Positions 1 through 64,000 of a stretch of DNA of 64,000 bases are shown here, one piece after another. Origin of the DNA: Phycisphaerae bacterium (GTDB taxonomy: Bacteria > Planctomycetota > Phycisphaerae > UBA1845 > Fen-1342); NCBI GenBank assembly GCA_022072445.1, contig JAJVHV010000020.1, forward strand, positions 1-64,000, in the 5' to 3' direction. The translations under genes were made by a program, and so were the position numbers. Below the pieces are notes generated by a model. That model was not told the DNA's origin. It saw nothing but the letters and a program-made list of their open reading frames with translations, and did no database searches. How positions within the stretch are numbered: position 1 is the stretch's first letter; the number at the start of each line of letters is the position of its first letter.

Positions 1-830
1 AAACGTCGACCCATCCGGATCGGGCGCCCGACGAGCGCTGACCGGATTAGGTGCCCGTTGAGCGTCGACCCATCCGAACCCCTCACGCGAGTGAGGGGTC
101 GGAGGCGCGGCAGGCGTATTGCGTCAGGAACGTTGCCAGGGCGCAGAGCGTCCTCGCCGTACGGCCCCCGACTGGCGTCGGGGGTTCGGATGAAGTGGCC
201 GTCGAGCGTCGGCGCGTCCACCGAACGTCGGCGCGTCCACCGAACGTCGGCGCGTCCACCGAACGTCGCCGCATCCACGGAACGTCGCCGCATCCGAACC
301 CCTCACGCGAGTGAGGGGTCGGAGGCGCGGCAGGCGTATTGCGTCAGAAACGTCGCCAGGGCGCAGAGGTGTCTCGCCGCGACGTTCTCGCCGATGTGGC
401 CCGCCCCCGACTGGCGTCGGGGGTTCGGATCGGGCCGTCCGACAAACGTCGACCCATCCGGATCGGGCGCCCGACGAGCGCTGACCGGATTAGGTGCCCG
501 TTGAGCGTCGACCCATCCGAACCCCTCACGCGAGTGAGGGGTCGGAGGCGCGGCAGGCGTATTGCGTCAGGAACGTTGCCAGGGCGAAGAGCGTCCTCGC
601 CGTACGGCCCCCGACTGGCGTCGGGGGTTCGGATCGGGCCGTCCGACAAATGTCGACGCATCCGGATAGGGCTGCCCGACGAGCGTCGACCCATCCGAAC
701 CCCTCACGCGAGTGAGGGGTCGGAGGCGCGGCAGGCGTATTGCGTCAGAAACGTCGCCAGGGCGCAGAGGTGTCTCGCCGCGACGTTCTCGCTCGAATGC
801 GACATCGTAGGCCCGCGTCGGCAGCGCGAG
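1..830. repeat. Interleaved repeat field with REP-like palindromes
   Basis: No convincing gene lies here. Positions 1-190 recur almost unchanged at 444-633 (offset 443), and about 296-391 recurs at 697-792 (offset 401), so two modules alternate. Each module carries palindrome A, CCCCTCAC-GCGA-GTGAGGGG, at 79-98, 299-318, 522-541 and 700-719. Palindrome B, CCCCCGAC-TGGC-GTCGGGGG, lies at 165-184, 404-423 and 608-627. Flanking text such as GGCAGGCGTATTGCGTCAG is shared by all modules. The open frames through this field are repeat translations with no family resemblance. It may extend left of the window. Confidence 0.9.
204..298. repeat. Five tandem copies of a 19-bp unit
   Basis: The unit GAACGTCGGCGCGTCCACC is repeated five times without gaps. 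The first copy begins GAGC and the last two carry G-to-C and G-to-A changes (GCCGCATCC). The array lies inside the larger repeat field and ends directly at palindrome A of the next module. Confidence 0.85.
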
Positions 831-1042
831 GCCGAATGGATACGTGGAACGGCTTCTTCCCCCTCCGAGCGCACCGGGGGAAGAATTGAGATTCACGGCG
901 CGCGCCGTGACAGGGAGCGCTTTGTCATGGATACCCAACTACGTGTTCTATGTGGTTCGAGGCGCAATCGGTCGGGTCGATGACCCGGCAGGTCGCCAAA
1001 CGGCGGCGACCTGCCCTACTGAACTGAACCCTGAACCCCGTA
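831..1042. other. Gene-free stretch, start of dockerin-gene 3' flank
   Basis: Unique non-coding sequence follows the repeat field. It then holds a perfect hairpin at 987-1015 and a short run of AACCCTG-like heptamers at 1022-1040, immediately beyond the stop codon of the minus-strand dockerin-type gene. I see no gene in it. Confidence 0.6.
987..1015. terminator. GGCAGGTCGCC hairpin, possible terminator
   Basis: The arms GGCAGGTCGCC and GGCGACCTGCC form an 11-bp perfect stem with a short loop, 28 nt past the stop of the minus-strand gene ending at 1043. No T-tract follows, so Rho-independent termination is uncertain. The same arm sequence recurs at 2609-2634 and 17735-17797, so it is equally a dispersed palindromic element. 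Confidence 0.5.
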
Positions 1043-2431
1043 TCAGCAACCGCCCGAGGTCAGCGCCACAACAAACGGGTCGATGTCGAAGCCGTTGACC
1101 GATCCGTCGCCGTTCATGTCGCCCGAGCACGGATAAAGCGGCAAGCTGCCTCCGGTGAGCAGCCCGACGAACGGATCGATGTCGAAACCGTTGACCGACC
1201 CGTCGCCATTAACGTCGCACGGCACGCAGCGCACAACGTCGAGCGCGTCGACGTCGTCGGCGACGGGCGAACCGGTTCGCGCCGTGAGCAGACCGAGCGC
1301 TTCGGCCGGAATCCAGATGCCGGGCGGAGCGCCGGGCGCGGGCGGCGGCATGAGAATGTCGCCCGGTTCGATCGGGGCGCCGAAGAAGAAGTCCGGGAAG
1401 CCGATGATCGCCGAGCCGCGCCGCACGGAGAAGAACACCATGTCGGTGAAGCCGCCGGCCCAACTGTACGGACCCAGCGGCGGGGTGTAGACGCCGTCGC
1501 CATTGTCCCAATAGATCAACCCGTCGAGGTCGTCGGTGTCGGGGCCGAAGATATCCAGCCCAAGCAGGAACGCCGGCGCCCACACGACGGGCGGTGCGCC
1601 CGGGCCGAAGCAGATCAGCATGTCGCCGCCGACGAATCCGCCGTTGGCGGCCGCCGAGCCGGTCCCCGGGAATGCCTCGAGGAAATCAAACACAATCGCG
1701 GAGTCGAGCGAGTAGAAGACCGGACCCGGATACGGAAAGATCATCGGTGTGGTATCCATGTCCAGAGCGTCGAGGTTCGAGCCCATGTCGGGAAGACCCG
1801 GGAAGGGTGGGTTCGGCTCCATCAGTCCGACGCCCGGCGTTCCGGGTGGCAGCAGGCCGTCTCCATCAACGACTTCGGTGTTGCCGAAGACTGGCGGCGG
1901 CGGAATCGGGCCGGGCGGCAGACCAACCGTGCGGAACACGTCGGCTGACGCTTCCATCGCCCCGCCCGCTCCTTCGGTCCACACGGCGGGCGGAGCAGGC
2001 GAACCGAAAATCCCGGTGGCCCATTCGTCCACCGAGAAGAACCACATGATCTGGTTCGGCGGATAGACGGGCGTTTCCGGGAAGTCCGTGCCGTACGAGA
2101 GAGCATCCAGCTCGACGAAGCCCGGCACTCCGGGCGGCAGACCCACCGCGCCGCCCCAAAGCGGCAGGGCCAGGCCGGGTGCGGGCGGGCCGAAACCGGC
2201 GCTGATGAAAATCGTTGGATTCGGCAGCGGACCGATCGCGGGAACGCCAAACGGCGGCATCAGAATGTCGCCTTCCGTGATCGGAAATCCGAAGCCTGTA
2301 TCGGGGAACCCCTTTGGCGGACCCTGAAAATCGATTGAGAATGTCGGCTGCGCGAGTGCAACCGAACACGCTCCCACGGCGATGAGCACAGCGACCCATC
2401 TCGTGGAGCGGCAAGCCCTGACATGACGCAT
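1043..2431 (-). CDS. Secreted protein with C-terminal dockerin-type repeats
   Basis: The 462-residue product starts at the ATG at 2431, preceded by a strong GGAGG; the frame is open further upstream but that part has no start support. A signal peptide (WVAVLIAVGACSVALA|QP) opens the protein. The middle is a proline/glycine-rich beta-like region with recurring GDILMPP phrases and no family I recognise. The last ~60 residues hold two near-identical motifs, CDVNGDGSVNGFDIDPFV and its DMNGDG copy, which are calcium-loop dockerin type I-like repeats common at the ends of planctomycete exported proteins. Export is likely; the partner or anchoring role of the dockerin-like end is inferred. It stands alone with its own promoter. 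Confidence 0.85.
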   Translation of the reverse strand: MRHVRACRSTRWVAVLIAVGACSVALAQPTFSIDFQGPPKGFPDTGFGFPITEGDILMPPFGVPAIGPLPNPTIFISAGFGPPAPGLALPLWGGAVGLPPGVPGFVELDALSYGTDFPETPVYPPNQIMWFFSVDEWATGIFGSPAPPAVWTEGAGGAMEASADVFRTVGLPPGPIPPPPVFGNTEVVDGDGLLPPGTPGVGLMEPNPPFPGLPDMGSNLDALDMDTTPMIFPYPGPVFYSLDSAIVFDFLEAFPGTGSAAANGGFVGGDMLICFGPGAPPVVWAPAFLLGLDIFGPDTDDLDGLIYWDNGDGVYTPPLGPYSWAGGFTDMVFFSVRRGSAIIGFPDFFFGAPIEPGDILMPPPAPGAPPGIWIPAEALGLLTARTGSPVADDVDALDVVRCVPCDVNGDGSVNGFDIDPFVGLLTGGSLPLYPCSGDMNGDGSVNGFDIDPFVVALTSGGC

Positions 2432-2516
2432 CGCCTTTCCTCCAGTTACCGAGACGTGACAACTGCGCAACGCACTCCAGCGCGGTGCGCGGGTCCCCCT
2501 TGCGACCCATAAGAAT

Positions 2517-2546
2517 AGTCTAACCCAGGTTTTGACCGAGTGCCAA
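2517..2546 (-). promoter_or_regulatory. Candidate promoter of the dockerin-type gene
   Basis: On the minus strand, TTGGCA (2541-2546) and TAGACT (2517-2522) are separated by 18 bp, about 85 nt upstream of the ATG at 2431. The AT-rich context contrasts with the GC-rich surroundings. Confidence 0.5.
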
Positions 2547-2608
2547 TTATCCGGCGATTCCCATGGCGGAACGTTGCCTGTGATGCCCGGCAGGTCGTTC
2601 GACAGCGC

Positions 2609-2634
2609 GGCAGGTCGCCCAAGCGCGACCTGCC
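2609..2634. repeat. GGCAGGTCGC palindrome, second copy
   Basis: Arms GGCAGGTCGC and GCGACCTGCC form a perfect 10-bp stem with a 6-nt loop, between the divergent dockerin-type gene and the phosphatase gene. Partial arms (GGCAGGTCG at 2589, CCAGGTCGG near 2650) lie on both sides. The rest of the 2432-2734 gap contains only promoter-like sequence. Confidence 0.75.
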
Positions 2635-2734
2635 CGACACCGACCGGGCCAGGTCGGCGGGCCGCGACGCGTTGCGGCAGCGAGACTACAATCGTGCCCG
2701 AACCGAGGTCCCAACGGGCCGACCGAGCGAGTCC

Positions 2735-3247
2735 ATGAACGTTCCGCGTATCATCCGACGCCTGTTCCGCAAGCCATACGACGGTCTGCGGCATTTCGGC
2801 GTGGTGGACGAGGGCCGTCTGTATCGTTGCGGGCAGCCGACGCCGGATGAGCTGGAGCGTCTGATTCGCGAGTACGGGCTGAGGACGGTGGTCAGTCTGC
2901 GTGGGAGCCGCGACGCGAGCGATCCGGACGAGTGGGAGCGTGGCGAGCGTGAGGTGTGCGCGCGGCATGGAGCGACGTTCGTGACGCTGCCCTGCAATCA
3001 CCGCAATCCGCCGACCGAGGCGCAGGTCGAGCGATTCCTGGAGCTGGCGCGAACGTCGGAGCGGCAACCGGTACTGGTCCACTGCCGGCTGGGTCAGCAG
3101 CGGACGCTGCTGTTCTGCGCGCTGTATCGCGTGCACATTCAGGGGGCGCCCGTGGAAGAGGCGCTGCGCGAGATGGACGCGCTGGGCTTCAACATCCGTC
3201 ATCGGCGGCACCAGCAGCTTCTGGCGGCGTTTCACGCGCACACTTGA
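2735..3247 (+). CDS. Dual-specificity/tyrosine phosphatase, cytosolic
   Basis: The 170-residue protein starts at the ATG at 2735 (MNVPRIIRRLFRKPYDG). The P-loop signature HCRLGQQR gives the catalytic CX5R with Cys117, and an upstream GLRTVVSLRG strand is typical of DSP/PTP-like folds. It has no signal peptide. The substrate is unknown; small DSPs of this kind in planctomycetes are uncharacterised. A general-acid Asp probably lies in the preceding loop but I cannot pin it. A TACAAT box at 2687-2692 might be its -10, but a good -35 is missing. The neighbours do not suggest a pathway. Confidence 0.8.
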   Translation: MNVPRIIRRLFRKPYDGLRHFGVVDEGRLYRCGQPTPDELERLIREYGLRTVVSLRGSRDASDPDEWERGEREVCARHGATFVTLPCNHRNPPTEAQVERFLELARTSERQPVLVHCRLGQQRTLLFCALYRVHIQGAPVEEALREMDALGFNIRHRRHQQLLAAFHAHT

Positions 3248-3685
3248 GAAGCAAGGCAGAATGAAGAGTGAAGAATGCAGAAACGGCCGGCGCGCGCGCG
3301 GACATCGAGGGCGCGGGGCCACAGAGGGCCGACGCTACGGCTGTAATTTGCGAATCGCGAGTTGAACCGCGACGCCGCCTTGTTCGCCACGCCGCCCAAT
3401 TCGTAGTTCGCTGTTCGACATTCGCTATTGAACCGCGTGGCCACCGAGCGCGCGTGGCCACGGAGGGACTACGCTACCAATCAACCCTGAACCCTGAACC
3501 CTGAACCCTGAACTCTGAACTCCCGAGTCGCGGACGCGCAGGGGTTGCGCCCGCGCGGTTGGTGCCCGGATTCTGGCGACCGACGTTGCCGGGTTGATCA
3601 ACGGGATCGTGCGGCGCTCCCGATAGAAGTCGGCGTGCGACCGCGCGGCGGCCGCGGATCCGAGTCCCCGAAACGCGGGCGCAAG
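3248..3685. other. Gene-free stretch with degenerate repeats
   Basis: No credible gene. It contains two ~25-bp near-copies (GGCCACAGAGGGC... at about 3316 and GGCCACGGAGGGAC... at about 3456), two TTGAACCGCG copies and a heptamer array at 3483-3522. It appears to be a graveyard of repeat fragments ahead of the sugar-nucleotide genes. Confidence 0.6.
3483..3522. repeat. AACCCTG heptamer tandem array
   Basis: Four exact AACCCTG units are followed by AACTCTG and a partial AACTC. The same heptamer appears at 1027-1040 next to the GGCAGGTCGCC hairpin, so it is dispersed in this genome. Confidence 0.8.
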
Positions 3686-4555
3686 ATGAAAGTCGTCATT
3701 CTGGCCGGGGGGCGCGGCACACGACTCTCGCCGCTGACCGAAGACCGACCCAAACCGATGGTGGAAGTCGGGGGGCAGCCGATTCTCTGGCACATCATGC
3801 AGCATTTCGCGCGGTTCGGGCTGCGCGAGTTTCTCATTCCGCTGGGATATCGAGGTCACGTCATCAAGGAGTTCTTTCTAAACTACCGCGTGATGCGCGA
3901 CGACGTAACGCTCTCGCTGGCGACCGGCGCCGCGCACTTCGCCGCGCCCGGCTCCGACGACTGGACGGTGCACCTGCTTGACACGGGCGTGAACACGCAA
4001 ACCGGCGGGCGCGTCAAGCGGCTCGAACGGCACCTGCGCGAGGGGACGTTCGTCATGACCTACGGCGACGGGATCGCCGACGTCGACATCCGCGAACTGC
4101 TGGCGTTTCACCGCCGCTGCGGCCGGCTGGCGACGGTGACGGCCGTGCGGCCGCCGGCGCGTTTCGGCCATCTCGAGCTGGATGGCGAGATGGTGCGCGC
4201 GTTCACCGAGAAACCGCAGGCGGCGGAAGGGTGGATCAACGGGGGCTTTTTCGTGCTTGAGCCGCCGGCGCTCGATTACATCGCGGGCGACCACATGCCG
4301 TGGGAGAACGAGCCGCTTCAGACGCTGGCGCGCGACGGGCAGTTGAGCGTCTACCGCCATCACGGTTTCTGGCAATGCGTCGACACGCCGCGCGATCTGA
4401 TCCTGCTGGAGAATCTGTGGCGCAGCGGTGAGGCGCCCTGGCGGGCGGCGGCGACGCGATTTCAGCCGGCCTCACAGGTTCTCGGGGCCGCCCCGCCGCC
4501 GTTGCCACCGGCTCCGACGGTTCCCGCCGCCCGTCTCCGGCAATCGCAGCGCTGA
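3686..4555 (+). CDS. rfbF: Glucose-1-phosphate cytidylyltransferase
   Basis: The 289-residue product transfers CMP from CTP to glucose-1-phosphate to make CDP-glucose, the entry to CDP-dideoxy/deoxyhexose synthesis. The start is the ATG at [20 protein letters not shown], which places the nucleotidyltransferase G-G-x-G-x-R-L loop at the N terminus as usual; the longer frame upstream is not supported. [27 protein letters not shown] and the GGFFVLEP segment fit the RfbF family rather than glucose-1-phosphate thymidylyltransferase. The dehydratase gene begins 3 nt after its stop codon, so the two are almost certainly co-transcribed and act in sequence. An alanine/proline-rich tail of about 30 residues is extra. 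Confidence 0.9.
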
Positions 4556-4557
4556 GC

Positions 4558-5649
4558 ATGACTCCGTTCTGGCTGGATCGACCGACGTTTGTCACCGGTG
4601 GCAGCGGCCTGGTGGGCGGCTGGCTGGTCGAGCGGCTCGCGCGGGCGGGCGCGGACGTCGTCTGCCTGCTGCGCGACTGGACGCCGCAGAGCATGCTGCT
4701 GAGCGGCGAGGCGCGGCGGCGCGTGAAGCTGGTGGCCGGCGACGTGTGCGACGCGGCGCTGCTGGAGCGCGTGCTGGGGGAGTATGAGATCGACACGGTG
4801 ATTCACCTGGCGGCGCAGACCATCGTGCCGATCGCCAACCGCAATCCGGTCTCGACGTTCCAGACGAACATCGCCGGCACCTGGACACTGCTCGAAGCCG
4901 CGCGGCGCAGCCCGCGCGTCCGGCAGATCGTGGTCGCCTCGTCGGACAAGGCGTACGGCGATCAAGCGACCCTGCCCTACAGCGAGAGCACGCCGCTCGC
5001 CGGGCGTTACCCGTACGACGTGAGCAAGTCGTGCGCCGACCTGCTGGCGCAGTCGTACGCGGCGACGTATGGGCTGCCGGTCGTGGTGACGCGCTGCGGA
5101 AACTTTTTTGGCGGCGGCGATCTGAACTGGAATCGATTGGTGCCCGGGACGATCCGCTCGGTGCTGCGCGGCCAGCGGCCGGTGATCCGTTCGGACGGCC
5201 AGTCGATCCGCGATTACTTCTACGTCGAAGACGGCGCCGCGGCGTACATGCTGCTCGCCGAGCGACTGGCGGATGACGGCAAGCTGGCGGGCGAGGCGTT
5301 CAATTTCTCCAGCGAGAACCCGCTTCGCGCCGCGGAAGTCGTCGATCACGTTCTCCGGGCGATGGACAACGGGCTGAGGCCGGAAATCCTCGGCCAGGCG
5401 AGCAACGAGATCGGCGCGCAGTTCCTGAGCGCGGAGAAGGCGCGGCGTGTGCTCGGCTGGCGGCCGATGTTCAGCTTCGATGCGGCGCTGCAACGGACGA
5501 TCGCGTGGTATCGACGGCACATCGCCGATGCTCCGGCCGGCGAGCCGGCCAGCGCGCAGGCCGGCCGTTTCCTCCCGCAGTCCGGTCAGCCGGCGGGCGA
5601 GGCGGCCCCTTGTGCGATCGGGGCGGAAGACGACAATCGGGGGTTCTGA
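4558..5649 (+). CDS. rfbG: CDP-glucose 4,6-dehydratase
   Basis: This 363-residue SDR-family enzyme would convert CDP-glucose to CDP-4-keto-6-deoxyglucose with bound NAD. Visible motifs are the Rossmann [11 protein letters not shown] loop near residue 13, [10 protein letters not shown], the catalytic [12 protein letters not shown] (Y-x-x-x-K) and [19 protein letters not shown]. The SSDKAYG and GGDLNW phrases favour CDP-glucose dehydratase over GDP- or dTDP-types. It starts 2 nt after the rfbF stop. The last ~35 residues (after the IAWYRRH helix) are a low-complexity extension. No downstream deoxysugar genes follow, so the final sugar is unknown; O-antigen or another cell-surface glycan is the usual destination. 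Confidence 0.9.
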
Positions 5650-5682
5650 CCGTGGTCGGCGGACGACGGCTGGGACCTGTTG

Positions 5683-6141
5683 ATGCCGCGAACAGCGCTG
5701 CGATTGCGTTTTCATTGCCCACACTGCCCCGCGCACATCGACTGGAACGCACCCGCGCCGGCGACGCGAACCGTCGACTGCCCGACCTGCCGCAAGACGA
5801 TCGCACTTGCCGGCGAGCCGCCGGCGACGGGCGACGGGCCGCTGGACGGCTGCCCGGTCTGCGGCGGTTCCGAACTGTACGTCCGGAAAGACTTTCCGCA
5901 GGGCGTCGGCTTGGGGGTGGTTGCGCTGGCGGCGGTGCTGTCGTTCTGGTTTCTCGAGTCGCACTGTTTTCTGGCGTGGGGCTTCCTGTTGGCGGCGGTC
6001 GCGGTCGACCTGCTGCTCTATCGCCTCGTGAGTTTCGTGACGGTCTGCTACCGCTGCCGGGCGGAGATTCGCGGTGTGGCCCGGAACACGGCCCACGCGG
6101 CATTCGATCTGGCGACAGCAGAGAAGTACGGCGTCGGCTAG
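5683..6141 (+). CDS. Zinc-ribbon protein with two membrane helices
   Basis: The 152-residue product is not assigned to a named family. The N-terminal ~70 residues carry CPHC, CPTC and CPVCGG pairs, and a fourth CYRC pair follows the membrane part, so it probably binds one or two zinc ions. A hydrophobic hairpin (about residues 75-120: [18 protein letters not shown], then [19 protein letters not shown]) forms two membrane segments. The ATG at 5683 is used; a TTG directly before it is an alternative. It lies 33 nt after rfbG and 44 nt before folE, consistent with a shared transcript. Confidence 0.75.
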
Positions 6142-6185
6142 AATCTGGGAGTTTTCCGGCCAGGGCCGAGAGTCGGGCGCAGCGC

Positions 6186-6764
6186 ATGGACAGCCAGAAG
6201 TCTCCGATCGACATCAGCCGCATCGAGCGGGCCGTGCACGAGATTCTCGTGGCGATCGGCGAGGATCCGGCGCGCGAGGGGTTGAGGCGGACGCCGGCCC
6301 GCGTGGCGCGGATGTACGCCGAGCTGTTCTCGGGCCTGCACGAAGATCCGATGCGGCTGCTGGAAACGACGTTTGACGAGGACCATCACGAGCTGGTCGT
6401 GCTGCGCGACATTCCGTTCAACAGCATGTGCGAGCATCACCTCATGCCCTTCGAGGGCCGGACGCACATCGCGTACATTCCCGGCGGGCGCATCGTCGGG
6501 TTGTCCAAGCTGGCGCGGATTGTGGACGCCTATTCGCGCCGCCCGCAGGTGCAGGAGCGGCTGACCTCGCAGATCGCCGACCTGCTCTCGGAGCGCGTGC
6601 ACGTCAACGGCTGCGCCGTGGTGATCGAGGCGGTTCACACCTGCATGACCTGCCGCGGCGTACGAAAGCCGGGCAGCATGATGGTGACCTCGGCGGTGCG
6701 CGGCGTGATGCGCGACAACGCCGGCACGCGCAGTGAAGCGCTGGCGCTACTCTATCGCCGCTGA
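6186..6764 (+). CDS. folE: GTP cyclohydrolase I
   Basis: The 192-residue enzyme opens GTP to 7,8-dihydroneopterin triphosphate, the first step of folate (and queuosine-type) synthesis. The FolE signature is complete: [20 protein letters not shown] with Cys and His zinc ligands, [20 protein letters not shown], and [20 protein letters not shown] with the third zinc ligand. Length is normal for the bacterial type IA enzyme. The ATG at 6186 ([14 protein letters not shown]) gives the usual N terminus. A TAGAAT box at 6139-6144 could provide its own -10, though it may also be read from the upstream genes. Confidence 0.95.
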
Positions 6765-6796
6765 GGCGGCGGATCGGAACACACGAGGATCAAAAC

Positions 6797-8101
6797 ATGC
6801 ACACGGCTTCCACACTGACCGTTCTCCGACGCACCGGGCTGGCCGCGCTGGCGGCCGGGGCGCTGCTGGGCGTGCTGGCAACGGCCAGCGCGGACGATCC
6901 GCGTCCGCTGCCGAATCCGGCCGAGCCGGTGAGCTACGTCAAGTGGCTCAACGACCACTTCGGCGCCGCGATTCCCAAGCAGGCCAACGCGGCGGACCGC
7001 TACGAGCAGGGCATGCGCGTGCTGTCGGAGAGCGAACAGGCAGCGCACCTGGCGGAACGGCCGCTGAACAAGCTCGACGACGCCGAACTCAGTTCGGTGC
7101 GGGCCTGGGTGAAGAACAACGAGCGCGCCCTGCTGGAGCTGGTGAACGGGGCGGCGATGGAGAAGTGTTACTTCAAACGCAGCTCGAAGTCAGAGGAGCT
7201 GCGCGACAACGTGCTCTTTCCGGCGCGCCGCGCCCTGCATCTGGCGCAGGTCGCCGTGACGCGCGCCAAGTTCAAGCTGGTTGAGGGCGACGTGCGCGGG
7301 GCGACTGTGGACTTCTGCGCGGCGGTGCGATTCGTGGCGCACCTGCGTGAGCAGCCCAGCTTCATGGAATACTTCATCGCCAGCTCGATCGGCAGCGAAG
7401 TGAACGCGGCGCTGCTCCTGCTGCCGACGATGGTGCGCGACCGCGACAACTTCGACTATCAGGCCGTGCTGAAGAACATCGAGGGCATCGACCGGCCCGT
7501 CGCGCAGCCCGAACTGCAGCTCAAGATGGAGACCCTGCTGCTGTGGGACTACATGCAGCGCACGGTCGAGACGGGCGGCGACGAGGCCGCGGCGCGCGAA
7601 ATCGACCGTCTCTACCAGGAGTGGACGAACGTCTTCAAGGCCGACTGGGCCGACGCCCGAAAACAGGCCGACGAACTGGCCCGCAAGCACGCGCAGCGCG
7701 GCGAGAAAGACGACGCCGTGGGCAAGGTGATGGCCTTCGCCAAGCCGCAACTGCTGAAGGTCAGCGAGATGCAGCGCCGAGCCGAGGCCGAGCAGCGCGG
7801 TGTGCGCCTGGTGCTGCTGGTCTTTTCGCATCACGCCAAGAATGGCCAGTGGCCCAAGGAACTCAACGACGCACTCGACGGCCGCCCGGAGCAGCTCACC
7901 ATCGACCCCTTCTCCGCCAAGCCATTCGCCTATCGCGTCGACGGCGACAACTTCACGCTTTACTCGGTTTCACTCAACGGCGCGGACGACGGCGGCAAGC
8001 GCTCCGAAACGGAGCGCGCCTGGAGCGGCGAGGGCGATTTCGTCTTCTGGCCGCCCAAGCCGGTTCCCGCCGAACCGGAAACGCCCCAACCGACACCGTA
8101 G
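6797..8101 (+). CDS. Secreted hypothetical protein
   Basis: The 434-residue protein begins with a clear signal peptide (TGLAALAAGALLGVLATASA|DDP). The mature part is charged and helical, rich in Glu, Lys and Arg, with an ALRFVAHLREQ-like region and a C-terminal segment (WPKELNDALDGRPEQLTIDPFSAKPFAYR) that resembles the ends of planctomycete-specific uncharacterised secreted proteins. I do not recognise an enzyme family or catalytic residues. GAGG lies upstream of the ATG. It starts 32 nt after folE, so it may share that transcript. Confidence 0.75.
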   Translation: MHTASTLTVLRRTGLAALAAGALLGVLATASADDPRPLPNPAEPVSYVKWLNDHFGAAIPKQANAADRYEQGMRVLSESEQAAHLAERPLNKLDDAELSSVRAWVKNNERALLELVNGAAMEKCYFKRSSKSEELRDNVLFPARRALHLAQVAVTRAKFKLVEGDVRGATVDFCAAVRFVAHLREQPSFMEYFIASSIGSEVNAALLLLPTMVRDRDNFDYQAVLKNIEGIDRPVAQPELQLKMETLLLWDYMQRTVETGGDEAAAREIDRLYQEWTNVFKADWADARKQADELARKHAQRGEKDDAVGKVMAFAKPQLLKVSEMQRRAEAEQRGVRLVLLVFSHHAKNGQWPKELNDALDGRPEQLTIDPFSAKPFAYRVDGDNFTLYSVSLNGADDGGKRSETERAWSGEGDFVFWPPKPVPAEPETPQPTP

Positions 8102-8419
8102 GCCTCACACGCGGGCCGCGCTGGCGGCCAGACGGCGATACCGCGCCGGGCACAGGTGCGCGAAATCGCGCAGCGCGCCGCCGGTGGGTCCAGCGGCGTG
8201 ACGCCGTGACGCTCGCCGACGCCCATCTGCGCCGTTGCCCCGTGGCGACGCAACGGACGACGCGCGCTCGAACCCGCAACCGCCGCAAAAGGACCCGCCG
8301 ACGCACTACCCCCTGCGCCCTCCGCTCGGAACACTGGCACGGGGGTTGCATCCATTCCACTGCTGACTGGGACCGGGCCGCCGACACGGCCCAGGCACCC
8401 ATGAATATCGGAGCTTGGA
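8102..8419. other. Gene-free 318-nt stretch
   Basis: No gene, tRNA or strong promoter is visible. A small GGGCCG/CGGCCC hairpin at 8375-8392 lies close to the iorA start. The rest is unremarkable GC-rich spacer. Confidence 0.5.
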
Positions 8420-10036
8420 ATGGCCACGGACATCCTGCTGGGTGATGAAGCCGTCGGACTCGCCGCCGTTCATGCCGGCGTGTGCGGGGCCTTCGGCTAT
8501 CCCGGAACGCCGGCGACGGAGATTATCGAGTTCATCGCCGATCGGGCCGCGGCCGGCGCGGCGCCGGTGGCCGAGTGGTCGCCGAACGAAAAGGTGGCCT
8601 ACGAGGCGGCGCTAGGCGTTTCTTACGCCGGCCGGCGGGCCCTCGTGGCCTTCAAGCACGTCGGGCTGAACGTCGCGGCCGATCCGTTCATGAGCTCGGC
8701 GCTGACGGGCGTCAACGGCGGTCTGGTGGTCGCCGTCGCCGACGACCCCGGGATGCATTCGTCGCAAAGCGAGCAGGACAGCCGCTTCTACGGAGATTTC
8801 GCGCAGATTCCGGTGCTGGAGCCGTCGAATCAGCAGGAAGCGTACGACATGACGCTGCACGCCTTCGAGCTGTCGGAGCGCTTCGAGCTGCCGGTGATGG
8901 TGCGGCTGGTCACGCGGCTGGCGCACAGCCGGTCGAACGTCCGCACGCTCGACGCGCCAGCCTCGGGCGCGGCACGCCCGCGGCCGCCGGTGAAGGACCC
9001 CAGCGACTGGACGCTGCTGCCGGTGAACGCGCGGCGGCGTTATCGGCGGCTGCTGGAAGTTCAACCGGCGCTGTTGGCCGAATCGGAGCATTCGCATTTC
9101 AACCGGCTGCGGCTGCTGGGGCGGCGCGGCATCATCGCCTCGGGGATCGCGTGGAACTACGTGCGCGAGTTGCTGCGCGACGAGTCGGGCGATTCGCTGC
9201 TGAAGATCGCGACCTACCCGCTGCCGGCGACGCGCATCCGCGAGCTGGTCGACCACTGCGACGAGATCGTCGTCGTCGAAGAGGGCTTTCCGTTCATCGA
9301 GCGGCAGCTCCGCGGGCTGCTCGGCATGACCGGCAAGATCATCCGCGGGCGGTTCACGGGTGACATCCCGCGCGCCGGCGAACTCTCGCCCGACGCGGTC
9401 GGCCCGGCCCTGGGCCGGGCGCGCGGTGCGATTCCCGCCGCCGCGCCCGACCTCGCCGCCCGGCCGCCGCGGCTCTGCGACGGTTGCCCGCATTGCGACG
9501 CGTTCCGCGCCCTGGTTGAGGCGACCGCTCACGACGCCGCGCCGATCCTCTTCAGCGACATCGGCTGCTACACGCTGGGGGCGATGCCGCCGTTCCGCGC
9601 CGTGCACTCCTGCGTCGACATGGGCGCGTCGATCGCCATGGCGCACGGAGCGGCGCTGGCCGGGTCGCATCCGGTGCTGTGCACCATCGGCGACTCGACC
9701 TTCGCGCACTCGGGCATGACGGCGCTGCTGGGCGCGGTGCGCAGCGATGCGAACCTGACCGTGATCATTCTGGACAACGCCGCCGTGGCGATGACCGGCG
9801 GGCAGGAGACGGCGCTGACGGGCGCGGCGCTGATGACGGCGCTGGTCGGGCTGGGTGTCCGGCCGGAGCACCTGCACCGCATCGAGCCGACGCCCAAGCA
9901 TCTCGCCGAGAACGCCGCCCTGATTCGCCGCGAAATCGAGCACCGAGGGCTGTCGGTGATTGTGGCGCATCGGCCGTGCATCCACCTGCGGCGGCGGGAA
10001 ACGGTGACGCAGCCGCGGGCAGAGGCCATGGTATAG
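8420..10036 (+). CDS. iorA: Indolepyruvate:ferredoxin oxidoreductase alpha subunit, without ferredoxin tail
   Basis: The 538-residue subunit carries the thiamine diphosphate site that oxidatively decarboxylates indolepyruvate and other arylpyruvates to aryl-acetyl-CoA. An N-terminal pyrimidine-binding domain (GYPGTPATEIIEF, GVNGGLVVAVADDPGMHSSQSEQD) is followed by a linker and the TPP domain (LCDGCPHCDAF, DIGCYTLGAMPPF, CVDMGASIAMAHG, GDSTFAHSG with N at VIILDNAA). Canonical IorA continues into a C-terminal two-cluster ferredoxin domain; here the chain ends at EAMV with no CxxCxxC cluster, so electrons must leave by another carrier. GGAG lies 6 nt before the ATG. The beta-subunit fusion begins 20 nt downstream. 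Confidence 0.9.
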   Translation: MATDILLGDEAVGLAAVHAGVCGAFGYPGTPATEIIEFIADRAAAGAAPVAEWSPNEKVAYEAALGVSYAGRRALVAFKHVGLNVAADPFMSSALTGVNGGLVVAVADDPGMHSSQSEQDSRFYGDFAQIPVLEPSNQQEAYDMTLHAFELSERFELPVMVRLVTRLAHSRSNVRTLDAPASGAARPRPPVKDPSDWTLLPVNARRRYRRLLEVQPALLAESEHSHFNRLRLLGRRGIIASGIAWNYVRELLRDESGDSLLKIATYPLPATRIRELVDHCDEIVVVEEGFPFIERQLRGLLGMTGKIIRGRFTGDIPRAGELSPDAVGPALGRARGAIPAAAPDLAARPPRLCDGCPHCDAFRALVEATAHDAAPILFSDIGCYTLGAMPPFRAVHSCVDMGASIAMAHGAALAGSHPVLCTIGDSTFAHSGMTALLGAVRSDANLTVIILDNAAVAMTGGQETALTGAALMTALVGLGVRPEHLHRIEPTPKHLAENAALIRREIEHRGLSVIVAHRPCIHLRRRETVTQPRAEAMV

Positions 10037-10056
10037 AGCGTGCGGAGGACCGGCGC

Positions 10057-13000
10057 GTGGAAACGAACATGATTCTGGCGGGTGTCGGGGGCCAGGGCAT
10101 CCTGACGATTTCGCGCGCCCTGACGCAGGCGGCGCTGCGGCAGGGCTGGTCGGTCAAGCAGGCCGAACTGCACGGCATGTCGCAGCGCGGCGGCGCGGTG
10201 CAGTCGCATCTGCGGATTTCGGACCGCGAGATCTTCAGCGACATCATCCCGATGGGCCGGGCCGACCTGATCATCGCCGTCGAGCCGCTCGAGTCGCTGC
10301 GCTACAACGCGTACCTGAGTCCCGACAGCGTCATCGTCGCGTCGGTCAACCCGATGACGAACATCGCCGGTTATCCGCCGATCGAGGAGCTGCTCGACCG
10401 CGTGGCGCGGCATCCGCGGCACGTGCTGGTGGATGCCGAGCGGCTGGCGCGGGCCGCGGGCGCGGCGCGCTCCAGCAACATCGTCATGCTCGGCGCCGCG
10501 TCGCTCTTCCTGCCGTTCGAGCCGGCGCAGCTCAGCCAGGCCGTCGGCGACCTGTTCAGCGGCAAGCCCGAGGCGGCGGAGATCAACGTCCGGGCGTTCG
10601 CGCTGGGCCGCAGCGCCGCCAGCGCTTACGTCGACGCGCTGGAGCGCGGCGCCACGCCGCGCGCCGCGCGCCGCTGGATCGGCGAGATCGATCCGGCGCA
10701 CTTCGCCGACGGCTCGCCGCCGGTGGTCTACGCCGCCGACGAGTCGCCCGCGCTGTGCCTGAGCGGGCCGGAGTTCCGCGCCGCCGACGCGCTGCTGCGC
10801 TGCGTGCAGCAGCTTGGCCGCCGGCAGCTCTTCGAGCACGAGGTCTACACGCTGATGGAGCTGACCGGCGCGATTGTCCCGCCGCGCTACGCCTTCGTGC
10901 CCGACGGGCAGTCGCTCTCGTCGGAGACGCTGGCGGAATTCACGGGCGAGCGCGTCGTGCTCAAGATCGTCTCGGCCGCCGTCGTTCACAAATCCGACGC
11001 CGCCGGCGTCGTCTTCTGCACCAAGAGCCTGGACGTCGTGCGGCGCGAGATTGACCGGCTGATCGGGCTGCACGCGGCGGCCGGCGTCGCGGGCGTGCTC
11101 ATGGTTGAGTTCGTGGAAGGAGCGCGTGGCGGCTTCTCGGGCCTGGGGAGCGAGCTGTTCGTCGGGATTCGCGCGACGCGCGAGTTCGGGCCGGTCATCG
11201 CCGCGGGGCTGGGAGGCGTGGACACCGAGTACCTCGCCAGCCGCATGCGCCCGGGCGTCGCGGTCGCCAAAGCCATCGTCGCCACGACCAGTGCCGAGCA
11301 GTTCCTCGAGCTCTTCCGCCAGACCGCGGCGTACGACATTCTGGGCGGGCGGGCGCGCGGCCATCGCCGGGCGGTTTCGGACGGCGAGCTGCTGCGCTGC
11401 TTCCGGGCGTTTCTGAGCCTGGCGCGGGCCTTCTGCCGTCCGCGCGACGACGGCGGGCCGACGCTCGTCGAGCTGGAGGTCAACCCGTTCGCGTTTCGCC
11501 GCTTGCGGATGGTCCCGCTCGACGGCCGTGGCCGTCTGGGGCCGGTGCGCAGCCCCGAGGCGCCCCGCCCGGTCGAAAACGTGGAACGCATGCTCCAGCC
11601 GCGCTCGATCGCCGTCCTGGGAGTCTCCGCAAACACGATCAACTTCGGCCGCATCATCGTCCGCAACATCAAGAGCTGCGGATTCCCGGTCGCGCACACC
11701 TACATCATCAAGAAGGACGAGCGCGAGATCGACGGCGTGCGCTGCGTTCCGTCGTGCGCCGAACTGCCCGAGCCGGCGGATCTACTCGTCGTCGCCACGG
11801 CGGCCGCCACGTTGCCGGTGGCGCTCGACGACATCGTCGCAAGCCGCAAGGTGCGCTCGGCGATCATGATTCCCGGCGGCGTCGGCGAGACCGACGGCAC
11901 GCAGGAGCTCGAGGCGCGCATCGAGAGCATCATCCGCCGCGCCGGCGCCACCGCGGCCTCACCCGTCGAGCGTACGGTGTTTCTGGGACCGAATTCGCTG
12001 GGCATCCAGTCGCGCTGCGGGAAGTACGACACGTTTTTCGTGCCCGCCGCCAAGCTGGCCGTCCGCCGCGGCTCCGCGCCGCAGCGCGCCGCGCTGATCT
12101 CGCAGAGCGGGGCCTTCATCGTCGGGCGGCTGAGCAACCTGGAATCGATCGATCCGATGCTGGCCGTCTCGGTCGGCAACCAGCTCGACCTGACGCTCAG
12201 CGACCTGCTCCGGGCGGTCGGCCGGCGCGACGACGTCGACGTGGTCGGCGTCTACGCCGAGGGCTTCGCCGACCTCGACGGCGAGCCGTTCCTCCGCGCC
12301 ATCCAGGACCTGTCCGAGTCCGGCAAGATCGTCATTTTCTACAAGGCGGGCCGCACCGAGGCCGGCCGGTCGGCCGCGGCGGGACACACCGCGTCGGTCG
12401 CCGGTGATTATGACGTGTGTCAGGCGGCCGCCGCCCAAGCCGGAGCGCTGGTGGTCGACACGTTCAAGGAGTTCGAGCAGGTCTTCGATCTGGCGATCAA
12501 ACTGCACAATCTGCCCGCCCCGGGGCTGCGCCTCGCCGCGATCACCAACGCGGGCTGCGAGTCGGTCGCGATGGCCGACGCGATCCGCGGCTCACGCTAC
12601 GAGATCGAAACGCCGCCGCTCTCGCCCGCCCTGACGACGCGGCTGACGAGCATCCTGTCCCGGCACGGCCTCGACAAGCTCGTCAACCCGCGCAACCCGC
12701 TCGATCTGACGTCCGGCGCGCCCGAAGCAGCCTACGAGGAATGTACCCGGCTACTGCTCGAGAGCGACGAGATCGACGCCGTGGTCGTTTCGGCGGTGCC
12801 GCTCACACCGTCGCTTCGCACGACGCCCGACGAGATCGTCCAGCCCGGTTCGCTGGCAACACGGCTTCCGGCGCTTTTCGCGACGGCGCGCAAGCCGCTC
12901 GTGGCGGTGATCGACGCCGGTTCGCTCTACGACGTGCTGGCGCGGCGAATTCACGACGCCGGCGTGCCGCTCTTTCGCACCTGCGACCAGGCGGTGCGCT

Positions 13001-13125
13001 CGCTGGGGCGCTACCTGTGCCACCGCGTGCAGTTCGCGCCGCGCAGCACTGCGCCATCCGCCGTGCCGTTGCCGGACACGGATGAGCGGCCCATGCTGGT
13101 CGCCGCCGAGTCTCAGGCCGGTTGA
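10057..13125 (+). CDS. IorB fused to ADP-forming acyl-CoA synthetase (beta-alpha order)
   Basis: The 1022-residue product starts at the GTG at 10057, with GGAGG 8 nt before it; longer readings overlap iorA. Residues 1-~200 are IorB, the gamma-type oxidoreductase subunit (ILAGVGGQGILTISRAL, QAELHGMSQRGGAVQSHLR). Residues ~235-495 are an ATP-grasp domain like the beta subunit of ADP-forming acetyl-CoA synthetase, with KIVSAAVVHKSDAAGV placing the phosphohistidine at His311. Residues ~508-1022 match the alpha subunit: CoA-binding Rossmann start (SIAVLGVSANTINFG), FLGPNSLGI, ALISQSGAF, and GHTASVAGDY with the catalytic His at 777. Together with IorA it could turn arylpyruvates into aryl-acetates while making ATP. 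The order is permuted relative to the common alpha-beta fusions. Confidence 0.9.
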   Translation: METNMILAGVGGQGILTISRALTQAALRQGWSVKQAELHGMSQRGGAVQSHLRISDREIFSDIIPMGRADLIIAVEPLESLRYNAYLSPDSVIVASVNPMTNIAGYPPIEELLDRVARHPRHVLVDAERLARAAGAARSSNIVMLGAASLFLPFEPAQLSQAVGDLFSGKPEAAEINVRAFALGRSAASAYVDALERGATPRAARRWIGEIDPAHFADGSPPVVYAADESPALCLSGPEFRAADALLRCVQQLGRRQLFEHEVYTLMELTGAIVPPRYAFVPDGQSLSSETLAEFTGERVVLKIVSAAVVHKSDAAGVVFCTKSLDVVRREIDRLIGLHAAAGVAGVLMVEFVEGARGGFSGLGSELFVGIRATREFGPVIAAGLGGVDTEYLASRMRPGVAVAKAIVATTSAEQFLELFRQTAAYDILGGRARGHRRAVSDGELLRCFRAFLSLARAFCRPRDDGGPTLVELEVNPFAFRRLRMVPLDGRGRLGPVRSPEAPRPVENVERMLQPRSIAVLGVSANTINFGRIIVRNIKSCGFPVAHTYIIKKDEREIDGVRCVPSCAELPEPADLLVVATAAATLPVALDDIVASRKVRSAIMIPGGVGETDGTQELEARIESIIRRAGATAASPVERTVFLGPNSLGIQSRCGKYDTFFVPAAKLAVRRGSAPQRAALISQSGAFIVGRLSNLESIDPMLAVSVGNQLDLTLSDLLRAVGRRDDVDVVGVYAEGFADLDGEPFLRAIQDLSESGKIVIFYKAGRTEAGRSAAAGHTASVAGDYDVCQAAAAQAGALVVDTFKEFEQVFDLAIKLHNLPAPGLRLAAITNAGCESVAMADAIRGSRYEIETPPLSPALTTRLTSILSRHGLDKLVNPRNPLDLTSGAPEAAYEECTRLLLESDEIDAVVVSAVPLTPSLRTTPDEIVQPGSLATRLPALFATARKPLVAVIDAGSLYDVLARRIHDAGVPLFRTCDQAVRSLGRYLCHRVQFAPRSTAPSAVPLPDTDERPMLVAAESQAG

Positions 13126-14549
13126 AGGTGGATGCGGAAGGCGTCGCGGATTTTGGCGAAGCGCGGCGTCGGCTGCGGCATGAAGCCGAAGCGCTGCGCG
13201 TCGTGCGGAGCCTGAATCCGGGCCATGCGCTTCCAGCCCTTGTTCATCCCGTGCACGAAGAGCGACGTCGTCAGCGAACGCGTCCGCAGAAACGTCCGCA
13301 GCGCCCGCTTGTTCACCCACGACTCCTTCGCCGCCGCGAATCGCAACTCGTAGATCGCCTCGTCCAGCTCGCGGGCGGTCATGTTCTTCGGCTGATAGAC
13401 CGTCTCGGTGAACGTGTAGCGCTCCCAGTCGGCCGGGTAGCTGGTCGCCAGCAACCGCCCCTCTTTCAGAAAGCGGTCGTACATCTTCGTGCCGGGCAGC
13501 GGCGTCAGGTTCGTGATCTGGATGATGTCGATCCCCAGCCGCACCGCCGCGATCGCAGTTTCGGCGACCGTGTCGGGCGTGTCCTGGTCGGCGCCGATGA
13601 TGAAGCCGCCAAAGACCGCGACGCCGGCGCGATGAAACGCGTTGATCAGTTCGCGGTAGCGGGCCAGATTGTTGCGGTTGATCCCCTTGTGATATTCCTT
13701 GAGCGATTCGGCATTGAACGTCTCGAAGCCCACCAGCATGCCGCGGCACCCGGCCCGATACGCCAGCCGCAGCCCCTCGGGGTCGTCGCCCATGTTGATC
13801 GTCGTCTGGCTGAACCAGAGCCGCCGTTTGCCGTGGCGAATCAGCGCCCGCAGCAGCTCCTTGGCCCACTCCGCGTGCTTCGGCCCGACGCCGAAAAAAT
13901 TGTCGTCCACCACAAACGTGAACGGCTGCGTGGTCTCATTCCATTCCGAGACGATGTCGGCGATGCGTCGGCGGCGGATGGGCGCGCCGTTGAACTGCGT
14001 GACCGAGCAGTACTCGCAGCCGACCGGGCAGCCGCGCGAGGTCTGAATCGCCGAGACGCTGTACTTGCCGTTCACGGGCGCCAGCCGCTGCGCCCCGCCT
14101 CCCAGCCCGAGCGCCTCCAGGTCCGACAACGTCCCGTGATAGACGCGCTGCATGCGGCCCGCCGCCGCCTCGGCGATGATCTGCGGCCAGATTTCGTCGC
14201 ACTCGCCGATCGCGACGGCGTCGACGTGGGCCAGGGCTTCGTCCGGACAGGCCGAGGCGTGCGGACCGCCCATGATCGTGCGGATGCCGCGCCGCCGACA
14301 CAACTGCGCGATCTCGTACGCCCGCGTGGCGCCGCTCGTGTAGCCGGTGATGCCGACCAGGTCATAGCGGTCCGCGGTCAGGCCGTCGTCGGTCGCCCGC
14401 GGACCGAAAACCTCGTCATAGAGGTCGACCTCGTGCTCCGGCGGGACGAGCCGTGCAAGCACTTGCAAACCCAGTTGCGGAATGTAGCTGCCGACGGTGT
14501 GATATCCCTGATTACGGCGCGTAATAGGGTTCACCAGCGCGATGCGCAT
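13113..14549 (-). CDS. B12-binding-domain radical SAM protein
   Basis: The 478-residue protein starts at the ATG for MRIALVNPITRRN; a GTG 24 nt upstream is possible. Residues 1-~145 resemble the cobalamin-binding fold of class B radical SAM enzymes (YDLVGITGYTSG, GIRTIMGGPHASACPDEAL, VDAVAIGECDEIW). CPVGCEYC at 174-181 is the CxxxCxxC cluster site. The substrate cannot be told; members include methylases and cyclases of the BchE/HpnJ kind. The C-terminal ~80 residues are basic. Its 3' end overlaps the convergent fusion gene by 13 nt. A cobalamin adenosyltransferase at 59403 shows the organism handles B12. Confidence 0.85.
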   Translation of the reverse strand: MRIALVNPITRRNQGYHTVGSYIPQLGLQVLARLVPPEHEVDLYDEVFGPRATDDGLTADRYDLVGITGYTSGATRAYEIAQLCRRRGIRTIMGGPHASACPDEALAHVDAVAIGECDEIWPQIIAEAAAGRMQRVYHGTLSDLEALGLGGGAQRLAPVNGKYSVSAIQTSRGCPVGCEYCSVTQFNGAPIRRRRIADIVSEWNETTQPFTFVVDDNFFGVGPKHAEWAKELLRALIRHGKRRLWFSQTTINMGDDPEGLRLAYRAGCRGMLVGFETFNAESLKEYHKGINRNNLARYRELINAFHRAGVAVFGGFIIGADQDTPDTVAETAIAAVRLGIDIIQITNLTPLPGTKMYDRFLKEGRLLATSYPADWERYTFTETVYQPKNMTARELDEAIYELRFAAAKESWVNKRALRTFLRTRSLTTSLFVHGMNKGWKRMARIQAPHDAQRFGFMPQPTPRFAKIRDAFRIHLQPA

Positions 14550-14709
14550 GAGCGACTCACCAGAAGCGAGCACGGGCGACGGATGGCGGCGCTGCAGAGG
14601 GCGCCTTCGAGCTCAGCCGGCCTCGACCCACGTGCGTACATCATAAACGAGCCGCAGACGCGCGACCAGCCGACCGACCGGCGCCGCCGTCTCAGGAGAG
14701 CAGCGCACG

Positions 14710-15210
14710 ATGATCGTCGGAATCCTCGCGGATACGCACGGCCGCGCCGCGCGCGCGAGCCGCGCGCTCGAGCTGCTCCTCGCGCACCACGCCGCGGCCA
14801 TCATCCACTGCGGCGACGTGGGCGAGTCGGTCTTCGAGATTCTGGCCGCCGCGCTTGCCGCCGATGGCGTCGAGAGCGTGCGATTCGTGTGGGGCAACAC
14901 CGACCACCGCTCACCGGCGCTGGAGCGCTACGTCCGCGAACTGGGGTTGGCCCCGCCGCCACCGCCGCCCCTGCGGATCGAGCTGGACGGCAAGCGCTTT
15001 CTGGTCCTTCACGGTCACGAACCGCAGCTCGACGACGTGCGCGACGGCGACTGTGACTATCTGCTGCACGGACACACGCACGTGCGGCGCGACGAGCGCA
15101 TCGGCTCGATCCGCGTGATCAACCCGGGCGCGCTGCACCGCGCCGCGCGCTACAGCGTCGCGACGCTCGACACGCAGCGCGATGAGCTTGCGTTTCACGA
15201 CCTGCCCTGA
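14710..15210 (+). CDS. YfcE/MJ0936-type metallophosphoesterase
   Basis: The 166-residue protein shows all metal-binding motifs of the small calcineurin-like phosphodiesterases: DTHG at residues 8-11, HCGDVGE, WGNTDHR, LHGHEP, and LLHGHTHVRRDE. Length fits the YfcE/MJ0936 family, which hydrolyses artificial phosphodiesters with manganese or nickel; the natural substrate is generally unknown. A run of proline residues (PPPPPP near residue 80) is an insertion in a loop. It is divergent from the radical SAM gene with 160 nt between. Confidence 0.85.
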   Translation: MIVGILADTHGRAARASRALELLLAHHAAAIIHCGDVGESVFEILAAALAADGVESVRFVWGNTDHRSPALERYVRELGLAPPPPPPLRIELDGKRFLVLHGHEPQLDDVRDGDCDYLLHGHTHVRRDERIGSIRVINPGALHRAARYSVATLDTQRDELAFHDLP

Positions 15211-15360
15211 CGGCGGGGCGCTCCGGGCGGGTAGCAGGCAGGGCCGGTCGCCGTTGGGCGGCCTGCCGCGTGCGCACCGACGTCCAGCCGGTGCGCTTGC
15301 CCTCACCTTGCTCCGCGATTCGAAATTATCCAGCGGACTGTAATCGCGGCCCAACCGATC

Positions 15361-15407
15361 TATGATTAGTCTAAAGGGTCGGGGGGTGGTCTTTCTCTTG
15401 CTGGAGG
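15361..15407 (+). promoter_or_regulatory. -10-like box and strong ribosome site
   Basis: TATGAT at 15361-15366 sits about 50 nt upstream of the ATG at 15415, in an AT-richer patch; no good -35 is visible at 17 bp. GGAGG at 15403-15407 with 7-nt spacing fixes the start of the next gene. The rest of 15211-15360 is a GC-rich spacer with an imperfect GGCAGG/CCTGCC inverted repeat. Confidence 0.4.
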
Positions 15408-15414
15408 CCTGAAC

Positions 15415-17712
15415 ATGCGGCTCAACCTGATGACAACCACTCGGATGCGGTTCCCGCTGCGGACCGCCGTCGCACTCGTCGCGGCGACTCTCGCCGCCGC
15501 CGCGCAAGCCCAGGAGCGCTTCACGCTGCTCTCGGCCATCCCCGACGACGTGCTCCTGGTCGTCAATGGCCGCCATAACCCCGAGCGTCAGTTCATCGAG
15601 GACTACTGGCGCGAGGTCCAGCAGGCGTTCGAGAAGAGCGGCGTCGTCAAGGACGCAATCGAGCTGGTCTTCACCCACCTGACGGAAGATCAGCAGTCCG
15701 AGGCGAACCGCGTGCTCGAGCGCTTCACCGAGCTCGTCAAGGCCGTCGATTGGCACGGCCTGGGCGCGGGCGAAGTGGCCTTCACCGAGCGGATGATGAC
15801 GCCGCAGCGCACCAACAGCGGCCTGACCATGGGGCCGCCCGACATGGTGGTGCTCTTCCGTGGCGATCCCGCCATCGCCGGCAGGAATTACGCCGGTCTG
15901 ACGGCGCTGCTCGACGCGGGCGTCGACGAGATCAACAAGGCCGCCGGTGTGACGCTCAAGACCGAGCGGACCAAACGCGGCGCGGCCGAGCTCGCGACCT
16001 TCGACGTAACGCAGTCCGTCCCGCAGGCCCCGCGCATACCGATCACGGTCGGCCGCAGCGGCGACGTGCTGCTGATTTCGCTCGGTACGAAGCTGCGCGA
16101 TGACGTGCTCGATCTGCTGGCCGGCGGCAAGAGCGTCAAGCCGATCGCCGACAACCCGCGCTTCAAAAAAGCTTTCAAGTCGCTGCACGCACCGGAGGAT
16201 GCGATCACCTTCTTTGACATGGCCCATCTGCGCACGGCCATCCGCGCCTTCGCCGACGTCGCGCTGGCCGAAGTCGCCGCCAGCGCCGCCGACCGCGTCG
16301 AGCACGGTCACCAGAGCACCGAAGTCTCAACGCTCAACCAGCAGGGCTACGCCGCCTACGAGGCCGGCAAGTACGACGAGGCGCTGGCGATCTTCGAAAA
16401 GGCCCACGGCCTCGACGCCAAGGACTCGGTCGTGCTCTACAACCTGGCCTGCATGCACGCCCTGCTCAAGCACAAGGAACCGGCCCTCGAATGGCTCGAC
16501 AAGGCGGTCGACGGCGGGTTCTACTCGCCGGCAAAGATCTCGCAGGATTCGGACCTGGCCAGCCTGCGCACCGAACCGCGCTTTCAGAAAGCCGTCGAGC
16601 GCGCCCGCCAGCAGGCAGGCGCCGGCGGCAACGGCGGAGCGAACCCCTGGCCTGCGCTTGTCAACCGATTCGTCGGATGCCTGGCGATCATCGACTACGT
16701 TGCCTCGGTCGAGTACACGGAAGGCTACTCCACCCACACCGACGCCTTCACCGCGCTGCCCGCCGACGCCGCTCGCAACCCGCTCTATCCCGTCGTGACC
16801 AGCAGCGAGCCCATCAAGGACTTCGCCCAATTCCTGCCGAAGGAGACCGAGACGTTCTCGGTCAGCGGCGGGATCTCGTTGCCGGCTCTGTACAAGTTCG
16901 TCGAGGACACGTTCAAGGAGGCCGGCGAACCGGGTGAGCAGGCCTGGCAGGCCTGGGCGGAAATCCAGCGCAAGTACGAGTTCGACATTCGCAAGGACCT
17001 CATCGACTGGCTCGACGGCGCCTGCGTCAGCGCCCAGTTCAAGCAGGGCGGCGGCGACGCCTGGTTTGCCATGATCAAGGTCAAAGATGATGCGGCGGCG
17101 CGCGCCAAGGTCGACTGGCTGCTCGAGTTCCTCCCCGAGACGCTCACCGACCTGGCCGCCAAGAACCCAGCCCTGGCCATGTTCCGGCCGATGATTCAAC
17201 CGACCGGAAACGCCGAGCTCGCCGGATTCCACGACGTGTCGTTCGTCATGCTGCCCAAGCCGATGGTCTGCGGCGTGCGCGACGGCTGGATCATCGTGGC
17301 TTCGTCGCAGGATGCCGCCCTCACCGTCCTGGCCACCGGCGGCGGCAAGCACCCCAACGTGCGGCAGAACGCGGCGCTCATGGCCGAGTTGCTCGTCCCC
17401 GCCGGACCAGTTCAGGCCATCAGCTTCAGCGACCATCGCCACGACGCCGAGCAGATCGCGGCGGTCCTGACCGGTGTGTCGATGGCCGGCGGCATGATCT
17501 CCGCGTTTGTGCCCGAGCCGAAAGCGCAGAAGGTGATCTTCAAGGCGTTCGAGATCATTGCGAAGCTCGGTCCGGTGGCGGCCAAGATCAACTTTTTCAA
17601 GTCGTCCGCGTCCTATACGGAATTTGACGGCAGCGCGTGGACGACGCACTCGGTCATGCACTACGTCTCGCCCAAGGATCGCGTCGCCGCCGCCGCCCCG
17701 GCGTCGCCATAG
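15415..17712 (+). CDS. Large secreted hypothetical with TPR-like insert
   Basis: The 765-residue protein carries a signal peptide (TAVALVAATLAAAAQAQ|ER) after a short basic leader. IPDDVLLVVNGRHNPERQF and the later SGGISLPALYKFVEDTFKEA and YEFDIRKDLIDWLDG phrases recall the DUF3352-like surface proteins of planctomycetes. Around residues 303-395 is a TPR-like insert (NQQGYAAYEAGKYDEALAIF, LYNLACMHALLKHKEPALEW). Function is unknown; it is probably periplasmic or attached to the envelope. A single promoter-like patch precedes it and repeat elements follow, so it is likely monocistronic. Confidence 0.75.
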   Translation: MRLNLMTTTRMRFPLRTAVALVAATLAAAAQAQERFTLLSAIPDDVLLVVNGRHNPERQFIEDYWREVQQAFEKSGVVKDAIELVFTHLTEDQQSEANRVLERFTELVKAVDWHGLGAGEVAFTERMMTPQRTNSGLTMGPPDMVVLFRGDPAIAGRNYAGLTALLDAGVDEINKAAGVTLKTERTKRGAAELATFDVTQSVPQAPRIPITVGRSGDVLLISLGTKLRDDVLDLLAGGKSVKPIADNPRFKKAFKSLHAPEDAITFFDMAHLRTAIRAFADVALAEVAASAADRVEHGHQSTEVSTLNQQGYAAYEAGKYDEALAIFEKAHGLDAKDSVVLYNLACMHALLKHKEPALEWLDKAVDGGFYSPAKISQDSDLASLRTEPRFQKAVERARQQAGAGGNGGANPWPALVNRFVGCLAIIDYVASVEYTEGYSTHTDAFTALPADAARNPLYPVVTSSEPIKDFAQFLPKETETFSVSGGISLPALYKFVEDTFKEAGEPGEQAWQAWAEIQRKYEFDIRKDLIDWLDGACVSAQFKQGGGDAWFAMIKVKDDAAARAKVDWLLEFLPETLTDLAAKNPALAMFRPMIQPTGNAELAGFHDVSFVMLPKPMVCGVRDGWIIVASSQDAALTVLATGGGKHPNVRQNAALMAELLVPAGPVQAISFSDHRHDAEQIAAVLTGVSMAGGMISAFVPEPKAQKVIFKAFEIIAKLGPVAAKINFFKSSASYTEFDGSAWTTHSVMHYVSPKDRVAAAAPASP

Positions 17713-17734
17713 GCGCAGGTGGGGCAGGAAGTAG

Positions 17735-17797
17735 GGCAGGTCGCGAGCGCGCACGGGCGTCCCGCTTGGCGGAACGCGCCGCCGCTCGCGACCTGCC
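17735..17797. repeat. GGCAGGTCGCGAGCG long hairpin, third copy
   Basis: Arms GGCAGGTCGCGAGCG (17735-17749) and CGCTCGCGACCTGCC (17783-17797) form a perfect 15-bp stem around a 33-nt loop. The stem is the longest of the three GGCAGGTCGC elements in the window. It begins 23 nt after the stop codon of the large secreted protein, so it could also act in termination. Confidence 0.8.
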
Positions 17798-17808
17798 ACC
17801 GTCATGAT

Positions 17809-17980
17809 GCGCGGGTGCCCTGCCGACGGCTGTTGCGTCGGCGCGGGTGCCCTGCCGACGGCTTTTGCGTCGGCAGGGCGGTGGTCCTGGGCGAACGATA
17901 GTTATTCGCGCGAATCGCGCGGGTGCCCTGCCGACCGCTGTTGCGTCGGCAGGGCGGTGGTCCTGGGCGAACGATAGTTA
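17809..17980. repeat. Tandem 64-bp repeats with internal hairpin
   Basis: Two full 64-bp units (17841-17904 and 17917-17980) and one partial unit (17809-17842) share GCGCGGGTGCCCTGCCGACG at the start and GGGCGAACGATAGTTA at the end. Within each full unit CCCTGCCGAC and GTCGGCAGGG form a 10-bp hairpin; a loop-side change (GACGGCTTTT versus GACCGCTGTT) leaves the stem intact. They lie between the large secreted gene and the 3' end of imuB. Confidence 0.85.
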
Positions 17981-17997
17981 CCCCGCCCTCTCACCGC

Positions 17998-19521
17998 TCA
18001 ACTGAACACCCCGTGCACGTACCAGCCGCCGTCGTCCAGGGAGCGGAACACCCAGAACTGCTCGCCGGTTTCGGACGTCACCCGAAAGTAGTCGCGCCGC
18101 ACGTCCTGCCGTCGCCACCAACCCGTCTCGATCCGCTCCGGCCCGCTCGCCGCCGCCACCACGTGCTCCCGCCCGCGATAGCTCAGCCAGGTCGGCGGCC
18201 CGTCCGGAAAGATCGCGATCGCCCGCACCACGATCGGCCGCGGCAGCAGCCGCAACGGCCGCGCCGGGTGCGAGACGACCCGCGCGGCCTGCGCCACGGC
18301 GGCGGCCCCCGGCGGCGAACGACCATCGACAAAGGAAACGTACCGATATGCCAGCTCAGGCTGATAATCGTCGATCAGCTCGACCCGCGCCACCGCGTCG
18401 TGACCCAGCCGGTTGGCGATCCGGTCGATCAGGCACGCCAGCGCGTCGGCCTGCTCCGCCGGGCGGGCGTCGAACAACTCGGCCTGCGCAGCGCGCCACG
18501 CCAGCGTCTCCGACGCCGACAGCAGGATGCCGATCACGCCCGGCGAACAGTCCACGACCTCCAGCCGCCGCCGCAGCAGTTCCTCAACGTGTTTCACACG
18601 TTGCGAGCCGCGCGACAGCCGCACGACGACCCGCACGGCGGCGACACGCTCGAACGTCAGCACGCAATCCAGTCGCCGCAGCGCCTGTCCCTGCCGCACC
18701 ACCTGTGCCACGAGCGCCGCCAGCAGCTTGCCGGCCGCCTCCTGAACGTGCGTGTTCTCGGTCACGCACGTTTCAAAACGCACGCGCTCGACGGCGACCT
18801 GCTCGGGCCGGTGGGCGGCCACGGGCTCATGAATCTCGCCCAGGGCCTGCGCCAGCCGGCGCGGCAGCTCCGGGCCAAAACGCGCCGGCAGCAACTCGCG
18901 CGGCAGCATCAGCAGATCGCCGATGCTCCGCACACCGAGCGCATAAAGCTGTTCGTGCGTTTTCGGACCGATCCGCAGGGCCGACGGCGGAAGAGACGCC
19001 AGCCAGGCGCTGGCGTGCCCCGGCGGCGCCACGCTCGCCGGTTGATCTCCCGCCGTCGCCAGGGCCCAGGCAGCCCCGACGGTGTCGGCGATCGCCGCCC
19101 GGGCGCGCACTCCCTGCCGCCTCAGCCCGTCGACGGCCTGCGCCGCGATCCGATCCTCTCCGCCGAACAGCCGCTCGCAGCCGGTCACGTCGACCAGCAG
19201 CGCGTCGGGCTCGACCGGCTCGACGATCGGGCTGAAGCGCAGCGCCCAATCGGCCAGCCGCGCCAGAAAACGCCGGTCGCGCGACGGCTCGTCCGGCCTG
19301 ACGCGAAGCCGCGGCGCCATCGCCTGCGCCTGGCCCAGCGTCATGCCCGGACGAAGCCCGAGCCGCCGCGCTTCCGGTGAACAGCGCTCCACCACCTGCG
19401 ACGAGCCGACCCACCGGGTAAGCACCAGTGGGGAATCGCGCTCAGCCGGCGGCGATGCGTCGTAACGACAGGCCCGATCGGTCGACAGATACGGCATGTG
19501 GATACACATCACCCGCCGCAT
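17998..19521 (-). CDS. imuB: ImuB, inactive Y-family polymerase-like mutasome subunit
   Basis: The 507-residue protein starts at MRRVMCIHMPYLSTDRACRY, the usual ImuB opening that replaces the catalytic Asp motif of true Y-family polymerases. ALLVDVTGCERLFGG, RARAAIADTVGAAWALA and IGPKTHEQLYALGVRSIGDLL (the helix-hairpin-helix part) follow. The C-terminal ~100 residues end in the WWRRQDVRRDYFRV and WYVHGVFS phrases seen in ImuB. In other bacteria ImuB bridges ImuA and the polymerase DnaE2 for damage-induced mutagenesis. Its start lies inside imuA (80-nt overlap), so translation is probably coupled. No dnaE2 lies next to it. Confidence 0.88.
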   Translation of the reverse strand: MRRVMCIHMPYLSTDRACRYDASPPAERDSPLVLTRWVGSSQVVERCSPEARRLGLRPGMTLGQAQAMAPRLRVRPDEPSRDRRFLARLADWALRFSPIVEPVEPDALLVDVTGCERLFGGEDRIAAQAVDGLRRQGVRARAAIADTVGAAWALATAGDQPASVAPPGHASAWLASLPPSALRIGPKTHEQLYALGVRSIGDLLMLPRELLPARFGPELPRRLAQALGEIHEPVAAHRPEQVAVERVRFETCVTENTHVQEAAGKLLAALVAQVVRQGQALRRLDCVLTFERVAAVRVVVRLSRGSQRVKHVEELLRRRLEVVDCSPGVIGILLSASETLAWRAAQAELFDARPAEQADALACLIDRIANRLGHDAVARVELIDDYQPELAYRYVSFVDGRSPPGAAAVAQAARVVSHPARPLRLLPRPIVVRAIAIFPDGPPTWLSYRGREHVVAAASGPERIETGWWRRQDVRRDYFRVTSETGEQFWVFRSLDDGGWYVHGVFS

Positions 19522-20260
19522 CTGATAACTCCAACACAAACGGCTCCGCCGGCTTCCTTTCCCGCACCTTGAGCACCGAAACCAACAATCGGCGGACGTC
19601 CGTTCCGCCGTCCTCCCTAGGCGTGCCGCGCACGCCGGTACTGACACGCGCGGCGAGCGGATCGAATCGCACGCGTGTGGCGGCGAACGTGCTCCCGCCG
19701 GCGGCGTGCGTGCGAATCAGCAGGCCGAGGGTCCCTCCGGCCTCGGCCGCAAGTTGCAGCCGGCGCGAGACATATGCGTCCATGTGGTGTGGTGTTGCCA
19801 CCAGGGCGGCCACCAGCGCGCAGCGCAGAGCCTGCTCACAGACCCAGAGCAGGTCGGCGGCACAGCGTGGGCGAATGACGATCAGGCGATCAAGCGGCAG
19901 GCCGACGCGGACGGCGGCGGGCGGATAAAAATCTCCCCCGCTGTCCAGATACAACACGCAGCCGTCGCCGCGCGCCCCGGTCATCGGCGAATCGCCGCTG
20001 TGCAGTGCCTGGAGGGCGGCCGACAGCGCGACGGTGTGTGCCGCCGCGCCGTCGACCGGAGCGAGAAGTTCGTGGATGGCGGCGGTCTGGAATCCGCCGC
20101 CGAGCGCATGGTCGAGGGCGGCATATCCGGACGAGACGAGCGCGCGGGATCGGGCCGGGCCGCGGAGCCGTTCGCGCAGGGTCGATAAGTCAAGCACCGG
20201 GATGGAGGGCGTTTGCGGCGGCGGACGGTTTTTGCGGGTCGGCAAGGCAATATCGGTCAT
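19442..20260 (-). CDS. imuA: ImuA, RecA-like mutasome protein
   Basis: The 272-residue protein starts at MTDIALPTRKNR (ATG at 20260); longer readings run into the divergent yraN region. The RecA-like core shows SSGYAALDHALGGGFQTAAI, HELLAP, VLYLDSGGDFYPPAAVR and LRCALVAALVATPHH. A canonical Walker A lysine is not evident, as in many ImuA/SulA-like proteins. The C-terminal segment is needed for ImuB interaction in Myxococcus and Caulobacter work; whether that holds here is inferred. It is first in a two-gene unit with its own promoter-like sequence. Confidence 0.85.
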   Translation of the reverse strand: MTDIALPTRKNRPPPQTPSIPVLDLSTLRERLRGPARSRALVSSGYAALDHALGGGFQTAAIHELLAPVDGAAAHTVALSAALQALHSGDSPMTGARGDGCVLYLDSGGDFYPPAAVRVGLPLDRLIVIRPRCAADLLWVCEQALRCALVAALVATPHHMDAYVSRRLQLAAEAGGTLGLLIRTHAAGGSTFAATRVRFDPLAARVSTGVRGTPREDGGTDVRRLLVSVLKVRERKPAEPFVLELSDAAGDVYPHAVSVDRSGLSLRRIAAG

Positions 20261-20284
20261 GGTCAACGCCCACTGGATATACCT

Positions 20285-20313
20285 AATATAAACCAAACTT
20301 ATGTGGAAAGCAA
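20285..20313 (-). promoter_or_regulatory. Candidate imuA promoter
   Basis: On the minus strand TTGCTT (20308-20313) and TATATT (20285-20290) are 17 bp apart in an AT-rich island, about 25 nt upstream of the imuA ATG. SOS control would be expected, but I cannot identify a LexA operator with known symmetry here. The remainder of 20314-20626 holds no visible gene. Confidence 0.5.
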
Positions 20314-20626
20314 GCGGAGTTTCGGAAAAAGTTTGGGTCGGGCCGCGCGTGCTCGGATTCCAGATCGCTCGGGACTCGGATGGGGCGTTCGCGCGAAGGG
20401 GCGATTTCGCTGGCCGCCGCTTCCTGACGGGCGCGGCTCTGGCGGAAAAGACCCCGCGCTGGGGTGTCTTGCGCTGACTCGTAGCGCGGCCACGAGGCGG
20501 GGGGCCATGACGCGGGCGGCCATTGTCGTTAACGTGCGCGCAATTTACACGGGCGTGCGCGGAGCGTCCGAGCAACGCCTGGGCAATAGCTGAGGAGCTT
20601 TTCGGTGAGGCCGCGGGAGGCCAGGT

Positions 20627-20998
20627 GTGACACGCGAGCGGCAGTCGCTGGGCGAACAGGGTGAGCGGCTGGCCGAAAAACACCTTCGAGCCAAAGGCAT
20701 GCGCGTGGTCGCGCGGCGTTTTCGTGCCCCGCCCGGCGAGGTGGACCTGGTGATGCGCGACGGCGAGACGCTCGTCTTCGTCGAAGTGAAGACGCGCGCC
20801 GACCAGCACTGGACCGAGCCGCAGCACGCGGTCAACGCCACCAAGCAGCGAAAGCTGGCACGAACCGCGCAGTTTTACCTGAATCGCCAGGCGCGCGATC
20901 CGCTGCCGTGCCGCTTCGACGTCGTCGCGATCGTCGCGGCACCAGGAGAGCCGCCGCTGATCACGCATTTTCCCGACGCGTTCGTGCCGCGGCGGTGA
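20627..20998 (+). CDS. yraN: YraN family (UPF0102) endonuclease-like protein
   Basis: The 123-residue protein begins at a GTG with GGAGG 6 nt upstream. The family pattern is complete: GEQGERLAEKHLRAKGMRV, RFRAPPGEVDLVMRDGETLV, FVEVKTRAD, and a KQRKLARTAQFYL helix. The E-x-K core belongs to the PD-(D/E)XK/Holliday-junction-resolvase-like fold. Its cellular role is not settled. It diverges from imuA; it is not obviously part of that operon. Confidence 0.92.
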   Translation: MTRERQSLGEQGERLAEKHLRAKGMRVVARRFRAPPGEVDLVMRDGETLVFVEVKTRADQHWTEPQHAVNATKQRKLARTAQFYLNRQARDPLPCRFDVVAIVAAPGEPPLITHFPDAFVPRR

Positions 20999-21193
20999 GC
21001 CGGGGGCGGGTCGGCGCGCGGTTGCGGCGTACGAGCGCGGTGCGCGGTTGCGTACGGTTGGTCGGGCGAGTGCGTTTGCGGTTGCGTACGGTTGCGTCGG
21101 GCGGGTGCGTATCGCAGTTGCGAAAGGTTGCGGCGTGTGGGCGCGGTGCGCGGTTACGGCGCCGCCCCCGCTTGGCTTAGGGAGCGATTTGCC
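20999..21193. repeat. Degenerate GCGGTTGCGTACGGTTG repeats
   Basis: GCGGTTGCGTACGGTTG occurs at 21044-21060 and 21078-21094 (34-bp period), followed each time by TCGGGCG(A/G)GTGCGT, with several weaker copies around. There is no gene in this 237-nt spacer. Confidence 0.7.
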
Positions 21194-21199
21194 TACAAT
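21172..21199 (+). promoter_or_regulatory. Candidate panD promoter
   Basis: TTGGCT (21172-21177) and TACAAT (21194-21199) are separated by 16 bp, 36 nt before the panD ATG. Confidence 0.5.
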
Positions 21200-21235
21200 G
21201 ACTCATGCGGCGCACGGGATCCAAGATGAGAGCTC

Positions 21236-21610
21236 ATGCTACGAAAAATCGTCCATAGCAAGATTCACAAAGCGCGCGTCACCGCCGCGCGGCCCGACTA
21301 CCACGGCTCGATCACGATCGACGCCGACCTGCTCGAGGCCTGCGGCCTGCGCGTCAACGACGCGGTCACCGTGGCCAACTGCCGGAACGGGGCGCGCTTC
21401 GAGACGTACGTCTTCCGCGGGGAGCGCGGCAGCCGGGCGGTCGAGGTCAACGGCGCCGCCGCCCACCTCGTCGAGGTCGGCGACGAGCTCATCATTCTGC
21501 ATTTCGCCTACGTCGACGAGCGTGAATACGCCTCGTTCCGACCGACCGTGCTGCTGATGACCGCGGGCAACCAAATCGAGAAGATTCTGCGGTACGAGCC
21601 GCAGGCCTGA
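21236..21610 (+). CDS. panD: Aspartate 1-decarboxylase proenzyme
   Basis: The 124-residue enzyme makes beta-alanine from aspartate for pantothenate and CoA. MLRKIVHSKIHKARVT is the standard N terminus, and Gly24-Ser25 (HGSITIDADLLEACGL) is the self-cleavage site that yields the pyruvoyl cofactor. NGARFETYV and GDELIILHFAYVDE follow as in the family. Length is normal. It stands alone behind its own promoter, with the secreted esterase-like gene starting 62 nt after it. Confidence 0.96.
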   Translation: MLRKIVHSKIHKARVTAARPDYHGSITIDADLLEACGLRVNDAVTVANCRNGARFETYVFRGERGSRAVEVNGAAAHLVEVGDELIILHFAYVDEREYASFRPTVLLMTAGNQIEKILRYEPQA

Positions 21611-21672
21611 CTGCCGTGAAGCACCCTTCCTGCCACCGTCAATCGACGCGCACGGCCGCGCAAGAGCCCAGC

Positions 21673-23028
21673 ATGACAACTCTCCCGTTCAGCCGCCCGG
21701 AAATTCGACGCCATTCGACGCCGGGGCATCGCGCCGCGGCACTGCTTGCCGTCGCGGTGCTGCTTGCGCCCCGCGCCCGGGCGCAGGACAGCGAGCCGCC
21801 CTCACAAGAGTGCCACGCCGCCCAGGATCAGAACAAGCGCTACTTCCTCTTCGGCGACGCGAACGTGGCCGCCGGCAAGTCGAAGTCCGGCGCCAGCCTG
21901 CTGATCGTGCTGCCCGGCGGCGACGGCTCGGCCGAGTTCCGCCCGTTTGTCGGAAACATCTTCCGCGAAGCCTTGCCGGAGGGGTTCCTTCTGGCGCAGC
22001 TCGTGGCGGTCAAATGGACGCCGGAACAGGAGACCGTCTGGCCAACCGAGCGAAACTTTGTCGACGGCCAGAAGTTCTCGACCGAACAGTTCATCGCCGA
22101 CGTGATCGCCGACGTGTCCACGCTGGCGAAGATTGATCCGCAGCAGATCTTCACGTTGAGCTGGTCATCCGGCGGGCCGGCGGCGTACGCTGCGGCGCTG
22201 CAGCCGTCTTCGCCCATTCGCGGGTCGTTCATCGCCATGTCGGTCTTCAAGCCCGAGATTCTACCGCCGCTCGAGAACGGCAAGGGCCGGGCTTTCTACA
22301 TCTACCACTCGCCCGAAGACAAGTCCTGTCCGCCGCGCATGGCCAAACAGGCGTTCGAGCAGCTTCGCAAAGCGGGAGCGCTGGTTCGGCAGGTTGAATA
22401 CAAGGGCGGGCACGGCTGGCATGGCAACGTGTACGAAGACATGCAGGCCGGCATCATCTGGCTGCAGCGCACGGCGCGCAGCGGAAAGACCGCCGCCGCC
22501 CCGCGCGACAAGCCCGCCGAGCCGCCCGCTCCCACAACCGCCGAAGCCGCCCCCGCGGCCCGGCGGAATCTGGCGGCCAATGGCGGCTTCGAAGAGGGTC
22601 TCGGCACCTGGATGACGATCAACAACTCAAACAACAGCGCGTTCGAGCTCGACACCGAGCAGAAAAAGGAGGGAGCGCAATCACTGCGCCTCAAACGCAG
22701 CGGAACCGGGCAGTTCGACGTCTTGCGGCTGAACGTACCCGAGCTTGGCGCGCCGGTCTCGCTGGCCGTCTCGGCCTGGGTGCGCGGCGAGAAGGTGTCG
22801 AATGCCTATTTCAAGTTCTACATGTACGACGCGGCCGGCAAGTCGCTCATCGACGACGTCGACATCCGCAGGATGACCGGCAACTCCGACTGGCGGCAGG
22901 TGCGCAAGACCTTCGGCGTGCCGGACGGTGCGGTCTCGGCGGCGGTGATGTTCGTGATGGCGGGTGACGGGACGCTGTGGGTCGATGACGTGCGCGTCGA
23001 GGTCGTGGCCGAAAGGGAGAAGAAGTAG
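21673..23028 (+). CDS. Secreted alpha/beta-hydrolase-like protein with C-terminal carbohydrate-binding-like domain
   Basis: The 451-residue protein has a signal peptide (AALLAVAVLLAPRARA|QD). Residues ~55-280 resemble the esterase/phospholipase fold: LLIVLPGGDGSAEF (oxyanion region), FTLSWSSGGPAAYAAAL (nucleophile elbow with Ser in place of the first Gly), YHSPEDKSCP and GGHGWH (candidate acid and His). After a proline/alanine linker, residues ~305-445 look like a CBM4/9-type jelly roll (NLAANGGFEEGLGTW, VSAWVRGEKVSNAYFKFYM, LWVDDVRVEVV). A GTG 57 nt upstream is a less likely start. It is followed one nucleotide later by the lipoprotein phosphatase gene, so both probably act at the envelope. 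Confidence 0.75.
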   Translation: MTTLPFSRPEIRRHSTPGHRAAALLAVAVLLAPRARAQDSEPPSQECHAAQDQNKRYFLFGDANVAAGKSKSGASLLIVLPGGDGSAEFRPFVGNIFREALPEGFLLAQLVAVKWTPEQETVWPTERNFVDGQKFSTEQFIADVIADVSTLAKIDPQQIFTLSWSSGGPAAYAAALQPSSPIRGSFIAMSVFKPEILPPLENGKGRAFYIYHSPEDKSCPPRMAKQAFEQLRKAGALVRQVEYKGGHGWHGNVYEDMQAGIIWLQRTARSGKTAAAPRDKPAEPPAPTTAEAAPAARRNLAANGGFEEGLGTWMTINNSNNSAFELDTEQKKEGAQSLRLKRSGTGQFDVLRLNVPELGAPVSLAVSAWVRGEKVSNAYFKFYMYDAAGKSLIDDVDIRRMTGNSDWRQVRKTFGVPDGAVSAAVMFVMAGDGTLWVDDVRVEVVAEREKK

Positions 23029-23029
23029 T

Positions 23030-23611
23030 ATGAGCACCAGGCATCGTGCCGCGTCATGGTCGGGGCTGCTGCTGCTGGCGGGCTGCGGACTCGGCAGCGA
23101 AGACGGCTTCGCGCCGCTGACGCCCACTGACAATTTTCACGTCATCAAGGCCGGTCAGGCGTATCGTTCCGCACAGATCGACGCGCAGACGCTTCGCACG
23201 CTGATCGAGTCGCTCCAGGTCCGCACCGTCCTCAACCTGCGCGGACCCAACGAACAGGCCGCCTGGTACCAGGCTGAGCGCGACGTCTGCGCCGAGCTGG
23301 ACGTGACGATGATCGACGTGGCGATGAGCGCCCGCGAACTCCCCTCGCGCGACACGCTGCTGGCGCTGTTCGACGCTCTGGCGGCGGCCGAGCTTCCGCT
23401 GCTGATTCATTGCCGCGCTGGGGCCGACCGCACTGGGGCCGTCTCGGCCATCTGGCGCATGCAGGTTGCGGGCGATTCGCGCGAAGCCGCCCGCGACGAA
23501 CTCTCGACCGCTTTCGGCCACTTCGCCTTCGCGACGCCCGAGATGGACGCGCTGGTCGCGATGTTTATGCCCGAGCGCGACTGGATTCTCAACGACTATC
23601 CGGTCGACTGA
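23030..23611 (+). CDS. Lipoprotein dual-specificity phosphatase
   Basis: The 193-residue protein starts at the ATG one base after the preceding stop. LLLLAGCG is a lipobox, so the mature protein is probably lipid-anchored. HCRAGADRTG places the catalytic CX5R at Cys128, and LQVRTVLNLRG matches the strand before the P-loop in the PTP/DSP fold. It is paralogous in fold to the cytosolic enzyme at 2735. An exported phosphatase paired with a secreted esterase suggests work on extracytoplasmic phospho-substrates, which is inference. Confidence 0.82.
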   Translation: MSTRHRAASWSGLLLLAGCGLGSEDGFAPLTPTDNFHVIKAGQAYRSAQIDAQTLRTLIESLQVRTVLNLRGPNEQAAWYQAERDVCAELDVTMIDVAMSARELPSRDTLLALFDALAAAELPLLIHCRAGADRTGAVSAIWRMQVAGDSREAARDELSTAFGHFAFATPEMDALVAMFMPERDWILNDYPVD

Positions 23612-23660
23612 AGAGCCTCGTTTCGCGCAGCGTGCCTGGGAAACCGCGGGGATACGGCGC

Positions 23661-23681
23661 GTGCGGGCGAGACGCCCGCAC
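23661..23681. terminator. Perfect 9-bp hairpin between convergent genes
   Basis: GTGCGGGCG-AGA-CGCCCGCAC lies between the convergent ends at 23611 and 23716, suiting a bidirectional terminator. No T-run is present, so it may instead be a dispersed palindrome. Confidence 0.45.
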
Positions 23682-23715
23682 TACCCAGGCGCGAAGTAGC
23701 TCCGTTTTCGAATCG

Positions 23716-24954
23716 CTACCGCGGCGCCGTGACGCGAAACGTCGCCCGGCTCTCCGCCGCGCAGTCCGCCAGCTTGTCCACCAGCGTGATCTTCAGCACG
23801 TACGTGCCCGGCGAGAGCGTCGCCGGCAGCCGCACCAGTCGGGGGATGAAGCAGTCGTGGCGGCGATTGCGGCAGCGGTCGACGATGCCGCTGTCGCGCA
23901 GCTCGAGCACGGCGTCGCCCGCGGCGGTGAGGATGGTCGTGCGCATATCGAAGAGCGTGTGATAGTGGGCGTCGTCGCGCTGCTCGCTGCGGAAGTTCCG
24001 CACCTCAACGTACGCCACGAATTCCGCCGCCTCGCCGCTGGCGAATTCGGCCGGCTCGATCGGCTGGAATTGGCCAAAGCCGCGCACCTCGCTGCACAGC
24101 GCGGGCGTGGAGATCTCCACGGCGCTGCCCGAGCGCAGCGTGTCGACCAGCGGTTCGAGCGACTCCAGCGCGCTGCGGTTGGCGCTTTGCGGATCGCCCA
24201 GGTGCCCTTCGCGGATGGCGATCACCGCGTCGACGATCCGCCTGGCCATCTCGCGCTGCGCGTCCGTCGCCACGTCGAGCGGCCGGCGGGCCTGCTCATA
24301 GTCGCCCAGCATCAGCCGCATCAGCCGCGCGTCGACCTGCCGGCGGAACGACGGCTCGCGCTCCGCCTCGCTCAGCCAGTGATCCACCAGGTCGGCCAGA
24401 GTGCGCGCATCGGCAGGATTCGCCGCGGCCGCCGGCGCGTTGACGCGTGGCGGTTGGTCGCCGGCGGGCGCGGTCAGCGTCGCGGGCTCGCCGATGCCGC
24501 GGGCCGCCACCGCCGTGATCGCCGGCGCCTCGGTGGGAGCCGCCGGCTGGGCGGTGTCCGCGCCGCCCGGCGCTGCGTCCTGAGGCGGTGTGGCCTCGGC
24601 GGCCGCCGGCTGCGTCGCCGTGGTGGGCTGCTCAGGCGCCGGCGCCGCCCGCTCATCCTGTGCGGTCACGAACTCGCGACGTGCGTGCCGCGCCGACTCC
24701 GCCCGTGTTCGCGCCGCGACGGCCGCGGCGGCGGCCTCCAGCCGCGCGATGTAGTCCATGACGCGCTGCTCGACCGGATCGAGCGCCGGCTGGCTGGCCG
24801 CGGTGGCGTCGACGATGACCGGAGGCTCGCTCGACTCCGCTGGTTCGGCCGCGGGCGAATCGCCGCGCACGCGCGATCCGCCGCCCGGCATTACGCAACC
24901 CGTCAGCATCGTCAGGGTCGCGAGGACCCCGCAGAATCGTCGTATGGCATCCAT
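23716..24954 (-). CDS. Lipoprotein of unknown function
   Basis: The 412-residue protein starts at MDAIRRFCGVLATL, followed by the lipobox LTGC. Residues ~30-170 are low-complexity Ala/Pro/Thr/Gln sequence, typical of a flexible envelope spacer, with a short coiled-coil-like stretch (VMDYIARLEAAAAAVAARTR). The C-terminal ~240 residues are compact: a helical part (LADLVDHWLSEAEREPSFRR) and a beta-rich end (FVAYVEVRNFRSEQR, YVLKITLVDKLADCAAESRA). I do not recognise the family. It lies 73 nt after holA and may be the last gene of that unit. Confidence 0.75.
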   Translation of the reverse strand: MDAIRRFCGVLATLTMLTGCVMPGGGSRVRGDSPAAEPAESSEPPVIVDATAASQPALDPVEQRVMDYIARLEAAAAAVAARTRAESARHARREFVTAQDERAAPAPEQPTTATQPAAAEATPPQDAAPGGADTAQPAAPTEAPAITAVAARGIGEPATLTAPAGDQPPRVNAPAAAANPADARTLADLVDHWLSEAEREPSFRRQVDARLMRLMLGDYEQARRPLDVATDAQREMARRIVDAVIAIREGHLGDPQSANRSALESLEPLVDTLRSGSAVEISTPALCSEVRGFGQFQPIEPAEFASGEAAEFVAYVEVRNFRSEQRDDAHYHTLFDMRTTILTAAGDAVLELRDSGIVDRCRNRRHDCFIPRLVRLPATLSPGTYVLKITLVDKLADCAAESRATFRVTAPR

Positions 24955-25027
24955 GCCGAAAACTCCACGCATCCGCCGCCGGCGCACGCTATGGCGGGTT
25001 CCGTCCCGCCGCGGCACCGGCCGGCAC

Positions 25028-26020
25028 TCAACCGGCGGTCTCGACCACGAACCGCTCGATGCTCGTCTCCATCGATCGCAGGCCGAGTTTCGTTCGCATG
25101 TCCAGCTCCGCCAGCGCTGCCAGCGCCCGCGTCAGCCGCGCCGGCGGAAACCGCCGCATCTGTTCCTTCAATTCCGCCTCGCGGCGGAACATCATGACCT
25201 TGGGCGCGATGGCGCTGATCGACGCGCCCTCGGCCGCCATCTGGTGCGCCGTCAGCAGCCGCCGCACGACGTACGCCACGCCGCCCAGCGCCTTGAAAAT
25301 CCCGGCTGGGTCGGTCGAGGTGACCTGATCCCAGAGCCGGAGAGCGTCTCCGGCGCGGCCGGCGAGCGCGGCGTCCATGACAGCGAAGACCTTCTCCTCG
25401 CGGCTCGATCCGACGATCGCCGTCACGTCCTCGTCGCTGATCTCCGGCCGGTTTCCGACGTACAAGCAGAGCTTGTCGACCTCTCCCGCGAGAATGCCCT
25501 GCTCGACGCCCACGAGATCGATCAGCCGCGAAGCCGCCCCCGCCGCGACACGCTTCCCGCCAGCCCGCACGCGGCCCAGCACGAAGTCGACCGCGCCGCT
25601 AGCGTTCAACTTGCGGCACTCGATCAGCTCGCCACCCGCGCTGGCCGCCGCCTTGTGCAGCCGCGTGGTCTTCGGAAACGTCTTGCACTCCAGGATCAGC
25701 GTTCCCGTCGCGGCCGGATTCTGCACGTAGCGCTCCAGCGCCTCGCGATGCGCCTGCACGAACGGGTCGGCGTCGCGGATCACCACCACCCGCCGGTCCG
25801 TCAGAAACGGCAGCGTCCGCAGCTCGTCCGCGACCGTCGCGAAATCCACGGCGGCCGCTTCGCCGCCCCGGCCCGCGTCAAACTCGCACAGCGCCATGGT
25901 CCGGTCGACGTCGGGAGGCAGCAGCCGCTCGAGCACGCGCCGGAGCGCGTCGGCCTTCTGAAATCGCTCGTCGCCGAAGATCACAACGATCGGCGGCTGG
26001 CCCGCCTTGTGCGTCGTCAT
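25028..26020 (-). CDS. holA: DNA polymerase III delta subunit
   Basis: The 330-residue protein is a clamp-loader delta subunit, which opens the sliding clamp. Recognisable parts are the N-terminal PPIVVIFGDERFQKADALRR, LPFLTDRRVVVIRDADPFV, the region L-x-x-E-x-x-K-L-x-L-Y (GILAGEVDKLCLYVG), and FAVMDAALAGRAGDALRLWD with the C-terminal collar helix bundle. The start MTTHKAGQP overlaps the stop of the upstream TPR gene by 4 nt, which fixes it and implies coupled translation. Confidence 0.9.
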   Translation of the reverse strand: MTTHKAGQPPIVVIFGDERFQKADALRRVLERLLPPDVDRTMALCEFDAGRGGEAAAVDFATVADELRTLPFLTDRRVVVIRDADPFVQAHREALERYVQNPAATGTLILECKTFPKTTRLHKAAASAGGELIECRKLNASGAVDFVLGRVRAGGKRVAAGAASRLIDLVGVEQGILAGEVDKLCLYVGNRPEISDEDVTAIVGSSREEKVFAVMDAALAGRAGDALRLWDQVTSTDPAGIFKALGGVAYVVRRLLTAHQMAAEGASISAIAPKVMMFRREAELKEQMRRFPPARLTRALAALAELDMRTKLGLRSMETSIERFVVETAG

Positions 26021-27360
26021 CTGCTTTCTTCCTTCGATTCCGCGGCCCGACGTGCCGGACCCAGCAGCCGCAGCCGCCGCTGCACGCCTTCGGTCACGCT
26101 CGGCGGGACGTCCTTGATTCCCAGCGCCCGATTCCACGCCCGCAGTGCCTCGCCGGTTTCTCCCAGCCGGTGCTCAACGTCGCCGAGGTGCATCCAGGCG
26201 TCGGCCGATTCGGGCGAGAGCGCCAGCAGGCGCTTCAGGTGCTCACGCGCCTGGGGATAACGTCTCCGCGTCGCGTCCACAAGTGCCAGCCCCTCGATGG
26301 CCGCCAGATGATCCGCTCTCCGCCGAACCGCTGCCTCGTAGCGCTCCGCGGCCTGGTCGTAACGCCCGGTCCGATACAGGGCGCTACCGAGCGAGACGAG
26401 CAGGTCGGCGTCGTCGGGTGCGCTGCGCAGCGCCTCTTCGAGCCGCGCCGCCGCCAGCTCGTATTCGCCGACGTCCAGATGCTGCTGCGCCAGCGTGCGG
26501 AGTCGCTCCGTCTGGCGCTGGTCTCCCGTTTCCGGTTCGCGCGGCTCGCCGTCGCCTGCCGCGGCACTGCCGTTTGGGCCGGAATCCGGCGTGAGGGAGA
26601 CCGGCGCGACGGGTTTGACCGGCTCGACGTCGGGTTTCGCGTCATGACCCGCACCGTCCGCAGTCCTTGCTGGTTCCTGGTGTGCCTCGTTCGTCGTCGG
26701 CGAGTGCGGCTCAATCTCCTCGACCTGGACGCGCTCGATCGTCTCGATCGCCGAATTCCCCGCCCGGTCGCTCGCGACCAGCCGCACGGCGCTCACGGTC
26801 TGGTACGCGGCCGGCAGGTCGCACACCACCCAGCCGTCGCGCAGCTCGCCGCTGCCCGCGTCCACCCAGCTTCCGTCCGCTCCACGCGCGAACAGCCGCA
26901 GCCCTTGCGACCCCAGATTCTCCTCGACCACGCTCGCACGCACCCGCAGCGAACTGTGCAGCCCCGCCACCGTGCGCAGACACGCCTCGTGCAGTTGAAG
27001 CACCGGCGGCGTCAGGTCGACGCGAACACGGATGTGCGGTGGTGTGGCGGCGGCAGGTGGTACCGACGAGGCCCCGGCAGCGTTTTCGGCGACCAGGAAG
27101 TACCCGAATTCCCCTTCTCCCGGCGCGCGCACGGCGACCGATGCGCCCAGATGCTCGAACGGCTCAAGCTCTTCCCAGTGCGCCCCACCGTCAGGCGTGC
27201 ACCACACGCGGATCCGCTCGATGGATGCCTGGTTTCCCAGCGCGATCGACAGCACGATCTCGCGGCTCGCTACGTCGCGCAACGCCGCTTGCGGCCCGTC
27301 CGCCGACGCCGGGCGCGCTGCGAGATACACGGCGATTCCGAAAAACACAGCGCGCCGCAC
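26017..27360 (-). CDS. Exported TPR protein
   Basis: The 447-residue protein has a signal peptide (AVFFGIAVYLAARPASA|DG). Residues ~25-220 are beta-rich and look like tandem Ig-like or Fn3-like domains (LVASDRAGNSAIETIERVQV). An acidic linker follows. The last ~160 residues hold TPR units (RTLAQQHLDVGEYELAAARL, LVSLGSALYRTGRYDQAAER, WMHLGDVEHRLGETGEALRA). A scaffold or envelope role is likely. Coupling to holA by a 4-nt overlap is conserved-looking but functionally unexplained. Confidence 0.8.
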   Translation of the reverse strand: MRRAVFFGIAVYLAARPASADGPQAALRDVASREIVLSIALGNQASIERIRVWCTPDGGAHWEELEPFEHLGASVAVRAPGEGEFGYFLVAENAAGASSVPPAAATPPHIRVRVDLTPPVLQLHEACLRTVAGLHSSLRVRASVVEENLGSQGLRLFARGADGSWVDAGSGELRDGWVVCDLPAAYQTVSAVRLVASDRAGNSAIETIERVQVEEIEPHSPTTNEAHQEPARTADGAGHDAKPDVEPVKPVAPVSLTPDSGPNGSAAAGDGEPREPETGDQRQTERLRTLAQQHLDVGEYELAAARLEEALRSAPDDADLLVSLGSALYRTGRYDQAAERYEAAVRRRADHLAAIEGLALVDATRRRYPQAREHLKRLLALSPESADAWMHLGDVEHRLGETGEALRAWNRALGIKDVPPSVTEGVQRRLRLLGPARRAAESKEESR

Positions 27361-27744
27361 GGCGAGCCTCCCTGCTCAGTGCGTCGGCCCGTGCGCGCGA
27401 TCCAGCCGCGCACAAACCTCAGCGGACGAGTGACCTATCGGCAGCGCGGCGCCGCGCGGCCGCGGCATCGCGCCGCGGTTGCGCCGCGCAGGCGCAAACT
27501 CCGCGCGGCGCTGTCCGATAAGCGCCGTCCCCGCCGCGCCGCGCGATATTGAATACTTCCCTTTCGAGCCGATTGCTCCGCGCGAGCCGCCGCTGCTTAT
27601 CGGCCCGCTCTGCCGCGACGACCGGGCCGCACGCGGTCGTGGAGCGGCGGAATGAAGCCGCACGCTCCCGGAGTCGATAACGCTGACGGCCACGGACCGC
27701 GCGTGGCGCGCCTCTGTGTTCGCGGTGAGCAACCGTCGAGGGTC
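27361..27744. other. Divergent 384-nt intergenic region
   Basis: No gene is supported. It contains a GC palindrome-rich stretch at about 27445-27512 and a 9-bp inverted repeat CCGATAAGC (27515-27523) / GCTTATCGG (27595-27603) spanning an AT-richer patch. Promoters for the two divergent genes must lie here, but I cannot place a clear -35/-10 pair. Confidence 0.5.
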
Positions 27745-29274
27745 ATGACGATGCGAAATGTCTGGACGAAAGTTCTTATCGCCGCCGGCGTGGTCGCAGC
27801 CTATTCGCTCTCGCCGCGCGCTGCGGCCCAGAGTTATCGCGCCACGCAGCTCACCGGGGACACCGGTACGCCCAGCGAAGCGTATGGGACCAACGCGTAC
27901 GGGTCGGCGGTCGGACGCCTGCCGATCCTGCCGCAGGCCGAGGGCGAGTACCCGATGGCCTTCCACTGGCAGAGCGATCAGCTCGTCGATCTGGGATTCA
28001 GCGTCAAGTTCCACCAGATCTACAACACCTATCGCGGCGAGGCTTTTGAGGTCTCCGACGCCGACCAGATCGTCGGTGGCGGCTGGATCCGCATCCAGCT
28101 CGGCGACGAGACCGTCTACATCCTTAACGCGTTCATTTTCCGCCCGGCCGTTCAGACCGACCTGTCCTCGCCCTATCCCGGCGACGCGATCGCCAACCTG
28201 GGCACGCTCGGCGCGCCGCTGGTCGGACGCAACAGCGCCGCGGTCGGCATCAACAATCGCAACATGGTGGTCGGCTGGGCCGACGTTGACACCGACAAGG
28301 GCATCACGCACGCCTTTCTGGTGACGCCTTCCAACGGGGTCTATAACGTCGACGCCAACAGCGATTCGATCAACGACCTGCTCGTCGATCTGGGAACGCT
28401 GGGCCGCGCCGACGGCACGAGCAGCGCCACGGCGGTGAACGACAGCGGGCAGGTGGTCGGCTACTCGTACATCGCGACGGCGGCCTCGGTCGACAGCGCC
28501 TATCACGCCTTCCTGATCAACCCGGTCGACAGCGACGCCGACGGCAACCCCGATACCTGGGTCCGCGACGTGAACGCCGACGGCCGCAACGACCTCATGA
28601 CCGATCTCGGCACGCTCGCCGGAACCAGCGGTAATAGCTGGGGACGCGGCATCAACGACAGCGGCGTGATCGTCGGCGAGTCCGACACGTCGGACTTCCG
28701 CACCCGCGCCTTCAAGTACGAGGGCGGTGTGATGACCGACCTGGGAGCGCTGGGCGGCGAGTACAGCAGCGCCAGCCGCGTCAACAACCTTGGCCAGGTC
28801 GTCGGCTGGGCCGAAGACGCCCAGGGCCGCCGCCGCGCCTTCCTCTGGCAGAACGGCCAGATGATCGACCTCAACTCGACGCTCGTCGCCGCCACAACTA
28901 TCACGCTAAACGAAGCCCGCGACATCAACGACAGCGGCGTGATCGTCGGCTGGGGCACGCTCAAGAGCAATCCGGACGGCGATCCGCTGGCCTTCGTCCT
29001 GCGGCCGGCGCTGGCCGACGATGATTCCGACGGAACCAGCGACGGCGACGTCGATGGAACGCCTTCGACCGTCGTCGATGGAACCACCAGCAGCACGCTC
29101 AGCCTGCTGCCGCTCCTGCCGGACGGTTCGCTCTCGACCGCCGACCCCGACGGGAGTGGCGAAGACGGCGAAGTTCAGCCGACGTCGACGTGCGGCGTCG
29201 GCACGCTCGGTGTGATGCCGCTGACGCTGGCGTGCCTGGCCGGCATGCGCCGCCGGCAGCGCCATTCACGCTGA
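27745..29274 (+). CDS. HAF-repeat extracellular protein with C-terminal sorting-like tail
   Basis: The 509-residue protein has a signal peptide (VLIAAGVVAAYSLSPRAAA|QS). The body is built of HAF-type repeats, each with MTDLGTLxG, then xINDSGxIVG, then an AFxx phrase; examples are INNRNMVVGWADVD, VNDSGQVVGYSYI, INDSGVIVGESDTS, VNNLGQVVGWAEDA and INDSGVIVGWGTLK. This predicts a beta-propeller-like surface protein. An Asp/Ser/Thr/Gly-rich spacer precedes a short hydrophobic segment and a basic end (TLGVMPLTLACLAGMRRRQR), like PEP-CTERM-type sorting tails though without PEP. The ATG at 27745 is chosen; a second ATG 6 nt on is possible. Confidence 0.85.
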   Translation: MTMRNVWTKVLIAAGVVAAYSLSPRAAAQSYRATQLTGDTGTPSEAYGTNAYGSAVGRLPILPQAEGEYPMAFHWQSDQLVDLGFSVKFHQIYNTYRGEAFEVSDADQIVGGGWIRIQLGDETVYILNAFIFRPAVQTDLSSPYPGDAIANLGTLGAPLVGRNSAAVGINNRNMVVGWADVDTDKGITHAFLVTPSNGVYNVDANSDSINDLLVDLGTLGRADGTSSATAVNDSGQVVGYSYIATAASVDSAYHAFLINPVDSDADGNPDTWVRDVNADGRNDLMTDLGTLAGTSGNSWGRGINDSGVIVGESDTSDFRTRAFKYEGGVMTDLGALGGEYSSASRVNNLGQVVGWAEDAQGRRRAFLWQNGQMIDLNSTLVAATTITLNEARDINDSGVIVGWGTLKSNPDGDPLAFVLRPALADDDSDGTSDGDVDGTPSTVVDGTTSSTLSLLPLLPDGSLSTADPDGSGEDGEVQPTSTCGVGTLGVMPLTLACLAGMRRRQRHSR

Positions 29275-29393
29275 TCCGCCGGCGACGAACCAGCACAAGA
29301 TACACGCCGCCCCGGCAGCGCTCGTGCGAGTGCTGCCGGGGCGGGTCGTTTCGCAACGAAAGCGCGGCGGCTCGGTGCTGCGCCCGGCTCCGC

Positions 29394-30041
29394 TCACGTC
29401 GCCGACTTCGCGTAAATCACCAGCGACCACTCCCCGCCAAGCGGGTTGTGCATCGCGCGCGTCTCGATCCAGCGCAACCCCAGACGCCGCGCCGTCCCCG
29501 CCGCCGCCGCCAACTCGTCGCGCACGTCCGGCGATTTGGCCAGCAAGAGCCGTCCGCCTGCCTCGACGAATCCCGCCGCGTAACCGAGCAGCCGCGTCAA
29601 CGGCGCGACCGCCCGCGCCACCAGCGCGTCATACCGCCCGTGATGCTCCGGCTGCCCGCCCAGCACTTCCCCGCGTCCGCACACGACGCGTGCGTTGGCG
29701 ATTCCCACCGCCGCGACGATCCGCTCGACGGCGGCGCACTTCTTTCGAACTGAGTCGACCAGCGTGAAGCGGACGGCGGGCATGCTGATCGCCAGCGGCA
29801 GGCCAGGAACGCCGCCGCCCGTGCCCAGATCGACCACTTGCGCGGTCGGACGTTCGCGCAGCGGCTCAGCCAGTTGCAGGCTCTCGACCACGTGCCGCTT
29901 CCACACGTCGTCGCGCCGCCGCAGCGCCGTCAGATTGTGAATTGTGTTTTCCCGCAGGAGTGCGTCAACGAACCGCGCGAGGCGTTCGAACGCCTCCGGG
30001 CTGATCGGGCCGGCCGCCCGGCTGAATTCGCTGAGTTCCAC
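29394..30041 (-). CDS. rsmG: 16S rRNA m7G527 methyltransferase
   Basis: The 215-residue SAM-dependent methyltransferase modifies G527 in 16S rRNA. NLTALRRRDDVWKRHVVESL and VVDLGTGGGVPGLPLAI are diagnostic, and ARAVAPLTRLLGYAAGFV follows in the usual place. The start is uncertain: the GTG at 30041 gives normal family length, while reading from 30146 would translate through REP-like palindromes and is disfavoured. It lies 114 nt after the HU-like gene with two palindromes in between. Confidence 0.9.
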   Translation of the reverse strand: MELSEFSRAAGPISPEAFERLARFVDALLRENTIHNLTALRRRDDVWKRHVVESLQLAEPLRERPTAQVVDLGTGGGVPGLPLAISMPAVRFTLVDSVRKKCAAVERIVAAVGIANARVVCGRGEVLGGQPEHHGRYDALVARAVAPLTRLLGYAAGFVEAGGRLLLAKSPDVRDELAAAAGTARRLGLRWIETRAMHNPLGGEWSLVIYAKSAT

Positions 30042-30078
30042 ACGCTCTGCTCGCCGATCCGCACCTGGTGTACGAACA

Positions 30079-30104
30079 GAACCCACCACGCGAGTGGTGG
30101 GTTC
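30079..30104. repeat. REP-like palindrome with GCGA loop
   Basis: GAACCCACCAC-GCGA-GTGGTGGGTTC is an 11-bp perfect stem. It keeps the CAC-GCGA-GTG core of palindrome A in the first 830 bases but with a different, compensating outer stem. Confidence 0.8.
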
Positions 30105-30109
30105 AGCGG

Positions 30110-30127
30110 CCCGCACTCGCGTGCGGG
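30110..30127. repeat. Inverted REP-like palindrome
   Basis: CCCGCAC-TCGC-GTGCGGG follows 6 nt later. Read on the other strand it is CCCGCAC-GCGA-GTGCGGG, so the two palindromes form an opposed pair. Confidence 0.75.
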
Positions 30128-30155
30128 GTTCTGATAGGCGCTCCAAAGCAGAACG

Positions 30156-30500
30156 CTAGTCGGAGGTCTGCCCATCGGCGGCCCGGCGCGGCGGATGATC
30201 CGCGCCGACGGCCGATATCTCCGACATCTGCTGCTTCATCAGCCGCCCGACCTTGAACTTGACCGTCCGCTTGCTGGGCACCTGCACCGGCTCGAGCGTC
30301 TTGGGATTCTGCGCGACCCGGGCAGCCCGGTCCTTGACTTCAAAGACGCCGAAGTCGCGAAATTCCAGCCGGTTGCCGTGACCCAACTCACCGATGATTT
30401 CATCCAGAAACTGCTGCACGATCCGTTTCACGAGCACGCGCTTGCAAGCCGACTGCTCCGCAATCCGATCGATCAGTTCTTTCTTGGTGACGGTCTTCAT
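30156..30500 (-). CDS. HU/IHF-family DNA-binding protein
   Basis: The 114-residue protein matches HU: MTKKELIDRIAE-like helix 1 (MKTVTKKELIDRIAEQSACK), FLDEIIGELGHGNRLEFRDF, GVFEVKDRAARVAQNPKT and the end of the beta-arm region (VPSKRTVKFKVGRLMK). It has a 20-residue C-terminal tail beyond the usual 90-95. Arg-Asn-Pro of the DNA-intercalating arm tip is represented by AQNPKT. A promoter-like sequence sits in front of it. Confidence 0.92.
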   Translation of the reverse strand: MKTVTKKELIDRIAEQSACKRVLVKRIVQQFLDEIIGELGHGNRLEFRDFGVFEVKDRAARVAQNPKTLEPVQVPSKRTVKFKVGRLMKQQMSEISAVGADHPPRRAADGQTSD

Positions 30501-30600
30501 CGCTGTCCCCAGCCGTCGGCGGCACTCAGCCCGGCCGTTGCGTTCCGGGCCTGCCGATCAGGCCGCCGAACGACTTGGTTTCCTTCAACTTACGACGGAT

Positions 30601-30629
30601 ATGGTACGTCATCCACAGAGCGGTATCAA
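30601..30629 (-). promoter_or_regulatory. Candidate promoter of the HU-like gene
   Basis: On the minus strand TTGATA (30624-30629) and TACCAT (30601-30606) are separated by exactly 17 bp, about 100 nt upstream of the ATG, in the AT-rich gap after lon. Confidence 0.6.
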
Positions 30630-30706
30630 GCGGAATTACTTTACTTGCAACAGGTTAGGCGCGCAATCGGTCGAAATGTCAAGTCGGCGCGCGCCACAAG
30701 TCCGAT

Positions 30707-33205
30707 TCACCCCGCGGCCGCCGCCGACCCGTGTCGCCCGCGCCCGCTCACGGCCCGACGGGCCTCGACCTTTGCGGCGGGCTGCCGTCCGGGCGGAATG
30801 GCAACCTTGAGCACCTGCTCCACGCGCTCGGCGAAAACGAATCGCAGTTCTTTCTGGACCTCGGGCGGCACGTCGACCAGGTCGGCCTGGTTCCGGGCCG
30901 GCAGAATCACCGTCCGAATACCCGCGCGGTGCGCCGCCAGCACTTTTTCCTTCACACCCCCGATTGGCAGGACCAGGCCGCGGAGCGTGATCTCCCCGGT
31001 CATGGCCACCAACGGGTCGGCGACACGCTCGGTGAGCAGCGACACGATCGACGTCAGCATCGCCACCCCCGCCGACGGCCCGTCTTTCGGAATCCCGCCG
31101 GCCGGCACGTGGATGTGGATATCGGTCTTGTCGTGACTGAAGTGCGTGATGCCGAACTCCTTGCCACGCGAGCGCACCAGACTCAGCGCCGCCTGCGCCG
31201 ACTCGCGCATGACGTCCCCGATCTGTCCGGTAAGCTGAAATCCCCCGTTGCCGCTCATCGCGGTTGACTCGACGAAAATGATCTCGCCGCCCACCGGCGT
31301 GTAGGCCAACCCGGTCGCGACGCCGGGAGTGCTGGTGCGCAGGGCCAACTCCGGTTCGTAGCGCGGCGGGCCGAGAAACTCGCTGAGCGATTCGACGGTG
31401 ATGACGGTTTGGTGCGCGTCGCCGCGCGCCACGTTGGCGGCGACGGCGCGGCAGATGGAAGCGATGGTGCGATCGAGATTTCGGACGCCGGCGTCGCGCG
31501 TATAGGACTCGATGATGGCGCGGAGCGCGTCGTCCGGGAACTTCAGCTCGACGTCGGCGAGTCCGTTTTCCTCTTTCTGGCGCGGGACGAGGTAGCGTTT
31601 GGCGATCTCGAGCTTCTCGGACGTTGTGTAGCCGGGAAGGTCGATAACCTCCATACGGTCGCGCAGGGCCGGCGAGACGGGCTCCATGTAGTTGGCGGTG
31701 CCGATGAACATGACGCGCGTCAGATCGAACGGCACGCCGAGGTAGTGGTCGGTGAACGTGTGGTTCTGGGACGGGTCGAGGACTTCGAGCAGAGCGGAGG
31801 CGGGGTCGCCGCGGAAGTCGGCGCCGATCTTGTCCATCTCGTCGAGCATGATGACGGGGTTGCGCACGCCGACCTTGCGGATTTCCTGGACGAGTCGTCC
31901 GGGGATAGCGCCAATGTAGGTTCGGCGGTGGCCGCGGATGTCGGCCTCGTCGCGAACGCCGCCGAGGGAGATGCGGATAAATTTTCGGCCGAGGGCGCGG
32001 GCGATGGACTGTCCGAGCGAAGTTTTTCCGACGCCGGGGGGGCCGGCGAAGCAGAGGATGGGGCTTTTTCCGTCGGGTTTGAGTTTTCGGACGGCGAGGT
32101 ATTCGAGGATGCGTTTCTTGATTTTCTCGAGTCCGTAGTGGTCGGCGGCGAGGACTTCCTGGGCGCGGTTCAGGTCGAGGTTATCGCTGGTTTCGGCGTG
32201 CCAGGGCATGTCGCAGAGCCAGTCGAGGTAGTCGCGGACGACGCTGCGTTCGGGCGAGGCGGCGGGGATGCGTTCGAGGCGGCCGAGTTCGCGGCGGGCC
32301 TCGGCGAGCACCGGTTCGGGCATCTGGGCGGCGTCGATCCGGGCGCTCAGCTCGGCCAGCTCGGCGGCGGAGGAGTCGCCCTCGCCGAGCTCTTTCTGGA
32401 TGGCCTTCATCTGCTCGTGGAGGAAATACTCGCGCTGGGTCTTGTCGACCTGGGTCTTGACGTCGCTCTGGATCTTCTGCGAGAGCTGGAGGATTTCGAG
32501 CTGGTTGTTAAGCGTGGCGTTGACCTTGCGGAAACGGTCGACGACGTCGAAGGTTTCGAGCAGCTCCTGCTTCTGGACCAGGCCGAGCGAGAGGTTGGCG
32601 GAGAGGTAGTCGGCCAGGGCGCCGGGCTTGTCGATGCTGTTGAGAATGGTGGCGGCTTCGTCTGGCACGTTCGGGCTGAGCTCGATGACCTGGGCGGCCA
32701 GGTCGCGGGCCGAGTAGATCATGGCCTCGAGCTCGATGCTGCCGGCGGCGCGGTCGTCGCGCGGCTGGATGCGCGCGGTCCAGTAGGGCTCGCGGGCGGC
32801 GAACTCGATGATGCCGGCGCGCAGCAGGCCGTGCACCAGGATCGTGTGCGAGCCGTCGGGCATGCGCAGCAGCTTGAGCGCGCGGCAGGCCGTCCCGACG
32901 CGGTAAATGTCGTCGATGTCGGGGTCTTCGGTGTCCTCGCGGCGCTGGGCGCAGGCCACCAGCAGCTTGTCGCCGGCGAATACGTCGTCGATCAGCCGCT
33001 TGGATTTGTCGCGCGAGACGCTGAGCGGCATGACCGTGCCGGGGAAGACCACGACGTTGCGGACGGGCAGGACGGGCAGCACGTCGGGCAGGCGGACGGC
33101 ATCCTCGTCGTCGTCGACGACCTCGGCCAGGGCCGTTTCGGGCGGCGCGGCGCTCGGCGTTTCGTCGGCGTCGGCGGCTGTTACTTTTTCCGCAGCGTGA
33201 TCCAT
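30707..33205 (-). CDS. lon: ATP-dependent protease La
   Basis: The 832-residue cytosolic protease has the complete Lon layout: N-terminal substrate domain (VLPVLPVRNVVVFPGTVMPL), a coiled-coil segment (~240-330), the AAA+ module with GPPGVGKT at 388-395 and MLDEMDKIG, and the Ser-Lys proteolytic domain with PKDGPSAG (Ser711) and GGVKEK (Lys754, 43 residues later as in E. coli). An acidic N-terminal extension of about 40 residues and a basic alanine-rich tail are extra. Its start overlaps the hsp20 stop by 25 nt, so the two are co-transcribed and perhaps translationally coupled. Confidence 0.96.
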   Translation of the reverse strand: MDHAAEKVTAADADETPSAAPPETALAEVVDDDEDAVRLPDVLPVLPVRNVVVFPGTVMPLSVSRDKSKRLIDDVFAGDKLLVACAQRREDTEDPDIDDIYRVGTACRALKLLRMPDGSHTILVHGLLRAGIIEFAAREPYWTARIQPRDDRAAGSIELEAMIYSARDLAAQVIELSPNVPDEAATILNSIDKPGALADYLSANLSLGLVQKQELLETFDVVDRFRKVNATLNNQLEILQLSQKIQSDVKTQVDKTQREYFLHEQMKAIQKELGEGDSSAAELAELSARIDAAQMPEPVLAEARRELGRLERIPAASPERSVVRDYLDWLCDMPWHAETSDNLDLNRAQEVLAADHYGLEKIKKRILEYLAVRKLKPDGKSPILCFAGPPGVGKTSLGQSIARALGRKFIRISLGGVRDEADIRGHRRTYIGAIPGRLVQEIRKVGVRNPVIMLDEMDKIGADFRGDPASALLEVLDPSQNHTFTDHYLGVPFDLTRVMFIGTANYMEPVSPALRDRMEVIDLPGYTTSEKLEIAKRYLVPRQKEENGLADVELKFPDDALRAIIESYTRDAGVRNLDRTIASICRAVAANVARGDAHQTVITVESLSEFLGPPRYEPELALRTSTPGVATGLAYTPVGGEIIFVESTAMSGNGGFQLTGQIGDVMRESAQAALSLVRSRGKEFGITHFSHDKTDIHIHVPAGGIPKDGPSAGVAMLTSIVSLLTERVADPLVAMTGEITLRGLVLPIGGVKEKVLAAHRAGIRTVILPARNQADLVDVPPEVQKELRFVFAERVEQVLKVAIPPGRQPAAKVEARRAVSGRGRHGSAAAAG

Positions 33206-33600
33206 AGAAATCCTCGGTTCGCGTCGCTGTAATCGGCCTCGATGTGCTCGACGTCGATCGCCTCGGGCAGGTCGATCTCACGGCGGAACGGCCCTTCGTC
33301 GATCTCGACCACGTGGATGCACAGTTCGCCCTCGCTGGGGCGCGGCATGTCGCGCTGTCCGTAGAGCGTCACGCGGCGGTCGCCTTCGCACTGCACGTGG
33401 ATGTCGGCGGCGCTCATGCCGGCCAGCTCGACACAGACGTGATAGGCGCCGCTGGATTCATAGACGTTCGTGGCCGGCTGCCAGGCGCGGGCGTCGCGGA
33501 ACTGCACGAAGCTGCGCGAGAGCATCTCCTGCATGATGTCGTCGACGTCGCGGCACCACTCGTCCATCCCGTCCTCGGAGCCGAACTTCCGGATTGACAT
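33181..33600 (-). CDS. Small heat-shock protein, Hsp20 family
   Basis: The 139-residue chaperone starts at MSIRKFGSEDGM. The alpha-crystallin domain is present (WQPATNVYESSGAYHVCVEL, AGMSAADIHVQCEG, GPFRREIDLPEAIDVEHIEA, and NRGFLWITLRKK at the end). The usual C-terminal I-x-I/V motif tail is missing: the protein stops right after the last strand, which may limit oligomer assembly. It overlaps lon by 25 nt. Confidence 0.9.
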   Translation of the reverse strand: MSIRKFGSEDGMDEWCRDVDDIMQEMLSRSFVQFRDARAWQPATNVYESSGAYHVCVELAGMSAADIHVQCEGDRRVTLYGQRDMPRPSEGELCIHVVEIDEGPFRREIDLPEAIDVEHIEADYSDANRGFLWITLRKK

Positions 33601-33703
33601 GCGGGCACCCAAAACCAGGATCGCCCGGCGCGGCCCGTATGCTCCCGATTCTGCGACTGCGGCCGGGCACGGGCACTTCGCCGGGGCGCCAACTGGCCGT
33701 ACC

Positions 33704-33732
33704 ATGATAACTGGCGAGGCACGGAAGCGCAA
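33704..33732 (-). promoter_or_regulatory. Candidate hsp20-lon promoter
   Basis: On the minus strand TTGCGC (33727-33732) and TATCAT (33704-33709) are 17 bp apart, about 100 nt before hsp20. I see no CIRCE element or sigma-32-type site. Confidence 0.5.
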
Positions 33733-33795
33733 CACGGCAGCCGGCAGGCATGCGGCGCAGGCCGAACTCCGCAGCGGAAAGTGACGAGAGCAACG

Positions 33796-34959
33796 ATGAC
33801 ACGCGAGACGCCGACGGTTCGAATGTTCGCCGGCATTCCGGCACACAACCTGGCCCTGTATCACCAGATTCGATTTCACGCCGGCGATCCGGCGGCGTTG
33901 CTGGAGTTCGACGGCGACGGGCGGCGTGAGCGGCTGCTGATCATCCGCTCGATCGAGGTGGAGCGTGCGCGGCGGCAGGCGCGGGCCGATCGCGTCGCGG
34001 CGCCGCAGGACTACGCCCCGGCCGGCGGGTTGGCCGGCGATCACGAGCTGTCGACGGCTCAGGCGGTGGCCGAGTGTCTGCGGCGGTCGGGCGCGCGGCG
34101 TGTGGTGGCGGACCGGACGCTGCCGTTCATCTTCGCACACTACGTCCGCGAGGCCGGCATCGCGATCGACTGCGACCCGAACATGGGCGTGCGCGAGCGG
34201 CGGGCAAAGGACGCGGGCGAGGTCGCGGCGATCCGCGAAGCGCAGGGAGTGACCGAAGAGATCATGCGGATCGCGTGCGAGACTGTTGCGCGAGCGACTG
34301 TGGGCGCGGGGGGCGTGCTGATGGCCGACGGTCAGCCGCTGAGCGCCGAACGCGTCCGCGCGATGATCGACGTCTGGCTGCTGGAGCGCGGCTACGTCAA
34401 TCCGGCCTGCATCGTCGCGCCGGGCCGCTGCGGCGGCGACTGCCACGAGCGCGGCAGCGGGCCGATCCGCACGCACGAGCCGGTGATCATCGACATCTTT
34501 CCGTGCAACCGCCAGACGCACTACTGCGGGGACTGCACGCGCACGGTCGTGCACGGCGAGGCGCCCGAGGCGGTGCGGCGGATGCACGCGGCGGTGGCGG
34601 CGGCGAAGCGCGAGGCTATGACGGCGATCCGCGCCGGGGTGCGCGGGCACGACGTGAACGAGGCGACCCGCCGCGTGATTCGGTCGCACGGCTACGACGT
34701 CAGCCTGCCGCCGGAAGGCGCGCCGGAGACATACTGCGCGATGACGCACGGGACGGGGCACGGCGTGGGGCTGGACGTTCACGAGCCGCCGCTGCTGGCG
34801 GAGAACGGCGACGCGCTGATCGTGGGGGACGTGGTGACGGTGGAGCCGGGGCTGTACTGCAAGGCGGTGGGGGGCGTGCGGATCGAGGACGTGGTGGCGG
34901 TGACCGCGGACGGCTGCGAGAACCTGAACCGGTTGCCGGAGGGGCTGGACTGGCGCTAG
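33796..34959 (+). CDS. M24-family Xaa-Pro aminopeptidase-like enzyme
   Basis: The 387-residue protein has a creatinase-type N-terminal half and a pita-bread catalytic domain. The five metal ligands of family M24 can be placed: Asp in IIDIFP, Asp in GDCTRTVV, His in THGTGHGVGLDVHE, Glu in TVEPGLYC and Glu in VRIEDVV. Aminopeptidase P/prolidase-like cleavage of N-terminal Xaa-Pro is the likely reaction; the exact substrate is open. The ATG at 33796 is used, with only a weak GAGAG upstream. An alternative reading begins 15 nt earlier. Confidence 0.88.
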   Translation: MTRETPTVRMFAGIPAHNLALYHQIRFHAGDPAALLEFDGDGRRERLLIIRSIEVERARRQARADRVAAPQDYAPAGGLAGDHELSTAQAVAECLRRSGARRVVADRTLPFIFAHYVREAGIAIDCDPNMGVRERRAKDAGEVAAIREAQGVTEEIMRIACETVARATVGAGGVLMADGQPLSAERVRAMIDVWLLERGYVNPACIVAPGRCGGDCHERGSGPIRTHEPVIIDIFPCNRQTHYCGDCTRTVVHGEAPEAVRRMHAAVAAAKREAMTAIRAGVRGHDVNEATRRVIRSHGYDVSLPPEGAPETYCAMTHGTGHGVGLDVHEPPLLAENGDALIVGDVVTVEPGLYCKAVGGVRIEDVVAVTADGCENLNRLPEGLDWR

Positions 34960-35016
34960 TCTCCCGAGTCGGCGATTGACTCCATTACTGGGAGGTGCAA
35001 AGCCCCGCGTTACACG

Positions 35017-35070
35017 TGCAAACCACAGGTATGCACTACGCGTACAAACCAGAGGTTTTGCACTACGCGT
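35017..35070. repeat. Short tandem duplication upstream of lipoprotein gene
   Basis: Two ~27-bp units, each ending TGCACTACGCGT and beginning (G/A)CAAACCA(C/G)AGGT, lie head to tail, with a more diverged third copy at about 34993. The repeat sits just upstream of the chosen start of the next gene, an argument against the longer reading. Confidence 0.7.
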
Positions 35071-35089
35071 GGCATGGAGGAGCGTCGGA

Positions 35090-36652
35090 GTGCGCTGGCG
35101 GCGAGCGAGTGGTGAGGTGGCGGCTGTTGCGTGGCTCGGTCTGATCGCCGGGGCCATTGCCGGGTGCGCCGGGCCGGGGCCGCGGCTGTTTCCGCCGGCG
35201 GCGCTGGATGAGCTTTCCATCGGCGCGGGGTGTGTTGAGCGGCGCTATGACACCAACGGCGATGGCCGGCCGGACCGGGCCGAACGACTGGGCGCGAGCG
35301 GGCGCGTCGAGACGCTGTGCTACGACGCGGACCAGGACGGCTCGTACGAGGAGCAGGTGGAGCTGAGCGCGATCCCGGCGGCCGAACGGCGCGACGTCAT
35401 TCTGCTGCTCGACAGCGTGCCGCACGGTCTGGTGGAGGATGCCTGGTCGCGGGGGCGGCTGCGGTTGTTTGGGCGGCCGGCGCGCGTTGTCAGCCCGTTT
35501 CCGGTGATGACGGACGTGGCCTACTCCGACCTGCTGGGGACGACGCCTGTTCCGGCGGCGGAATCCGAGTATTTTGACGGGGACCGGCTGCGGAACGGCT
35601 ACGCGGTCTACCTGCGGCATGGGAACACGCCGTGGCAGCGGTTCGTGACGTACCGGCTCTCATCGGCGGCGCATCCGTTGGCGTACACGCGCTCGTACGA
35701 CTGGTATCTGCACGAGCTGGGCCGCATTGAGCGCGGTCTGGAGGATTCGGAGGGCCGGTTCGTCGGCTACAGCGTCGGCACATCGGCGCTGGGGGCACAG
35801 AACGGGCGAAACGGGCACGTTGCGGGGCTGGTTGAGCTTGATCGCTTCTGCCAGGAGCTGATGTTCCGCGCGCACGGCCGGCTGCGGATCACGCTCGTGT
35901 CAGATCATGGGCACAATCTGATCAAGAGCCGCCGCGTGCCGCTGAGCGAGATGCTGGCGCGGTTCGGCTACCGCGTCGGCGAGCGCCTTCGAAGCGAGAA
36001 CGACGTGGTGGTGGCGGAATTCGGCATCGTGACGTATGCGTCGATCTGGACGCCCAGGCCGGCGGACGTGGCCCGCGACGCGGTCGCGATCGAGGGCATC
36101 GAGCTGGCGGCGTATCGCGACGCGGACGGCGACGTGGTGGTGATTGACCGCGCGGGCCGGGCGCGGATTCGGCGACGCGAACTTGAGACGCGTGACGCAG
36201 ACGGTGCGAACGAGGCGGCGCGCAGCGCGTTTTCGTACGATTGCGAGCGGGGCGACCCGCTGCGGCTGCGGGCGGTGTGGGACGATCTGGCGGCGCGCGG
36301 CCAGGTCGACGCGGAGGGCTTCGTTGACGACCGAACGCTCTGCGATGCGACGCTCGAGACCGACTTTCCAGATGCGGTGCGGCGGATGTGGCGGGCGTTT
36401 CACGGGCTGATGGAGCACACGCCCGACGTGATGCTTTCGGTGCAGGACGGCTGGCACTGCGGCAGCGCGCTGATGACACGGGTGCTGCCGCTTTCGGCGG
36501 CGCACGGCAGCCTGCGGGGCAGCAGCACGTTCGCGTTCGCGGCGACGACCGCGGGCGAGCTGCCGGCGACGGTTCGGATGGACGAGCTTGGCGGGCGATT
36601 GCGCGCGCTCGGCGTTGATATGCCCGACGCGCGTGGGGATCGCCGGGATTGA
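35090..36652 (+). CDS. Lipoprotein of the alkaline phosphatase superfamily
   Basis: The 520-residue protein starts at a GTG (35090) with GGAGG 9 nt upstream, giving a short leader and lipobox (VAWLGLIAGAIAGC). An ATG at 34976 would put translated repeats in front and is disfavoured. After the lipidated Cys there are Asp-rich loops like EF-hands (DTNGDGRPD, DADQDGSYEE). ITLVSDHGHNL is the metal-ligand motif of phosphodiesterase-type alkaline phosphatase relatives, and RDVILLLDSVPHGL is the likely first metal strand, with Ser rather than Thr near the nucleophile. It is lipid-anchored by prediction. Substrate unknown. Confidence 0.72.
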   Translation: MRWRRASGEVAAVAWLGLIAGAIAGCAGPGPRLFPPAALDELSIGAGCVERRYDTNGDGRPDRAERLGASGRVETLCYDADQDGSYEEQVELSAIPAAERRDVILLLDSVPHGLVEDAWSRGRLRLFGRPARVVSPFPVMTDVAYSDLLGTTPVPAAESEYFDGDRLRNGYAVYLRHGNTPWQRFVTYRLSSAAHPLAYTRSYDWYLHELGRIERGLEDSEGRFVGYSVGTSALGAQNGRNGHVAGLVELDRFCQELMFRAHGRLRITLVSDHGHNLIKSRRVPLSEMLARFGYRVGERLRSENDVVVAEFGIVTYASIWTPRPADVARDAVAIEGIELAAYRDADGDVVVIDRAGRARIRRRELETRDADGANEAARSAFSYDCERGDPLRLRAVWDDLAARGQVDAEGFVDDRTLCDATLETDFPDAVRRMWRAFHGLMEHTPDVMLSVQDGWHCGSALMTRVLPLSAAHGSLRGSSTFAFAATTAGELPATVRMDELGGRLRALGVDMPDARGDRRD

Positions 36653-36678
36653 CGGGCGGCGCGCGCCAGGACAGGGGG

Positions 36679-38361
36679 TCAGGGCGCCCGACTCCGCGGC
36701 GCCGGCTGAGCGGCGGAGGCGACGAGGTGGTCGAGCTCGCCGGGCTGTGTCAGCAGCGTCTGGCGTTTGAATTGGTCCTGCCGGCCGCCGCGGGCGGCCA
36801 GCGCGGCGGCGTCGATGGCGGCGACTGTGCCGCGGGGAACGATTACGACCTCCAGCGGAGCGAGGCGCAGCGATCTGCGCCGCGACGAATATTCGGCGTT
36901 CTGTTCCTGGAGAGCCGCGTCGAATGCCGCCGCGATCGTTGGATCGGGGACGGCGCATTCCAGCGCCAGGCGATAGCAGGGCGGATCGGCCCAATGCGGT
37001 CCGAGGAGGAATTCGAATTCCGGCACCGCCCGGGTTTGTGCGACGCTCAGCGCGGCCGCGATGACCTGGTTCTCGGTCAGCTTTTCGCCGGCGATGGAGG
37101 CGACGCGGCCGGCGCGGTGCAGGAATTCGAGCAGGGGCGTGCCGTCGAGCGATCCGCGGACGGCGACGACGTCGTCGAGGCGGTAACGAATGAGGCCCGA
37201 GAAGTTGGTGAGCACGACGACGTAGGATTCGCCGACCGACAGCTCATCGGCGAGCAGCGTGGCGGGGTTTTCCTGTTCGGCGGCGGAGAGTGGGATGAAC
37301 TCGAAGAACGCGGCGCGCGGGTCGAGCGGGCCAAACGGCACATCGTCGTCAAGCGGGATCGTGACGCGGCCCTCGCTGGCGAGCAACCCGATGTCGCGGA
37401 CCGGCACGTCGCCGAAAAAACGGCGGAGAAGCGGCAGGTAGAGGCCCATGCTCCCGCCGGTCCAGCACGCCAGCACTTCGATCCGCCAGTAGTCGCGCGG
37501 GTGTAGGTGTCCGTGGATGCTGCGAATCTGCTCGAGCTGTTGCGCGCGGCTCGGGTCGGGGCGGAGGCGGGCGGCGAGTGCTGAGGAAAGCGCCGGGCCG
37601 GCCGCGCCGTGCGGCGCGAGCGTGCCGTCGCGCACGTCGCGAATCAGCGTCTCGGATTCCTCATCGACCACGCGGGCCATCTGAATCAGCGTCGCAGGAT
37701 TGGCGGTGACGGCCCATGAGACGTCGCGTTGCACGCCGAAGCGCATCAGCGCGTAGTAGCGGGCGCGCGCGTCGTCGATGGCCGCGATGGCCGGATCGCC
37801 AACATAGAATCGCCGCACGATCCGCTTCTGGGTGCGGGCCATGAGGCCGGTGATGGCGCCGCAGGGCAGGCCGCAGGGGGCGGATTGCTCGTCGTGCCTT
37901 CCGCTGATCTGGAGGATGTGCCGGAGGATGGCGCGGGGGTGGTCGGAGAGCAGCTTGAGGCCGAAGGTGTTCCAGCCACGCCGATAGTCGCGGACGAACT
38001 CGGGCGTGACGGGGACGTACTTGGGGGCCGCGGTCGTTCCGCTGCTCAGGGCGAACATCTCGACGCGCTGGCCGGGCGAGAAAAGCGCCGTGGTGTCGCC
38101 GTCCATGACCCGCTCGATGAGCGGGCGGACGTCTTCGTAGGTGGCGATCGGGCTGGCGGCGCGGAAGTCGGCGATGGAGCGGAGGCGCGCGAAGCGGCGC
38201 TGCCGGCCGAGCTCGCCGCCGGCAAGCCACGCGAGCAGCCGGCGAAGCGTGGCCGATTGCTCGTGGCGGATGTGGCGGAGCGAACGGCGGAAGCGGCGGT
38301 AGACGCCGGCGGCGTGCAGGCGAGCGGCGCGGGCGGCGAATCGTTCGAGCAGCGTGGGCAT
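36679..38361 (-). CDS. GH3-family acyl-adenylate-forming enzyme
   Basis: The 560-residue protein is a member of the GH3 (auxin-responsive promoter) family, which adenylates carboxylic acids and conjugates them to amino acids in plants. ATP-loop residues are in MFALSSGTTAAPKYVPVT; AVTANPATLIQMARVV, ACWTGGSMGLYLP, LLASEGRVTIPLDDD, YVVVLTNFSGLIRYRLDDVV and FLHRAGRVASIAGEKLTENQ are all characteristic. Bacterial members are uncharacterised for the most part. It begins 14 nt after the stop of an alpha/beta hydrolase gene, so the two are a unit. Confidence 0.88.
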   Translation of the reverse strand: MPTLLERFAARAARLHAAGVYRRFRRSLRHIRHEQSATLRRLLAWLAGGELGRQRRFARLRSIADFRAASPIATYEDVRPLIERVMDGDTTALFSPGQRVEMFALSSGTTAAPKYVPVTPEFVRDYRRGWNTFGLKLLSDHPRAILRHILQISGRHDEQSAPCGLPCGAITGLMARTQKRIVRRFYVGDPAIAAIDDARARYYALMRFGVQRDVSWAVTANPATLIQMARVVDEESETLIRDVRDGTLAPHGAAGPALSSALAARLRPDPSRAQQLEQIRSIHGHLHPRDYWRIEVLACWTGGSMGLYLPLLRRFFGDVPVRDIGLLASEGRVTIPLDDDVPFGPLDPRAAFFEFIPLSAAEQENPATLLADELSVGESYVVVLTNFSGLIRYRLDDVVAVRGSLDGTPLLEFLHRAGRVASIAGEKLTENQVIAAALSVAQTRAVPEFEFLLGPHWADPPCYRLALECAVPDPTIAAAFDAALQEQNAEYSSRRRSLRLAPLEVVIVPRGTVAAIDAAALAARGGRQDQFKRQTLLTQPGELDHLVASAAQPAPRSRAP

Positions 38362-38375
38362 GCCGGCGGGCGTTT

Positions 38376-39455
38376 TCAGGCCGGGGCCCGTGGTGCGGCG
38401 ACGAGCGCGGCGCCCGCCGTGGGGGCATCGCGTGTGATCGGCGCCGGCTGGGTCGGCCGGGCTGCAAGGTGGCGGTCGAAAAAAGCGGTAGTTCGGCGGG
38501 CGTATTGGGCGGGGTGGAGCGTGACGGCCTGGTTATGCCGCGCGCCGGGCGCGATCCAGAGCGAGCGCGGCTCGCCCGCAAGGGCATAGAGCTGCCGCGT
38601 CTGCTCGACGGGGATGTAGGAGTCGCGCTCGCCGTGAATGAAGAGAATCGGCCGCGGGATCATGCTCTGGATGGCGCGTCGGACGGATGGGAAGCGGCAG
38701 CCGAACTCGCGGCGAGCCAGACAGGTCACCGTCCAGCGCAGAAAGCGCCAGAAGGCGGGGTGATGGTTCTCATAGAGTACGCGGACGCTGGCGAAGATGT
38801 AGGCCCAGCGTCTCATGAAGTACTCGATCGCCACGTCGGTGCTGTAGGCCCCGTCGGCGACGATGGCGCGGACGTCGAGGTCCTCCTCGGCGGCGAGAAT
38901 CGCGGCGCCGGCGCCGCGCGAGATGCCGAAGATTCCGACGAGCGGCGGGAGGCCGCGCTGCGTGAGCCAGAGTTTGGCGAGCGCGGTGGCGCCGCGGATG
39001 TCGTAGAGCTCGCGTTCGGTGACCCATTGCCGTGGGACGAAGCCCGTCTGCGTGCTGGACTGACCGTGGCCACGGAAGTCGAAGGTGAGGATTTCGTAGC
39101 CGACGTCGAGCAGCGGCCGGGCGTAGCGCGCGCAGGAGTGCATGTCGGCGCAGAATTCGTGCGCGAAGATGATCGTGCCGCGACGCGGAACGTGCGGCTC
39201 GGGCCGCAGCAGCATGCCCGCAAGCGACAGGCCGTCGAAGGCCGGAAACGTGATCGGCTCGCCGCGGACCGGCTCGTAGTCGAGCGGCGTGCGCGCGAGG
39301 GGCGGCGCGGTGTTGCGCAGAATGTTGAGCGAGATCAGGGCGTACTTGCGGATAACCAGGACGGGTACGACGACGAGGGTGGTGATGGTGAAGGCGATGA
39401 CGACGATGGCCCAGTTGCGCGCCAGGATGTCGACGATGTACCAGGATGCGAGCAT
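38376..39455 (-). CDS. Membrane-anchored alpha/beta hydrolase
   Basis: The 359-residue protein has an N-terminal membrane helix (NWAIVVIAFTITTLVVVPVLVI) and a hydrolase domain. HEFCADMHS (oxyanion), FDFRGHGQSS, GIFGISRGAGAAIL (nucleophile Ser), HGERDSYIPVEQ (acid Asp) and GARHNQAV (His) form a full triad. The leader would place the enzyme at the membrane; the side is not clear. It precedes the GH3-family gene by 14 nt in the same unit, so it may cleave the conjugate or ester that GH3 makes, which is inference. Confidence 0.82.
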   Translation of the reverse strand: MLASWYIVDILARNWAIVVIAFTITTLVVVPVLVIRKYALISLNILRNTAPPLARTPLDYEPVRGEPITFPAFDGLSLAGMLLRPEPHVPRRGTIIFAHEFCADMHSCARYARPLLDVGYEILTFDFRGHGQSSTQTGFVPRQWVTERELYDIRGATALAKLWLTQRGLPPLVGIFGISRGAGAAILAAEEDLDVRAIVADGAYSTDVAIEYFMRRWAYIFASVRVLYENHHPAFWRFLRWTVTCLARREFGCRFPSVRRAIQSMIPRPILFIHGERDSYIPVEQTRQLYALAGEPRSLWIAPGARHNQAVTLHPAQYARRTTAFFDRHLAARPTQPAPITRDAPTAGAALVAAPRAPA

Positions 39456-39521
39456 GGATGGGTTCGAATAATCCGCGTTCCCGAGGCCGGCGGCAAGGGG
39501 TCGGCCCCGGTTTGGGGCACG

Positions 39522-40529
39522 TCAGCGTCTGGCGAGGACGAGCTCGGCGATCTGGACGGCGTTCAGCGCGGCGCCCTTGAGGAGCTGGTCGCCGCAGCAG
39601 GTGAGCTGGATGCCGCGACGCTCGGGGATGGTGGGGTCGGAGCGGATGCGGCCGACAAGGACTTCGTCGCGGCCGGAGGCTTCGATCGGCATCGGAAAGT
39701 GGTTGGCGGCCCGATCGTCGACGACGCACACGCCCGGAGCGGCGGCAAGAATCTCGCGAACGGCGTGCTCGTCGATGGGCCGCGAGAACTCGATGGTCAG
39801 GTTTTCGAGGTGCGCCCGCAGCACCGGGACGCGCATGCAGGTTGGCGCGACGGCGAACTCGGGATCGTCGAAGATCCGCCGCGTTTCGGCCACCAGCTTG
39901 GTTTCTTCGAGGTTCAGGCCGTCGGGGCCGACCGCGGAGTTGTGGCTGAAGACGTTGAATGCGCACGGGTGTGCGAAGACCTCGCGGCGCGGCGGGCGGC
40001 CGGCGAGCACGTCGGCGGTCTGCGTGCGAAGCTCTTCCATGGCGCGGGCGCCAGCGCCGCTCACGGCTTGATACGTGCTGACGACGACGCGGCGGACGCG
40101 GTTCGCGCGGTGCAGCGGCCAAAGCGGCACCGCCATGATGATCGTCGAGCAGTTCGGATTGGCGATGATGCCGCGATGAGCGTCGGCGGCCTGCGGATTG
40201 ACCTCGGGCACGACCAGCGGTACGCCCGAGTCCATGCGGAAAGCGGACGAGTTGTCGACGACCAGCGTTCCAGCCGCGGCCGCCGCCGGGGCGTATTCGC
40301 GGCTGATCGATGCCCCGGCCGAGAAGAGCGCCAGATCGACGCCGCGAAGCAATTCGGCCGTCAGTTCGCGGACGGTCTCGCGCCGGCCCAGCCACTCGAC
40401 GCTGGTACCGGCGGAGCGGCGCGACGCGAGCAGCACATAGCGGTCGGCGGGGAAGCGGCGGCGCTCCAGCACGCGTCCGAATTCGGCTCCCACGGCGCCG
40501 GTGGCGCCGACGATCGCGACGGTTCGCAT
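39522..40529 (-). CDS. asd: Aspartate-semialdehyde dehydrogenase
   Basis: The 335-residue enzyme reduces aspartyl phosphate to aspartate-4-semialdehyde for lysine, threonine and methionine. VAIVGATGAVGAEFGRVLE is the NADP-binding loop, IIANPNCSTIIMAVPLWPLH carries the catalytic Cys, and the C-terminal domain has CMRVPVLRAHLENLTIEF with the conserved Arg and His. The start at ATG 40529 (MRTVAIVGATGAVG) matches the family exactly. It stands alone between the hydrolase and the membrane protein, all on the minus strand. Confidence 0.93.
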   Translation of the reverse strand: MRTVAIVGATGAVGAEFGRVLERRRFPADRYVLLASRRSAGTSVEWLGRRETVRELTAELLRGVDLALFSAGASISREYAPAAAAAGTLVVDNSSAFRMDSGVPLVVPEVNPQAADAHRGIIANPNCSTIIMAVPLWPLHRANRVRRVVVSTYQAVSGAGARAMEELRTQTADVLAGRPPRREVFAHPCAFNVFSHNSAVGPDGLNLEETKLVAETRRIFDDPEFAVAPTCMRVPVLRAHLENLTIEFSRPIDEHAVREILAAAPGVCVVDDRAANHFPMPIEASGRDEVLVGRIRSDPTIPERRGIQLTCCGDQLLKGAALNAVQIAELVLARR

Positions 40530-40572
40530 CGGGTGTCTCCTGATGTGGCGATTGTAGCGGCGCGACGGAGGT

Positions 40573-41430
40573 TCAGAACTGGACGCCGACGAACGGCTTG
40601 ACGGCCAGGGCCGCGAGGATGGACACAATCAGGAAAGTGCCCCACCAGGGGATGTGGATGCCGAGGATCGGCGTCGAGCGCTCGGCATCGATGTAACGGA
40701 TGCGGACTTCTTCGACGCCGGTTGACGGCGCGCAGGCGCGTTCCGCGGGGTAGAGCAGGCGGTCTGTGAAAGAACCGCCGGGGCGGAGGACGCTGGCCGG
40801 CATCAGGTCGGAAATCCGTTCGGCGGCGGCGACGGACTTTTCGATTGTCTGCGAACCAATCTTGAAGCGCAAGTTGTGGCGGCCGGGCGCGGTGGGGCGG
40901 ATGCGCCACGAATAGGAGCGGCGCTCGATGTCGGGGATGGGCCGGGCGGGTTCGGCCTTGAGGCCCTCCGCGGAGAGCAGTTCGACCGCGGTGCGGGCGT
41001 TCCAGGCGTCGGGTGTCAGCCGCAGCTCGAGCACCGCGGCTTCGCCGGTGCGCAGCGGCCGATGCTGATACCAGACGCCGAGATGCGCCAGGATCAGGAC
41101 GAAGGGGATGATCATGACGATCATGGGCGGGAGCGAGTGGAGCAGGCGCAGGGCGGTGTTTCCCATCAGGGCGAGCAGGCAGCGGAAGGTGACGCCCAAC
41201 TCGTCCTTGAAGAGCTTGATGGCGAGCATGTTGGCGCGGATGCGGTCGGAGACGTGCCGCAGGGCGCGCTGGTTGGACGTATAGCGGAATGCCCAGGTCA
41301 TCAGGCCGCCGGAGACCGCCGACCAGAGCACGAGCGCGATCCAGGCGGGCGCGCGTTCGAACGGGGCCATCAGGGCGCCGGCCAGCGCGAACAGCGGGGC
41401 GTTCAAAGCGTCGAGCAGCGTGGCGAACAT
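40573..41430 (-). CDS. Membrane protein, possibly Oxa1/DUF106-like
   Basis: The 285-residue protein starts at MFATLLDALNAPLF. Predicted membrane segments are near residues 30-50, 95-118 and 262-280. Between the first two is a charged helical stretch (TSNQRALRHVSDRIRANMLA, IKLFKDELGV) like the hairpin of DUF106/EMC3-type YidC relatives; the resemblance is by eye only. Residues ~130-255 are a soluble beta-like domain, unlike those proteins. It follows the small ribbon-helix-helix-like gene by 82 nt. Function unknown. Confidence 0.6.
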   Translation of the reverse strand: MFATLLDALNAPLFALAGALMAPFERAPAWIALVLWSAVSGGLMTWAFRYTSNQRALRHVSDRIRANMLAIKLFKDELGVTFRCLLALMGNTALRLLHSLPPMIVMIIPFVLILAHLGVWYQHRPLRTGEAAVLELRLTPDAWNARTAVELLSAEGLKAEPARPIPDIERRSYSWRIRPTAPGRHNLRFKIGSQTIEKSVAAAERISDLMPASVLRPGGSFTDRLLYPAERACAPSTGVEEVRIRYIDAERSTPILGIHIPWWGTFLIVSILAALAVKPFVGVQF

Positions 41431-41512
41431 CAGCGTGCGACTCCTGCACAGCGGGGCGCGCACCGACGTTCACGGCGCGTGGCGGCGGCACGAGCGAGAG
41501 ACGGGAGCGGAC

Positions 41513-41704
41513 TCACTCGATGTAACCCAGGCCGCGGAGGCGCTCTTCGACCTGCTCGTCGCTGCCGGCGGATTCGAGGCCGGCGACTTCGCGTTCGAGC
41601 ACGTGGACGATGAATTCGTCGGTCGTGGCGTATCCGGCCCGCTTGGCCATTTCGGCCACGCGGTCGTACAGGGCTTTGTCGATCTTGATCTTGGGCGCGA
41701 ACAT
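41513..41704 (-). CDS. Small ribbon-helix-helix-like protein
   Basis: The 63-residue protein (MFAPKIKIDKALYDRVAEMA, then KRAGYATTDEFIVHVLEREV) has the strand-helix-helix length and spacing of Arc/CopG-like DNA-binding proteins; the end RLRGLGYIE is shared by short proteins found beside alkaline-phosphatase-superfamily genes. It lies 28 nt after such a gene and would be co-transcribed with it. DNA binding has not been shown for this group as far as I know. Confidence 0.7.
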   Translation of the reverse strand: MFAPKIKIDKALYDRVAEMAKRAGYATTDEFIVHVLEREVAGLESAGSDEQVEERLRGLGYIE

Positions 41705-41732
41705 GGGGTTACACCGTTCGGAAAGAGGTCTC

Positions 41733-43907
41733 TCAGGGAGTCTGGAAAATCACGCGGCCGCTCATGGTATCGGGTTTGGCGACGCCGAAGACCGCCAGCA
41801 GCGAGGGTGCCATATCGGCCAGGGTCGGGTCAGCGACGATCACTTTTCGATTCGTGAGCAGGCAGCCGGGGACGATGGCATGTGCAATGCAGTGGTCGCC
41901 GCTCCAGCGGTCGAGATTCGGCTCGATCAGCCGCTGCGAGATGCCGCCCAGGGCCGTGCCCCAGCTTCCGCGGTAGTTGGCCGCGTAGCCGACGAGCATG
42001 TCGGGCGCCACGAGCGGATCGGCGCCGGGGTAGACGTCTTCGGTGATGTACATCTTCTCGATGACCGGGTCGCCGGCTTCGCCGCGAATCTCCAGCATTT
42101 TGGCGGCGATCTCTTCCATGACGGCTCGTTTTTCCGCGGGCTTGACGATGCCCTTCTGTTCGCGGCCGGCCAGATTGATGAAGAGGCTGTTGATGCCCAT
42201 GGCGTAGGCTTTGGTCTGTGACCAGTCGACACCGCTGAGCGTCGGGTAGAGGTGCGCGTTGGCGCGGTCGGCCACAGCTAGGTAGCCGTTGTTCATCAGC
42301 CAGGTGTTGACGTTGACTCCCCAGCGGAAACCTGAGAAGCCGTGATCGGACATGACGATGATCGTGTCGGTCTCGCGGAGCGTGTCGAGCGCTTCACCCA
42401 GCAGCCCGTCCATGCGGACGTAGAGGTCGTCGAGCACGCGGCCGTATTTCTCGGCCTCGCCGGGTTTGAGGCCCGGGTGCTGCGGGTCGCGGTCGCGCCA
42501 GAAAATGTGCGCGAGCTGGTCGGTGCTGCCGAAGTAGAAGAACAGGCAGCCGTGCGTGAATTCGGCGATGGCACGGCGATACTGGCGGACGCGCTCCTCG
42601 TGCAGCAGCGCGGCCTGCTGGAGAAACTCGTCCTCGGTCAGCGCACCGCGCCGCAGCGACGCGGTATCTTCGGGGATGCCGGTGGTGTAGTAGCGTCCGA
42701 CGGCGCTGGCCACGTCGCCGGCGAAGCTGGCCGGCGTGCTGATCTCGTTGGCCGGCTGAAGCGGGTCGATGTTCAGCGGCGAGGCGTACAGCTCGACAAC
42801 CGGATGGACCTTTCGCAGATAGAAGCGGACCATCGCCGGTATCTCGGTCGGCACCATCAGGGCCTGCACGGCCGGCTTGAGAGGAACGCCGGTGTCGAAG
42901 TTGAACGGGATCCACTCGCTCCATTCGCCCTGGGCGAGGATAATTGATTGTGCGATCTCGCGCGGGGGGGACTGCGTTGCGACGGTGCGGGCGTCCTGAT
43001 CGTCGCGCGGCCGGAGAATGTCGATGCGGGCGACGTTTTCGGTCGGGTCGCGGACGACGTCGAATTCGACATTCATCTTGGGCGTGCGGTTGCGCTTCGG
43101 CCGCTTGAGGTGGTTGGTCGGTCCTTCCAGGATTGCCCGCCCGCGGTTCTCGATCATGCTGATGCGACGGAACATGCCTCCGCCGACGTCGCGGCCGGAG
43201 GCCGACTCCTGCTCGCTGAACATGAAGAACTCTCCCAGCGAGCCGCGCGTGTCCGGCGTGCCCATGCCCGAGATGCAGCAGAAGTCGCCGCTGCCGCGGG
43301 CTTTGCCAGGCGGGTAGTTGGCCGGCACGCGATAGACGGTGGTGTCGATGCCATGGGCGACCAGGTGGTTCCAGAATCTGTCGCCGTGACGCAGCGACAG
43401 TTGCTCCTCGCTCAGCAGCGGGATGCGCCAGTCCTTGCCCCAACCGCCCGACAGGTTGCCCCAGGGGATTTCGGTGCAGCCGAACAGATACCAGGGGGGG
43501 GCGGCCGCGACGATTTCGGATTCGGAGAACGCGGGCTCGACCACCAGACCGGGCGTCTCGGGCTTAAGCTTGCGGCGCAGAAAGTCGTAAATCTGATGCT
43601 TGCCGGGGTGGGCGCCCGAAATGAACGTGGCCCAGGCGACCGGGCTCTGCGGCGGCATGATGGTGCCGAGGGGCTTGAAGGTTCCCTGCGCGGCGAGGCG
43701 CGAGAAGTTGGGCAGCTTGCCGGCGTCCATCATGCCCTGAAGCATCTTGGGGTCGAGGCCGTCCATGCCGATGATGAGCAAGCGGCCGTCAGCCCCGTAC
43801 ACACTGGCGCGGGCCTCCACGTTGCAGCCGTGCAGTGCGAGCGTGCAGACCACCAGTGCGGTCGTCGCGACCGCGATCAGACACCAGCGAAGTGGATTGA
43901 GAGCCAT
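41733..43907 (-). CDS. Alkaline-phosphatase-superfamily phosphodiesterase-like lipoprotein
   Basis: The 724-residue protein starts at MALNPLRWCLIAVATTALVV with a putative lipobox (LALHGC). Nucleotide pyrophosphatase/phosphodiesterase features are LLIIGMDGLDPKMLQGMMDA (first metal Asp), PPQSPVAWATFISGAHPGKH (nucleophile region, Ser/Thr), IVMSDHGFSGFRWGVNVNTW (metal ligands), and WSGDHCIAHAIVPGCLL near the end. It is a paralogue of the next gene upstream, with the same motif order. Export to the periplasm is likely. Substrate unknown. Confidence 0.85.
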   Translation of the reverse strand: MALNPLRWCLIAVATTALVVCTLALHGCNVEARASVYGADGRLLIIGMDGLDPKMLQGMMDAGKLPNFSRLAAQGTFKPLGTIMPPQSPVAWATFISGAHPGKHQIYDFLRRKLKPETPGLVVEPAFSESEIVAAAPPWYLFGCTEIPWGNLSGGWGKDWRIPLLSEEQLSLRHGDRFWNHLVAHGIDTTVYRVPANYPPGKARGSGDFCCISGMGTPDTRGSLGEFFMFSEQESASGRDVGGGMFRRISMIENRGRAILEGPTNHLKRPKRNRTPKMNVEFDVVRDPTENVARIDILRPRDDQDARTVATQSPPREIAQSIILAQGEWSEWIPFNFDTGVPLKPAVQALMVPTEIPAMVRFYLRKVHPVVELYASPLNIDPLQPANEISTPASFAGDVASAVGRYYTTGIPEDTASLRRGALTEDEFLQQAALLHEERVRQYRRAIAEFTHGCLFFYFGSTDQLAHIFWRDRDPQHPGLKPGEAEKYGRVLDDLYVRMDGLLGEALDTLRETDTIIVMSDHGFSGFRWGVNVNTWLMNNGYLAVADRANAHLYPTLSGVDWSQTKAYAMGINSLFINLAGREQKGIVKPAEKRAVMEEIAAKMLEIRGEAGDPVIEKMYITEDVYPGADPLVAPDMLVGYAANYRGSWGTALGGISQRLIEPNLDRWSGDHCIAHAIVPGCLLTNRKVIVADPTLADMAPSLLAVFGVAKPDTMSGRVIFQTP

Positions 43908-44006
43908 GATTCTCCCGAACGGGCAACTGAGTCGCCCGCGATCACCTGGGCAGGTACGCGACCCGCCACACATCCGACCGGCCGACGGCCCGCCGCTGCA
44001 ACGCCG

Positions 44007-46274
44007 CTAGGCGGAAACGGGTTCGCGCGGCTTGGCCGGCGGCGCTGGACTGGTCTCCACCACGGGGTCTGAGCCGCCGCTGGCGGCGGATTGCGCGCCG
44101 GGCAGCAACGATTTGCCGTCCATGTACTCGGGGGTGCTGAGGCCGAAGAGGTCGAGCACGGTCGGCGCGAGGTCGATGATGTTCGGCTGGTTGCTGGCCA
44201 GCTTCAGGCTGCTGAACAGCACGCCGGGAACCAGCGCCGGATGCATGCAGTGGTCGCCGCTCCAGGCCTTGTGATTATCGGAGAAAACGTCGGCGCCGCA
44301 CTTTCCGACGGCGGCGTCCCACGAGACGCGGTAGCCGACGTTGTAGCCCATGATCAGATCGGGCGCCTCGTTGACGTAGGGGCCCTTGTAGACGGTGCGC
44401 TTGGGCGCGGCTTCCTGAATTCCGATTTCGCCGGTTTTCGCGTCGAGCAGCCCGGTCAGCTTCGCCTTGAGTTCGAGCGTCAGCTTCTGGGCCTCCTCGC
44501 CTGCGGCGACGATGCCCTGCGCCTCGCGGCCTTTCAGGTTGATGAAAATGCCGGCCAGACCGATGGCGTAGGCCCGGGTGTGCGACCAGTCGATGTCGGC
44601 CAGGTAGGGCTTGTCGGTGGTGCGTGCGCCGTCCTTGAGCGCCAGGTAGCCGTTCTGGAGCAGCCAGGCGTTCAGATCGACGCCGCGGCGAAACGTCTTG
44701 AAGCCGTGATCGGACATGACGAACAGCGCCGTGTTGTCGTCGAGCTTCGCAATTGTCCGGCCGACGAGATCGTCCATGCGGCGATACATGTCGGGGATGG
44801 TGTCGCGGTGGCTGGCGCGGCGCTCGGGCGGCAGGGCGGGGTGCTTGTCATCGAGAAAGCGCCAGAACATGTGTTGAATGCGGTCGGGGCCGTCGAAGAC
44901 GCAGACCACGACGCCCTGCGAGACGCGCCGCAGCGTGTCGAAGAACATCCCTTCGCGCTCGGCGTGGATTTCGTAGGCCTGTTCGAGGAATTGATCCTCG
45001 GAAATGACGCCTTCGGAGAGCGACCAGGTGTCTTCGGCCAGACCGAGCGTCGAGAATGTCCCCAGAAGCCGCGCGAGATAGCACGAGTAGACGACCGGGT
45101 GCGAGATGGGCATGACCGGCTTGTCCGGGTCGATCTGGAGCGGCGTGCAGTACATCTCGAAGGGCGGCTCGACGCGCTTCAGAATCAGCCGGCAGACGCC
45201 GCGCACCTTGATGCCGGGCGCGGCGCGAAACGCAATCCGCACCCAGGCCGAGTGCTTGCCGACCTCCAGTGCGTGATCCTGTCCGTCGACGCGCAGGATG
45301 GCCGAGCCGTTGCGCCCCGCGCGGATCGAAAACGGCACGCGCAGCTCGGGGCGGCTCGTCCGCAGCGAATTAGCCGGTCCCTTGAAGTAGCTTTCGACGC
45401 GGTCGCCGCGGCGCTGCACGATGATCCGCTCGCCGCCGACGTCGCCGTCCATGGTCGCGCCGCCTTCGCCCTGCTCGGTATAGAACGAGAACATGCCTTG
45501 CGTGCCGCGCAGATCGGGCACGCACATCGCCGAGAGCTGCACCCCGTTGAAGCGATCGGGCGGGAACGTGATGGGCACGCGCAGGACGGCGCTGAAGATG
45601 CCGGCGTCGCCGAGGATTTTCCAGAACGGCTGACTCTTGCGCAGGGCGGCGATTTCGGGCTTACTGATGGGAATCAGGAACGGGCCGAGCTTGAGCTTGC
45701 GCTTGGGCTCGCGGATGCGGACCGACGAGATGGTGGGCCGATAGTCGAGCGGGTTGCGCTGGATGAAGTCGAAGATGTTGTGTTTGCCCGGATTGGTGCC
45801 GGTGCTGAACGACGACCACGCGACGGGCGAGAGCGGCGGCCAAGTCGTGCCGAGCCGCGTGTAGCAGCCGGCGGCCTTCAGCTTGGCAAGATTCGGCAGC
45901 TTGCCCTCGGCCAGGAACTGCTCGGTGAGCGACGGTTCGAGCCCGTCGAGACCGAGTATGACGAGGCGCTTGACCTTGGCTTTGCGATATCGGCCGCGGC
46001 CGCGAATCAGCCGCCACAGCCAGCGGATCGGCCAGGTGATGGCGGCGAGGAAGGCGGCGAAGAGCGTGCCGATAACGGTGAGGACGGAGCCGACGACGGC
46101 AATTCCCGCGCCGGGTCCGATATAGGCGTGCGCGAACCCGGGATAATCGGACGACGGCGGAGCGAGAGTCGCCAGCAGAAGGGCGACCAGGACGATCCAA
46201 GCGGCGCAGGGTAGATTCCGGCGGCGTCGGACACGAAGCCGAGCTTCGGCAAATACGGATAAAATCAACGGCAC
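44007..46274 (-). CDS. Membrane-anchored alkaline-phosphatase-superfamily protein, paralogue
   Basis: The 755-residue protein is assigned from a GTG at 46274; the frame is open further back without a good start, so the N terminus is uncertain. Two hydrophobic stretches (AWIVLVALLLATLAPP and IAVVGSVLTVIGTLFAAFLA) flank HAYIGPGAG, typical of this subfamily. The catalytic motifs match its neighbour: LVILGLDGLEPSLTEQFLAE, WPPLSPVAWSSFSTGTNPGK, FVMSDHGFKTFRRGVDLNAW and WSGDHCMHPALVPGVLF. It lies 99 nt before its paralogue, so a tandem duplication is likely. Confidence 0.85.
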   Translation of the reverse strand: MPLILSVFAEARLRVRRRRNLPCAAWIVLVALLLATLAPPSSDYPGFAHAYIGPGAGIAVVGSVLTVIGTLFAAFLAAITWPIRWLWRLIRGRGRYRKAKVKRLVILGLDGLEPSLTEQFLAEGKLPNLAKLKAAGCYTRLGTTWPPLSPVAWSSFSTGTNPGKHNIFDFIQRNPLDYRPTISSVRIREPKRKLKLGPFLIPISKPEIAALRKSQPFWKILGDAGIFSAVLRVPITFPPDRFNGVQLSAMCVPDLRGTQGMFSFYTEQGEGGATMDGDVGGERIIVQRRGDRVESYFKGPANSLRTSRPELRVPFSIRAGRNGSAILRVDGQDHALEVGKHSAWVRIAFRAAPGIKVRGVCRLILKRVEPPFEMYCTPLQIDPDKPVMPISHPVVYSCYLARLLGTFSTLGLAEDTWSLSEGVISEDQFLEQAYEIHAEREGMFFDTLRRVSQGVVVCVFDGPDRIQHMFWRFLDDKHPALPPERRASHRDTIPDMYRRMDDLVGRTIAKLDDNTALFVMSDHGFKTFRRGVDLNAWLLQNGYLALKDGARTTDKPYLADIDWSHTRAYAIGLAGIFINLKGREAQGIVAAGEEAQKLTLELKAKLTGLLDAKTGEIGIQEAAPKRTVYKGPYVNEAPDLIMGYNVGYRVSWDAAVGKCGADVFSDNHKAWSGDHCMHPALVPGVLFSSLKLASNQPNIIDLAPTVLDLFGLSTPEYMDGKSLLPGAQSAASGGSDPVVETSPAPPAKPREPVSA

Positions 46275-46409
46275 TGCGTCATTCCCATGAGTCCCAGCGC
46301 GCACGTTCGTGATTGAGCGTAAATCGGGTCCGCGGTGGACTGGCACGATCGCGTGACGCGAAGGATCGACCGACGGCCGCCCTGTCACTTTTCGCCCGAT
46401 TCCGGCTTC

Positions 46410-46439
46410 AGCATAAGGGCATTCCACTGCGTACGCCAA
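46410..46439 (-). promoter_or_regulatory. Candidate promoter of the phosphodiesterase-like pair
   Basis: On the minus strand TTGGCG (46434-46439) and TATGCT (46410-46415) are 18 bp apart, in the gap after the AIM24 gene. The predicted leader would be about 130 nt if the GTG at 46274 is used. Confidence 0.45.
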
Positions 46440-46493
46440 GCGCTGCGGACGGTGCGGGTCTGGCGGGCGCGACCAGGCGTGCGCCGAGACACG

Positions 46494-47501
46494 CTAGCGA
46501 TTGTCGCCATCGAGCAAACCACCGATAACTCCCAGCACGCTGCCTTCTTCCTTGCGGCCGCCGCCGAGGGCGGTGGCGCGGATGCGATCGGCGAGGCGCG
46601 AGAACGGGAGCGATTGCAGCCAGATGTCGCCGGGTCCTGTCAGCGTGGCAAAAAAGAGACCTTCGCCGCCGAAGAGCGTGTTCTTGAAGCCGCCGACGAA
46701 CTGGATGTCGTAGGCGACGGAAGGCGCGAATGCGACGATGCAGCCTGTATCGACTTTAAGGGTCTCGCCGGGCTGGAGGTTCTTGTGGCAGAGCGTGCCG
46801 CCGGCGTGGACGAACGCGAGGCCGCTGCCGGTGAGGCGCTGGAGGATGAAGCCCTCGCCGCCGAAGAGCCCGACGCCGATGCGTTTGGTGAAGGCGATTC
46901 CGACACTGACGCCGCGCGCCGCGCAGAGGAAGGAGTTCTTCTGGCAGAGCAGTTCGCCGCCGAGCTGGTCGAGATCCATGGGGACGATCTTGCCGGGGTA
47001 AGGCGCGGCGAAGGCGACGCACTGTTTGCCGGGGCCGTTGCTCGAAAACGTGGTCATGAAGAGCGACTCGCCGGTGAGGACGCGTTTACCGGCGTCGAAG
47101 AGTTTTCCGAGCAGGCCCTTGTCGCCGGCGCTGGGATCGCCGAATCGTGACTCCATCTGAATGCCCGTGGACATGTGCATCATGGCGCCGGCTTCAGCGA
47201 TGACCATTTCGCGTGGGTCGAGCTGGATTTCGACGTACTGCATCTCGGTGCCGAAGATCTGATAGTCGATCTCGTCGCCGCGACGTCGTGAGACGGCGGG
47301 CGGCGGAGGCGTCCATTCGGGGTCGGGCGCGGCGCGGAGCGCGGGGACGTGGCGGGCCTGCGTCCAGGAGGACATGCCGGGGCCATAGATGTAGGTGTCG
47401 TCACCCTGGAGCGACGGCAGGCGTGACGTCAGGTCGGCGCGTGAGACCGGACCGACCGCGTTGCCGTTCTCGACGTAGTACCACTGATCGGAACTCATCA
47501 T
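46494..47501 (-). CDS. AIM24-family protein with N-terminal GYF_2-like domain
   Basis: The 335-residue protein opens with a GYF_2-type domain (QWYYVENGNAVGPVSRADLT), then a proline-rich linker, then an AIM24/TIGR00266 domain from about residue 78 (DYQIFGTEMQYVEIQLDPRE, MVIAEAGAMMHMSTGIQMES, LTGESLFMTTFSSNGPGKQC, GGFKNTLFGGEGLFFATLTG). AIM24 domains form a beta-helix-like fold; bacterial members have no settled role. The second Met is at 47498. It follows a small CxxC protein by 26 nt on the same strand. Confidence 0.85.
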   Translation of the reverse strand: MMSSDQWYYVENGNAVGPVSRADLTSRLPSLQGDDTYIYGPGMSSWTQARHVPALRAAPDPEWTPPPPAVSRRRGDEIDYQIFGTEMQYVEIQLDPREMVIAEAGAMMHMSTGIQMESRFGDPSAGDKGLLGKLFDAGKRVLTGESLFMTTFSSNGPGKQCVAFAAPYPGKIVPMDLDQLGGELLCQKNSFLCAARGVSVGIAFTKRIGVGLFGGEGFILQRLTGSGLAFVHAGGTLCHKNLQPGETLKVDTGCIVAFAPSVAYDIQFVGGFKNTLFGGEGLFFATLTGPGDIWLQSLPFSRLADRIRATALGGGRKEEGSVLGVIGGLLDGDNR

Positions 47502-47527
47502 CTGGTCTCCTGGCGACGGAGGCGGGC

Positions 47528-47761
47528 TCAGGACTTTCGGGGCGCGGCGTCGTCGTCGGCCGGCTCGACGAGGCGCGGCTTGACGTCGCCGCCGGCGGTG
47601 AGTGTGATTTCAACGGTTCGGCCGGTCTTGGCGCAGGTCATGTAAATCGTGCCTTCGGGGACATTGAGCACGTGGCTGTCGCCACACGCGGGGCATTCGA
47701 CGCGAACTTGCATTCCTACAGCTACCTCCAATTTCGTCGCGGCGACGGCGTTCTGTGACAT
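47528..47761 (-). CDS. Small CxxC protein
   Basis: The 77-residue protein starts at MSQNAVAATKLEVAVGMQVR; a shorter start at MQVRVECPACG is possible. One CPAC pair and a later TCAKTG give two Cys pairs (C-x2-C and a single C), so a zinc ribbon is not certain. A strand-rich end (GRTVEITLTAGGDVKPRLVE) follows. It precedes the AIM24 gene closely and shares its transcript by position. It is not a recognised family. Confidence 0.65.
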   Translation of the reverse strand: MSQNAVAATKLEVAVGMQVRVECPACGDSHVLNVPEGTIYMTCAKTGRTVEITLTAGGDVKPRLVEPADDDAAPRKS

Positions 47762-47847
47762 CGCCGCCACCCGGTGGAAAGGCCATGCCGCGCCAGCGTG
47801 GTGCTTCGGCGCTTCGCCGACGAGTGTATTGTAGCGGGGCGGATTCA

Positions 47848-49215
47848 TCACGCGGGGGTGCGGAAAGCCTCGGCGCTGGCCCGCGCATGAGCGGCGCAGC
47901 GCTGCTGGCGGCGCGCCGTAAGCGCGGCCCGCTCGGCGGTGAGGGCAGCGAGATCTTCGGGCGACGGCTGGGGCGCGGGCGCGGCGGCGAGCGGCGCGGC
48001 GCCGGGCGTTTGCAGCCGGGCGGCAATCTGGCGGTAAGCCTGGCGGAACGGAACGCCGCCGCGGACCAGATCGTAGGCGGCGTGTGTCGCGAAGAGCTCG
48101 GGTGTCATGGCGGCGGCGAGCGCGTCGCGCCGGACCGTGAAGCGCTCGACGACGATGGCGGCGACGGCCAGCATGGCCTGAATGTCGTCGAGGGCGCGGA
48201 AGACGGGTTCCTTGGTGAGCTGCAAATCACGGTGATAGCTGCTGGGCAGCTTGCCGGTGATCCACTCCAGCTCGACGCAGCGGGCACGCAGTCGCGCGGC
48301 GCGGGCCCGCAGCAGCTCGCATACGTCCGGGTTGCGTTTCTGCGGCATGATCGAGCTGCCGGTGGTGAGGTCATCGGGCAAACCGAAGAAGGCGTAGCCG
48401 CTGGATGTGAAAAGGACCATGTCCCAGGCGAGCTTTTCGTGAACGGCGCCGATGTCGGCGGCCAGGCGCGCCACACCGAGCTCGAGCCGTCCGCGGCAGA
48501 ACTGCACGTCGATCGGGCTGCGCTGGACACGTGAAAACCCCAGCAGCGCGGCCGTGTAACGGCGGTCGAGCGGCAGGGGCACGCCGAAGCCGGCGCCGGT
48601 TCCCAGCGGGCAGGCGTCGAGAGCGTCGAGCAGGGCGTCGCCGGCGCGAAGCTGCTGGAGCGCGGCTTCGGCGAAGGCGTGCAGCCACTGGCCGACCGAC
48701 GACGGCATTGCCGGCTGGAGGTGCGTGAAGCCGGGCATGGCGACGCCGCCGTCGGTCTGGATGCGGGCCAGCAGCTCGTCGATGAATTCGTCGAGCTGAT
48801 CGAGGATGCGCAGTGTGGCGTCGCGGAGATAGAGCCGCATGGCCGCGGAGACCTGGTCGTTTCGCGATCGGCCGGTGTGGATTCTCTCCCCGGCCGTGGC
48901 ACAGCGTGCCACCAGCGCGGCTTCGATGGCCGTGTGGCAGTCTTCGAGCGCGGGCGGGATTTCGAATTGCCCGGAGCGGGCGGCGGCGTGGATTTCGGCC
49001 AGCGCGGGAAGCAGCGCGGCGAGCTCGGCGTCGTCGAGCAGCGCGGCGCGGTGCAGCGTGCGGGCGTGGGCGGCCGATGCGAGGCAATCCCACTCGACGA
49101 GGCGCAGGTCCCAGTGCGGGTCGTCCTCGACGGTGAAGCGATGGACGACCTGGTCGACGGCAGCGCCCTTGTCCCAGAGGCGGCGCGGTGCGTCGGAAGA
49201 GGCGGCGGACGTCAT
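47848..49215 (-). CDS. argH: Argininosuccinate lyase
   Basis: The 455-residue enzyme splits argininosuccinate into arginine and fumarate, the last step of the pathway. GERIHTGRSRNDQVSAAMRL, MPGFTHLQPAMPSSVGQWLH and TGSSIMPQKRNPDVCELLRA are the superfamily signatures; the catalytic Ser is in GSSIMPQKRNPD. The start ATG overlaps the argE stop by 4 nt, fixing it. It is the last gene of the arginine operon. A proline/alanine-rich stretch is inserted near the C-terminal end. Confidence 0.95.
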   Translation of the reverse strand: MTSAASSDAPRRLWDKGAAVDQVVHRFTVEDDPHWDLRLVEWDCLASAAHARTLHRAALLDDAELAALLPALAEIHAAARSGQFEIPPALEDCHTAIEAALVARCATAGERIHTGRSRNDQVSAAMRLYLRDATLRILDQLDEFIDELLARIQTDGGVAMPGFTHLQPAMPSSVGQWLHAFAEAALQQLRAGDALLDALDACPLGTGAGFGVPLPLDRRYTAALLGFSRVQRSPIDVQFCRGRLELGVARLAADIGAVHEKLAWDMVLFTSSGYAFFGLPDDLTTGSSIMPQKRNPDVCELLRARAARLRARCVELEWITGKLPSSYHRDLQLTKEPVFRALDDIQAMLAVAAIVVERFTVRRDALAAAMTPELFATHAAYDLVRGGVPFRQAYRQIAARLQTPGAAPLAAAPAPQPSPEDLAALTAERAALTARRQQRCAAHARASAEAFRTPA

Positions 49216-50357
49216 GGCGCGGCGCTCGCGCGGGCCGCGACGTCGCGAGCCGTCGACGTCCGAGCGACGGCCGGCTGCTCGGCGGCCAGACGGAAGAAGT
49301 GCCGCACGACCTGGGTGTAGGCCGCGGCGCCGCGCTCCAGCTCCTCGACCAGGATGTACTCGTCCGGGGTGTGCGAACGCGTCGTGTCGCCAGGGCCGAT
49401 CTTGACGGCCGGCACGCCGTCGAGAAAGACCATGTCGCTCATGGCCGGGCTGCCCTGCGGCCGCGCGTCGGGCAGCGCCGCGAGCACGGCCCGGACGACG
49501 GCGTGCCGGGCGTCCGTCTGAACAGGCACAAGGCGGTCGCTGTGGACGAGGACTTCGCTGCGCAAGGCGGCGCGGACGCGCTCCACCAACTGTGCGTGCG
49601 AAAGCCCCGGAGTCGTCCGCACGTCGACGAAGAATTCGCATGCGTCCGGGATGACGTTGCGCGACACGCCGCCGTTGATCTGCGTGGCGTGGGCGTGCGT
49701 TCGTCCGAGGAGGGGATGAGCGGGCCCCCAATCGAAGTCGCGCAGGCGGGCGATGTCGCCGGCGGCGGTGAGGATGGCGTTATCGGCGGAGTCGGAGGGT
49801 GTGTTGGCCGGGTGGCCGCTGCGGCCATGCGCGACGCAGCGGAGGATGAGCAAGCCGCGTTGCGCGATCATCGGCACGAGCGCGGTCGGCTCGCCGACGA
49901 TGGCTGCGTCGATGGGTTTGAGGCGTTCGATGATCTCCGACAGGCCGGCGCCGGAATTCTCTTCTTCGGCCGTCAGCGCCAGCACCAGCTTTCCGTGCAG
50001 CCCGCCAACATTGTCGAGGTCGCGGCGTGCGGCGAGGGCGGCATCGATCATGGCGGCGACGCAGCCTTTCGCGTCGTTGGCGCCGAGGCCTGTGACGCGG
50101 CCGCGCTCGACGTGAGGTTTCCACGGGTCGCCGGTCCAGTTTTTTCCGGCCGGCACGGTGTCCAGGTGGGAATTCAAGAGCAGCCGCGGGCGGGGCTGAT
50201 CGCCGATTTCGCACCAAACGTTGTTGCCGCTGCGAATGGTGGCGATTCCCGCGGACTCGAGTTCGCTGACGACCAGCGACGCGATGGAGTGCTCCTGTTT
50301 CGAGACGCTGGGCGTGGCGACCAGGTGCACGAGCCGATCGAGCAGCGTTCGAGACAC
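49212..50357 (-). CDS. argE: M20 deacylase, probable N-acetylcitrulline/acetylornithine deacetylase
   Basis: The 381-residue M20 metallohydrolase removes the N-acyl group in arginine synthesis. SHLDTVPAGKNWTGDPW has the first metal site, GANDAKGCVAAMID the second Asp, LTAEEENSGAG the catalytic Glu pair, and VGEPTALVP follows. With the acylornithine-type transcarbamylase upstream, the natural substrate is probably N-acetyl- (or N-succinyl-) citrulline rather than acylornithine, as in Xanthomonas; this is inference from context. It lies 15 nt after argB and overlaps argH. Confidence 0.85.
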   Translation of the reverse strand: MSRTLLDRLVHLVATPSVSKQEHSIASLVVSELESAGIATIRSGNNVWCEIGDQPRPRLLLNSHLDTVPAGKNWTGDPWKPHVERGRVTGLGANDAKGCVAAMIDAALAARRDLDNVGGLHGKLVLALTAEEENSGAGLSEIIERLKPIDAAIVGEPTALVPMIAQRGLLILRCVAHGRSGHPANTPSDSADNAILTAAGDIARLRDFDWGPAHPLLGRTHAHATQINGGVSRNVIPDACEFFVDVRTTPGLSHAQLVERVRAALRSEVLVHSDRLVPVQTDARHAVVRAVLAALPDARPQGSPAMSDMVFLDGVPAVKIGPGDTTRSHTPDEYILVEELERGAAAYTQVVRHFFRLAAEQPAVARTSTARDVAARASAAP

Positions 50358-50372
50358 GCGGGACCTCCCTTC

Positions 50373-51317
50373 TTAGTGTGCCGCGGCGGCGAGCAGCGGC
50401 GTTTCGGCGGTGCGAGCAGCGTCGCGGCGGGCGACCAGCAGCGTGCCGCAGCCTTCGTTGGTGAAGACCTCGGCCAGCAAGGCGTCGCGCGCCGTGCCGT
50501 TGACGATGTGCACCTTGGGCACGCCGCCGCGGAGCGCTTCGATGCATGCGGCCAGCTTGGGGAGCATTCCGCCGGCGATGGCACCGGAACGGATCAGGGC
50601 GTCGAGCTGGTCGATGTCCATGTAGGACTGGAGCGTGGCCGGATCGCGCACGTCGCCGAAGACGCCGTCGACGTTCGTCATCAGGAAGTACTTGGCGGCC
50701 CCGAGTGCGGTGGCGATGCGGGCCGCCAGGGAATCGGCGTTGATATTGAGGATAGCGCCGCCGGGGTCGGCGGCGAGCGAGCAGATGGCCGGAATGTAGC
50801 CGCCGGCCAGCAGGTGTTCGAGCGGTTCGGCCTGGACGGCGACGATGTCCCCGACGTGACCGAAATCGACGCGCAGCGTCTGATTCGTGGATGGGTCGGT
50901 GACGTCGCCGGGCGGGCGGCGTGTCGCGGTCACGATGCGGGCGTCGATGCCGCTCAGTCCGACGGCGGGCGTGTCGAAGCGCCTGAATTGCGCCAGCAGG
51001 TCGGCATTAACCGAACCGCCAAAGGCCATCTTCGCGATTTCGAGTGTCTGATCGTCGGTGATGCGCCGGCCGGCGACGCGGGTCTGCGGGACGCCGAGGC
51101 GCTGCGCGAGTTCGTCGGCCTGGTCGCCGCCGCCGTGCACGACGACGACGCGGATGCCGAGCTGATGCAGCAGGACGACCTGTTCGACGACGTGCTGAAG
51201 GGCGGCGCCGGGACGGCAGAGCCGGCCGCTGAGCTTGACGACGAAGGTACGGCCCTTGTAGGCGCGGATGTAGGGGATGGCGGTGCGGAGGGCCTCGAGG
51301 TTGGCGTTTCCGTGCAT
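50373..51317 (-). CDS. argB: Acetylglutamate kinase
   Basis: The 314-residue amino-acid kinase phosphorylates N-acetylglutamate. FVVKLSGRLC, VVVVHGGGDQADELAQRLG, ADLLAQFRRFDTPAVGLSGI, LNINADSLAARIATALGAAK and IAGGMLPKLAACIEALRGGV are all as in ArgB. There is no fused GNAT domain, so it is not a bifunctional synthase-kinase. It starts one base after the argF' stop and precedes argE by 15 nt. Whether arginine inhibits it cannot be judged here. Confidence 0.94.
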   Translation of the reverse strand: MHGNANLEALRTAIPYIRAYKGRTFVVKLSGRLCRPGAALQHVVEQVVLLHQLGIRVVVVHGGGDQADELAQRLGVPQTRVAGRRITDDQTLEIAKMAFGGSVNADLLAQFRRFDTPAVGLSGIDARIVTATRRPPGDVTDPSTNQTLRVDFGHVGDIVAVQAEPLEHLLAGGYIPAICSLAADPGGAILNINADSLAARIATALGAAKYFLMTNVDGVFGDVRDPATLQSYMDIDQLDALIRSGAIAGGMLPKLAACIEALRGGVPKVHIVNGTARDALLAEVFTNEGCGTLLVARRDAARTAETPLLAAAAH

Positions 51318-51318
51318 G

Positions 51319-52350
51319 TCAGGCTCCGGCTCCCAGAAGGCGCGTCAGGACGGCGACCTCCGCCCAAAGGCGATTCTCGGCCTGGTCGACGACGACGCAG
51401 CCGGGATCGTCCAGGGCGTGATCGGCAATGACCACGTTCCGCCGGACAGGCAGGCAGTGCATCAGAATCGGCTTAGACTTTCCGCTGGCCGACGGATGCG
51501 GCTGAAGGTGCGCCAGGGTGACCATCCAGTCGGCGTAGCGTTTGAAGTCGTCGAGCTGGGCGGGGACGTCGCGATAGAGCCGGGCGGCGCCCCAGCTTTT
51601 GACGTAAACGGCGTCGGCCTCGCGGCAGGCGGTGCGCTGATCGTGCGTGATGCGGAACTCGCAATTCGACGCGGCGCACCACGACCGGGCTCGATCGACG
51701 ATCTCGGCGTTGAGGTCGTAGCCCGGCGGATGCGCGACGGTGACATTCATGCCGGCGGCGGCGGCGGCGAGTATCGCCGAGTGCGGCACGGCCATCGGGA
51801 CCGGACGGGCCTGCGGCGCCCAGGTGAGCACGAATTTGCGCTTCGCCGCGCCGCCGAGCTTCTCTTCAAGCGTCAGCATGTCGGCGAGTCCCTGGCAGGG
51901 GTGCTCAAGAGCCGATTCCATGCTGACGACGGGCACGGTGGCATAGGTGGAAAAGGCGCGCATCATGGTGTCGCGGGCGTCATCTTCGGCGCTGGCCAGG
52001 CTGGCGAAGGTCCGCACGCCGAGGATGTCGCAGTAGCGGCTGATGACGGGTGCGGCTTCGCGGACGTGCTCGGCGCGGTCGCCGTTCATGATGACGCCGT
52101 CGCGATATTCGAGGTTCCAGGCGTCGCCGCCGACGTTGAGCGTGATCGCAGCGCCGCCGAAGCGGAGCATGGCGGCTTCGAAGGACATGCGCGTGCGCAG
52201 CGAAGGGTTGAAGAAGACCATTCCGAGGATGCGGCGGTGCAGGGCGGTGCGGGCCGGTTCGTCGCGGCGCTGCTTGACGGCCAGGGCGAAGTGTGCCAGC
52301 GCGAGCAGGTCGGCGGGCTCGTGGTCGAGGAAGCTGATGAACTTACGCAT
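51319..52350 (-). CDS. argF': N-acetyl/succinyl-ornithine-type carbamoyltransferase
   Basis: The 343-residue enzyme transfers carbamoyl to an acylated ornithine. Carbamoyl-phosphate binding is FFNPSLRTRMSFE, with HPCQGLAD and HCLPVRRNV later. Several segments match N-acetylornithine (Xanthomonas) and N-succinylornithine (Bacteroides) carbamoyltransferases rather than plain ArgF: GVIMNGDRAEH, ISRYCDILGVRTF, KFVLTWAPQARPVPMAVPHS, VYVKSWGA and EAENRL. The residue that I recall as Glu in the acetyl enzyme and Pro in the succinyl enzyme appears here as Ala (RAEH), so the acyl group is not decided. It overlaps argD by 8 nt and is followed at once by argB. Confidence 0.82.
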   Translation of the reverse strand: MRKFISFLDHEPADLLALAHFALAVKQRRDEPARTALHRRILGMVFFNPSLRTRMSFEAAMLRFGGAAITLNVGGDAWNLEYRDGVIMNGDRAEHVREAAPVISRYCDILGVRTFASLASAEDDARDTMMRAFSTYATVPVVSMESALEHPCQGLADMLTLEEKLGGAAKRKFVLTWAPQARPVPMAVPHSAILAAAAAGMNVTVAHPPGYDLNAEIVDRARSWCAASNCEFRITHDQRTACREADAVYVKSWGAARLYRDVPAQLDDFKRYADWMVTLAHLQPHPSASGKSKPILMHCLPVRRNVVIADHALDDPGCVVVDQAENRLWAEVAVLTRLLGAGA

Positions 52351-53488
52351 GAGCGGCGCTCTCCGAATGCTGGAGGCAGCGGGCCAGCTCGCGGACGGCT
52401 TCCGCGGGCGTGTTGATGGGCGGCATAAGTCGGACGACACCCGGATCGGCACTCGTGCCGGTGATGAATCCCCGCTGGAGCAGCGCGGCGTGCAGTGCCG
52501 CGGCGGGGGGGCGGACGCGCAAGCCGATCAAGCAACCGCGCCCGAGGACCTCGCTCACCGGACCGACGCGAAGCATATCGTGCATGATCCTGCCCAGTTC
52601 CGCCGCACGCTCGACCAGGTTCTCGCGCTGAATCTCATCCAGCACGGCCAGCAGGGCGGCACATGCTACCGGCCCGCCGCCAAAGGTCGAGCCCAAGTCG
52701 CCTGATTTTATCGAATCGGCGAGTGCGGGCGAGACAAGCAGGGCGGCCATCGGAATTCCGTTGGCAATTCCCTTGGCCAGCGTGGCCATGTCGGGCGTGA
52801 CGCCGTGGTCGCCGGCGGCGAGCGGGCGGCCGAGTCGTCCCATGCCGGTCTGGACTTCGTCGTAGATCAGCAGCGCGCCGACCTCGGTGCAGCGCTGCCG
52901 CAGGGCGCGCAGGAATTCCCGGCGCAGCTCGACGATGCCGGCGATGCTCTGGATGGGCTCGAGGATCAGAGCGGCGACCGACTCGTCGAGCAGCGACACA
53001 TCGGCCAACTCGTTGGGCCGCAGGCGGACGGCGGGGCAGAGCAGCCCGTCGAGCGGGCGCGTCAGCTTGTCGTCGGTCGTGGCGGAGAGCGTCAGCAGCG
53101 AGCGGCCGTGCCAGCCACCGATGACCGCGGCGATGCGGCGGCGCTGGGTGAGCTTCAGCGCGAGCTTGAGGGCGTTTTCGTTGGCCTCGGCGCCGCTGTT
53201 GCAGAAGAAGACGTGCTCCAGGCCGGGCGGCGCGAAGTGGCAGAGTCGTTCGGCGGCGCGTGTGCGGACGTCGAGAGGGACGACGTTTGAATAGAACGTG
53301 AGCCGCGCGGCCTGCTCGGCGACGGCGCGCGCCACGGCGGGATGCGCGTGCCCCAGCAGCGCGACGGCGTGGCCGCCATAGAAGTCCCAATATTCGCGGC
53401 CGTCGGCGTCTCGGACGCGTGCGCCGTGTCCGGAGACGAGGCGAATGGGCAACTGGGCGTAGGTGTCGAGCAGGGGGGCGCGGGTCAT
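52343..53488 (-). CDS. argD: Acylornithine aminotransferase
   Basis: The 381-residue class III PLP aminotransferase makes N-acylornithine from the semialdehyde. FFCNSGAEANENALKLALKL, GWHGRSLLTLSATTDD, LILEPIQSIAGI, LLIYDEVQTGMGRLG and the PLP lysine in MATLAKGIANGIPM are diagnostic. The chosen start is MTRAPLLDTY; a longer reading would run into the argC gene. It sits between argC (23-nt gap) and argF' (8-nt overlap). Confidence 0.92.
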   Translation of the reverse strand: MTRAPLLDTYAQLPIRLVSGHGARVRDADGREYWDFYGGHAVALLGHAHPAVARAVAEQAARLTFYSNVVPLDVRTRAAERLCHFAPPGLEHVFFCNSGAEANENALKLALKLTQRRRIAAVIGGWHGRSLLTLSATTDDKLTRPLDGLLCPAVRLRPNELADVSLLDESVAALILEPIQSIAGIVELRREFLRALRQRCTEVGALLIYDEVQTGMGRLGRPLAAGDHGVTPDMATLAKGIANGIPMAALLVSPALADSIKSGDLGSTFGGGPVACAALLAVLDEIQRENLVERAAELGRIMHDMLRVGPVSEVLGRGCLIGLRVRPPAAALHAALLQRGFITGTSADPGVVRLMPPINTPAEAVRELARCLQHSESAAHA

Positions 53489-53511
53489 GGGGCTGGTCGA
53501 TCTCCCGTGTC

Positions 53512-54597
53512 TCAGACCGGCCGGAACGAGGGCCACCAGAGGCCGGTCTCCTGCGGGAGTCCGCAGATGAGGTTCATGTTCTGAATGGCGGTGCCGGCCA
53601 TTCCTTTGACGAGATTGTCGAGCGCCGCCATGACGATGATCTGACGGCCGCGGGCGGCGACGCCGATGTCGCAGAAATTGGAGCCGACCACGTCCTGCAA
53701 CGTGGGGGAGTCGTCGCGGATGCGGACGAAGGGGCAATCGGCGTAGTAGCGGGCGAAGTGCTCGCGGGCGGCGCGCGATTCGATCGGGCGCGGCAGCGTG
53801 GCGTGGACGGTGACGAAGATTCCGCGGGCGGCGTCGATGCTCTGGGCCACGAAGCTCATCGCGATGCGCGCGCCGGCCGGGTCGCCGAGAGCCTGCAGTA
53901 TTTCGGGCTCGTGCTGATGCGCGAGCGGCTTGTAGGCGCGGAAATCGGCGTGCCGCGTCGGATGGTGCGTTGTTTCCTTCAGCGTACGGCCCGAGCCGGA
54001 GGAGCCGGTTTTGGCGTCGACGGCCAGCGCGAGCGGCTCGGCCCCGGCCAGCGGCTCGCGGCCGGCGTCGCGCCCGCGTACCAGCGGAGCGGCCGCAAGG
54101 ATGGATGCCGTCGCCAGACAGCCGGGATTGGCCACCAGTCGCGCGGATCGAATCTGGCTGGCGAACAGCTCCGGCAAGCCGTACACCGCGCGCTGGCGCA
54201 GCTCGGGCAGGGCGGGCGACTCGGGATAGTGGCGGGCGTGCTGCTCCGGATCGGACAGGCGGAGGTCGCCCGACAGGTCGATGAGCGGTGCATCGCACGG
54301 GTCGGGGCCCGAGCAGAGCCGCTGGATCGTCGCCCCGCTGGTCGCGTGAGGCAGCGCGGAGAAGATGACCCGCTGGCGCGCGTCGCGCAGGGCTGCCAGA
54401 TCGACGAGTTCGCCGATGCGGAGCTGGTCGTAGAAACCGGCCAGATGCGGGTGGACGCGGCTGACGAGCTCGCCGGCCTTTGACGTCGACGTGATCGACA
54501 CAACGCGCGCCGCGGGATGCGCTGCGAGCAGCCGCAGCAGCTCGGCGGCGCCGTAGCCGCTGGCGCCCAGGATGGCGACGTGAAGCGGCGCGCTCAT
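53512..54597 (-). CDS. argC: N-acetyl-gamma-glutamyl-phosphate reductase
   Basis: The 361-residue NADPH enzyme makes N-acyl-glutamate semialdehyde. VAILGASGYGAAELLRLLAA is the dinucleotide loop, SALPHATSG and LSGDLRL are typical, and LVANPGCLATASILA has the catalytic Cys. KTGSSGSGRTLKETTHH and FVAQSIDAARGIFVTVHA follow as in type I ArgC. Its start overlaps the stop of the unknown P-loop gene by 4 nt. Confidence 0.94.
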   Translation of the reverse strand: MSAPLHVAILGASGYGAAELLRLLAAHPAARVVSITSTSKAGELVSRVHPHLAGFYDQLRIGELVDLAALRDARQRVIFSALPHATSGATIQRLCSGPDPCDAPLIDLSGDLRLSDPEQHARHYPESPALPELRQRAVYGLPELFASQIRSARLVANPGCLATASILAAAPLVRGRDAGREPLAGAEPLALAVDAKTGSSGSGRTLKETTHHPTRHADFRAYKPLAHQHEPEILQALGDPAGARIAMSFVAQSIDAARGIFVTVHATLPRPIESRAAREHFARYYADCPFVRIRDDSPTLQDVVGSNFCDIGVAARGRQIIVMAALDNLVKGMAGTAIQNMNLICGLPQETGLWWPSFRPV

Positions 54598-55682
54598 GCG
54601 ACCGGCGCCTCGTGCGGCGGGCGACCGCGGATGGCGTCGGCGCGTTCGGCCAGCCGGCCGGCGACGAACTCGCCCAGTTCGCGGCCGTGCGTGCGGGCGT
54701 TGATCGCCGCCAGACCGAGCTGCGTCTCGACGTAGCGCGTGCCGACGGCGTTGTCGGTGGTCGGGCCGCTCATGACGTCGATGGTGAGCCCGAAATGCTC
54801 GCGCATGACGCGCTGCGCGCCCCAGGCCGCGACGGGATCATTCGCGCACATGACGATCGCCGCGGCGAGCTGCATCGCGGCGCGGTCCGAGAGAATCTGC
54901 TGAACGCCGTACTCGCCCAGGATGCCGTCGCCCAGTTCGGCGACGACGACTTCGGCGCCGTTGTCGGCCAGGTGGCGGATGAGGCCGCGCGCGACGCGGA
55001 CGGAGGACTCCGGGCTGGTGGTGACGACGCCGGCGTCGGTGAACGAGTAGGCCCAGCGAGCGCCGTAGTCGATCATCTGCAGCACGTCGCGCCGCAGCGA
55101 CACGCCGGTCAATTTGCAGCCGCCGACGGTCAGCCCGCGCGTGGCGAGTTGGCGGATCAGGCGGCAGGCCGCCGAGGTCTTGCCGCTGCTCATGCAGGTG
55201 CCGGCAACGTAGATGACGGGAATGGCGGGCACGCCGTTTTCGGGGCATCCGATGGCGTTCATGCCGATGTGCGCGGGGACGCCGGCGCGGTTCTCGAAAT
55301 CCGGGAAGACCTGCACGGCGCCGAGGACTTCGACGTCGAAAGGACGGCCGACGTCCGGGTTCTGCGAGGTGCACTGGCCGATGACTCCGCCGAGGTTGAG
55401 CAGTTGCAGCACGTCGCCGGCGCGGATGGAGGCGGGCACGACGCCGGAGTAGCCGTGCAGGGCGTTGCGATGTCCGAGCACGCCGACGATGGTGTCGCCT
55501 TCGTGCAGCGTGACCATGCGGCCGTGCACGTCCTCGAGCTGGTTGTAGACGGTTTTCTCGCCGCGGACGCGGCCGGCCAGCACGTAGCCTTCGCGCGCGA
55601 CGATCGCGTCGTCGAGGCGGACTTCACGGCGCAGGGCGACGTTGCGGGTGGACGAGGCGATCTTGTCGACTGAGAGGCGCAT
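54594..55682 (-). CDS. P-loop protein of unknown function in the arginine operon
   Basis: I do not recognise this 362-residue protein. Residues 1-~150 are beta-rich (GYVLAGRVRGEKTVYNQLED, VHGRMVTLHEGDTIVGVLGH, VPASIRAGDVLQLLNLGGVI). Residues ~155-350 look like a SIMIBI-class P-loop domain similar to dethiobiotin synthetase or DUF1611 proteins: IYVAGTCMSSGKTSAACRL, LTVGGCKLTGVSLRRD, VVVAELGDGILGEYG, CANDPVAAWGAQRV and DVMSGPTTDNAVGTRYVETQ. It overlaps argC by 4 nt and lies 45 nt after argG, so it belongs to the operon. Because no argA/argJ gene is present, an acyl-transfer or ligase role upstream of ArgB is possible but unproven; a DUF1611 protein is, to my recollection, a D-glutamate N-acetyltransferase elsewhere. 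Confidence 0.6.
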   Translation of the reverse strand: MRLSVDKIASSTRNVALRREVRLDDAIVAREGYVLAGRVRGEKTVYNQLEDVHGRMVTLHEGDTIVGVLGHRNALHGYSGVVPASIRAGDVLQLLNLGGVIGQCTSQNPDVGRPFDVEVLGAVQVFPDFENRAGVPAHIGMNAIGCPENGVPAIPVIYVAGTCMSSGKTSAACRLIRQLATRGLTVGGCKLTGVSLRRDVLQMIDYGARWAYSFTDAGVVTTSPESSVRVARGLIRHLADNGAEVVVAELGDGILGEYGVQQILSDRAAMQLAAAIVMCANDPVAAWGAQRVMREHFGLTIDVMSGPTTDNAVGTRYVETQLGLAAINARTHGRELGEFVAGRLAERADAIRGRPPHEAPVA

Positions 55683-55727
55683 GGCCCGACTCTCCCTTCG
55701 CGTCCGAATGACGCGTTGACGACGAGA

Positions 55728-56936
55728 CTACGGCGCGGCAGGGCCCGCCGGCGCGGCACGGCCGAGCAGCGCATCCTGCATGCCGTAGATCTTGCAGAAG
55801 GCGGCGGCCTCGGCCCCATCCCACAGCCTACTGCTCTCGCCGTAAAGGGCCACGTCGCGATTCATGAGCGAGCAGGGGCTGGTGGCGCCGAGTACGCTGA
55901 CCTGCCCGCTGGAAAGCCGGACGGCGGCTGTGCCGCGGACGCGGCGCTGGCTGGAGGCCAGGAAGGCTTCGACGTCCTGCAACAGCGGATCGAGGAAGCG
56001 GGCTTCGTGCACCATACCGCCGTAGAGGTCGCCCAGGATGTTCTTCCAGAACAGCTGCTGCCGCGAGAGCACGAGTTTCTCCAGCTCGCGATGGGCGGCG
56101 ATGAGCGTGAGGGCGGCCGGGGCCTCGAAGGCGACGCGCCCCTTGATGCCGAGAATGGTGTCGCCGACGTGAACGCCGCGGCCGACGCCGTAGCGGGCGG
56201 CGACGGTGTTGAGCGTCTCGATCAGCGCGACGGGTTCGAGCTGGCGGCCGTCGATCGCCGTGGGCACGCCGCGGTCGAACGTGATCAGCACGTCTTGTGG
56301 CGTCGTCGGCCGCGCGTCGGGGGCGGCGGTAAGCACCCAGGCGTCCTCGGGCAGCACGCCGTCGCTGCGATGCGTCTCGCGCCCGCCGATGGTGACGCCC
56401 CAGAGTCCGCGGTTGATGGAGTAGGCCGTCGTTTTGGCGGGAACCTGTATGCCGTGTTGGGCGAGGAAGGCGGTTTCGGCCTCGCGCGAGAGGGCCTGAT
56501 CGCGGATCGGGGCGAGCACGGGGATCGACGGCGCCAGGGCGCGAAACGCGACGTCGAAGCGCACCTGATCGTTGCCGGCGGCGGTGGAGCCGTGCGCCAG
56601 GGCGTCGGCGGCGAGGCTGAGCGCGTGGCGGGCGGAGGCGCGGGCCTGGACCATGCGCTCGGCCGAGACGCAGAGCGGGTAGACGTCGCCGCGGAGCGCG
56701 TTGGCGAAGATCAGGTAGCGCAGGCAATCGTCGAAGAGTTCGGCACGGGCGTCGACGACGGCGTGGCTGGCGACCTGGGCCTGAAGGGCGCGGTGCTCGA
56801 TGGCGGCCAGCTCGTCGGCGTCGAAGCCGCCGGTGTGCACCGTGACGGTGTGCACCTTGTAGCCCTGCTCCCGCAACCAGACGGCGCAGTAGGTCGTATC
56901 CAGTCCGCCCGAAAACGCGAGCACCACTTTCTTCAT
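55728..56936 (-). CDS. argG: Argininosuccinate synthase
   Basis: The 402-residue enzyme joins citrulline and aspartate using ATP. VVLAFSGGLDTTYCAVWL is the PP-loop, and HGSTAAGNDQVRFDVAFRAL and YSINRGLWGVTIGGRE fit ArgG. The family usually reads TGKGNDQVRFE after HG; here STAAGND replaces it, still with the same Gly-Asn-Asp. It begins at the ATG where the argR stop overlaps by 4 nt. An alanine/proline tail ends the protein. Confidence 0.93.
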   Translation of the reverse strand: MKKVVLAFSGGLDTTYCAVWLREQGYKVHTVTVHTGGFDADELAAIEHRALQAQVASHAVVDARAELFDDCLRYLIFANALRGDVYPLCVSAERMVQARASARHALSLAADALAHGSTAAGNDQVRFDVAFRALAPSIPVLAPIRDQALSREAETAFLAQHGIQVPAKTTAYSINRGLWGVTIGGRETHRSDGVLPEDAWVLTAAPDARPTTPQDVLITFDRGVPTAIDGRQLEPVALIETLNTVAARYGVGRGVHVGDTILGIKGRVAFEAPAALTLIAAHRELEKLVLSRQQLFWKNILGDLYGGMVHEARFLDPLLQDVEAFLASSQRRVRGTAAVRLSSGQVSVLGATSPCSLMNRDVALYGESSRLWDGAEAAAFCKIYGMQDALLGRAAPAGPAAP

Positions 56937-57403
56937 GAACGTTGTCCGCCTTGCATCCAGTATTTGAGCAGCGCCCGCACGCGGCCCTGCGCCGCGCGGC
57001 TGCGGACGGCGACGAAGATCGTGTCGTCGCCGGCGATGGTGCCGACAATCTCGGGCAATCGTGTGTTATCCAGCGCGACGGCGATCGGCGTGGCGGCGCC
57101 GGTCCGCGTGCGCACCACCAACAGGCTGGCTCCCGCCGTGTCTACGTGTGTGATCATCTCTCCGAGCGGTTCGGGCGGAGGGGTGCGGCCGTTGCCGGCG
57201 GCGCGGGGCGTGAGGGTCTCGGCGGAGACGTAGCGTCCTTTGAGCTTGACGAGGCCGAGCTCGCTGATGTCGCGGCTGACGCTGGCCTGGGTGACGTCGA
57301 AGCCGAGGCGGCACATTTCGGCGACGATTTCGTTCTGGTTGTGGGCCGGGCGGCGGCGGATCAGCCGCTGAAGCGCCTGTTGCCGTTTGAGCTTGTCCGT
57401 CAT
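56933..57403 (-). CDS. argR: Arginine repressor
   Basis: The 156-residue regulator has the winged-helix N-terminal domain (LIRRRPAHNQNEIVAEMCRL, VTQASVSRDISELGLVKLKG) and the C-terminal hexamerisation and arginine-binding domain (EIVGTIAGDDTIFVAVRS with the GDD arginine-contact motif). The ATG at 57403 is chosen; a longer frame would cross its own operator. It heads the operon and probably represses it, and itself, when arginine is abundant. Confidence 0.92.
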   Translation of the reverse strand: MTDKLKRQQALQRLIRRRPAHNQNEIVAEMCRLGFDVTQASVSRDISELGLVKLKGRYVSAETLTPRAAGNGRTPPPEPLGEMITHVDTAGASLLVVRTRTGAATPIAVALDNTRLPEIVGTIAGDDTIFVAVRSRAAQGRVRALLKYWMQGGQRS

Positions 57404-57414
57404 CGTGGCGTCCG

Positions 57415-57451
57415 TTGTGAATAAATCAGCAATATGTGTATTATTATACAT
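57415..57451 (-). promoter_or_regulatory. Paired ARG-box-like operators
   Basis: Two 18-bp imperfect palindromes, TTGTGAATAAATCAGCAA (57415-57432) and ATGTGTATTATTATACAT (57434-57451), are nearly adjacent, about 20 bp centre to centre, matching the doubled ARG-box layout of E. coli. They lie directly upstream of argR in a very AT-rich island. The second box has the better symmetry. Confidence 0.65.
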
Positions 57452-57468
57452 CATCGGCCGCGCGTCAA
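57441..57468 (-). promoter_or_regulatory. Candidate arg operon promoter
   Basis: On the minus strand TTGACG (57463-57468) and TAATAA (57441-57446) are 16 bp apart; a TATAAT is also present at 57443-57448 but with too short a spacer. The -10 lies inside the second ARG-box-like site, so repressor binding would block polymerase. Confidence 0.55.
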
Positions 57469-57499
57469 GATCGTCCCGCACCGGTTTTCGCGGCGCGGT

Positions 57500-59203
57500 T
57501 CAGCGTTCCGGCAGAATCCGGACGATCACCAGATTCGGATGCTTCGCCAGCCGGCGCTCCAGCACCACGCCGGGCAGATGCTCGGCGTCGGCCAGGCCGT
57601 CAAAGCGCTCCAGCCGCCATTTTTGCGCGTAGTAGCGCCCGTGCTCGCGCCCCAGGTCGTCATGCCAGATGATGTATGCGATGTGACGCGCGCGGCATTC
57701 GGCGAGAACGTCGTCCCACTCCGTGGCGCGGATGTCGGCGAAGGCGACGAATTGCGCGCCCGGCGTTTCGGGCGCGTAGAGCCTCAGCAATCCGGGCGAG
57801 GCGCTCAGGACGCCGGCACCAGGTTCGGCGTGGTCGCGAATCCAGCGGGCCGCTTCGACCTGATTCTGAAGGTCGCGGCCCCATCCCAGCAGCGGGATCG
57901 CGGCGCGCACCTGGACGCTGGCCAGGAGCAGCACTGCCAGCAAGAGTGACAACTGTGCGAGCCGGCGCCGCACGGGAAGATGCGGGGCGGCCCAGAGCAC
58001 CACCAGCCCGATCATGAGCAGGAACGTCAGCGTGACCGACCACGGCAGCCGCCGACCCGTCCGGACGGCGAAAGTGTCGGCCTCGCTCCAGAGGGCGCAT
58101 GCCAGAAGCGTCAGCAGCGCCGCCCACGCCGCCGTTCGCCAGTGCTGTGGCAGCCCCGGGCGCGACAGGACCTGCGCCGCTCGTGTTACGCCGACCGCGG
58201 CGAACGCGAGCAGAATAGCCACGGGCGGATAGCCGAATCGCAGTTCACGAAACGGAAACGCGGCGTGAACCAATGTGTAGGCCGCGGCGGCAAGCAGGGC
58301 GACCCACGCTGCCGGCCGCCGCGCCGCGAGTGCGGCCGCGGCGCCGACAACTGCCAGAAGGGCCAAGCCGATCTGCACGCAGGCTGGCGAGAGGTCGTTG
58401 AGAAACTGGAGCGCCGAGGGGAGCACGAAGCGCGGCGCGTCGAATGCGGCCTGGAGCACGACGTGGCCGGCCCAGGCCGGCGCGAAGCCCGGGCGCTCGG
58501 CGATCTGAAGCAGGTAGTGATCGCCGCTGCGCGTCGACCAAGTCAGGGCCGTCAGCAGCAGCCAGGCGGCCAGCGGCAGGGCGGCGGCGGCGGTCGCGAG
58601 CGCAGCACGAACCGTCGAGCGGCGTGAGAGGCAATCGGCGATGAAAAGACCGGGCAGCAGGCCGGCGGCGTCGTAGCGCGTCACCGCAGCGAGCGCGGCA
58701 GCCGCATAGGCCCAGCGCCAGTGCCCCAGCTCGACCGTGACGATGGTCAGCAACATCAGCGCCGAGAGCAGCGGCTCGACGATGGCGTGGCTGGTGCAGT
58801 AAAGACCCAGCGGGAGCAACAGGTACCACGCCGCGGCCCAGCGGGCGGCGGACGCATCCGCCCAGCGCCGCGCCAACGTCCAGAGCAGCAGCCCATTCAG
58901 CGGCAGCAGAAGCACGCTGAGCCATTCGGCTGCGACGCGTGGCGCGGCTTCGACCGGGAGCAGGCGGCCCAGCAGCGCGACGATCAGGGGATAGACCGGG
59001 CCGCGCTTCAGCGTCGCCGGCAGGTGTCCGGCCAGTAGTTCGCGGCCGGTGTCGGCGAACTCGAGAAAGTCCGGGTGCGGCATGACGAAGTGGCCGCGTA
59101 CGACGAGGGCGGCGGTCAGACCCACGACGAGCAGTCCGGCGATCTCATGCACTTGGGCGCGCTGCGGCGAATCGGCCAAGCTGCGCGCGGCCGGGGCGGA
59201 CAT
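57500..59203 (-). CDS. GT-C-fold membrane glycosyltransferase
   Basis: The 567-residue protein is a multi-spanning membrane enzyme, with about ten hydrophobic segments between residues 20 and 430. The first periplasmic loop has an acidic motif (HPDFLEFADTGRELLAGHLP) and GPVYPLIVALLGRLLP, as in the ArnT/PMT (GT39/GT83-like) families that use polyprenyl-phosphate sugars. The C-terminal ~150 residues are soluble and probably periplasmic (EAARWIRDHAEPGAGVLSAS, IIWHDDLGREHGRYYAQKWR). Donor and acceptor are unknown. It ends 60 nt before the arg operators and is not part of that operon. Confidence 0.82.
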   Translation of the reverse strand: MSAPAARSLADSPQRAQVHEIAGLLVVGLTAALVVRGHFVMPHPDFLEFADTGRELLAGHLPATLKRGPVYPLIVALLGRLLPVEAAPRVAAEWLSVLLLPLNGLLLWTLARRWADASAARWAAAWYLLLPLGLYCTSHAIVEPLLSALMLLTIVTVELGHWRWAYAAAALAAVTRYDAAGLLPGLFIADCLSRRSTVRAALATAAAALPLAAWLLLTALTWSTRSGDHYLLQIAERPGFAPAWAGHVVLQAAFDAPRFVLPSALQFLNDLSPACVQIGLALLAVVGAAAALAARRPAAWVALLAAAAYTLVHAAFPFRELRFGYPPVAILLAFAAVGVTRAAQVLSRPGLPQHWRTAAWAALLTLLACALWSEADTFAVRTGRRLPWSVTLTFLLMIGLVVLWAAPHLPVRRRLAQLSLLLAVLLLASVQVRAAIPLLGWGRDLQNQVEAARWIRDHAEPGAGVLSASPGLLRLYAPETPGAQFVAFADIRATEWDDVLAECRARHIAYIIWHDDLGREHGRYYAQKWRLERFDGLADAEHLPGVVLERRLAKHPNLVIVRILPER

Positions 59204-59402
59204 GGCGGCAGCTTACCCGGTCTGCGTGCACACGGCGCTGCGCACCGCAACCGCGTAGCCCGAGGCCGCGCACCCGTGGAGCCGGTGGTGGCCGCCGGCG
59301 CGCCGCGGCGTCGTTTTCGGTATATCATCCGCGCCGTCCGGCGCGAACCACGACCGCCAGCCCACGGCGGCACGCGGACCACGGACCGGACTGGAGCGGA
59401 CC

Positions 59403-59966
59403 ATGCCGCGACTCACGCGCATCTACACGCGCACTGGCGACGACGGCGGCACGCACTTGGGCGGCGGGCAGCGCGTCGCCAAGAACGCGCTGCGAATCGA
59501 GACCTTTGGCACGGTCGACGAGTTGAATTCGCAACTCGGGTGCGTGCGTGCGAGCGGCGTGTGCCCGTTGGTCGAAGAGGTGCTCAAGCGAGTTCAGAAT
59601 GAACTGTTTCACCTTGGCTCCGACCTCTGCATTCTCGAGGAGGACAAGCCGCGCATGCCTGTTCCGACCATTGAGGCTCGGCACGTCGAAACAATGGAGC
59701 GCGACATCGATCAGATGAGCACGCAGCTTCCGCCGCTGGAAAACTTCACGCTGCCGGGCGGCTCTTCAGGCGCTGCCGCGTTGCACGTGGCGCGAACGGT
59801 CTGCCGCCGGGCCGAGCGTCTGGCGGTGGCGCTGGCCGCCTCGGAGCGTATTGGCGCATTTGTCGTCGCGTACTTGAACCGTCTTTCGGACGCGCTTTTT
59901 GTCATGGCCCGATTCGAGAACCACGCCCGCGGTGTGGCGGAGCCGATCTGGGACAGCCGGGCCTGA
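59403..59966 (+). CDS. pduO: PduO-type cob(I)alamin adenosyltransferase
   Basis: The 187-residue enzyme makes adenosylcobalamin from ATP and reduced corrinoid. [20 protein letters not shown] (ATP-binding), [41 protein letters not shown] with RRAERL, and [14 protein letters not shown] are the family signatures with the catalytic Arg and Asn. Length is normal. GGAG precedes the ATG. No cobalamin riboswitch is visible in the upstream 200 nt. Confidence 0.95.
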
Positions 59967-60046
59967 ATCACACGGGTGGGCGCCAAACTGAATCCGGCAG
60001 AGTCGCGTGCCTTCGGGTGGCGCCGTGAGCCCGGAGGGAGATCCCG

Positions 60047-61225
60047 ATGCCGTACAACTACCTGATTCTGGGCGCCGGCCGGCAGGGCGTCGCCATCGCT
60101 TACGACCTGATGTGCCAGGGCGACGCCGGCCGTGTCACGTTACTGGACTCGCACGAGCCCGCGGCGCGCGACGCGCTCGCCCGGCTGCGCGCGCTGTGCC
60201 CGACTTCATCGGTCGAGCTGGTTGCGAAGGCCGGCGACGTCGGCGACGCGCAGTGTGTCCGCTCGGCGATGCAATCCGCCAACGTCGCGGTCTCCGCCGT
60301 TCCGTATCGCCTTAACGTCGGTCTGACCGACGCGGCGATAGCGGCGCGGTGTTCGTTTTGCGACCTGGGCGGCAACACGGGTGTCGTTCGCGAGCAGCTC
60401 GCGCGGCACGACGAGGCTCTGCGGGCCGGCGTGAGCGTCGTTCCGGATTGCGGGCTGGCGCCGGGCCTCGGCAACCACCTGGCCGCGCACGGCATCGCGA
60501 CGATGGACGAGCCGCAGGACGTGCACGTGCGCTGTGGCGGACTGCCGCAGGAGCGCGTCGGGCCGCTGCAGTACAAGCTCCTCTTCAATTTTCAGGGGCT
60601 GATCAACGAGTACAGCGGCTATGGCGAGTTCTTGCGCGACGGGGGCAAGGTGCTGATTCCCGCGCTGACTGAGCTGGAGGAGATCGAGTTTCCGCCGCCG
60701 CTGGGGCGATGCGAGGCCGCGGTCACGTCGGGGGGCACGAGTACCTGCCCGGACACTTTCGCCGGCCGGCTGCGGAGCTACGACTACAAGACCGTGCGCT
60801 ATCCGGGGCACTTTGCGGTCATCCGCGCGATGTTCGAGCTCGGTTGCTTTGAAGAGCGCGTCACGCTGGCCGACGGAGCGACGCTGGCGCCCAAGGAGAC
60901 GTTGCGCCAACTGATGGAAGCGCGGCTTTCCTTTCCCCAGGTGCGCGACCTCGTGGTCTTGCGCGTGACCGTGAGCGGGAGGCACGGCGGGCGGCCCGTG
61001 TCCCGCCAATACGACGTGTTCGACCGGCACGACGAGCGGACCGGGTTCACCGCGATGGAGCGCACCACGGGCTTTCCCACCGCGCTGGTCGCCCGGATGC
61101 AGGCCCGCGGGGAAGTGCCTCCCGGCGCCAGGCCGCTGGAAACCGCCGTGCCGGCGGGTGCGTTCTTCGATCAGCTCGCCGCGCACGACGTGGACGTGAA
61201 GCTGAGGGTCTCGGCGTTGTCGTGA
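60047..61225 (+). CDS. Saccharopine-dehydrogenase-family oxidoreductase
   Basis: The 392-residue protein has the N-terminal Rossmann start YLILGAGRQGVAIAYDLMCQ and further saccharopine-dehydrogenase-like features (SAVPYRLNVGLTDAAIAARC, FCDLGGNTGVVREQL, VVPDCGLAPGLGNHLA, RCGGLPQE). It is closest by eye to lysine 6-dehydrogenase and related enzymes that act at the epsilon or alpha amino group; the true substrate is open. GGAGGGAG precedes the ATG at 60047. moeA begins 54 nt downstream. Confidence 0.85.
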   Translation: MPYNYLILGAGRQGVAIAYDLMCQGDAGRVTLLDSHEPAARDALARLRALCPTSSVELVAKAGDVGDAQCVRSAMQSANVAVSAVPYRLNVGLTDAAIAARCSFCDLGGNTGVVREQLARHDEALRAGVSVVPDCGLAPGLGNHLAAHGIATMDEPQDVHVRCGGLPQERVGPLQYKLLFNFQGLINEYSGYGEFLRDGGKVLIPALTELEEIEFPPPLGRCEAAVTSGGTSTCPDTFAGRLRSYDYKTVRYPGHFAVIRAMFELGCFEERVTLADGATLAPKETLRQLMEARLSFPQVRDLVVLRVTVSGRHGGRPVSRQYDVFDRHDERTGFTAMERTTGFPTALVARMQARGEVPPGARPLETAVPAGAFFDQLAAHDVDVKLRVSALS

Positions 61226-61279
61226 CGGAGTGCGACCGCCGGCTTGCGTCGCTCCCACGCCGCCCGCAGAATCGCGTTC

Positions 61280-62500
61280 ATGCAACAGCCGCTCAGCAGC
61301 GCAACCGCCGAGATGGTCTGGCACGAGCTTCCGCGGCATATCGTCGGCGGCAGACTCGAGCGCGTCGCGAGCCAGGCGGCTTGCGGGCGCGTACTGGGCG
61401 AGGATGTCGCTCTCCCGTTCGACTTCCCGCCTTTCGACCGGGCGGCGATGGACGGCTTCGCAGTGCGTGTTGAGGATTGCCCGGGGCCGGAGACGACGCT
61501 GCCATCGATGGGGCTGGTGAAAGCGGGGGAGCCGATCGCGCGCGTGCTCCAGTCCGGGTGCTGCGCGCGAATCAACACGGGCGCCCCCGTTCCCGACGGG
61601 GCGGACGCGATCGTGATGGTCGAAGATTCCACCGACCTGCCCGACGGCCGCGTCCTGCTGCGTGGCGCGCCGCGGCCTGGACAGCACATCGAGCGGCAAG
61701 GTGCGGTCGGACGCGCCGGAGACCGGCTGCTTTCGCGCGGTCAGCGGCTCGATGCTGGCGCTGTCGCCGCTCTGGCCGCCGCGGGGGCCGAGCGCGTCAA
61801 CGTCTTCCGCCGGCCGGTTGTCGGCGTCCTGGCGACGGGCGACGAGCTGGTCGACGCGGGCGCGCAGCGCCGCGGGGCCGAGCTGTTCGACAGCAACTCG
61901 GCGGGGTTGCTGGCGATGCTCGGATACGGCTGGTCGATAGGCCGCGCGCCCGACGAATTGGCAGGTCTGACGAGCCGGCTGTCGCGCGGCGCCGCGGAGT
62001 GCGACCTACTCTGCATCACGGGCGGCATGTCGCGCGGCACGCACGATCTCGTGCCGCAGGCGCTGGAATCGCTCGGCGTCCGCTGGATTGTGTCCGGGTT
62101 GAACATGAAGCCCGGCAAGCCGACGCGGATCGGCCTGGCGCCCAGCGGCGCCTTTGTTCTGGGTCTGCCGGGAAATCCGGTGAGTTGCCTGGTCTGCTTC
62201 GCGCTGTTCGGACGCATGATCCTGGACGGCCGCGAGGGGCTGGCACCCGCGCCACCGCCGCGTCTGCGCTGTCGGCTCCGCGACAGCATGCCCGCGAATG
62301 GCTCCCGGCCCATGTTTCAGCCCGCCTGCTGGTGCGTCGACGACGACGGCGCGGCGTGTGTGCGGCCGCTGGCTTGGCGCGGTTCGGGCGACCCGTTCGG
62401 GCTGGCCAGCGCCAACGCGCTGATCCATCGCCCGGCCGGGGCTCCACCGGCGAGCGCGGGCGACGAGGTACACGTCGTGCTGCTGAGTGTGCCGCGATGA
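61280..62500 (+). CDS. moeA: Molybdopterin molybdenumtransferase
   Basis: The 406-residue enzyme inserts molybdate into adenylylated molybdopterin. FDFPPFDRAAMDGFAVRVED, INTGAPVPDGADAIVMVEDS, VVGVLATGDELVDAG, LFDSNSAGLLAMLG, LCITGGMSRGTHDLVPQAL and VLGLPGNPVSCLVCF give the full MoeA layout. The usual GGVS-G-D-Y is here GGMSRGTHD, a minor variant. The ATG at 61280 fits the alignment; a TTG 36 nt upstream is less likely. Its stop overlaps the lnt start by 4 nt. Confidence 0.92.
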   Translation: MQQPLSSATAEMVWHELPRHIVGGRLERVASQAACGRVLGEDVALPFDFPPFDRAAMDGFAVRVEDCPGPETTLPSMGLVKAGEPIARVLQSGCCARINTGAPVPDGADAIVMVEDSTDLPDGRVLLRGAPRPGQHIERQGAVGRAGDRLLSRGQRLDAGAVAALAAAGAERVNVFRRPVVGVLATGDELVDAGAQRRGAELFDSNSAGLLAMLGYGWSIGRAPDELAGLTSRLSRGAAECDLLCITGGMSRGTHDLVPQALESLGVRWIVSGLNMKPGKPTRIGLAPSGAFVLGLPGNPVSCLVCFALFGRMILDGREGLAPAPPPRLRCRLRDSMPANGSRPMFQPACWCVDDDGAACVRPLAWRGSGDPFGLASANALIHRPAGAPPASAGDEVHVVLLSVPR

Positions 62501-64000
62501 GCCGAGCCGCCACGGCCCGCCGCGAACCGCCGCGCAGCACGCAAGACGTCGGCCGGCCCGCGCAGGGCGGAGAGTCCGTTCCGGCGTTGCCGCGCGAGGC
62601 TGTCGTGCTGTCGGCGCTCATGCTCCTGCACGTCGTGCTGATGACGCCGATCTCCGCCCCGCGCGGCTGGTGGCCACTGGCGTTCGTCTGCCTGACACCC
62701 TGGTGCGTGGCGGCGGCGTGGTCGCAGCGCGCGTGGCTGTTTCACGTGCTGAGCTATCTGGCCGGGTCGGCGTATTTTCTGGTCAACCTGACCTGGATGA
62801 TGCCGGTGACAGGCCTGGGCTACATCGCCCTGGCGTTCTACCTGGGCGTTTACTGGCTGCTGGCTGGCTGGGCGGTGCGCACTGCCCAGCGCCGCGGGGT
62901 TCCGCTCGTCGTGAGCGTCCCGGTCGTCTGGATCGGCTGTGAGTACCTGCGTGCCGTCGCGCTGACCGGGTTCCCATGGCTCTTCATCTCGCACGCGTTC
63001 TACCGGGTTCTGCCGTTGATCCAGGTCTCGGACCTGGTCGGAGCGTACGGCGTCAGCTTCGTTGTCGTCATGGTCAACGCGTCGCTGGCGCGCGTCGCGC
63101 TGCATCGGCTGTCGAGGCGACAGTCGGCTGGGCCGCGCGGCCCGCTGGTGTCCGTGATTGCGGCGGCGGTGTTGCTCATCGCGACGTTGAGCTACGGCTG
63201 GTACCAGCTTTCCGCGGCAGCATTGACGGCCGGGCCGCGCGTTGCGGTCGTGCAGGCCGATTTCCCGCTGCGCAACACGCCACCCTACAGCGCGCCCGGC
63301 CCGATCGTTTTCGGCCGCTATCTGCAGATCGCCGCCCTGGCCGCTGCCGAGCGGCCCGACCTGCTCGTGCTACCCGAAACCGTCTGGAACTCGGTTCAGA
63401 ATCTCGCGTTCCTCGAAAACAAGAACATCACCATTCCGGGACAGTCCCCCTCGGTCTACGCTTACAGCATGTTGTGCCATGAGGCGACGGCGGCGTTCTG
63501 CCGCGGCGATCTGGCCACGGCCGACCGTACGCTCGCCGAGCTGCTCGAGCGCTGGGTGAACCCCGCCCGCGTGCCGCGGCGCAACGGCGTGCCGGAGCCG
63601 CTGCCGCGCCTGGCCGGGCAATCGTCGCCGCCGGTCTGTGCCGTGATCGGATCGATGGCGATCGACCCGTCGGTCGACGCGGCGATCACGGGCGTCCGCA
63701 AGTACAATTCCGCGCTGGTCTACGACGCCGACGGCGTGCAGCGCCCGCAGCGCTACGACAAGACGCACCTTGTCCCGTTCGGCGAGGTCGTTCCCTTTCG
63801 CGGGACGCGGCTGCACTGGCTTTACGCCTGGCTCAACCGGCTCAGCCCGTTCAGCGGAGCCGACGGGACCTACGAGTATTCGATGACTTCAGGTGCCGGC
63901 TACACCGTCTTTTCGCTCAACACGCCTCAGGGCGTGTGGCGCTTCGGCACGCCGATCTGCTACGAGGACGTCATGCCCTACGTGTGCCGCGGCTACGCGT
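62497..64000 (+). CDS. lnt: Apolipoprotein N-acyltransferase, cut by window end
   Basis: The frame runs off the right edge after about 500 codons without a stop. A basic leader is followed by several membrane segments (VVLSALMLLHVVLM, LAFYLGVYWLLAGWAV and others) and the hallmark region WIGCEYLRAVALTGFPWLFI, with PLIQVSDLVGAYGVSFVVVM. The nitrilase domain shows all three catalytic residues: Glu in LLVLPETVW, Lys in RPQRYDKTHLVPFGEVVPF, and Cys in GTPICYEDVMPY. It adds the third acyl chain to lipoproteins in the inner membrane, consistent with the several lipobox proteins here. Coupled to moeA by a 4-nt overlap. Confidence 0.95.
   Translation, partial: MSRAATARREPPRSTQDVGRPAQGGESVPALPREAVVLSALMLLHVVLMTPISAPRGWWPLAFVCLTPWCVAAAWSQRAWLFHVLSYLAGSAYFLVNLTWMMPVTGLGYIALAFYLGVYWLLAGWAVRTAQRRGVPLVVSVPVVWIGCEYLRAVALTGFPWLFISHAFYRVLPLIQVSDLVGAYGVSFVVVMVNASLARVALHRLSRRQSAGPRGPLVSVIAAAVLLIATLSYGWYQLSAAALTAGPRVAVVQADFPLRNTPPYSAPGPIVFGRYLQIAALAAAERPDLLVLPETVWNSVQNLAFLENKNITIPGQSPSVYAYSMLCHEATAAFCRGDLATADRTLAELLERWVNPARVPRRNGVPEPLPRLAGQSSPPVCAVIGSMAIDPSVDAAITGVRKYNSALVYDADGVQRPQRYDKTHLVPFGEVVPFRGTRLHWLYAWLNRLSPFSGADGTYEYSMTSGAGYTVFSLNTPQGVWRFGTPICYEDVMPYVCRGYA

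Follow-up and report, generated by a model that had tools for sequence, protein, structure and literature searches.

The succession of an indolepyruvate oxidoreductase (IOR) and an ADP-forming acyl-CoA synthetase (ACD) is a known metabolic logic in archaeal peptide fermenters, in which organisms the two are separate enzymes. In a 64,000-nt stretch of the Phycisphaerae bacterium contig JAJVHV010000020.1—hereafter the window, by which term we mean that entire stretch—a single gene behind iorA appeared to encode both the second IOR subunit (IorB) and a synthetase of that kind. The locus thus raises the question of whether the oxidation of a 2-oxoacid and the formation of ATP are joined there in one system and, if so, with which substrate and in which direction that system would operate.

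The frame of the fusion gene is open throughout, from a GTG start to a TGA stop, and its parts are listed in Table 1 together with those of iorA. The POR domain (residues 11-185), the ATP-grasp_5, the CoA_binding_2, and the Succ_CoA_lig all exceeded the gathering scores in the Pfam scan, and the NCBIfam model for the indolepyruvate-oxidoreductase subunit beta (NF005324) matched residues 2-191 with 236.3 bits, above its cut-off of 222, which model scored 268 and 238 bits with the orthologues L016 and L027, respectively. The ORF, the Pfam matches, and the NCBIfam matches thus bore out the original prediction of a single frame joining IorB, an ATP-grasp domain, and a CoA-binding/succinyl-CoA-synthetase-like part. 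The start residue, located 8 residues before the GVGGQG motif, is common to nearly all the orthologues; and the production of a separate synthetase from an internal start in the linker, which possibility we also considered, was discarded because no conserved Met is present in that segment among 24 orthologues. To judge from these features, the fusion would fit the ACD superfamily along with the IorB model, and it would lie outside the named acetate, hydroxypropionate, and hydroxybutyrate ligase equivalogs; the scores were 223.7 bits with TIGR02717 (acetate--CoA ligase alpha subunit), where the cut-off of 567 was not reached, and 218.3 bits with NF045494 (AcCoALig_Archglob), where that of 1200 was not reached. 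A GNAT domain of the PatZ/Pka type was likewise sought, and the Pfam scan of the fusion returned no acetyltransferase family. A gene for a B12-binding radical SAM protein (13113-14573, minus strand) runs convergently toward the fusion, the last 13 nt of which it shares; the annotation of the window revealed no functional link between the two.

Table 1. Features of iorA and of the fusion gene, in positions of the window
Feature	Position	Strand	Basis or remarks
iorA, 538 aa, POR_N 15-180 and TPP_enzyme_C 380-468	8420..10036	+	Pfam, TIGR03336
IorA cysteines C353 (9476), C356 (9485), C383 (9566), C520 (9977)	9476..9979	+	Probable proximal [4Fe-4S] ligands
Probable ribosome-binding site of the fusion gene, GGAGGA	10044..10049	+	7 nt ahead of the GTG
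IorB-ACD fusion gene	10057..13125	+	1022 aa, GTG start; ORF, Pfam/NCBIfam matches, orthologues
IorB / POR gamma domain, residues 2-191	10060..10629	+	NF005324 236 bits (cut-off 222), PF01558 113 bits
Linker, residues 192-236 (~45)	10630..10764	+	AlphaFold2: partly helical, low-confidence at 226-232
ATP-grasp_5 (ACD beta part), residues 252-491	10810..11529	+	Pfam; His311 10987-10989; EVNPF 474-478
CoA_binding_2 (ACD alpha, subdomain 1), residues 516-632	11602..11952	+	Pfam
Succ_CoA_lig (ACD alpha, subdomain 2), residues 677-810	12085..12486	+	Pfam; swinging-loop His777 12385-12387
Ligase_CoA-like part (ACD subdomain 5), residues about 811-996	12487..13044	+	Model alignment to 8wzu

When the architecture of IorB, ATP-grasp, and CoA-binding in one protein was searched for across about 85,000 species genomes, the same full-length layout was found in about 30 loci, whose proteins are 52-59% identical to that of the window, the hosts being Planctomycetota along with bins that the MAG records label as Deltaproteobacteria, Acidobacteriota, and Cyanobacteria. 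Within the window's own class the full-length fusion was present in 31 of the 397 genomes sampled—13 of the 31 belonging to the window's family—and 24 fused proteins had a mean pairwise identity of 57%, with a minimum of 50%. Since the same fusion at the same joint recurs in about 30 independent assemblies and its orthologues span several phyla, a missed stop or frameshift between the IorB and the ATP-grasp parts, which occurrence would dissolve the predicted single chain, is excluded. One locus (L031, 8001-11035) can be aligned over the full length, yet its IorB and synthetase parts are in different frames, which would mean that the gene is split or that the sequencing introduced a frameshift.

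Both phosphohistidine positions are found where the original prediction had placed them, His311 in VVHKSD and His777 in GHTAS, and remain unchanged in all 24 of the aligned fused orthologues, so that a loss of the two was nowhere observed; K303, the E474-V-N-P-F stretch, and E735 are likewise invariant in that set. His777 aligns with residue 254 of the alpha chain of CkcACD1 (4xyl chain A), and His311 with the HKSD histidine of the beta chain (4xyl chain B). The two-histidine relay of the ADP-forming synthetase family has been described (PMC11494057). The AlphaFold2 model of the fusion had a pLDDT of 81 and a pTM of 0.73, with values of pLDDT <50 in the loop 766-777, which segment bears His777; a low value there would fit, as expected, a mobile swinging loop. 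The ACD part of the model aligned with ACD structures at Z-scores of 33-39, which comparison with the PDB involved mainly residues 502-995, the IorB part matching only the gamma subunits of OFORs (3g2e). Thus, residues 1-456 of 8wzu (subdomains 1-2-5) aligned with model residues 505-996 (Z 38.9), and the 3-hydroxypropionyl-CoA synthetase of Nitrosopumilus maritimus (9y43) with residues 240-993 (Z 33.4). This latter enzyme is also one chain with beta before alpha, but has no IorB part, is 22% identical, and uses 3-hydroxypropionate. The ATP-grasp-first order of the fusion is collinear with 9y43 and with the models NF045492 and NF045494; to call the synthetase permuted, with a reversed order of beta before alpha, was accordingly an overstatement, and the domain order as a novelty is ruled out by 9y43 and NF045494. 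The ACS2/ACD enzymes of the Thermococcales and CkcACD1 share with the fusion the CoA-binding, Succ_CoA_lig, and ATP-grasp domains and both phosphohistidines; those enzymes, however, consist of separate alpha and beta subunits encoded away from ior, whereas here a single chain is fused to IorB.

The iorA gene stops 20 nt ahead of the GTG of the fusion, with the GGAGGA in the interval, and the proposed pairing of the two products was supported. The pair resembles the Pyrococcus furiosus type of IorAB (TIGR03336 / PRK06853) in the adjacency of the iorA and iorB homologues, in an IorB domain that passes NF005324, and in the retention of the TPP domain and the four TPP-subunit cysteines, but differs from that type in that IorA is here without the C-terminal ferredoxin domain and IorB has an ADP-forming synthetase tail. 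TIGR03336 aligned with IorA from profile position 3 to 543 (of 595) and scored 495.5 bits, short of the cut-off of 650.9 in part because the last 50 profile positions are missing, and an arylpyruvate specificity is therefore not certified by that model. With both subunits, nevertheless, the indolepyruvate-oxidoreductase models scored far above those for pyruvate, ketoisovalerate, and oxoglutarate. The features of the 2-oxoacid-oxidoreductase superfamily—the POR_N, TPP_enzyme_C, and POR gamma domains plus the proximal-cluster cysteines—are present, and by its sequence IorA would be a member of that superfamily nearest to the IOR alpha subunit, missing two features of the IOR alpha family.

A C-terminal 2[4Fe-4S] ferredoxin domain, whether fused or not, was absent in the window IorA, a point that the original prediction had overlooked, and in 15 IorA proteins of the fused clade, and no CxxCxxCxxxC motif was found in any of the fused-clade IorA sequences examined, all of which end after the TPP domain. 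C353, C356, C383, and C520 occur without exception in the 17 aligned IorA proteins and, by analogy with the spacing in 2-oxoacid oxidoreductases, are the probable ligands of a single proximal [4Fe-4S] cluster; because the C-terminal domain is missing, the complex should carry that one cluster. We discarded the idea that the fusion caused the loss of the ferredoxin domain: the unfused relatives L055-L058 and L072 are also without the domain, the absence of which thus predates the fusion. Oxidoreductases that have a single cluster and no ferredoxin domain transfer their electrons to an external ferredoxin, and examples occur in aerobes (PMC5020499). The 2-oxoacid:ferredoxin oxidoreductase of Sulfolobus tokodaii, a precedent whose structure has been solved, has the same combination of a single [4Fe-4S], no intramolecular ferredoxin domain, and an external ferredoxin, which combination is here predicted from the genes; but in that enzyme the gamma domain is fused to the alpha subunit instead of to a synthetase, and the substrates are pyruvate and 2-oxoglutarate (PMC5020499).

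The iorA gene lies immediately 5' of the fusion wherever a fused locus has sufficient flanking sequence and is the sole conserved neighbour, no other conserved operon partner having been found within about 8 kb in 34 loci by a crude ORF calling that may miss short genes. Next to the window's operon there is no arylpyruvate-making or -using gene. In the window's genome the fusion is the sole ACD and IorA the sole close IorA; the genome also encodes two COX1 homologues (terminal oxidases) and several ferredoxin-type proteins, and contains no phenylacetate-CoA ligase above the family cut-off. At another locus of that genome (L080, G000:C13:95000-102000; 1399-5789) a second gamma-subunit fusion occurs, whose 738-aa protein comprises POR gamma, Fer4_20, Pyr_redox_2 (GltD-like), and a C-terminal Fer4 and is followed by POR_N/PFOR_II and TPP subunits, which system has the appearance of a pyruvate-type oxidoreductase linked to NAD(P). 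Elsewhere, a methionine gamma-lyase-like PLP gene directly follows the fusion, in the same orientation, in L021 (7 nt downstream) and L025 (19 nt; 11076-12371), as does a related Cys/Met-type PLP gene in L026 (73 nt downstream); these genes may hint at 2-oxobutyrate as a substrate there.

With respect to ancestry, iorA, iorB, and a beta-alpha synthetase are consecutive as separate genes at four loci of the same phylum (L055, L056, L058, L072), and in L057 and L060 the three are separate but close together. In the tree of the synthetases, the fused proteins constitute one group, within which five single synthetases are nested (L054, L071, L076, L077, L079). This topology would fit a single fusion after which the IorB half was lost about five times, a count that is approximate, the tree being a quick one with long branches (L035, L037) and SH-aLRT support only. 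At E 1e-60, IorA was not found in four of the five genomes with IorB loss (G340, G698, G647, G448), and the fifth (G667) has a partial IorA at a contig edge. Because the IorB-less synthetases persist without a close IorA, the synthetase does not depend strictly on an IOR product. In a Ktedonobacteria bin (L044, 6088-10791) an iorA that retains the ferredoxin domain, an iorB, and an alpha-beta synthetase stand in a row, which arrangement we regard as an independent form of this gene neighbourhood. What we observed directly comprises the parts and their conservation, the fusion into one gene, and the operon ancestry.

We consider it reasonably probable that IorA and the fusion constitute a single-cluster arylpyruvate oxidoreductase whose tail turns its own acyl-CoA into the free acid and ATP, in which scheme we infer the substrate, the direction, the electron acceptor, and any local hand-over of the thioester. 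The two proteins would form one 2-oxoacid-oxidoreductase complex with a built-in energy-conserving step. IorA, with its TPP and single proximal [4Fe-4S] cluster, would decarboxylate a 2-oxoacid—most probably an arylpyruvate derived from one of the aromatic amino acids—and deliver the electrons to an external ferredoxin, while the transfer of the acyl group to CoA would give arylacetyl-CoA. The attached ADP-forming synthetase would take that thioester and form phospho-His777, and the swinging loop would carry the phosphate from His777 to His311 and on to ADP, with arylacetate being released. The net reaction would be 2-oxoacid + ADP + Pi + 2 oxidised ferredoxin -> acid + CO2 + ATP + 2 reduced ferredoxin, the CoA being recycled inside the complex.

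In favour of this scheme we counted the domain set complete in one frame; the invariant His, ATP-grasp, and CoA-site signatures in the 24 orthologues; the pairing with iorA; the unfused triplets; the single origin of the fusion; the lack of a close IorA in four of the five genomes where IorB was lost; the agreement of the modelled ACD part with ACD structures; the status of the fusion and of IorA as the genome's sole ACD and sole close IorA; and the terminal oxidases and ferredoxins of that genome, given the single-cluster enzymes of aerobes. In addition, the division of labour is established for separate enzymes in Pyrococcus: ACS2 of P. furiosus uses phenylacetyl-CoA and indoleacetyl-CoA, which thioesters are IOR products (PMC3942289), and in the Peptostreptococcales IORs are reported to be located near ADP-forming ligases (PMC13285125). 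Against it, the IorB-less descendants suggest that the synthetase can serve other sources of acyl-CoA, the PLP genes in L021, L025, and L026 hint at other 2-oxoacids in those loci, and neither the surroundings of the window's operon nor the TIGR03336 score of IorA would point specifically to arylpyruvate. The stronger version of the scheme, a direct hand-over in which the CoA would never leave and one assembly would make arylacetate, CO2, ATP, and reduced ferredoxin from arylpyruvate, ADP, and phosphate, appears to us somewhat unlikely.

The alternative that best withstands the evidence is that the fusion fixes only the stoichiometry and the co-expression of two activities that work independently on free acyl-CoA, the tail handling several of the cell's acyl-CoAs. 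The position of the fusion as the genome's sole ACD, the persistence of ACD-only descendants without IorA, and the flexibility of the linker in the model would all agree with such independence; but about 30 lineages, at some 50-60% identity, have retained the fusion, and the loss of IorB coincides with that of IorA in four of five cases. We grant this possibility appreciable weight, if less than an even chance. The same chemistry might otherwise be exercised on non-aromatic 2-oxoacids—2-oxobutyrate, 4-methylthio-2-oxobutyrate, or branched-chain ones—with the tail making ATP from the matching acyl-CoA, as might be suggested by the PLP genes just behind the fusion, by the IorA score under the family cut-off, and by the capacity of P. 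furiosus ACS2 to take 3-methylthiopropionate and aliphatic acids as well (PMC3942289). We nonetheless judge this substrate range unlikely, for both subunits score best, and by a wide margin, with the indolepyruvate-oxidoreductase models, and, of about 30 loci, only 3 have a PLP gene next to the fusion on the same strand.

The system could also run in the assimilatory direction, the tail spending ATP on converting arylacetate to arylacetyl-CoA and IorAB, with reduced ferredoxin, carboxylating the latter to arylpyruvate for amino acids. ADP-forming synthetases are indeed reversible, certain of them, for instance the 4-hydroxybutyryl-CoA synthetase, operating to activate the acid (PMC11494057), and the lack of a phenylacetate-CoA ligase above the cut-off in the window's genome would be in keeping with such a role. 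Yet no transporter or aryl-acid gene is found nearby, a low-potential ferredoxin would be required in an organism that has terminal oxidases, and the fused clade is scattered over MAGs that resemble heterotrophs and share no autotrophic setting; assimilation is, in our estimation, distinctly improbable. That an assembly or frame artefact joined two genes, to which the GC-rich, MAG-like assembly, the real two-gene neighbours in relatives, and the differing frames of L031 might lend some colour, deserves practically no credence and is already refuted by the identical joint in about 30 independent assemblies.

A search of the open-access literature yielded no report of the fusion, which may nevertheless have been described in subscription papers. 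As far as that search goes, what is new is the covalent IorB-ACD joint together with the single-cluster IorA; the parts, the operon logic, and the order of the synthetase were known.

For the breakdown of aromatic amino acids with substrate-level ATP formation in the Planctomycetota there has been, to our knowledge, little support so far. The logic of an IOR plus a synthetase is here contained in one gene, which dozens of lineages of uncultured bacteria, including many Planctomycetota, have retained. As a soluble two-gene system, the pair offers a direct test bed for the coupling of ferredoxin reduction to ATP formation and for a local hand-over of acyl-CoA, and the repeated loss of IorB provides natural cases in which one synthetase may be compared in the presence and in the absence of its oxidoreductase.
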